From contig JAIXXC010000177.1 of assembly GCA_027490985.1 (NCBI GenBank), positions 1-34,331 of the forward strand: 34,331 bases of DNA. The letters are read 5' to 3'. This document shows positions 1-34,331 of the stretch, piece by piece; the stretch's first letter is position 1, and each line of letters starts with the position of its first letter. The notes beneath the pieces are model-generated. The model did not search any database. It was not told the origin of the DNA and worked only from the letters and a program-made list of their open reading frames with translations. The stretch comes from Verrucomicrobiales bacterium. GTDB taxonomy: Bacteria > Verrucomicrobiota > Verrucomicrobiia > Limisphaerales > UBA9464. Made by a program: the position numbers and the translations under genes.

Positions 1-795
1 ACGCCGGATCTCCGAGAAGAACACCGCGCTCGCGGCGGCGACGTTGAGCGAGTCGACCCCGGATTCCATAGCGATCGCGGCGCACACATCGCAAACAGCC
101 AGGACTTCGGGCGAAATGCCCTCGCCTTCCGCGCCCAACACCACGCACAGCGGCCGGTCGACCGGCAACCGGTGCACCGAACACGCCAACGCTCCCGGGT
201 GGGCCGCCACCACCGTGACCCCCAAGGCGCGCAACTGCCGCAGCGACTCGGGCAGGCTTGCGGCCAGCACATAGGGTTGGCCGAACACCGTGCCCATCGA
301 ACTGCGGACCGATCGGCGGAGGTAGGGATGGGCGGACGTGGGGCCGATGATCAATCCGCGCGCGCCGAACGCCGAGGCGTTGCGGATCACCGCGCCCACG
401 TTCTCGCCACTGGTCAATCCATCCATGGCCGTCAGCAGGGCCGGCCCGGGGCCCGAGAGCAGGTCGTGCAGAGAATCCGGCCGCGGCACCTCGCCCAGGG
501 CCAGGATGCCCTGATAGATCGGAAACCCCGTGAAGCCCTCGAGCACCGCGCGCGGAGCCACGAACAGGTCGGCGGTGCGGTCTGAGGCCCGGAGACGGGC
601 TTCCAGCGCATCGGCCTCGGCGGGAGGGGCCAGCACCGAGCGCAGCCCCAATCGCGACTCGATGAGCCGATGCACCACCTTGTCGCCCTCGGCCACGAAC
701 ACCCCGCCTCCCAGATGGGAGTGCTGGGCCTTCATCGTCCGGTAGGGGATCAGCTCGGGAGCGGCCGCATCCGGCAGTTCACGACGGGTGACCAT
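1..795 (-). CDS. TrmH/SpoU-family RNA methyltransferase (C-terminus truncated by left window edge)
   Basis: Reverse-strand reading from ATG at 795 gives MVTRRELPDAAAPELIPYRTMKAQHSHLGGGVFVAEGDKVVHRLIESRLGLRSVLAPP...LLTAMDGLTNGENVGAVIRNASAFGARGLIIGPTSAHPYLRRSVRSSMGTVFGQPYV...LCVVLGAEGEGISPEVLAVCDVCAAIAMESGVDSLNVAAASAVFFSEIRR. Motifs NxGAxxRNA and LGxExxG / SLNVxxA are typical of SpoU methyltransferases. Confidence 0.9.
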   Translation of the reverse strand, partial: MVTRRELPDAAAPELIPYRTMKAQHSHLGGGVFVAEGDKVVHRLIESRLGLRSVLAPPAEADALEARLRASDRTADLFVAPRAVLEGFTGFPIYQGILALGEVPRPDSLHDLLSGPGPALLTAMDGLTSGENVGAVIRNASAFGARGLIIGPTSAHPYLRRSVRSSMGTVFGQPYVLAASLPESLRQLRALGVTVVAAHPGALACSVHRLPVDRPLCVVLGAEGEGISPEVLAVCDVCAAIAMESGVDSLNVAAASAVFFSEIRR

Positions 796-835
796 GGGCT
801 CAAGACTCCCCAGACTCCGGACCACCGCACCCGAC

Positions 836-2383
836 TCAGTGACGGAAATGACGGGTCCCGGTGAACACCATGGCCATGCCCCGCTCGTTGGCCGCACGGA
901 TGACCTCCTCATCGCGCACCGAACCACCGGGCTGGATCGCAGCCGTGGCACCGGCCTGAGCCGCGGCGATCAAACCGTCGGGGAACGGGAAGAACGCGTC
1001 CGAGCACACCACGCTGCCCTTGAGGTCCAAGCCCGCCTCGCCCGCCTTCCAGACGGCGATGCGGCTCGAATCCACGCGGCTCATCTGACCGGCGCCGACC
1101 CCCAGCGTGGCCTGGGCACCGCAATAGAGGATCGCGTTCGACTTGAGGTGCTTCACCACGCGCCACCCGAAGAGCATGGCCTCCAACTCGGCCGGCGACG
1201 GTGCGCGTTGCGTGACCACCTTGAGGTCGGCCTCGGTCGTCACCTTCAGATCCCGCTGCTGCCACAAGTACGACTCGGCACCCACGCTGCGCAGGTCGTA
1301 CGATCCGGCCGCGACCGGCGAGCGCCGCATCTTCAGGAGCCGCAGGTTCTTCTTCTGGCGCAGGAGTTCCAGGGCATCGGCCTCGAACTCCGGAGCGATG
1401 ATCACCTCGCTGAAGATCTCGGCGATGGCCTTGGCGCACGACAGATCCAGTGGACGATTGACCGCGATGATCCCGCCGAAGGGCGCCTGCCGGTCGGTGG
1501 CAAAGGCCCGCTGCCAAGCCTCGTGCAAATCGACCCCGCGACCCACGCCGCAGGGGTTGGTGTGCTTGAGGATGGCGAGGGTCGGCGACTGCCCCTCGAA
1601 CTCGGTGATCAAGGCGGCCGCGGCCGTCAGGTCGAGGATGTTGTTGTACGACAGCTCCTTGCCGTGCAACTGCTGGAAATACTCCTGGAACTTGCCGTAG
1701 AGCGCCGCCTTCTGATGCGGATTCTCGCCGTAACGCAGGGGCTGGGCCAGCGGCGCACTGATCGCCAGGGCGGGCAGCACCGCGTCCGGACCGGAGAACT
1801 CGCGGGTCAGGTGCGCCGCGATGGCCGCATCGTAGGCCGCCGTGCGCGCGAACACCTTGGCCGCGAGCGTGCGGCGCAGGGCCAGCGTGGTCTCGCCCGT
1901 GGCGGCCACCTGCTCGGACACGACCGCGTAGTCGGCCGGATCCACCACCACCGTCACGCTGTCGTGGTTCTTGGCCGCGCTGCGGAGCATCGACGGACCG
2001 CCGATGTCGATGTTCTCGATGGCGTCGTGCAAGTGGACACCGGGCTTGGCCACGGTCGCCTCGAAGGGATAGAGGTTCACCACCACCAGATCGATGGGCA
2101 GGATGCCGTGCTCGCGCACCGTGGCCTCATGCACCGGATTACCGCGCAGATACAGCAAGCCGCCATGCACCCGCGGGTGCAACGTCTTCACCCGGCCGTC
2201 GAGCATCTCGGGGAATCCGGTGTGCTCGGAGATGTCGCGGACCGGCAGGCCGGCATCGCGGATGGCCTGGGCGGTGCCACCGGTCGAGAGCAGTTCCACG
2301 CCGGCCGCCACGAGGGTTCGGGCGAAGGCAACGAGGCCGGATTTGTCGGAGACGGAAAGCAGGGCGCGCTGAATACGAGACAT
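836..2383 (-). CDS. purH: Bifunctional AICAR transformylase / IMP cyclohydrolase
   Basis: [48 protein letters not shown]...[24 protein letters not shown]-terminal [16 protein letters not shown]...[10 protein letters not shown]...[11 protein letters not shown] is classic PurH. Confidence 0.97.
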
Positions 2384-2492
2384 ACGAGAGCGGCGTAGCG
2401 TGGCGGACCGACACGGGCCGTCAACGCTGCACCGCGATCTTCAGGGGCGGCCTAGGCTCGGCGGCTGCGGGACGTCACCCGCGGCGACCCGC

Positions 2493-3080
2493 TCAGCGAA
2501 GAATCTCGAGGGCCAGCGAGAAGATCCGTTCCCGGTTCTTGCTGGCCACCACGCTGAATCCCTGGATCTGGGCCGACTCGTAGGCCGCGGCCAAAGGCAG
2601 CGAATTCTTGAGCACGGGCAGGCCCAGGTCCCGCCCCATCTCATCCTCGTTCTGCCCACCGACCAGGGTGCGTCGACGCACCTTGTTGAAGAGGATCATG
2701 GCCCGGGCGGTCGGCGACATGAAGTGCTTCACCGACTCGACCATGGGAATCGAGGCCTGTGTGCTGAAGAGGGATTTTTCGGCGACGATCACCAGGCGGT
2801 CACTGCGAGAAATGAGGTCCCTGAAGAACGGATCCGGGCTGCTCGCCGAGACATCGATGCGTCCCGGGGTGTCGCAGATGATCACATCCGGAGCGACCCC
2901 TTCGGGCAACGGAGCCAACTTGCCCACGTGAGACACCCACATCGCCAGCGATCCCTGGGGGTCCATGTCTTCGAATTGGACCTGGTAGCCGGCCGATTGC
3001 AGAGCGGCTCCCACGAGGATGGAACAGGTGGATTTGCCGACTCCACCCTTCTGATTGAGAAAGCTGATACGTACGGCCAT
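2493..3080 (-). CDS. ParA/MinD-like deviant-Walker P-loop ATPase (no ParB neighbour)
   Basis: Start at 3080: MAVRISFLNQKGGVGKSTCSILVGAALQSAGYQVQFEDMDPQGS...DVIICDTPGRI; deviant Walker A KGGVGKST. The track ORF extends to 3128, but MAVRIS is the more typical ParA N-terminus. Confidence 0.9.
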   Translation of the reverse strand: MAVRISFLNQKGGVGKSTCSILVGAALQSAGYQVQFEDMDPQGSLAMWVSHVGKLAPLPEGVAPDVIICDTPGRIDVSASSPDPFFRDLISRSDRLVIVAEKSLFSTQASIPMVESVKHFMSPTARAMILFNKVRRRTLVGGQNEDEMGRDLGLPVLKNSLPLAAAYESAQIQGFSVVASKNRERIFSLALEILR

Positions 3081-3140
3081 CGGAGGGAAGGGGTGTCGAG
3101 CGACCGTGGCGGCGGGGCCCGAGGCCACCGGAACGGCGTT

Positions 3141-4070
3141 TCAGATGTAGTCCAGCAGGCTGATCTTCAGGATCTTGCCGGCCGACTGGAGCGCCGCCGA
3201 GTAGGCCGCCTGGAGTTGATTCAGTTCCACGAGCGTCTGGGCCAGATCGGCATCGCTCTCTTGCGAGATCAATTGGTTCACCGAGACCGCCTCCGAAGAG
3301 TTCTGCTTGGCCACCGCTTCCAGTCGCGACTGGGCGGCTCCCAAGGCGGCGAAGCTCTCGATGTACCCGCTCTCGTCCTTGACCAGCGATGCGCTGATGT
3401 CGGGCAACGCGGCCTTGTCACCGCTCTTGAGGGAGTCCCGCAAGGCGATCAGGTGACCGAAGACATCGATTCCGGCGCGCTCATCCTTGAGCAGGCCCCG
3501 CGGACCGCTCGACGACTCGTTGGCTCCGGGAAAGTCGATGGAGAAGCTGACACCCGAGGCGATGTCCATCTGGCGGGCCTTGGCGTTGCCCTTGTAGGCC
3601 ACCGAGGTGATGTTGCCATCGGCATCGCGAACCGCCTCGAACGCCACATCCACCCCGGAAGTCCCGCCGAACAGGGCCTCGCTGTCGTGCTTGCTGTTGG
3701 CCAGGGCCACGGCGTTCTCCAGCAACTGGTTGACCTCGGAAGAGTAGGCCGCGTAGTCATCCGCCGTCCGGATGCTGTTGGCCATGGTGGCCAGTTCCGA
3801 GGCCCGGTCGGTCATCTTCTTGAGCTGAGAAGTGGCCGAATAGATCGCCTCGGAGCGGGTCTGGAGCTTGGAAACGTTGTCCGAGTACTGTCCCAGCTTC
3901 TGGAAATCGCCTTGGAGCTCGAGGACATTCAGGAATGCACTCGGATCATCCTCCGCATTGCGGATCCGCTGTCCCGTCGAAGCCTGTGTCTGCAGCCGTG
4001 CCTGCCGCACCGTCAACTCATTGACGGTCCGTCCCAACTCATCGGGGAAGGTGGACTGGGCTACACGCAC
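3141..4070 (-). CDS. flgL: Flagellin-like flagellar hook-associated protein 3 (FlgL family)
   Basis: GTG start at 4070 gives MRVAQSTFPDELGRTVNELTVRQARLQTQASTGQRIRNAEDDPSAFLNVLELQ..., and C-terminus SQESDADLAQTLVELNQLQAAYSAALQSAGKILKISLLDYI, typical of FlgL/flagellin termini. The 28 upstream residues in the track ORF look non-coding. Confidence 0.85.
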   Translation of the reverse strand: MRVAQSTFPDELGRTVNELTVRQARLQTQASTGQRIRNAEDDPSAFLNVLELQGDFQKLGQYSDNVSKLQTRSEAIYSATSQLKKMTDRASELATMANSIRTADDYAAYSSEVNQLLENAVALANSKHDSEALFGGTSGVDVAFEAVRDADGNITSVAYKGNAKARQMDIASGVSFSIDFPGANESSSGPRGLLKDERAGIDVFGHLIALRDSLKSGDKAALPDISASLVKDESGYIESFAALGAAQSRLEAVAKQNSSEAVSVNQLISQESDADLAQTLVELNQLQAAYSAALQSAGKILKISLLDYI

Positions 4071-4298
4071 GCAACCGGAATACTTACCGCTTCCCAGCCG
4101 ATCAACTTCTTTTTTTCTTAAGTTCTCTTTTTTACAGCATCGACAACAGCCCACCCGTGCTCAACCGGTCCCTGCAAACCACCGCCCCCCGATGATCCGC
4201 AGGGAAAACCGCCGGCAATCGCTCAGAAACGGCGCTTTTTCGCGAGTCCGATCAACCGGAGCTTGAGATCGGGCACCCGTCACGCCTTCATCGTCCGC

Positions 4299-4922
4299 GT
4301 GCACGGCGAAAAGAAACTGAGGCTGGGGGTCCTGGGGTCAGGCAAGGGGTCCAACTTCGTGGCGATCGCCCAGGCGATCCAGGATGGGTCGCTGGAGGCC
4401 GAGGTGGGGCTGGTGATCAGCGATGTGGCCGAAGCGGGCCTCTTGCAGCACGCCCGTGAGCGCGGCATCCCGGCCCGATTCATCGCACCCGGAGCCTTCC
4501 GCACCAAACTCGACCCCGCGGCCGAAGCGGCCTTCATCGGGGCGCTCCACGAGGCGCAGGTCGATCTGGTGGTGCTGGCCGGCTTCATGCGCATCCTCAA
4601 GGGCGACTTCCTGAAGGCCTTCGAAGGGCGTGTGGTGAACATCCACCCGTCGTTGCTGCCGTCGTTCCCGGGCCTGGAGGCCTGGAAGCAGGCCCTGAAC
4701 TACGGGGTCAAGGTGACCGGCTGCACGGTCCACTGGGTCGACCAAGGCGTGGATACCGGCCCCATCCTGGCCCAACGGGCGGTGCCCGTGCTCGAGGGCG
4801 ACACCGTGACCTCGCTGCACCAGCGCATCCAGGAGGCCGAACGCACGCTCTATCCCGAGACCCTGGCCCGCTTGACCCAAGGCCCGTGGATGGCCAAGGC
4901 CCGACCCACGCCCGGCACCTGA
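4299..4922 (+). CDS. purN: Phosphoribosylglycinamide formyltransferase
   Basis: [21 protein letters not shown]...[74 protein letters not shown]. Start uncertain: GTG 4299 or TTG 4263. Confidence 0.95.
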
Positions 4923-4984
4923 ATCCAAGACCCAGGGGCCTCTTGGGTCTGATGGACCTTGGTATCCGACTCTCCCTTTCCGAC

Positions 4985-5923
4985 ATGTCTCCACGCCGCA
5001 TTCTCCTCAAAGCCGTCTATGGGTTGGCGGCGTTCGTGCTCGCGCTCACCGCCCTGGCGGCCGGGTTGTGGGTCTATTTCCATCCGACGCTGGCCTCGAT
5101 CCAGCGTGTGCCCTACGGACAGCGCCACGGGCACGAGCTGACCTACGATGTGGTGCGGCCCGAGAACCCCAACGGTCTGGGCGTGGCCCTGATGGTCAGC
5201 GGGAGTTGGAAGTCGGGCACCAACAGCTTCCGGCCCTGGATGACCGCACCGCTGTTGCGTCGGGGGTACACCATTCTGGCGGTGTATCACGTGTCGCAGC
5301 CCGAGGCGACGGTCGCCGAGATCTTCGACGATGTCGGGCGGGCGATCCGCCACATCCGGCACCACGCCCGCGATCACGGCATCGACCCCACGCGTCTGGG
5401 CATCACCGGGGGCAGCGCTGGCGGGCACCTCAGCCTGCTCTTGGCCACTCGGGGCGGCGCGGGATCCACGATGGCGACCGATCCCATCGACCGGGAAAGC
5501 AGCGCCGTGCAGGCCGTGGCGATCTTCTATCCCGTGACCGATTTGTTGAACCTCGGGGCTTCGACCGAGAACCTGCACGACGGCGGGCCGCCGAAGAGCT
5601 TCGTGAAAGCCTTCCGCCCCCAACCCGACGGACCGAAGGCCTGGGTGGATATCGGCAAACCCCTCTCGCCCATTTTCCACCTGCACACCAACACCCCGCC
5701 CACGCTCATCTACCACGGTGACGCCGATACGCTGGTGCCACTGGATCAATCCCAACGCTATCAGGCCCGCGCGCAGGAAGTCGGCCGCACCGTGGAACTG
5801 GTCGTCCACCCGGGTGGCCGGCACGGCTGGCTGACCATGCTCTGGGACATCCGACACTTCGCCGACTGGTTCGACCGCCACCTCGCAGCCGGAGAAGCGG
5901 GCCCGGCGAAAACCCGGTCCTAA
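4985..5923 (+). CDS. Membrane-anchored alpha/beta hydrolase (esterase/lipase-like)
   Basis: ATG 4985: MSPRRILLKAVYGLAAFVLALTALAAGLWVYF (N-terminal TM); nucleophile elbow ITGGSAGGHLSLLLA; C-terminal PPTLIYHGDADTLVPLDQSQRY and HPGGRHGW. Confidence 0.85.
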   Translation: MSPRRILLKAVYGLAAFVLALTALAAGLWVYFHPTLASIQRVPYGQRHGHELTYDVVRPENPNGLGVALMVSGSWKSGTNSFRPWMTAPLLRRGYTILAVYHVSQPEATVAEIFDDVGRAIRHIRHHARDHGIDPTRLGITGGSAGGHLSLLLATRGGAGSTMATDPIDRESSAVQAVAIFYPVTDLLNLGASTENLHDGGPPKSFVKAFRPQPDGPKAWVDIGKPLSPIFHLHTNTPPTLIYHGDADTLVPLDQSQRYQARAQEVGRTVELVVHPGGRHGWLTMLWDIRHFADWFDRHLAAGEAGPAKTRS

Positions 5924-5975
5924 AAAAATCCGTCCTTGGCACCCCGGTCCGGGCTGGGCTTGATGGCCTCTCAGC

Positions 5976-7109
5976 ATGGCGAACTCCCCGATTCCTGCCG
6001 CCAGCGGCACCCCGTCGCGACTGGCCAGCCTCGATGCACTGCGTGGCTTCGACCTGTTCTGGATCTGCGGTGCCGACGCCTTCGGCCACGCCTTCCTCAA
6101 GGCCGCCAACGGCCCGGTGAGCCACGCCATCGCCGACCAACTGGAGCATGTCGCCTGGCAGGGCTTCCGCTTCTACGACCTGATCTTCCCGCTCTTCGTC
6201 TTCATCAGCGGCATCTCGATCGTGCTGTCGCGGGGTGCGAAACCGGAGGCGGGTGACCGGCCGGGGGCCTTCCTGGCGATTCTCAAGCGCGCGGTCCTGC
6301 TCTACCTGCTCGGGGTGTTCTTCTATCGCGGCTACAAGGGCTGGGAAAACGACATCCGCTACCTGGGGGTGCTGCAGCGCATCGCCCTGTGCTACTTCTC
6401 GGCGGCCACGCTGCACCTGTTCCTGAGCCCGAGGGCGCTGCGCATCACCGCCGTCGGCATTCTCCTGGGTTACTGGGGGCTGATGACGCTGGTGCCGGTG
6501 CCCGGGGTCGGCCCGGCCAATCTGCTGCCCGACACCAACCTGGCGCACTGGGTGGACTCGCAATTCCTGGGCGGCAAGAAATGGAATGGCGCCCACGATC
6601 CGGAGGGATTGCTCAGCACCCTGCCGGCCATCGCCTCGTGCCTGTTGGGCGTGCTGGCCGGGTTGTTTCTGAAAGACCCGACCCGAACGCCCGCGCAACG
6701 CCTGAAGGGGCTCACGGTGGCGGGCCTGGCCCTGCTGGCCACGGGGCACCTGTGGGGAATGGCCTTCCCGATCATCAAGAACCTCTGGACGTCGTCGTAC
6801 GTCTGCGTCGCGGGCGGTTGGAGCTGCCTGCTCTTGGCCCTGTTCCATGGTCTCATCGATGTGAAGGGATGGTCGTCGTGGGCCCGGCCATTCACCTGGA
6901 TCGGCATGAACTCCATCGCCATCTACCTCGCGTCGAACCTGGCCGATTTCGGCAAACTGGCCCTGCGCCTGACCGGAGGTGAGGTCACGGCCTGGCTCGA
7001 CGCCCTGCACCCGGGCACCGCCGGTGTGGTCACCGCCTTCGTGTCGGTCGGTTTCTGCGTCTGGCTGGCCTGGCTCCTCCATGGCCGGCGGATCTTCCTG
7101 CGGGTCTGA
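5976..7109 (+). CDS. DUF5009 / HGSNAT-like transmembrane acyltransferase, paralog 1
   Basis: RLASLDALRGFDLFWICGADAF...QLEHVAWQGFRFYDLIFPLFVFISGISIVLSRG; multiple hydrophobic helices; terminal WLLHGRRIFLRV. Confidence 0.85.
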   Translation: MANSPIPAASGTPSRLASLDALRGFDLFWICGADAFGHAFLKAANGPVSHAIADQLEHVAWQGFRFYDLIFPLFVFISGISIVLSRGAKPEAGDRPGAFLAILKRAVLLYLLGVFFYRGYKGWENDIRYLGVLQRIALCYFSAATLHLFLSPRALRITAVGILLGYWGLMTLVPVPGVGPANLLPDTNLAHWVDSQFLGGKKWNGAHDPEGLLSTLPAIASCLLGVLAGLFLKDPTRTPAQRLKGLTVAGLALLATGHLWGMAFPIIKNLWTSSYVCVAGGWSCLLLALFHGLIDVKGWSSWARPFTWIGMNSIAIYLASNLADFGKLALRLTGGEVTAWLDALHPGTAGVVTAFVSVGFCVWLAWLLHGRRIFLRV

Positions 7110-7140
7110 GCCTCCCTGCGAACCCCCTCTCGTTGACACC

Positions 7141-8352
7141 ATGTCTTCCGCACCGAATCCCACCCCGCCCCCGCCGTCATCCGAGCGCCTGATGTCGTTG
7201 GACGCCCTGCGCGGGTTCGACATGTTCTGGATCGTCGGCGGCGCCGGCATCCTCCGGGCCCTGGAGAAGTTCAGCGGGTCTCCGTTCCTGAGCGCCATCC
7301 GCCAGCAACTCACCCACGTGGAGTGGGCGGGTTTCCGGTTCTACGACCTGATCTTCCCGCTTTTCGTGTTCATCGCCGGCGTGTCGCTGACCTTCTCCAC
7401 CGGCAAGGCCGTGGAGCGGGTCGGGAAGTCCGGCGCCGTGAAGCGCCTGCTCACCCGGGGATTGCTGCTGTTCCTGGTGGGCGTGTTCTACTCGGGCGGC
7501 CTCTCACAGGGGCTGGATGGGGTACGCTGGCTCGGGGTGCTCAACCGCATCGCCCTGGCCTCCACGGCTGCGGGCATCCTGCTGGTGTTCCTGCCGATCC
7601 GGGCCCTGTTGGGGGTTTGTGCGGGCCTCCTGCTCGGCTACTGGGCCCTCTTCGCCTGGGTGCCCATCCGGGCCGTCCAACTCACTCCGACCGCGGTGCA
7701 GGAAGGCATGGCGCGGACCGGAGCCACCAACGCGCTGCAGCTCTACCAGAACACCCACCAGCGGATCCGGGGCATGTATGAGCCGGGCCTCAACGTGGTG
7801 AACCACTTCGACTTCGAACACCTCCCGGGCAAGCGCTACGACACCTACTACGATCCGGAGGGCATCCTGAGCACCTTGCCGGCGATCGCCACCTGCCTGC
7901 TGGGCGTGTTCGCCGGGTCATTGCTCCGACTGGGATCGCTCAAGCCCGCTCAACGCACCCTCCGCCTGGCTCTGGTGGGACTGGCATGCCTGGTGGTCGG
8001 CTACGCCTGGAACGGAAGCTTCCCCATCGTGAAGAAACTCTGGTCGTCGTCGTTCGTGCTGTTCGCCGGCGGCTGGAGCTTCCTGCTGCTGGCCGCCTTC
8101 TACCAGGTCGTGGATGGCTGGGGAAAACAACGATGGTGCCAGCCCTTCGTCTGGATCGGCACCAATGCCATCACGCTCTACCTGGTGTCCAGCATGGTGG
8201 GCTACGGCGCGGTGGCCGGGCGCTTCCTGTCGCCGGACTTGCGGGCTCGTCTGGGCACCAGCGGCGAAGTGCTGCAGGCGGCCGGCGGGCTGTTGGTGCT
8301 CTTCCTCTTCGCCCGGGCGTTGCACCGCCGCAAACTCTTCCTGCGCCTGTAG
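7141..8352 (+). CDS. DUF5009 / HGSNAT-like transmembrane acyltransferase, paralog 2
   Basis: ATG 7141: MSSAPNPTPPPPSSERLMSLDALRGFDMFWIVGGAGIL...QLTHVEWAGFRFYDLIFPLFVFIAGVSLTFSTG; ends LHRRKLFLRL. Clearly paralogous to the preceding gene. The track ORF start at 6979 overlaps the upstream gene and is not supported. Confidence 0.85.
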   Translation: MSSAPNPTPPPPSSERLMSLDALRGFDMFWIVGGAGILRALEKFSGSPFLSAIRQQLTHVEWAGFRFYDLIFPLFVFIAGVSLTFSTGKAVERVGKSGAVKRLLTRGLLLFLVGVFYSGGLSQGLDGVRWLGVLNRIALASTAAGILLVFLPIRALLGVCAGLLLGYWALFAWVPIRAVQLTPTAVQEGMARTGATNALQLYQNTHQRIRGMYEPGLNVVNHFDFEHLPGKRYDTYYDPEGILSTLPAIATCLLGVFAGSLLRLGSLKPAQRTLRLALVGLACLVVGYAWNGSFPIVKKLWSSSFVLFAGGWSFLLLAAFYQVVDGWGKQRWCQPFVWIGTNAITLYLVSSMVGYGAVAGRFLSPDLRARLGTSGEVLQAAGGLLVLFLFARALHRRKLFLRL

Positions 8353-8395
8353 GACAGGCTTCCACCCAGGGCTTCTCAGGGCTTGGACGACCGTG

Positions 8396-8875
8396 TCAGG
8401 GAGCGACCGAAAGGCGCTCCTCGGCCGCATCGCGCTTCATGAGCACCCCCTGCTCCTTGTAGGCGCGCAGCACGAAGTGGGTGGCGGTGGACAGCACCCC
8501 CTGGATCGTGGACAGCTTCTCGGACACGAATGCGGCCACATCGCGGAGGTCGGACCCCTCCACCTCGACCAGCAGGTCGTAACCGCCCGACATCAGGTGA
8601 CAGGAACGCACCTCCTCGTAGCGGGAAATCCGTTCGGCCAGCTTGTCGAAACCACCGCCCCGCTCCGGCGTGATCTTCACCTCGATCATCGCCCGGACCA
8701 CGTCGTGCCCGAGCTTCTCCTCGTTCACCACGGCGCGATAGCCCAGCAGAATGCCCGCGGCCTCGAGGCGCGATATCTCGGCCCGGATCTCCGATTCGGA
8801 TCGGCACAGCATCGCCGCCAGCGCAGCGGGGCTCAGGGTGGCATCCTGACGAAGAACCTTGATCAGCGCGTCCAT
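8396..8875 (-). CDS. Lrp/AsnC-family transcriptional regulator
   Basis: MDALIKVLRQDATLSPAALAAMLCRSESEIRAEISRLEAAGILLGYRAVVNEEKLGHDVVRAMIEVKITPERGGGFDKLAERISRYEEVRSCHLMSGGYDLLVEVEGSDLRDVAAFVSEKLSTIQGVLSTATHFVLRAYKEQGV: HTH plus RAM-like ligand domain. Upstream extension to 9637 is antisense to the PQQ gene and rejected. Confidence 0.88.
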   Translation of the reverse strand: MDALIKVLRQDATLSPAALAAMLCRSESEIRAEISRLEAAGILLGYRAVVNEEKLGHDVVRAMIEVKITPERGGGFDKLAERISRYEEVRSCHLMSGGYDLLVEVEGSDLRDVAAFVSEKLSTIQGVLSTATHFVLRAYKEQGVLMKRDAAEERLSVAP

Positions 8876-8992
8876 GGACCGAGCAAACCCCAGCCGCCCC
8901 CGGGTTTGAAGGCATAAGTTGACCGATCCGTCGGCCCCGGGCCGGACACTCCGGGTTTGACGCAAGGCCGGCGATCCGTCACGCCTTAGCCC

Positions 8993-10258
8993 ATGCAACG
9001 CCCCCTGGCCCTGACCACCCTTCTCGCCGCCTCGCTCGCCTCCCACGGAGCCGACTGGACCGAATACCGCGGCCCCCGCCACGACGGTTCCACGACCGAG
9101 AAGATCGCCACGACCTGGCCGGCCGGCGGACCCAAGGTGTTGTGGAAGGTGCCCAGCCAGGCCGGATTCAGCTCGTTCGCGGTGGCCGGTGGCCGCTGCT
9201 TCACCCAGGAGCTCCGGGATTCGGGCGGCGCGATGCTCGAGACCCTCGTCGCCCGCGACGCCAACACCGGCAAGGAGCTGTGGACGGCCCCCTTGGGATC
9301 CATCAAGACCGGCGACGGCGGCGACGACGGCACCAAGGAGAACCGCGGTGGTGACGGCCCGCGTTCCACCCCCGCCGTCCAGGGCGGTCGGGTTTACACC
9401 TTCTCGGCCAAGTTGTTGGTGCAGGCCTTCGACGCCAAGACCGGCCAGGAAGTCTGGAAGCGCGACATCGCCAAGGACCATGGCGGTCGCAACATCTCCT
9501 GGCAGAACGCCCAGTCGCCGGTGATCGAAGACGGTCGGGTTTTCGTGGCGGGCGGCGGTGCCGGCGAAAGCCTGATGGCCCTCGACGTGAAGACCGGCGC
9601 GATCCTCTGGAAGACCGGCGACGAGAAGATCACCCACGCCTCACCGGTGGTGGCCACGATCCACGGGGTTCGCCAGGTGATCTGGTTCCTGCAGTCGGGC
9701 CTGGTGTCGGTCGACCCCAAGACCGGCGCTGAACTCTGGCGCCACGGCTTCCCCTACAAGGTCTCGACGGCCGCCTCACCGGTGGTCTCGAGCGACATCG
9801 TGTACTGCTCGGCCGGCTACGGCGTGGGTGCGGGAGCCGCCAAGGTGGCCAAGAACGGAGCCCAGTGGACCGCCACCGAGGCCTACCGTTTCGCCGGCAA
9901 CAAGCCCCTGGCCAATCACTGGTCCACACCGGTGCTCAAAGACGGCCATCTCTTCGGCATGTTCCAGTTCAAGGAATACGGCAACGGCCCGGTCAAGTGC
10001 GTGGACATCACCACGGGCAGCGTGAAGTGGGAGCAGCCCGGCTTCGGACCCGGCCATGTGATCCTCACCGCCAGCGGCGTGTTGGCCCTCTCCGACGACG
10101 GACACCTCGTGCTTATCGACCCCAACACCTCGGCCTACAAGGAACTGGCCCGCGCCGACGTGCTCGACGGCAAGTGCTGGACCACTCCGGTGCTGGCCAA
10201 CGGCAAGGTCTTCGCCCGGTCCACCAAAGAGGCCGTCTGCCTCGACCTCGGCCGTTGA
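8993..10258 (+). CDS. Secreted PQQ-binding-like beta-propeller protein
   Basis: MQRPLALTTLLAASLASHGADWTEYRGPRHDGSTTEKIATTWPAGGPKVLWKV... with repeated ALDVKTGAILWKT / SVDPKTGAELWRH / CVDITTGSVKWEQ blades. Confidence 0.9.
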   Translation: MQRPLALTTLLAASLASHGADWTEYRGPRHDGSTTEKIATTWPAGGPKVLWKVPSQAGFSSFAVAGGRCFTQELRDSGGAMLETLVARDANTGKELWTAPLGSIKTGDGGDDGTKENRGGDGPRSTPAVQGGRVYTFSAKLLVQAFDAKTGQEVWKRDIAKDHGGRNISWQNAQSPVIEDGRVFVAGGGAGESLMALDVKTGAILWKTGDEKITHASPVVATIHGVRQVIWFLQSGLVSVDPKTGAELWRHGFPYKVSTAASPVVSSDIVYCSAGYGVGAGAAKVAKNGAQWTATEAYRFAGNKPLANHWSTPVLKDGHLFGMFQFKEYGNGPVKCVDITTGSVKWEQPGFGPGHVILTASGVLALSDDGHLVLIDPNTSAYKELARADVLDGKCWTTPVLANGKVFARSTKEAVCLDLGR

Positions 10259-10297
10259 TCCCGCCGGGGCGCGATCTAACGCCCGATCTCCCGGGAC

Positions 10298-13039
<2,742 letters not shown>

Positions 13040-13184
13040 GATCGACGACCTTATTGGGGCCTCCCAGCCCTCACAAGCCCAGAGCGCCCATCGACCCTGC
13101 CCATCGACCCTGCCCACCTGTCCGAGCCCGAGGTCGAACAAGCACTCCGGGAATTCGGGAAATCTGGGGGGGGGAAGCCGTGGC

Positions 13185-14219
13185 CTACGACGACGACGCG
13201 GGCCCCTCGCCGAGCCGACGCTCCAATTCCTGAACGCGGCGCAGCAACTCGGGCAACCGTTCCATGGCCAGATACTGGCGCTTCATGACGCGGTCGGGCC
13301 CGGCCGGGGAGCCCATCCATTTCTGCCCCTCGGGAATGGAGTGCATCACTCCCGACTGCGCCGCGATGGTCACCTTGTCGGCGATGCGCAGGTGTCCCGC
13401 CACCCCGACCTGCCCCGCGACGGTGACGTAATTGCCGATCTTGGTGCTGCCCGCGATGCCCACCTGGGCCACCAGGATGCAATGCTCCCCGATGGTCACG
13501 TTGTGGGCGATCTGGACGAGGTTGTCGATCTTGGTGCCCCGCCCGATCACCGTGGCCCCCAGGGCGGCCCGATCGATGGTCACATTGGCCCCGATCTCCA
13601 CATCGTCATGGATGATCACCTGCCCCACCTGCGGCACCTTGCGGTGTTCGCCCTTGTCGAAGACATACCCGAAACCGTCGGCACCGATGACCGAACCGGC
13701 ATGGATCCGAACCCGTCGACCCAGCGCCGTGCGGGGATACAGGGTGACATTCGGATACAACCGGCATTCCTCGCCCACGATACAGTCGTCGGCGATGGAA
13801 TTGCGACCGATGAGGACCGCCTCGGCCCCGATCCGGACCCGTTCGCCGATGACACACTGGGGCCCGACATGCGCCGACGGATCGATCCGCGCCGAAGCGG
13901 CCACGACCGCCGACGGATGGATGCCCGCAGGCAGGACGGGCTCGGGGAAGAACAGCGGCAGCACCTGGGCGAAGGCCACCCGGGCATTCTCCACCTGCAC
14001 CAGCGTCTTGCCCGTGGACGAGCGGAACTCACCCGCCACCAGGATCGCCGAGGCCGCACTCTGGTCGGCTCTCAGGAAATACGCCTCATTCTCCGCAAAC
14101 GTCAGGTCACCCGGCCTGGCCCCATCGGCCGGAGCGAACCCGGTCAATTCCAGGGAAGGCTCACCCACGACACGGCCACCGACACGCTCGGCGACCAGAC
14201 TGGCAATCAAGGTTGGCAT
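13185..14219 (-). CDS. lpxD: UDP-3-O-acylglucosamine N-acyltransferase
   Basis: MPTLIASLVAERVGGRVVGEPSLELTGFAPADGARPGDLTFAENEAYF...IHPSAVVAASARIDPSAHVGPQCVIGERVRIGAEAVLIG...GADGFGYVFDKGEHRKVPQVGQVIIHDDVEIGANVTIDRAALGATVIGRGTKIDNLVQIAHNVTIGEHC: left-handed beta-helix hexapeptides and LpxD signature. Confidence 0.95.
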   Translation of the reverse strand: MPTLIASLVAERVGGRVVGEPSLELTGFAPADGARPGDLTFAENEAYFLRADQSAASAILVAGEFRSSTGKTLVQVENARVAFAQVLPLFFPEPVLPAGIHPSAVVAASARIDPSAHVGPQCVIGERVRIGAEAVLIGRNSIADDCIVGEECRLYPNVTLYPRTALGRRVRIHAGSVIGADGFGYVFDKGEHRKVPQVGQVIIHDDVEIGANVTIDRAALGATVIGRGTKIDNLVQIAHNVTIGEHCILVAQVGIAGSTKIGNYVTVAGQVGVAGHLRIADKVTIAAQSGVMHSIPEGQKWMGSPAGPDRVMKRQYLAMERLPELLRRVQELERRLGEGPASSS

Positions 14220-14330
14220 AAGAAACGGTCTTCCGCAGACAAGCTCCGCGACACCGGCTAAAACCGGCGCCCCAGCATCACCGTCCCCACCCCCGGCACA
14301 CAACACTTCGTTTCCCCACCCCCGTCACCC

Positions 14331-14446
14331 GGCAGCGGGATCGGGTCGGAGCAAGCACTGGAAGCGATCCGCAAAAACCCCGGCGCGAAGCGCAAAGCCC
14401 CGCCTCCCCAGAGCTTACCTGCGAGCGCAGGCCCGGTCCCGCTGCC
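14331..14446. repeat. Structured intergenic repeat with terminal inverted repeats, copy 1 (116 bp)
   Basis: GGCAGCGGGATCGGG ... CCCGGTCCCGCTGCC (15-bp ends, one T/G change). First 40 nt identical to copy 2. Internal hairpins GCGC-GAA-GCGC and CCTGC-GAGC-GCAGG. Confidence 0.85.
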
Positions 14447-14463
14447 CCACCACTCCACTCCTT

Positions 14464-14578
14464 GGCAGCGGGATCGGGTCGGAGCAAGCACTGGAAGCGA
14501 TCCACAATCCCCCGGCGCGAAGCGCAAAGCCTCACCTCCCCCGAGCTTACCTGCGAGCGCAGGCCCGATCCCGCTGCC
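14464..14578. repeat. Structured intergenic repeat with terminal inverted repeats, copy 2 (115 bp)
   Basis: GGCAGCGGGATCGGG ... CCCGATCCCGCTGCC: perfect 15-bp terminal inverted repeat, same internal hairpins, separated from copy 1 by 17 bp. Confidence 0.85.
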
Positions 14579-14584
14579 CCCCCC

Positions 14585-16648
14585 TCATTCAACGGTATCC
14601 AAATACCGGTGCAGCCACTCGAAGATCGTCGCATGCCAGAGCCGACTGTTCTGCGGCTTGAGCACCCAGTGCCCCTCGTCCGGAAAGTACAGCAACCGAC
14701 TCGGGACCCCCTGACGCTGCAACGCCGTGAACAACGCCAACCCCTGCCCCACCGGCACCCGGTAATCCAATTCGTTGTGGATGATCAGATTCGGCGTGCG
14801 GAACCGGGCGGCGAAGCGGTCGGGTGAATCCCGATCGAACCCCCGGGTCTTCCACGGAACCCCATGCTCCCACTCGTCGAACCACAACTCGTCCGTCGAC
14901 CCATACATCGAGTGGAACTCGAACACCCCGCAGTGGGTCACCAGCGTCTTGAAGCGGTCGGTATGCCCCTGGAACCAATTCATCATGTACCCGCCATAGC
15001 TGGCCCCGGCCGCGGCCATGCGCTTCCGGTCGACCCACGGCTGCCGCTCGCACCAATCCAACGCCGCCATCAGGTCCCCGAAGACCTTGCCTCCCCAATC
15101 CCGCGAAATGTCGTCGGTGAACTTCTGACCAAACCCAGTCGACCCCCGCGGATTGGGCATGGCCAACACCCAGCCCTGCGCCGCCCACAACTCCGGATTC
15201 CAGCGGTACGACCACCCATCGAGAAAGGCCCCTTGAGGCCCCCCGTGCACCCAGAACACCAGCGGATACCGCTTGGACGCATCGAACCCCGGCGGCTTCA
15301 AGATCCACATCTGGACCGGCACCCCACCCTGCCCCTTCACCGTCACCGATTCCGGAACCGGCAGGGTCCACGCCGCACGCCGGTCCGCATTCGGATCCCA
15401 CAGCGTGATCACACGACCCGAGGCGATCTCCACCGACTTCAGCACCGCCGGCGAATCCATCCGCGACTCCAAATACACCACCGAAGCCCCGTCGGATGCG
15501 AACACCGCATCACCCGCCGATCCCACCGTGGTCAAAGCCCGCGGCGCCGAAGCCCCGTCCAATCCCACCCACCACAACTGCTTGCGTCCCTGCGACTCCG
15601 CCTCGATGACCAACCGCCCGTCCTTCGACCAGGCGATCCCCTCCACCGAATGATCCCAGTCGCGGGTCAGGCTGCGGACCTGCCCGGTCTTCAGATCGCG
15701 GAGCATGAGTTGCCACCGGTCCGCCTCGAAGCCGGGCCGCGACTGGGCCCGGTAGGCCAACCAGCGCCCCTCCGGCGAATAATGCGGGCACCCGTCGGCC
15801 GCCCGTTGCGAGGTCAGCACCGTGCGTGCGGAACCGTCCACCGACACCGACACCAGATTGTGATCGGTGGACCACGACTCCTCGCGCACCGGAGCCGGCG
15901 AGGGCGTGTGGACCAACGACTTCGAATCCGCCGACCACTCGAACTCGTCGCCCGCGGCGAAGGTGCTCGACCAGGGCACCGCATCCTGCGGGCCCGGAGT
16001 CAGGTCCACGGGGTCTCCCACGGCCGCGCCGTCGGAGACCGACACCACGAAGAGGTGGTTGCGCCGGCCGTCGTTCATCGCATCCCACTTGCGCACCGGC
16101 AGCGCGTCGTACACCCGGGCTTTCACCTTCCCCTTTTCCAGCCCCTGGATCCGCTCCCGGTTCAGGCGTTCGGATTCCCCCGGGGACTTGCCGGAAAACT
16201 CCGGATACACCGACGACAAGAAGGCGATCCGGGAACCGTCGGGCGACCAGACAGGAGCACTGGCCCCGGTGGCAAGACGCGTGATCGCCCGGGCCTCGCC
16301 GCCTTCCACCGCCTGGACCCACACTTGGAACTCCCCGTCGCGATTGGACTCGAAGACCAGCCATCGCCCATCCGGCGACCACCGGGGGTGACGATCATGC
16401 TTGGGCGACGCGACGCACTTCCGCGGGGCCCCACCGGCGGCCGGCACCAACCAGATGTCGCTGTCGGTGCGGTTGTCCCCCAGATCGGGCGTGGTCACCA
16501 CACAGGCGATCCATCGACCGTCCGGAGATGGTTGGGGATCGCTCAAGCGCTGGAGGGAAGCCAAGTCCTCGAAGGTGAGCGGGTGTGACGCGGCCTCCGC
16601 GGAAAGCACCATCGCCGACACCAACCCCGACAGAATCGCCCGAAACAT
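14585..16648 (-). CDS. S9 family peptidase (prolyl oligopeptidase / dipeptidyl aminopeptidase-like), secreted
   Basis: MFRAILSGLVSAMVLSAEAASHPLTFEDLASLQRLSDPQPSPDGRWIACVVTTPDLGDNRTDSDIWLVPA (propeller) and catalytic domain KRYPLVFWVHGGPQGAFLDGWSYRWNPELWAAQGWVLAMPNPRGSTGFGQKF...AAAGASYGGYMMNWFQGHTDRFKTLVTHCGVFEF...DEGHWVLKPQNSRLW. Confidence 0.95.
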   Translation of the reverse strand: MFRAILSGLVSAMVLSAEAASHPLTFEDLASLQRLSDPQPSPDGRWIACVVTTPDLGDNRTDSDIWLVPAAGGAPRKCVASPKHDRHPRWSPDGRWLVFESNRDGEFQVWVQAVEGGEARAITRLATGASAPVWSPDGSRIAFLSSVYPEFSGKSPGESERLNRERIQGLEKGKVKARVYDALPVRKWDAMNDGRRNHLFVVSVSDGAAVGDPVDLTPGPQDAVPWSSTFAAGDEFEWSADSKSLVHTPSPAPVREESWSTDHNLVSVSVDGSARTVLTSQRAADGCPHYSPEGRWLAYRAQSRPGFEADRWQLMLRDLKTGQVRSLTRDWDHSVEGIAWSKDGRLVIEAESQGRKQLWWVGLDGASAPRALTTVGSAGDAVFASDGASVVYLESRMDSPAVLKSVEIASGRVITLWDPNADRRAAWTLPVPESVTVKGQGGVPVQMWILKPPGFDASKRYPLVFWVHGGPQGAFLDGWSYRWNPELWAAQGWVLAMPNPRGSTGFGQKFTDDISRDWGGKVFGDLMAALDWCERQPWVDRKRMAAAGASYGGYMMNWFQGHTDRFKTLVTHCGVFEFHSMYGSTDELWFDEWEHGVPWKTRGFDRDSPDRFAARFRTPNLIIHNELDYRVPVGQGLALFTALQRQGVPSRLLYFPDEGHWVLKPQNSRLWHATIFEWLHRYLDTVE

Positions 16649-16855
16649 CATCAACCCAGTGAACCGCAGCTTCCGAGGCGAAGCAAACCGAGGCCTCGGG
16701 CCTCCTGCCCGGGTGGACATTTACCTGATTTCGCCGGGACACCCCACAGACAGCCCTTGTCCCGGGGGGCGGTGAATTCTGGAGCCCATCGAGGGATTTG
16801 GGTTTTACACCGCGAAGGTCCGCCTAGACTGATCCCCCGGCCCGACTCCGGCACC

Positions 16856-17527
16856 GTGAGCGCCACCGACACCAAGATCATCGAACTGCGGCAATTCCTG
16901 GCCGAACGCCTGCCCAAGGCCCGGTTGGGCGTGGCTCCGTCACGGACAGCCCCGGAGACCCTGCCCACCGGCTTGGACTCCATCGACCAGAGTCTGGGCG
17001 GTGGACTGCCCCGGGGAGCCTTCACCGAACTGGTCGCCCCGGGAGAGGGTTCCGGCAGCGCCCAGTTCATCCACGCCCTGCTGCGGCACACCGCCTCGAT
17101 CGGGCGATTCCTGACCCTGGTCGATGGGGCCGACAGCCTCGACATCGACGCCCTCGAACCGGAGGCCCTGGCCCACCTGCTCTGGGTGCGGTGCCGAAGC
17201 ACCGCCGAGGCCCTCCAGACCACCGACCTGCTGCTGCGCGACCGCAACATCGCCCTGGTGGTCCTGGACCTGAAGCTGAACCCCGCCCACGAACTGCGCC
17301 GTATCCCCGGAACCCTCTGGTACCGCCTCGGACGCCTGATGGAACAACACGGCGGAACCGTGCTGGTCGTGACGCCGCAACCCCTGGTGAGCGGAGCCGC
17401 CGCCCGCATCGTTTCCCGGACGCGGCTCGATCACCGCGATCTCGAACGTCGCCCGGACACCCTGAACCTCCGCTTCGAGACCGAGCAACGTCGGCTCCGC
17501 GAGACGGGCGTCCGGCAAACGGCCTGA
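16856..17527 (+). CDS. imuA: ImuA-like RecA-fold protein of the ImuA-ImuB-DnaE2 cassette
   Basis: GTG 16856 (alternative ATG 16757): SATDTKIIELRQFLAERLPKARLG...LPTGLDSIDQSLGGGLPRGAFTELVAPGEGSGSAQFIHALLRH...IALVVLDLKLNPAHELRRIPGTLWYRLGRLMEQHGGTVLVVTPQPLVSGAAARIVSRTRLDHRDLERRPDTLNLRFE; position directly upstream of imuB and dnaE2. Confidence 0.85.
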   Translation: MSATDTKIIELRQFLAERLPKARLGVAPSRTAPETLPTGLDSIDQSLGGGLPRGAFTELVAPGEGSGSAQFIHALLRHTASIGRFLTLVDGADSLDIDALEPEALAHLLWVRCRSTAEALQTTDLLLRDRNIALVVLDLKLNPAHELRRIPGTLWYRLGRLMEQHGGTVLVVTPQPLVSGAAARIVSRTRLDHRDLERRPDTLNLRFETEQRRLRETGVRQTA

Positions 17528-17560
17528 AGCCCCGCTCGCCGGGCCCCTGCCGCACGCACC

Positions 17561-19048
17561 ATGTACACCGTCATCCACCTCCCCCGATTCCCGCTCCAGG
17601 CCGCGCTGCGGCTGGCGCCGGAACTCTGGGACCAGCCCGTGGCGTTGATGGATGCGACCCGCAACACCCCGGTGGTCCTGGAAACGACCCCAGCGGCCCG
17701 GGATGCGGGGGTGGAACGCGGACAAACCGCCACCCAGGCGCTGGCCCGTTGCGCCGGCGTCGTGGTCCGCCACCGTGCCCCCTCCCAGGAGGCGGCCACC
17801 ACCGATGCGTTGCTCCAGTGCGCCTACGGATTCTCCCCGCATCTCGAATCCACCGGCCCGGGCCTGTGCACGCTCGACCTGCGCGGGTTGAGCCGACTCC
17901 AGCCCCCGGGCTCCCGGCCCGCCGATCCGCAAATCCTGCAGACCTGGGCCCGGGAGTTGCAGTCGAGCCTGACCACCCAGGGCCTCCGCTCCCACATCGG
18001 CATCGCCGCGACCCCCAACCTGGCCCGGCTCGCCGCCCTGTTCGGCCGCCCGATCCAGATCATCGCCGACGCCGGCCCCTTCGTGGCGGCCCTGCCCCTG
18101 GCCGCATTGGAACCTTCCAGCGACACCGCCCGGATCCTCGCGGGCTGGGGCCTGCGCACCGTGGGCGAGCTGCTGGCCCTCGATCCGTCCGAACTGACCG
18201 ATCGATTGGGACTCGAAGCCCTGGGACTCCTGGCCGCCGCTTCCACACGGACCACCCGACCGCTCAAGGAGATCCGCCCGCCGGAGGTCTGGACCGAATC
18301 CTGGGACTTCGAAGACCCCGTGGAGACTCTCGACCCCCTGCTGTTCCTGCTGCGCCGCTTCACCGACACCCTGTGCGCCCGACTCGAGCTCGCAGGCCGT
18401 GCGGCCGAACGCGTCGACCTGACGTTGCGGCTCGAATCCGGAAGCCGACTCGAACGCCAGCTCAACGTCCCGGAGCCCACCCGCGACCCGACCGTGCTCC
18501 TGCGGTTGCTCGGCACCCACCTCGACACCGTCCGCAGCGAGAGCGCGGTCGTGGGGATCGCTCTCACGCTGGAAACCACCGTGCCGGTCCAGCGGCAGTT
18601 CGGCCTGTTCGAGACCACCCTCAAGGATCCGCGCCAATTCCAGGAGACCCTCGGCCGCATCGCCGCACTGCTGGGCTCGGATCGGGTGGGCACGCCGCTC
18701 AAGCTGGATCGGCACGGAAATGACGCCTTCCGGTTGGTCCCTCCCGAGTTCGAGGGGGTCCCGCCCCTGTCCCGGCCACGCCCGGCCCTGCAGGCGCCCG
18801 GTTTGCGCCGGCTGCGTCCGGCCCCTGCGGCCAGCGTCGAATCGGTCGATGGCCGCCCGGCCTCGATCCACTGCCCGATCGCCCAAGGTCGTCTGGTGGT
18901 GACGCTCGGGCCCTGGCGCGCCTCGGGGCGGTGGTGGGAACCCGGTGCCTGGCAACGCGAGGAATGGGATGCCACCACCCTGCGGGGGCAGGTCTTGCGA
19001 TTGGTCCGACAACCCGACGGATGGACGGTCGACGCCGTGCTCGACTGA
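17561..19048 (+). CDS. imuB: ImuB: Y-family polymerase homolog without catalytic carboxylates
   Basis: MYTVIHLPRFPLQAALRLAPELWDQPVALMD...AARDAGVERGQTATQALARCAGVVVRHRAPSQEAATTDALLQCAYGFSPHLESTGPGLCTLDLRGL; internal QFGLF clamp-binding-like motif. Confidence 0.92.
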   Translation: MYTVIHLPRFPLQAALRLAPELWDQPVALMDATRNTPVVLETTPAARDAGVERGQTATQALARCAGVVVRHRAPSQEAATTDALLQCAYGFSPHLESTGPGLCTLDLRGLSRLQPPGSRPADPQILQTWARELQSSLTTQGLRSHIGIAATPNLARLAALFGRPIQIIADAGPFVAALPLAALEPSSDTARILAGWGLRTVGELLALDPSELTDRLGLEALGLLAAASTRTTRPLKEIRPPEVWTESWDFEDPVETLDPLLFLLRRFTDTLCARLELAGRAAERVDLTLRLESGSRLERQLNVPEPTRDPTVLLRLLGTHLDTVRSESAVVGIALTLETTVPVQRQFGLFETTLKDPRQFQETLGRIAALLGSDRVGTPLKLDRHGNDAFRLVPPEFEGVPPLSRPRPALQAPGLRRLRPAPAASVESVDGRPASIHCPIAQGRLVVTLGPWRASGRWWEPGAWQREEWDATTLRGQVLRLVRQPDGWTVDAVLD

Positions 19049-19060
19049 ACCCCACACGCG

Positions 19061-22000
19061 ATGGCCGACCCCGTCTCCAGCCCCGCCTACGTCGAACTGC
19101 ACGCCCGCAGCGCCTTCAGCTTCCTGCGCGGGGCCTCGCTGCCCGAGGAACTGGCCCGCACCGCCGCCGACCTCGGACTGCCCGCGCTGGCGGTGTGCGA
19201 CCGCATGGGGCTCTACGGGGCCCCCCGCGTCTTCGACACCGCCCGCGAACAGGGCATCCGCCCCCTCATCGGCGCCGAATTGGCCATGGACGACGGCTCG
19301 GTCGTCCCGGTGCTGGTGCGTTCCCGCGAGGGCTACCGCAACCTCTGCCGATTGCTCTCGCGGGCCCACCTCCGGGCCGCCAAGAACGAGGCCACCGTCG
19401 GCTGGGAGGAATTGCCGGAATTCGCCCCGGGCCTCATCGCGCTGAGCGGGGATCGTGAAGGTCCCCTCCTGCGGGCCGTTCGCGGAGGTCGCGATGCCGA
19501 TGCGGCCCTGCTTCGGCTCACCCGCGCCTTCGGCGGCGATCAGGTGTATGTGGAGATCCAGCGGCAGCATCTCCGGGGCGAATCGCGCTGGAACCGGGCC
19601 CTGGTCGACCTGGCCGCGGCGCACCGCTTGCCCCTGCTGGCCACGGGCGGAGTCAGCCAGGCCACCCCCGAGGGCCGCGAAGTGCTCGATGTCTTCGCCT
19701 GCCTCCGCCACCACACGCACCTCGACGACGCCGGCACCCATCTGAGCGTCAACGACGAGGCGCACCTCAAGCCCGCCGCCGCCATGGCCCGGCTCTTCAG
19801 CGACCTCCCGAAGGCGGTGGGCGAGACCGTGCGACTGGCCGAGCGCTTGGAGTTCACCCTCGAAGACCTGGGGTACCAGTTCCCGCACTACCCGGTGGGA
19901 GCGGGCGAGACCATGGAGGGCGTGCTGCGCGACTGGACCCTCCGCGGCGCCCGCACACGCTATGGCGGCGACATCCCGGACAAGGTGCGCCGGTTGCTGG
20001 ACAAGGAGTTGGGCCTCATCGGACGCCTCGGCTTCTCGGGCTACTTCCTCATCGTCGCCGACATCATCCGCTTCTGCCGCGACGAAGGCATCCTCGCGCA
20101 GGGTCGTGGCAGCGCGGCCAACAGCGCCGTCTGTTTCTGCCTGGGGATCACCGCCGTCGACCCGATCAAGTTCAACGTCCTCTTCGAGCGATTCCTGTCC
20201 GAGAGCCGCAAGGGCTGGCCCGACATCGACATCGACCTGCCCAGCGGAGAACGCCGCGAACGGGTCATCCAGGAGGTCTACCGCCGCTACGGCCGCCACA
20301 GCGCCGCCATGACGGGCACGGTGATCACCTACCGCGGCCGCAGCGCCGCCCGCGAGATCGGCAAAGCCCTGAACCTGCCGGCCGATGTGCTGGACCGCTT
20401 CTCGAGCCTCCAGGGCGGGGGTGATTTCCCGCACACCCTCGGACTCGAGGAGCAGATGCGTCAGGCCGGCCTGCCCAGCGAACACCCCAGGGCCGCCGCC
20501 TTCGCCCGTCTTTGTCGCCGCATGCGCCGACTGCCCCGCCACCTCGGCCAGCACTCCGGCGGCATGATCCTCTGCCAGGGCGACCTCACCGGCATCGTGC
20601 CGCTCGAGAACGCCTCCATGGCCGGCCGTGTGGTGGCCCAATGGGACAAGGACGACTGCGAGGGGCTCGGCATCATCAAGGTCGATCTCCTCGGCCTGGG
20701 CATGATGGCCGTGCTGCAGGACACCCTCGAGCTGACCACCCGGCGCGGACGTCCGGTGGATCTGGCGCGATTGCCCGAGGACGATCCCGACACCTTCGGC
20801 CTCCTGCAGCGGGCCGACACCATCGGCGTCTTCCAGGTCGAGAGCCGTGCCCAGATGGCCACGCTGCCGCGCATGAAGCCCGCCTGCTTCTACGACCTGG
20901 TGGTCGAGGTGGCCCTCATCCGGCCCGGTCCGATTCAAGGCGATCTGGCCCACCCGTACCTGCGCCGCCGCGGCGGTCTCGAGTCGGTGAGCTACCTCGA
21001 TCCACGGCTCGAGCCCATCCTCCAACGGACTCTCGGCGTGCCGCTCTTCCAGGAACAGATGCTGGAGATCGCCATGGTCATGGCCGACTTCAGTGGCGAC
21101 GAGGCCGAGAACCTGCGCAAGGCCCTGAGCTTCCACCGGTCCGACGAGAAGATGGCCCAGGCCATGGTGAAGCTGCGCGAGGCGATGGCCCGCAAGGGCG
21201 TCGCCCCGAACGTCATCGACTCGATCGCCAAGACCGTGGGGTCCTTCGCGCTCTACGGATTCCCCGAGTCCCATGCCATCAGCTTCGCCCTGCTGGCCTA
21301 TGCCAGCGCCTACCTCAAGGTGCACCGGGCGCCGGAGTTCTACGCCGCCTTGCTCAACAACCAACCGATGGGCTTCTACTCGCCGGCCACGCTGGTCCGC
21401 GACGCCAAGGAGCACGGGGTCGCCGTGCGTGCGGTCTGCGCCGCTCGCTCCGACTGGCAGACCCGAGTGGACTCCGACGGAACCCTGCGCCTGGGATTGC
21501 AGCTCGTGCAGGGACTTCCCGTGGCCCAGGCGACGAGCCTGCTGGAAGAACGGGCCCGCAACCCCTTCGCGTCGTTGGACGACCTGAAGGCGCGGACTTC
21601 CCTGGGTCCGGAGGCGCTGCGGGCCCTGGCCTCCATCGGCGCGCTCAATGCCTGGAGCACCGACCGTCGTGCCGCGCTGTGGCAGGCGGAGCGCCCTCTG
21701 CGCCGCGAAGAACTCGGGGGCTCACGGATCGGGGACGACCTCGACGGGCCAGGGCTCCGGGGATCGCCCCTGCGCCCCATGTCGCCCGAAGATCGGCTGG
21801 CGGCCGACTATGCCACCCTGCGACTCACGACGGGACCGCACCCGATGGCCCTGCGCCGCGCGAGCCTGCAGGACACGGTCTGGCGGAGCGACCAACTGCG
21901 TGAAGCCCCCGAAGGCGCCCGCATCCGGGTGGCCGGACAGGTGATCTGCCGTCAGCGCCCCGGCACCGCCAAAGGCGTGTGTTTCCTGAGCCTGGAAGAC

Positions 22001-22195
22001 GAGACCGGCATCACCAACGCCATCGTCTCGCCGGAACTCTTCGAGGCCGAGCGCCTGCGAATCAGCACCGAACCCTTCCTGCTGGTCGAGGGCCTCGTCC
22101 AGCGCCGCCACGGCACGGTCCATGTGCGGGCCCTGCGCCTCGAGCGCCTTCCCGACCACGGGATCCAAACGGCCGCCTCCCACGATTTCGCCTGA
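19061..22195 (+). CDS. dnaE2: Error-prone DNA polymerase III alpha subunit DnaE2 (ImuC)
   Basis: PHP start YVELHARSAFSFLRGASLPEELARTAADLGLPALAVCDRMGLYG; GRGSAANSAVCFCLGITAVDPIKFNVLFERFLSESRKGWPDIDIDLPSGERRERVIQ; IGVFQVESRAQMATLPRMKPACFYDLVVEVALIRPGPIQGDLAHPYLRRR; C-terminal OB fold. Third gene of the imu operon. Confidence 0.96.
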   Translation: MADPVSSPAYVELHARSAFSFLRGASLPEELARTAADLGLPALAVCDRMGLYGAPRVFDTAREQGIRPLIGAELAMDDGSVVPVLVRSREGYRNLCRLLSRAHLRAAKNEATVGWEELPEFAPGLIALSGDREGPLLRAVRGGRDADAALLRLTRAFGGDQVYVEIQRQHLRGESRWNRALVDLAAAHRLPLLATGGVSQATPEGREVLDVFACLRHHTHLDDAGTHLSVNDEAHLKPAAAMARLFSDLPKAVGETVRLAERLEFTLEDLGYQFPHYPVGAGETMEGVLRDWTLRGARTRYGGDIPDKVRRLLDKELGLIGRLGFSGYFLIVADIIRFCRDEGILAQGRGSAANSAVCFCLGITAVDPIKFNVLFERFLSESRKGWPDIDIDLPSGERRERVIQEVYRRYGRHSAAMTGTVITYRGRSAAREIGKALNLPADVLDRFSSLQGGGDFPHTLGLEEQMRQAGLPSEHPRAAAFARLCRRMRRLPRHLGQHSGGMILCQGDLTGIVPLENASMAGRVVAQWDKDDCEGLGIIKVDLLGLGMMAVLQDTLELTTRRGRPVDLARLPEDDPDTFGLLQRADTIGVFQVESRAQMATLPRMKPACFYDLVVEVALIRPGPIQGDLAHPYLRRRGGLESVSYLDPRLEPILQRTLGVPLFQEQMLEIAMVMADFSGDEAENLRKALSFHRSDEKMAQAMVKLREAMARKGVAPNVIDSIAKTVGSFALYGFPESHAISFALLAYASAYLKVHRAPEFYAALLNNQPMGFYSPATLVRDAKEHGVAVRAVCAARSDWQTRVDSDGTLRLGLQLVQGLPVAQATSLLEERARNPFASLDDLKARTSLGPEALRALASIGALNAWSTDRRAALWQAERPLRREELGGSRIGDDLDGPGLRGSPLRPMSPEDRLAADYATLRLTTGPHPMALRRASLQDTVWRSDQLREAPEGARIRVAGQVICRQRPGTAKGVCFLSLEDETGITNAIVSPELFEAERLRISTEPFLLVEGLVQRRHGTVHVRALRLERLPDHGIQTAASHDFA

Positions 22196-22248
22196 AAGGC
22201 CCCTCGGCCGAAAAGGCTGTGTAAAACCGGCCACCGCACTCGGTGCAC

Positions 22249-24399
22249 TCAGCGAGACCTCAACCGGAACAACCGGCCCGAGTCGGTCGCGCTGGTGGAC
22301 CACTGGAATCGAACCCCGTCGTTCAACGGAGTTCCGGTCACGGCCCGCCATTGCCGGGGCTGATCCAGCGTGGCCTCCTGCAACTCCACCTCGGTGGCCA
22401 AGGCGGACCAACTCAACACCCACAGATCGTCTCCGAAGCCGGTGAGATCCAGGCGCAAGGGAACCGCAGTGACCCGGACAGACGCCCGGTTGTCGCTGGC
22501 ATCCACCTCCGGCGTGAGCGAGCCGGCCGCCCACTCGAATCGAACGACGGCCTCGGCCGGGACACGCACGCGCACCAGCGCCGTCCACTCCGACTGGGCG
22601 GGCAGGGTGCCGACGACGAAGTCCACCCCGGTGGCACCCGACTGGAATCCGCCCCCCTGGGCCAGCGTCGCCCCCAGGAACTCCGCCGGACTCGGCAAGG
22701 TCAGACTGCCCGTCACATTGGTCGCCGGGAGCGGCCCTTGATTGCGCGCCTTGAGGGTGAGACGGAACTCGCTCCCCACGACCACCGGTTCGGCCGAAGC
22801 GGTGATGGACACATCGAAGTCGGCCGTCGTCCCGATCAGGAAATCCTGCGCCGAGACCGCGGAACCCGCGGCCGTTTCCACCGTGATCCGACCGCTCACC
22901 GCCCCGACCGGAACGCGGGCCAGCAGACCATTGGTCGTGGCACCGACCATCGCAGCGGCCACGCCGTTGAAGCGTACGACCGCGGGCGGCCCCAGATCGG
23001 TCCCCACGATCCGGACCTCCGTGCCCACCGTTCCCAAGGCCGGAGAGAACCCGCTGATCACCGGCACGGGTCCCTGAACGGCGATCGGCCCACCGGAGGC
23101 TTCACCTCCGGGCGCCACGACCCAGACCCATCCGGAAGACGCCCCGTTCGGCACCACCGCCGTGATGCGGCGATTGTCCACCACCGTGAACACCTTCGCC
23201 GGAAACCGGTTCGTTCCGAAGAGCACGGCCGTTGCCCCCAGGAGATTGGTGCCGTTCAAGGTCAACGTCTCACCCGCCTTCACGAGGCTGGGATTGACGG
23301 CGGTGAGTTGCGGTGGGGCATGGTACCAGGCCGTGGATTCGTCCGACCCGGTGCTTCCCGAAACCGTGATGGAACCGGTTGCCGCTCCCACCGGCACCTT
23401 GACCGTCACCTGCGCGGCCGAGACGGACACCGGTGTCGCCGGGACGCCTCCGAAAGTCACCTGCCTGACCCCCGACAATCCTGAACCGGTGAGGGTCACC
23501 AGGGTCCCCGCCACCCCGTTGGTCGGCGAGAAGCCGGTGATCCGGGGCGCCAGCACGAAGTTGGACACCGTGATGAACCGCCCTCCCGGCGATTCGAGGG
23601 TCAGGGGAGCCGCCATCGGGGCCCCTGGCGGAACGACCACCGTCATGAGCAGGTTGGAAACCACCGTGAGATTGGTCGTGATCACCCCGCCGAAGGACAC
23701 CGAAGACACGGCGCGGAAACTGCGCCCGCTCAGGGTGAGCGTCTCCCCGACCCGGGCCCGGGAGGTGAAGGCCGTCACCCAGGGTGCACAGTAGAAGTAA
23801 CCGCTGGTCACCGTCGCGCCGGCATTGTTGGTCACGGTGATCGGGCCGGTCATGGCCCCCGGAGGCACCACCGCCGACACGGAGCCTTCGGTCACGGTGT
23901 CCCAACCGGCTCGGATGCCGTCGAAAAACACTCCCAGTCGGTAGTTCGGATCCACCGGGTCCAGGAAATTGGAACCGGTGATCGCCACGGTGTCCCCGGG
24001 CGCACCGCGCACCTTGTCGGCTTCGGTGAAGGCCCCGTTGCGGGCGAAGCGCTGGACGACGGGCGGCAACTGGAAATTCCAGGGGGTCTGAGTCTGCCCG
24101 AGCGCATTCTCGACGAACACCGGCCCAATGGTCGCCCCCGTCGGAACCCGCACCGAGATCTGGTGATACCCCAGACCCAGGGACCGGATGGACTCCACGG
24201 TGGCCGGAGTGAAGTTGAAGGTGACGGCCGTGAGGGGAGGATTGAGGAAGTTCAACCCGGTGAGGGTGATCAGCGCCCCGGGTTGGGCACGGTTGGTGGA
24301 GATGGCCGTCAACTGGGGAGCCCCCTGGCCCAGCAGCATGGCCGCCCCCCATCCGCACCAGGCCCAGAGAAGGGCCATCCAAGCGCAACATCGTTTCAT
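22249..24399 (-). CDS. Secreted protein with about six tandem IPT/TIG repeats, a DUF11/CARDB-like domain and a C-terminal FRLR module
   Basis: Start 24399 MKRCCAWMALLWAWCGWGAAMLLGQGAPQ; repeated pattern P.I..FSP..G..GT.VTLTG..L.....V.FGG..A....V....V...VP.GA..G.ITV; then VSITASAEPVVVGSEFRLTLKARNQGPLPATNVTGSLTLP. Confidence 0.88.
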   Translation of the reverse strand: MKRCCAWMALLWAWCGWGAAMLLGQGAPQLTAISTNRAQPGALITLTGLNFLNPPLTAVTFNFTPATVESIRSLGLGYHQISVRVPTGATIGPVFVENALGQTQTPWNFQLPPVVQRFARNGAFTEADKVRGAPGDTVAITGSNFLDPVDPNYRLGVFFDGIRAGWDTVTEGSVSAVVPPGAMTGPITVTNNAGATVTSGYFYCAPWVTAFTSRARVGETLTLSGRSFRAVSSVSFGGVITTNLTVVSNLLMTVVVPPGAPMAAPLTLESPGGRFITVSNFVLAPRITGFSPTNGVAGTLVTLTGSGLSGVRQVTFGGVPATPVSVSAAQVTVKVPVGAATGSITVSGSTGSDESTAWYHAPPQLTAVNPSLVKAGETLTLNGTNLLGATAVLFGTNRFPAKVFTVVDNRRITAVVPNGASSGWVWVVAPGGEASGGPIAVQGPVPVISGFSPALGTVGTEVRIVGTDLGPPAVVRFNGVAAAMVGATTNGLLARVPVGAVSGRITVETAAGSAVSAQDFLIGTTADFDVSITASAEPVVVGSEFRLTLKARNQGPLPATNVTGSLTLPSPAEFLGATLAQGGGFQSGATGVDFVVGTLPAQSEWTALVRVRVPAEAVVRFEWAAGSLTPEVDASDNRASVRVTAVPLRLDLTGFGDDLWVLSWSALATEVELQEATLDQPRQWRAVTGTPLNDGVRFQWSTSATDSGRLFRLRSR

Positions 24400-24656
24400 G
24401 ACCGGTGAGTCCATCCGTCGTCCGAGGCAAACCGGATGCCGCGCCCGACGGGGCAGGCTTCACCGGTGGGCGGTGGATTTCACGCCCTTATTCACAAGCG
24501 CGGGGTTCCAGAGATCGAACGACTGATGTCTTGAATAAGGTTTCGTTGGAAACGTCGGACCTGGCAATCGTGAATACCCTGTCCCCAGACGGTGGCCCGC
24601 TTCGGCTGGGCATCCCGTCCCGGTCGGCAACCCTCGGCCCCACAGGCCCGATCGAT

Positions 24657-24685
24657 TTGATCGGCCCGTGTTCCACGCGTAGGCT
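24657..24685 (+). promoter_or_regulatory. Candidate promoter TTGATC-N17-TAGGCT upstream of the DUF6600-like gene
   Basis: TTGATC at 24657-24662, 17-nt spacer, TAGGCT at 24680-24685; next plus-strand CDS starts at 24816. Pattern match only. Confidence 0.3.
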
Positions 24686-24815
24686 TTCTCCCTCTCTGCT
24701 CCAACCGGGTTCCTGAGACCCCGAGATTGACCTCCCACCCGGGCCTGATCACCACGGTCCCGGACCCTGGGATCGACTTTTCCCCAAAAATCCCCGTCCC
24801 TCACCCCTGCAAACC

Positions 24816-27281
24816 ATGACTGCCCCATTCATGCGCCGATTCTATGCTCCTCTGGGCCTGGCCCTCGTCTGCCTGGGCTCCTCGGTCGGCTGCGACACCC
24901 GATCCAAGACGGTCATCCACACGCCCCCACCCGCCCCGACCTCGTCGACGGTGATCATCCAGGGCCCGTCGGTTCCGGTGGCTCTGGGACAAACCGTCAC
25001 CCCAGCGGTTTCGACCCAAGCCCCGGCGGCGGCGACACCGACACCGGCCGTTCCTCCGGCGGTCCCCGTGGTCGCGCAGGCCCCGGCCACTCCCCCGGCG
25101 GCAACCCCGCTCGATCCCTCGGCGCCGGTCGCCATCCCGGTGGCACCGCCCCTGCCCGGACCCGTGGCCGATGTGGTTCAACTGACCCGGGGCGGGCTCG
25201 ACGAAGGGGTGGTCAGTGAATACATCACCCATATCCGGGAACCCTTCGCTCTCGGTGCGGCCCAGATCGTCTATCTCAATGACCTGGGAGTGTCGTCCAA
25301 CATCATCCACAGGCTCATGAGCCATGCGGCCGCGATCCGACCGGGATCCCCGACAGCGACTGCGGCCCCGGCCCAACCGACCGCCTCGGCCCCGGCCATC
25401 CCCACGGCTGGAATCCCCGAGGCGGCCCCGGGTGTGGTTTCCGGATCCCCGATCGCGCCGCCTGTGGAAGGCACCCCTCCGCCCGCACCGGGTGTCACCA
25501 CCACCGTCGTGGCCGCCCCCGCCGCACCGACCGTCGTCAACCAGCAGGTCTTCTACCAATCGCTCTCGCCCTACGGCAGCTGGGTGGAGGTGCCCAATTA
25601 CGGCTGGTGCTGGCGTCCGTCGGTGGCCGTGGCCAACCCGACATGGCAACCCTACTGCGACGGAGGCTCCTGGCTGTGGACCGATGCGGGTTGGTATTGG
25701 AATTCCACCTACACATGGGGCTGGGCTCCCTATCACTATGGCCGCTGGCATCAGCACCAGCGATTCGGCTGGGTCTGGTATCCCGGCTACGATTGGGCGC
25801 CGGCCTGGGTCGCCTGGCGCAGCTCCACGACCTATTGCGGCTGGGCGCCGCTGCCCCCCGAGTGCCGCTGGAACGCCAGTGTCGGCTTCTCGTGGGTGAA
25901 CGGGAATTCCGCTGTGAGCATCGGCTTCGGCATCGGTGCCACCGCCTGGTACGCCACGACCTGGGACCGCTTCTGCGACCCCCATCTGTACCATCACCGC
26001 TTGCCGCGGCAGCGCGTCGAACAGTTCGTCCAGGAGAGCAAGGTCCAGGTCTCGGGCCATCAGAACGTGAACATCCGGGGCAACAACAACACGGTGATCA
26101 TCAACAACGGGATCTCCCGCGACGAGGTGCAGCGTCACAGCCGCGAAGAGATCCGCCGCACCGAACTGCGGGACGTCAACAGCCCCGCGGCTGCGCACTC
26201 CTTCGCCGCTTCGCGTCCGAATCCCTCCGGAGGCCGGCCTGCTGAAGTGGCGGTGTATCGCCCCTCGGTGCCCGTCCATGACGCGCGCCCCCCGGAATCG
26301 GTGCTCAAGCGGCCCGAGATTTCGCGCTTGGCTCCTCCGACCGCGTCGGGCGGCAACCCCGATCGCATCGGCATCACGCCGCCGAATTCAAGGCCGCTGG
26401 TGGTTCCCTCGGGCGGAGGCTCACTGAATCCGAGCCGCCCCTCCGGCATCCCGTCTTCGGGACTGGCCCCTTCGACCACCCCGAACCGACCGGCCCCGGC
26501 CGCGACCCCCGTTCCGACCGAGCGCTTCACGCAGACTGTGCCCCAGGCCACACGACCCGGGGTCGGCACCCCCTCGGCCGCGGCCCCGAAGATCTCCGGA
26601 GGCCCTGCAACACCGCCAGTGACGAGCGTGACACCGTCGCGTCCGCCGGAATCCCGCACGACACCCGTCCCGCGCACCGAATCCGGTGCACCGAGCCCGA
26701 CGGTCACGCCGAACCCCACGCTCGCACCGAACCCGGGATCCTCGGCGCGATTCCCGGCTGGTTCACCCGCATTCGGCGCCCGCCCCATCCCGACGACTGC
26801 GCCGGGATCTCCGACTCAGCCTTCGGCGGGCGCGCCCTCGGCAAGCGTGCCGGCAGCCCCGCCCACACCACGGACCATCGTGATCCCCGAGGCGAGGGTT
26901 CCGTCGCGACCCTCGTCCGTTCAGCAGACCCCGTCCTCGACCCCGGCCACGCCCACCGCCCCCTCGGCGCCGCCGTCCGCCCCGGCGATCTCACGCCAGG
27001 AGGCCTTTCGGCCGGCCCCCGCCCCCGCGGTGACGCTGCCGCCCAGTGCCATCCAGAGCCGCCCCGCCCCAGCCGCTCCGGCTCCGGCCCCGATCCAGTT
27101 CGCCCCGGCCCCGAGCGCGGCTCCGTCACCGCGCCCCGCTCCGAGTCCCATCCCCTCGGCCGGAGGCCCACCGCCTGCGCCGGCGTTCCAACCGTCTGCC
27201 CGACCGGCTCCCTCGGCCGCCCCGGCTCCGGCCCCCGTCCAGTCCGGACGGCCCGGTCCCCGAAACCCGGCCGAACGCTGA
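24816..27281 (+). CDS. Lipoprotein with Trp/Tyr-rich DUF6600-like domain and long Pro/Ala/Ser-rich tail
   Basis: N-terminus MTAPFMRRFYAPLGLALVCLGSSVGCDTRS (lipobox SVGC); core VFYQSLSPYGSWVEVPNYGWCWRPSVAVANPTWQPYCDGGSWLWTDAGWYWNSTYTWGWAPYHYGRWHQHQRFGWVWYPGYDWAPAWVAWRSSTTYCGWAPLPPE; several hundred residues of Pro/Ala-rich sequence after it. Confidence 0.85.
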   Translation: MTAPFMRRFYAPLGLALVCLGSSVGCDTRSKTVIHTPPPAPTSSTVIIQGPSVPVALGQTVTPAVSTQAPAAATPTPAVPPAVPVVAQAPATPPAATPLDPSAPVAIPVAPPLPGPVADVVQLTRGGLDEGVVSEYITHIREPFALGAAQIVYLNDLGVSSNIIHRLMSHAAAIRPGSPTATAAPAQPTASAPAIPTAGIPEAAPGVVSGSPIAPPVEGTPPPAPGVTTTVVAAPAAPTVVNQQVFYQSLSPYGSWVEVPNYGWCWRPSVAVANPTWQPYCDGGSWLWTDAGWYWNSTYTWGWAPYHYGRWHQHQRFGWVWYPGYDWAPAWVAWRSSTTYCGWAPLPPECRWNASVGFSWVNGNSAVSIGFGIGATAWYATTWDRFCDPHLYHHRLPRQRVEQFVQESKVQVSGHQNVNIRGNNNTVIINNGISRDEVQRHSREEIRRTELRDVNSPAAAHSFAASRPNPSGGRPAEVAVYRPSVPVHDARPPESVLKRPEISRLAPPTASGGNPDRIGITPPNSRPLVVPSGGGSLNPSRPSGIPSSGLAPSTTPNRPAPAATPVPTERFTQTVPQATRPGVGTPSAAAPKISGGPATPPVTSVTPSRPPESRTTPVPRTESGAPSPTVTPNPTLAPNPGSSARFPAGSPAFGARPIPTTAPGSPTQPSAGAPSASVPAAPPTPRTIVIPEARVPSRPSSVQQTPSSTPATPTAPSAPPSAPAISRQEAFRPAPAPAVTLPPSAIQSRPAPAAPAPAPIQFAPAPSAAPSPRPAPSPIPSAGGPPPAPAFQPSARPAPSAAPAPAPVQSGRPGPRNPAER

Positions 27282-27311
27282 ACGATTCCTCCCCCAAGAA
27301 CCTCTTCCAAC

Positions 27312-28319
27312 ATGAGTCTCTCCGCACTCCTGCGCTGGCCGCTCTGGTGCTGGCTGCTGATCCTGCCCGGACTCGCCCTGGGTGACGCCTCGGTGAAGCC
27401 CAAGAGTGCGGGCACAGGTGGGCGGGTTCTCTTCGAGACCGGCTTCGAACGCTTCGAGGGGTATGACCCCGCGCTGGATCTGGTGGATGCGCTGGGGAGG
27501 GGACAGAACGGTTGGATGGCCGTGGGTCACGGCGGCAACGGACTGCTCACCAATCTCACGAGCGACTTCACGGGCCAGTACGCCTACATCGGCTATCAGG
27601 GACCGACCAACCGCGACACCAGCGTCAATCTGTTCCGCCCCTTCCAATTCGTGCCCGACACCAACGCCCTGCCGGTGGTGGTGTTCCAGGTGACCTTCAG
27701 CCTGCGGGACGACTCCCCGTCGGCCGCCGCGGCCGACGACTTTCGCTGGAGCGTCTACACTCCCGACGACCACCGCCTGTTCACCCTCGACTGCCATGGG
27801 CCCGGCCAGTCGATCAACTACGCCCTCGACGACTCCAAAGGATTCATCGGTGCCGGATACCAGTTCGAATACGGCGTCGTGTACGAGTTGGAAATCACCA
27901 TGAGCTTCGGCCGGAACCGCTGGTCGGCCTCACTCAATGGCACCCCGGTGGCCTATGAATTGCCGTTGAGCACGCGGCTGGCCCACCCGTCCCTGGGCAG
28001 CGTGGATGCGGTCTGGGCTGCCAACCCCAAAGGCACCTGGAACGACAACTACATGCTCTTCGATGATTACCGCATCGTGGCCTACCCGCCGAATGCCGTG
28101 GCTCCCTTGATGGAACTGGCCGGATTGGATGACCGGGGCCGTCCGCGAATCCGGATCTGGGGTGAACCGGCGGTGCGTTATCGGATCCAATCCAGCAACG
28201 ACCTGCAGACCTGGGTCGACCGCGACACCGCGGTGGCCACGGCTCCGGAGGGGCTCGCCACCTGGACCGATCCTCAACCGACCGCGACCCGCTTCTACCG
28301 GGCCATAGCCCTGCCCTGA
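27312..28319 (+). CDS. Secreted LamG/concanavalin-like protein with C-terminal FYR-type module
   Basis: Signal MSLSALLRWPLWCWLLILPGLALG; beta-rich region FETGFERFEGYDPALDLVDALGRGQNGWMAVGHGGNG...; C-terminus RYRIQSSNDLQTWVDRDTAVATAPEGLATWTDPQPTATRFYRAIALP. Confidence 0.8.
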   Translation: MSLSALLRWPLWCWLLILPGLALGDASVKPKSAGTGGRVLFETGFERFEGYDPALDLVDALGRGQNGWMAVGHGGNGLLTNLTSDFTGQYAYIGYQGPTNRDTSVNLFRPFQFVPDTNALPVVVFQVTFSLRDDSPSAAAADDFRWSVYTPDDHRLFTLDCHGPGQSINYALDDSKGFIGAGYQFEYGVVYELEITMSFGRNRWSASLNGTPVAYELPLSTRLAHPSLGSVDAVWAANPKGTWNDNYMLFDDYRIVAYPPNAVAPLMELAGLDDRGRPRIRIWGEPAVRYRIQSSNDLQTWVDRDTAVATAPEGLATWTDPQPTATRFYRAIALP

Positions 28320-30736
28320 TCGGGCTGGTCCAATCGGAACCGGAGCGTGCCCGACGCGTCGCGCACCTCCAACCGGTCAGGCCGGCATTGCAGCTCCAGG
28401 GCTCCGATCCGTTCGGTCCAGAGCGTGGTGAACGATCGGTCCCGAAGCCGTCGACGCAGGGCCGCCGGACTCCGCTCCTGGGCGGGCCGATCGCCGGTCG
28501 CCACCACCAGCAGGCGGGGATTCACCTCGGTCAACCACGAGTCCGAGACCGCCTCCCCCGAAGCGGGTATACCCGTGATGAGCACGTCCGCGGCCAAGGA
28601 TCCTTTTCGACGCCGGATCAAGGCCCGTTGCCCTTCGGCCCCCAGATCCGGAGCGATCACGACCCGCCAACCGGCCACCTCCAGCGACAGCACCAACGCG
28701 CCGTCATCGGACCGGGTGAAGGCATCGGCCCCATCGGGATGGAGCACGGGCATGGCCGCCACGGAGTCACCCTGCTGAACGCGTCGGACGGGAATCGCGT
28801 TGGAGGCGGCCAGCGCATCGAGCCCCCGGAACGCCGGCGATCGGCTCCGCCCCACGGGCAGCACGAGCTGTCGCGGCCGGGCTCGGGCGACCACCTCCGG
28901 GACGCCTCCCATGTGACGGACATCGCCGTGGGAGACCACCACCGTCGGAATCCGATCGACGCCCCGGGTCTGCAACCACGGCAACACCATGGCCTTGGCG
29001 GTCGCCGCATCACCCGTGTCCAGAAGCACATCGCCGGAGCTTCCCGGACGTTCGATCCACACCGCTTCGCCCGAGCGGAACACCGTGACGGTCGCCTCGG
29101 GCCGATCGATGCGCGGCGCAGCCACCAGCAGCACGAGCCACAGTGCAGCGCCCCACCACCACAGCCTCTGGCGGCGCGGCCCGTCGACCCGACCCGAGGC
29201 CGCGGCCCCCCAGAGGATCGCATAGGGAATCCACACCCAGGCGCCCGGGGATGCGGCCGACCACCATCCCCCGGGAACCGCCTCGCAAGCCCGGCTGGCC
29301 GCCATCATTCCGTGCATGCCGACCCACGCGGCGGCATTCCAGAGTTCGGTCCCCACCGGCAACCCCATCGACAGCGCATTGGCGATCAGCACCAGACTGC
29401 TGAGCGGGACCACCACCAGGTTGGCCACCACCGAAATGGCGCTGACCAGATGGAAGCATTCCACCGCCATCGGCCACGAGGCCACCCAGGCGGCCAACCC
29501 GGTGACGCACCCGCGGCAGAGCCCCCGCTCGACCCCTTCCCAGAGCCGTCGGCCGAAGGACCACCGGGAGGGCAGTTGCAGCGGATCAGGCCGCCAGGGT
29601 CGGTGCTCCATCCACCACGCCTCCCACCGCGCGGGAAACACCGCCAAGGCCGCCACCACCAGGAACGACAGCAGGAACCCCGCCTGGAAGAGTTGCCCAG
29701 GTTCGCCGATCAAGATCAGCAGGGCGGCCAACGCCAGCGAATTGAGCAGATCGCCCGGGCGCTCCAGCATCCACGTGCCCACCACCACCGAGGTCATCAC
29801 CGCCGAGCGGACGGCCGAAGGCTGCCACCCGGTCGCCGCCACGTAGAACCAGATCAGGGGCAGGGACAACCCGCCGCAGAGAGCTCGGCTCCAACCCAAC
29901 ACCCGGAAGGCTTGCACGAGCAGCACGGCGATGAGCGCGATGTGGAGGCCACTGATGGCGAAGACGTGAAGGGTGCCCGACCGCATGAAGCCGTCGTCGA
30001 CGTCACCGGCCAGACCGGTCCGCCACCCGAGGGCCATGGCCCAGATCAGACGGGTGGCCCCGTCTTCGGGCAGTCCCTGGGAGAGGCGTCGCCGGGCCCA
30101 GCCCAAGAAACGTTCGCTCCAGGGAACCGAGTCGAGCGCTCCGGGTCCCAATTCCCAGTCGGCCGGCGCCTCGCACCGCACCTGGAGCCCGATGCCCTGT
30201 CGCCGCAGGTAGGTGGCATAGTCGAACAATCCGCGCACCGCCGGGCCGGGCGGTGGTGACACCAAGCCCGAGATTTCGACCGATTGACCCCGGAAAAAGC
30301 GACCATCGGGCACGCCCTGACTGCTGACCTGGACCACTCCCGAAGCCGGCATCCAGGCTCCGCCTTGAGGACACCACCCGGTCACCTCGAGACGCACCAT
30401 CGTCCGTTCGACCCACTGCCCCTTGCGCTCCGATAGCCGCACCGACGGCGTCTCGGCCAACCGTCCTCGAACCCGCCCCAGTTCCCCTTGGGCATCGATG
30501 TGCCAGCGCAGGTCATCCGGAGAAAGGGGCCACTGGGTCGCCTGATACGCCAGCGCCCCGGCACCGAACAAGGCCAGCCCGATCCCGGTGGCGAACCAAC
30601 GCGGCCACAACCCGGCCAAGGCCAATCCGAGCAGGGCCGCCGTCAGAGAACCGCGCCCCCAATCGCCCGGGCAAACCTCGGCGGCCCAGATGCCGGCCGA
30701 GACACAGAGCGCGGGGATGAGCAGCGGGCGTCGCAT
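28295..30736 (-). CDS. comEC: ComEC/Rec2-family competence protein (DNA uptake channel) with atypical MBL-like C-terminal domain
   Basis: N-terminal TM and DUF4131-like region; competence domain LIWAMALGWRTGLAGDVDDGFMRSGTLHVFAISGLHIALIAVLLVQAFRVL; MBL-like VLLDTGDAATAKAMVLPWLQTRGVDRIPTVVVSHGDVRHMGGVPEVV. Confidence 0.92.
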   Translation of the reverse strand: MRRPLLIPALCVSAGIWAAEVCPGDWGRGSLTAALLGLALAGLWPRWFATGIGLALFGAGALAYQATQWPLSPDDLRWHIDAQGELGRVRGRLAETPSVRLSERKGQWVERTMVRLEVTGWCPQGGAWMPASGVVQVSSQGVPDGRFFRGQSVEISGLVSPPPGPAVRGLFDYATYLRRQGIGLQVRCEAPADWELGPGALDSVPWSERFLGWARRRLSQGLPEDGATRLIWAMALGWRTGLAGDVDDGFMRSGTLHVFAISGLHIALIAVLLVQAFRVLGWSRALCGGLSLPLIWFYVAATGWQPSAVRSAVMTSVVVGTWMLERPGDLLNSLALAALLILIGEPGQLFQAGFLLSFLVVAALAVFPARWEAWWMEHRPWRPDPLQLPSRWSFGRRLWEGVERGLCRGCVTGLAAWVASWPMAVECFHLVSAISVVANLVVVPLSSLVLIANALSMGLPVGTELWNAAAWVGMHGMMAASRACEAVPGGWWSAASPGAWVWIPYAILWGAAASGRVDGPRRQRLWWWGAALWLVLLVAAPRIDRPEATVTVFRSGEAVWIERPGSSGDVLLDTGDAATAKAMVLPWLQTRGVDRIPTVVVSHGDVRHMGGVPEVVARARPRQLVLPVGRSRSPAFRGLDALAASNAIPVRRVQQGDSVAAMPVLHPDGADAFTRSDDGALVLSLEVAGWRVVIAPDLGAEGQRALIRRRKGSLAADVLITGIPASGEAVSDSWLTEVNPRLLVVATGDRPAQERSPAALRRRLRDRSFTTLWTERIGALELQCRPDRLEVRDASGTLRFRLDQPDQGRAMAR

Positions 30737-30778
30737 GGGGCCTCCGCCTGCATCGAACGATTTCCGCAGAAACCTGAA

Positions 30779-31342
30779 TCAAATCTTCCCGAGCGGCTCG
30801 GTTCCCGCCGCTCCGCCGGCCGATCCTTCGGTCGTTCCTGGCCGCCGTGCACGCCCTCGCCAGAAGGCCCAGGCCAAAACCAATCCCAGGACAGCCCCAC
30901 CGGCGTCGATCAGGACATCCCAAGGGGTGCCCACCCGAGTCGGCACAAAGGTCTGATGCCATTCGTCGGAAATCGCGTAGATCACCGCGAGTCCCCAGGC
31001 CCCGGCGGCGGCCCGCCACGGACGGGCAGGGGCCTCGGAAGCCGTCTGCATCGCCAGGAACGTCCGCCAAGCCAGCCAGGCCAAGACCGCATACTCCGAC
31101 ACATGGGCTGCTTTGCGGATGAGGAAAAGGACCTCGTCGAGGCGCTGAGGGGAAGCCTGCGGCATGAGCCAGCGCAGGATCGGTCCCAGAAGGCGCGAAC
31201 CCCGCCTCCCCGATCCCGAATCGGCCGAGGCCCAGAAGATCACGGCCATCCACAGCACCAGGGGCCCCCAGTACCGGAGTCGCTTGAATGCCCCAGACAC
31301 GCGCCGCATCAGAGCAAGCCCACCCCCCTGCGGAAAGGTCAA
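30779..31342 (-). CDS. VanZ-family membrane protein
   Basis: YWGPLVLWMAVIFWASADSGSGRRGS...LDEVLFLIRKAAHVSEYAVLAWLAWRTF...WGLAVIYAISDEWHQTFVPTRVGTPWDVLIDAGGAVLGLVLAWAFW: VanZ KxxHxxEYxxL and DExHQxFxxxRxxxxxDxxxxxxG pattern. Start may be the internal ATG at 31309. Confidence 0.9.
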   Translation of the reverse strand: MTFPQGGGLALMRRVSGAFKRLRYWGPLVLWMAVIFWASADSGSGRRGSRLLGPILRWLMPQASPQRLDEVLFLIRKAAHVSEYAVLAWLAWRTFLAMQTASEAPARPWRAAAGAWGLAVIYAISDEWHQTFVPTRVGTPWDVLIDAGGAVLGLVLAWAFWRGRARRPGTTEGSAGGAAGTEPLGKI

Positions 31343-31425
31343 AGGCGCCTCAGCGACCGGGGTGGACCACGGCCCGCACGGGATGACGGATCAGACCCGA
31401 TGCTCGGCCCCGTCGACCTGAGCGA

Positions 31426-32241
31426 TCACTTCTGACCGCGACCGTCGTCCACGGGCCAATTCCCGATCTCGGGATGCGCTTCGTTGTCGTTGTTCCACCG
31501 CGCACGCCAAGTGGTGCTGAGCGGGTTGACCACCTCACGCCGCAGAGCCGACTCGGCATGACCATCGGCGAACATGATGTTGCAGCGCAGATTGTGGCGT
31601 TTGGCCGGCCACTGGTCCTTCTCCTTCGGATCGATGTTCCCGTCCCACGACCGGTCGGTGAGACTGTCGGCGAGCATGATCATGTCGGACGGCGCCTTCA
31701 CCCGGCTTTCCGGCATCTCCGGCTGGCTCGGCGGATTGATGTCACCGCCCAGACCCAATTGCTGGCCGAGGTCGGGAGTCGGATTGCGGAGTCCCCAATC
31801 GTTGTACCCGAAGCTGAAGCGCGAACCGGAACCCGAAGCGAGCACCAGATTGATGCCCTGCGGGAAGGTCTTGTTCACATTGGTGTCCCACTGGGCATCC
31901 TTGGGGTTGGCCGGGCAGTAGAACGAGGCCCGGTTGGTTCCCATTTCGCCGAACAGACGCAGGGGCCAGAGGTAGTAGAACTCGGGCACTTTGATGCAGC
32001 CCGGATACTTCTGGTAGTTCTGCGTGTACATCGCCGTGGCGATGCCCATCTGGCGCTGGTTGTTGATGCAACTGATGCCCAGCGCCTTGGCCTTCGCCTT
32101 GGCCAGAGCCGGCAGGAGCATGCCCGCCAGGATCGCGATGATGGCGATCACCACGAGCAATTCGATCAGCGTGAACGCGGCGGAAGGGCGACGCACGGAC
32201 TCGGGGGCGGATGAGGGAATCATGGCAACCGGGGGCTTCAT
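31426..32241 (-). CDS. Type II secretion / type IV pilus-like pseudopilin (prepilin N-terminal cleavage/methylation motif)
   Basis: Start 32241 [81 protein letters not shown]-terminal [13 protein letters not shown]. Extension of the track ORF to 32754 is not supported. Confidence 0.93.
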
Positions 32242-32309
32242 CGGGAGGTTCTGAGCGTGAATACAATCAGGTCTTGGAGAAGACCGCCATGTGAATGAAG
32301 CACGGCCAC

Positions 32310-32738
32310 CTATTCGGGAACCACCCGCCACGGACCCAGAGTCTTGCCGAAGCCGGTGCGTGCACACCAGCTGCCCAAGGGTTCGGCGCTGCCGTCGTGA
32401 CAATCCACGAGACTCAAGGCATCGCCTTCCACCCAGAACACGGCCGCCTGTCCCCATCGTCGTCCGAGAGCCACCGCCTCGGCCATGGATCCGGTCGCCA
32501 CACCCCAACCCGGCTCTTGATGGCGGAAATCCGGCGAGCCTCCGATCAGACGGAACCGGGGCCAACCCAGCCGATCGAGCTCGGCGAGCAACCCTTGATC
32601 GGCCTCCTGATTCTCGGCCTCGGAGCAGAGACGATCCCCGGGATTGCAGGCCGTCACGATGGCAAAGCGAGGAAACCGATGGAGATCGCGAGGATCGATG
32701 GCGCAGCAGAATCGGGCCGTTCGGTATGCGGGATTCAT
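32310..32738 (-). CDS. DUF3293-like protein
   Basis: [122 protein letters not shown]: matches my recollection of DUF3293 (ITA.NP....S..EN ... E.G..V......A..LGR..GQ.AVF). Confidence 0.65.
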
Positions 32739-33158
32739 GAAAGCCCCCCGTCATCGCACAGTACCGACGCGATCGTTCGACACCCGCCGAAACCGTGGCC
32801 GCCCCGTTTCCGGATACCGTGTGCAGGATTCACCCGAGCAGAACGAACCCGAAGACCCAAGGATCGCCTCAAGCGGGTTCGAACCGGGAAACACAGGCCG
32901 ACCTCCTCGTCCGCCCCGAGGGCCGTCATGGGATCGCCCCCCGGAGCGCCCGAAGACGGCGGCGGCTGAATCAGGCCGAATTCCGAGGTGTTGCTCGGCA
33001 ATACAAACCCGAAGCCTGCGAGTGACCGATTCATGACTCACGTTGGTGGAGGTCTCGGGCCGCCGGAGTCCGGCTGCTCCCCGCAGATTCACAGAAAGGT
33101 CTTCAGGACCCATCCCAAGCGGGATTCAAGTCGGATCCAAGTGGTCTTTGAGCCGAGT

Positions 33159-33190
33159 CGATCCTTCTGACCTGATACCGGTCAGGATCG
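33159..33190. other. Strong imperfect hairpin (11 bp stem, 3-nt bulge, 7-nt loop) in non-coding region
   Basis: CGATCC-(ttc)-TGACC-tgatacc-GGTCA-GGATCG read directly from sequence. Confidence 0.6.
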
Positions 33191-33352
33191 GCCGCGTGCG
33201 GCACCCGGTCAAATCGAACCAACAACCCCTGGGCTGCGCTGAGCCAGCCATCCTGGAAAAACGCCTCGAGTGAGAACTCTTGGCTCACCGGTCGACCGCA
33301 TCACCGACTCAATGGGCGTGCCCGCGTCTCTTTGGCACCCCTCACCGATGCC

Positions 33353-33844
33353 TCAAGGATTGGGCGAGCCGAGATTCAGGAACGCGAAGACAAGCGCTCC
33401 GATGATGATCAGGAGCAGAACACCCCCGACCGCGAAGAACACCTTGTTGGCCTTGTTCGACTTTTTTGAAAACGCCGTCGCGCCCGACGCGGCCGTCGCA
33501 CCGGAGTCACCCAGCTTCACCGTCTGGCGTGGGGCCTCGGTCTGCTTCTTGCCGGTTTCGAATCGCAGCTGGACCTGTCCCAGCCGAAGAATCTGCCCGG
33601 GTCGGAGCGTGGCCTCCTTGTCGGCAGCCAACTGCAACTCGTTGATGAAACTGCCGTTGGTGGATCCGAGATCCTTGACGATCACATCATCGCCCTTGAG
33701 CCAGAGCTCGCAGTGATGGCTGCTCACGCTCGCCTCGGGAATGCACAGAGAATTTCCCTCGATCCTTCCGACTGAAGCCTTATCGGCATTCACCTCGAAG
33801 CTGAGGCCGGTGAAGCCCTCTGTCAGAACTGTGAGTTTCGCCAT
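33353..33844 (-). CDS. Small FHA-domain protein with single C-terminal TM helix
   Basis: Start 33844 MAKLTVLTEGFTGLSFEVNADKASVGRIEGNSLCIPEASVSSHHCELWLKGDDVIVKDLGSTNGSFINELQLAADKEATLRPGQILRLGQVQLRFE (GR, SxxH, NGxxxN motifs) and KVFFAVGGVLLLIIIGALVFAFLNLGSPNP. Confidence 0.92.
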   Translation of the reverse strand: MAKLTVLTEGFTGLSFEVNADKASVGRIEGNSLCIPEASVSSHHCELWLKGDDVIVKDLGSTNGSFINELQLAADKEATLRPGQILRLGQVQLRFETGKKQTEAPRQTVKLGDSGATAASGATAFSKKSNKANKVFFAVGGVLLLIIIGALVFAFLNLGSPNP

Positions 33845-33859
33845 AATGCGGTGTCCCAA

Positions 33860-33889
33860 TGTCTAACTATCCCTTCCCGGCGGAGTCAA
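33860..33889 (-). promoter_or_regulatory. Candidate sigma70-like promoter for the FHA gene: TTGACT-N18-TAGACA
   Basis: Minus-strand TTGACT (33889-33884), 18-nt spacer, TAGACA (33865-33860); start codon at 33844. Confidence 0.45.
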
Positions 33890-33970
33890 ATGCCGATTCT
33901 TGACCCGTCGATAAAAGGCACAGACACGGTCAGACAGTCTTTGTCCATCCCATTCCCCTAAATTGAGCGC

Positions 33971-34222
33971 ATGATTCGATGGAAACGGTGGACCACCCGC
34001 AACCCGCATGAGCGCGTGATCGCTCAGTTTGGCGCGGGACGACTCATCCGCTGTGATGGGATGCGCTACGAACTTCGGGGTGGCAACGACTGGGATTTGG
34101 CTGCTGCCCGCGAGTGGGGGGCTCACTTCCTTCATGAGGCCATCATCGACCGCCCACCCGGCCCCTCGGCGATCGGAACCCGCCGGTCCTGTCACCGGCC
34201 CACCGCGTTCGCGGGTCGCTGA
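33971..34222 (+). CDS. Small hypothetical protein (83 aa)
   Basis: MIRWKRWTTRNPHERVIAQFGAGRLIRCDGMRYELRGGNDWDLAAAREWGAHFLHEAIIDRPPGPS...; the N-terminal ~60 aa has protein-like composition, GC-rich third positions, and lies divergent to the FHA gene. Confidence 0.55.
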   Translation: MIRWKRWTTRNPHERVIAQFGAGRLIRCDGMRYELRGGNDWDLAAAREWGAHFLHEAIIDRPPGPSAIGTRRSCHRPTAFAGR

Positions 34223-34331
34223 CCGATCCTCCTGGATCCCAACCCGGCAGAGCTCCGCCCCCTGCCGATGCGTCAACCTCTGCGACGACGACGACTTCTT
34301 GGAGGGAGTATCCCGATCGAGGATTTGCCGC

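Follow-up and report, generated by a model that had tools for sequence, protein, structure and literature searches.

A dispersed, foldable repeat family of lake Verrucomicrobia, represented by two units upstream of lpxD and oriented with local GC skew

A pair of repeat units upstream of lpxD in a Verrucomicrobia genome raises the question of whether they are a matter of this locus only, as a local duplication or an lpxD leader, or members of something more widespread, and if so, what they are and how they came to be there. We analyzed the window, meaning the whole stretch of 34,331 nucleotides, together with related genomes; the window genome is a Verrucomicrobia MAG, and all genomes compared are draft MAGs. 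The two units stand head to tail, are 93% identical (BLAST) and lie between genes, with a minus-strand S9-type peptidase gene on one side and lpxD on the other. Their ends have the form GGCAGCGGGATCGGG / CCCG[G,A]TCCCGCTGCC, and the units, on either strand, fold more stably than 199 of 200 dinucleotide-shuffled sequences (z -2.8 to -3.7). The first-pass annotation had described this tandem pair from the letters alone, and its coordinates, 17-bp gap, inverted ends, small hairpins and intergenic position all hold. It was also right to place lpxD downstream of the repeats, but the gene starts at a conserved ATG at 14220, not at 14219.

14220: conserved ATG of lpxD, on the basis of TIGR01853 and PRK00892.1, both above cut-off
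14331-14446: repeat unit 1; match to covariance model R1 at 14330-14450, 102.7 bits; the G-rich 'sense' strand of the family is the minus strand
14447-14463: spacer between units 1 and 2, 17 bp
14464-14578: repeat unit 2; R1 match at 14463-14582, 106.7 bits; orientation as unit 1
14585-16651/16720, minus strand: S9-type peptidase gene, stop at 14585

A dispersed family of intergenic repeats

In the window genome, BLAST finds 27 matches when the window copy is the query and 31 when a consensus-like query is used, and R1 finds 27, so that the pair is not a local duplication. Over 19 genomes of the same genus, R1 finds 27-135 copies in 11, 5 and 16 in two others (G010 and G016) and none in six (G004, G006, G008, G009, G013 and G014). 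As no more than 150 candidates per genome were scored with R1, the high counts are lower bounds: at least 135 copies in G007, 117 in G011, 87 in G017, 78 in G018, and 77 each in G001 and G005, followed by 72 in G015, 69 in G003, 57 in G012, 54 in G002 and 27 in G000. With stricter filters, an order-wide sample of 196 genomes gave matches in two only, G000 and G022, the latter belonging to another genus of the same family and carrying one copy. Every named record matched by the conserved core pattern is a Verrucomicrobia MAG, several of them from named lakes; some are titled Akkermansia muciniphila, which we take as the depositors' label and not as evidence of species. Viral, phage and plasmid collections yielded no match, which led us to reject a home of the repeat there. 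Rfam 15 returned nothing at gathering thresholds and nothing credible at permissive ones, and the open-access literature that we searched held no description of the family. The two units are members of an undescribed, foldable dispersed repeat family of about 120 bp, found in one clade of lake Verrucomicrobia. The earlier suggestion of a dispersed, MITE- or REP-like repeat is borne out in that there are many copies in the host genome (about 27-31) and in relatives, a covarying structure and no overlap with coding sequence.

Copies occur singly or in head-to-tail arrays, and none of 139 clusters (67 of them multi-copy) is of mixed direction. Using gene calls from our own hexamer caller, we found 0 of 248 copies within called genes. 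Array spacers measure 16-24 bp, or about 70-300 bp where other repeats intervene. In the flanks of singletons, conservation stops after one G upstream and after GCCGCT downstream, and the unit with its conserved edges comes to about 122 bp. The flanks of 41 singletons give no signal of target-site duplication, the longest flank repeat averaging 4.83 against a null of 4.92 +/- 0.16; the flank check proposed earlier came back empty. Several contigs of the window genome end in arrays. Truncated copies end near model position 30 at several sites (G011_C31:89353-89382, L038:1639-1668, L113:653-682 and L115:1189-1220) and near position 55 at others (L086, L099 and L104); these recurrent truncation points suggest preferred breakpoints.

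The lpxD site carries one to several copies in nearly all element-bearing species. At the related lpxD site of G016 we see, judging by eye, degenerate sequence only, and in lineages without the element the region upstream of lpxD differs. Other orthologous intergenic regions differ between species in having or lacking copies, and no exact insertion junction was recovered at the orthologous sites compared, because these are too diverged. Between the repeats and the ATG (window 14220-14330, and the same place in L112-L121), a block conserved across species, GGGGAAACGAARTGTTGTG ... GCCGGTTTTNGCCGGTG, is probably the lpxD promoter or leader.

Fold and covariation

We derived the fold from 66 copies less than about 88% identical, read on the window plus strand. 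It consists of a single long, imperfect hairpin made up of P1, P2 and P3, which encloses a small stem, P4, and conserved inner sequence. P1 is GCGGGATCGG-CC with its complement and is followed by a 3x3 internal loop. P2 (GCRAGCA/TGCGAGC) has two purine-purine positions that are Watson-Crick in some copies (e.g. GCCCGC/GCGGGC). P3 is GGAAGC/GCTTCC, also found as GGAGGC/GCCTCC, and is GGAACGT/ACGTTCC in one subfamily; in 17 of 66 copies it shows an A-U to G-C double change. P4 is a GCGC hairpin. In unit 1 these parts lie as follows.

14331-14345, plus strand: P1 5' arm, GGCAGCGGGATCGGG, partner 14432-14446; double changes in 8 of 12 pairs, 95% of cells paired
14351-14357, plus strand: P2 5' arm, GCAAGCA, partner 14420-14426; the middle two positions are purine-purine here
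14360-14365, plus strand: P3 5' arm, GGAAGC, partner GCTT-A-CC at 14413-14419 (bulged A)
14383-14393, plus strand: P4 hairpin, GCGC-GAA-GCGC; double changes in 3 of 6 pairs
14413-14419, plus strand: P3 3' arm, GCTTACC
14420-14426, plus strand: P2 3' arm, TGCGAGC
14432-14446, plus strand: P1 3' arm, CCCGGTCCCGCTGCC

Double changes occur in 20 of 31 pairs, compared with 7.3 +/- 1.7 after shuffling, and none of 500 shuffles reaches the observed value. Double-change cells number 88 against 19.2 when shuffled and 6-20 with slid partners, the slid control favoring the fold since the structure was derived from the copies tested. The stronger evidence is the shuffles, together with locus L120, where the sequence of the terminal stem P1 is wholly replaced and its pairing kept. 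Of the fold proposed earlier, the terminal stem and the GCGC-GAA-GCGC hairpin covary, and the outer stem goes on inward as P2 and P3. The cloverleaf-like form is not supported, as its CCTGC/GCAGG arm has no double changes, nor is the competing GGATCG/CGATCC pairing, which lacks covariation and does no better than shuffles. Fixed, MITE-like terminal inverted repeats are likewise at odds with a terminal stem that can be fully rewritten while staying paired, and with flanks free of target-site duplication.

A single G-U pair had led to the suggestion that the repeat is read as plus-strand RNA. Over 68 copies, stem deviations comprise 56 G-U and 63 A-C, or 56 and 36 once two doubtful pairs are left out, and in unpaired columns a mutational excess of C>T is about as large as the difference between G-U and A-C. 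The strand preference was apparent in a first alignment and gone once all stems were counted. In 17 tRNAs from the same DNA, the counts are 26 G-U and 0 A-C, though the tRNA caller itself demands pairing. Because G-U and A-C are nearly balanced, we read the structure as one maintained in the DNA, not in a single strand of RNA.

Orientation along replication strands

We compared the G-rich strand of the family, which is the minus strand in the window, with local GC skew computed with the elements masked and gene direction corrected. The two agree in 105 of 114 clusters (p 7e-22) in a pooled set that includes orthologous sites, and in 53 of 54 clusters where |skew| exceeds 0.1. The independent tests are those within single genomes, and here the orientation is again near-absolute: 33/35 in G007 (p 4e-8), 25/27 in G011 (p 6e-6), 15/16 in G003 and 12/14 in G000. 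Three of the nine exceptions stem from a single orthologous locus (in G011, G007 and G003), and several others lie at near-zero skew. As called genes are nearly balanced with respect to skew (527 vs 496), the polarity of the repeat is not a by-product of gene direction. The window itself has negative skew and both units on the minus strand, as the polarity predicts. This orientation was absent from the first-pass annotation.

As general background, the G-rich strand is the leading one. Of eight genomes read, six have the rplB operon on the G-rich strand, with the opposite arrangement in G016 and an ambiguous one in G004. On the basis of GC skew and rplB direction, the G-rich strand is probably the leading strand in these genomes also. 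That almost all copies point one way relative to replication suggests that single-stranded DNA at the replication fork is what the repeats use to spread, or what they act on. A search for dif, meant to place the terminus, came up empty in 19 genomes.

The most polar frequent octamer in about 1.0 Mb of strong-skew regions, elements masked, is GGGCAGGG (76 vs 11, 87%). It fits the E. coli KOPS, GGGNAGGG, and its polarity suggests that these Verrucomicrobia have an FtsK guide like that of E. coli. No octamer scored outside the elements, GGGCAGGG included, is as polar as the repeat (about 92-98%). The element itself does not contain this KOPS-like octamer, and on that ground we set aside a role for the repeat as an FtsK/KOPS carrier.

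Ribosomal-protein-operon contigs of six carrier genomes (G000_C179, G007_C2, G003_C167, G011_C51, G017_C310 and G015_C26; 269 kb) hold no copy where about 5 would be expected, with the caveat that copies are clustered, which no more than hints at uneven placement.

Origin of the repeat and comparison with known systems

We tentatively favor a model in which the family is a new, non-autonomous dispersed repeat of about 122 bp that enters the lagging-strand template as folded single-stranded DNA, in an HUH/REP-like manner, and amplifies locally. New copies would enter the single-stranded lagging-strand template in folded form, as modeled on the IS200/IS605 and REP elements, which are thought to move through HUH (Y1) transposases. 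Entry of this kind would set the direction of each copy with respect to the fork without producing a target-site duplication, and arrays could then grow by tandem duplication or by insertion beside existing copies. Mobile elements that use the single-stranded lagging-strand template via HUH enzymes provide a precedent for the orientation (PMC6006769). HUH-type insertion of single-stranded DNA fits the polarity, the folding, the lack of target-site duplication and the company that the element keeps with REPs. Against this model, no transposase is tied to the element among the Y1 genes examined, the RAYTs carry other REPs, the hairpin is unlike the IS200 layout of two subterminal hairpins, and selection could instead maintain the polarity.

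Short REPs or other repeats flank several of the 20 Y1 loci examined. Among these loci, the element adjoins a Y1 gene at one orthologous locus only (G011, G001, G017 and G002), and in the window genome all four Y1 matches are on contigs without a listed copy. A RAYT had looked promising as carrier, since three genomes have copies about 130 bp away from a Y1 gene, but it was rejected: all three cases are the same orthologous locus, and the repeats that flank the RAYTs are different from the element. Short REPs of consensus GGGGTCGGTCCCACCTATTTACACAAAAGGGGACACTCT flank the RAYT genes of the genus; they are nearly confined to the element's repeat islands and share its polarity (47 vs 6 near the element, 3 elsewhere), a co-location that is partly by design, as most regions were picked for holding the element. 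The RAYT flanks at L131, L133, L132 and L138 bear CAAAGGGGTCGGTCCTCACTATTGACACAA-type repeats, which at L132 and L133 face opposite ways on either side of the gene, and relatives of these recur in repeat islands beside the element. A second repeat of about 100 bp (GTGCCCCAACGGGGCA...CCCGGGGTGAAACCCCGGG...) flanks IS200-like genes (L127, L128 and L130) and also lies between element copies (L055, L086 and L190).

The main rival, which we consider unlikely but worth taking seriously, is a chromosomal site held in fixed orientation by selection and read one way, folded or as duplex, by a fork- or replichore-tracking host process, with segregation, priming, termination and recombination as candidates. 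It draws on a polarity of the repeat above that of any scored octamer, on structure maintained across deep divergence, on the retention of copies at the lpxD site in most element-bearing species and on the hint of uneven placement from the ribosomal-protein-operon contigs. Set against it are the six same-genus genomes without the element and the many sites lost or gained, by which it is not essential in the genus, and the missing KOPS-like octamer. A folded DNA site of about 122 bp with its orientation under selection, serving a fork-directed process such as lagging-strand priming, segregation or termination, seems to us less likely again. We know of no polar chromosomal element of such size and structural complexity in other bacteria.

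It is improbable that the repeats are transcribed into a structured small RNA or an RNA-processing element. Covariation is strong, and the plus strand of the window has purine-rich internal loops (GA/GA and GGA/GCA) of a kind that would fit an RNA fold, but G-U is not clearly preferred to A-C on either strand, as it is in the tRNAs, both strands fold about equally well, copies take every arrangement relative to neighboring genes, and Rfam has no match. The chances of a classical MITE, mobilized by a DDE transposase acting on terminal inverted repeats of fixed sequence, are poorer by far: the inverted terminal stem and high copy number would fit, whereas end sequences vary with pairing kept (L120 and L020), target-site duplication gives no signal, orientation is non-random and arrays run head to tail only. 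Finally, copies do stand upstream of lpxD in most element-bearing relatives, but a purely local origin by tandem duplication, or a role confined to that of a cis-regulatory lpxD leader, as had been proposed, is scarcely credible, being refuted by the dozens of copies elsewhere in the genome, beside unrelated genes and in all orientations to them.

The insertion model that we favor invites comparison with REP, BIME and REPIN sequences (RAYT, TnpA-REP), for which movement in single-stranded form by way of HUH enzymes has been proposed (PMC6006769, PMC3733652). Like these, the element is intergenic, palindromic, present in many copies, clustered in tandem and specific to a species group. REPs, however, are stem-loops of 20-40 bp with a GTAG (or CGTC) foot tag, whereas the element measures about 122 bp and is flanked by G-rich sequence upstream and GCCGCT downstream, with no such tag. 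It is also one long hairpin, never arranged as inverted pairs, with near-absolute replichore polarity, and while REP copies flank their cognate RAYT gene, the RAYT genes here are flanked by other REPs and not by the element. With IS200/IS605 and their non-autonomous derivatives the element shares a predicted folded single-stranded form, the lack of target-site duplication and an orientation bias to the lagging-strand template, the leading strand being inferred from GC skew and rplB direction. It differs in having no two separate subterminal hairpins, no TnpA linked to it among the Y1 genes examined and no identified tetranucleotide target.

KOPS, SRS and Chi-type motifs are likewise oriented along replichores, but these are 8-mers read as duplex, and the element is a covarying hairpin of about 122 bp with tens to about 135 copies. 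ERIC, NEMIS (Correia) and RUP MITEs are intergenic, about 100-150 bp long, with a long terminal inverted repeat and conserved terminal sequences. They resemble the element in size and inverted ends; its terminal stem covaries and its orientation is polar, and it has neither the conserved terminal inverted repeats nor the target-site duplication of a DDE MITE. The element ends, GCGG[A/C]AGCGGG / CCCGC[GGAGC/TGCC] in the alignment consensus, to which this comparison is confined, do not hold the integron attC core sites R'' RYYYAAC / R' GTTRRRY. For most small dispersed bacterial repeats there is no clear rule of orientation. A repeat that is high in copy number, covaries and is oriented along the replichores is a natural record of the strand used by such elements, and it allows a test between two sources of orientation, insertion into the lagging-strand template and selection for a directional function. 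Its arrays explain many contig ends, and the repeat offers a marker of replication direction for draft genomes of uncultured lake bacteria.
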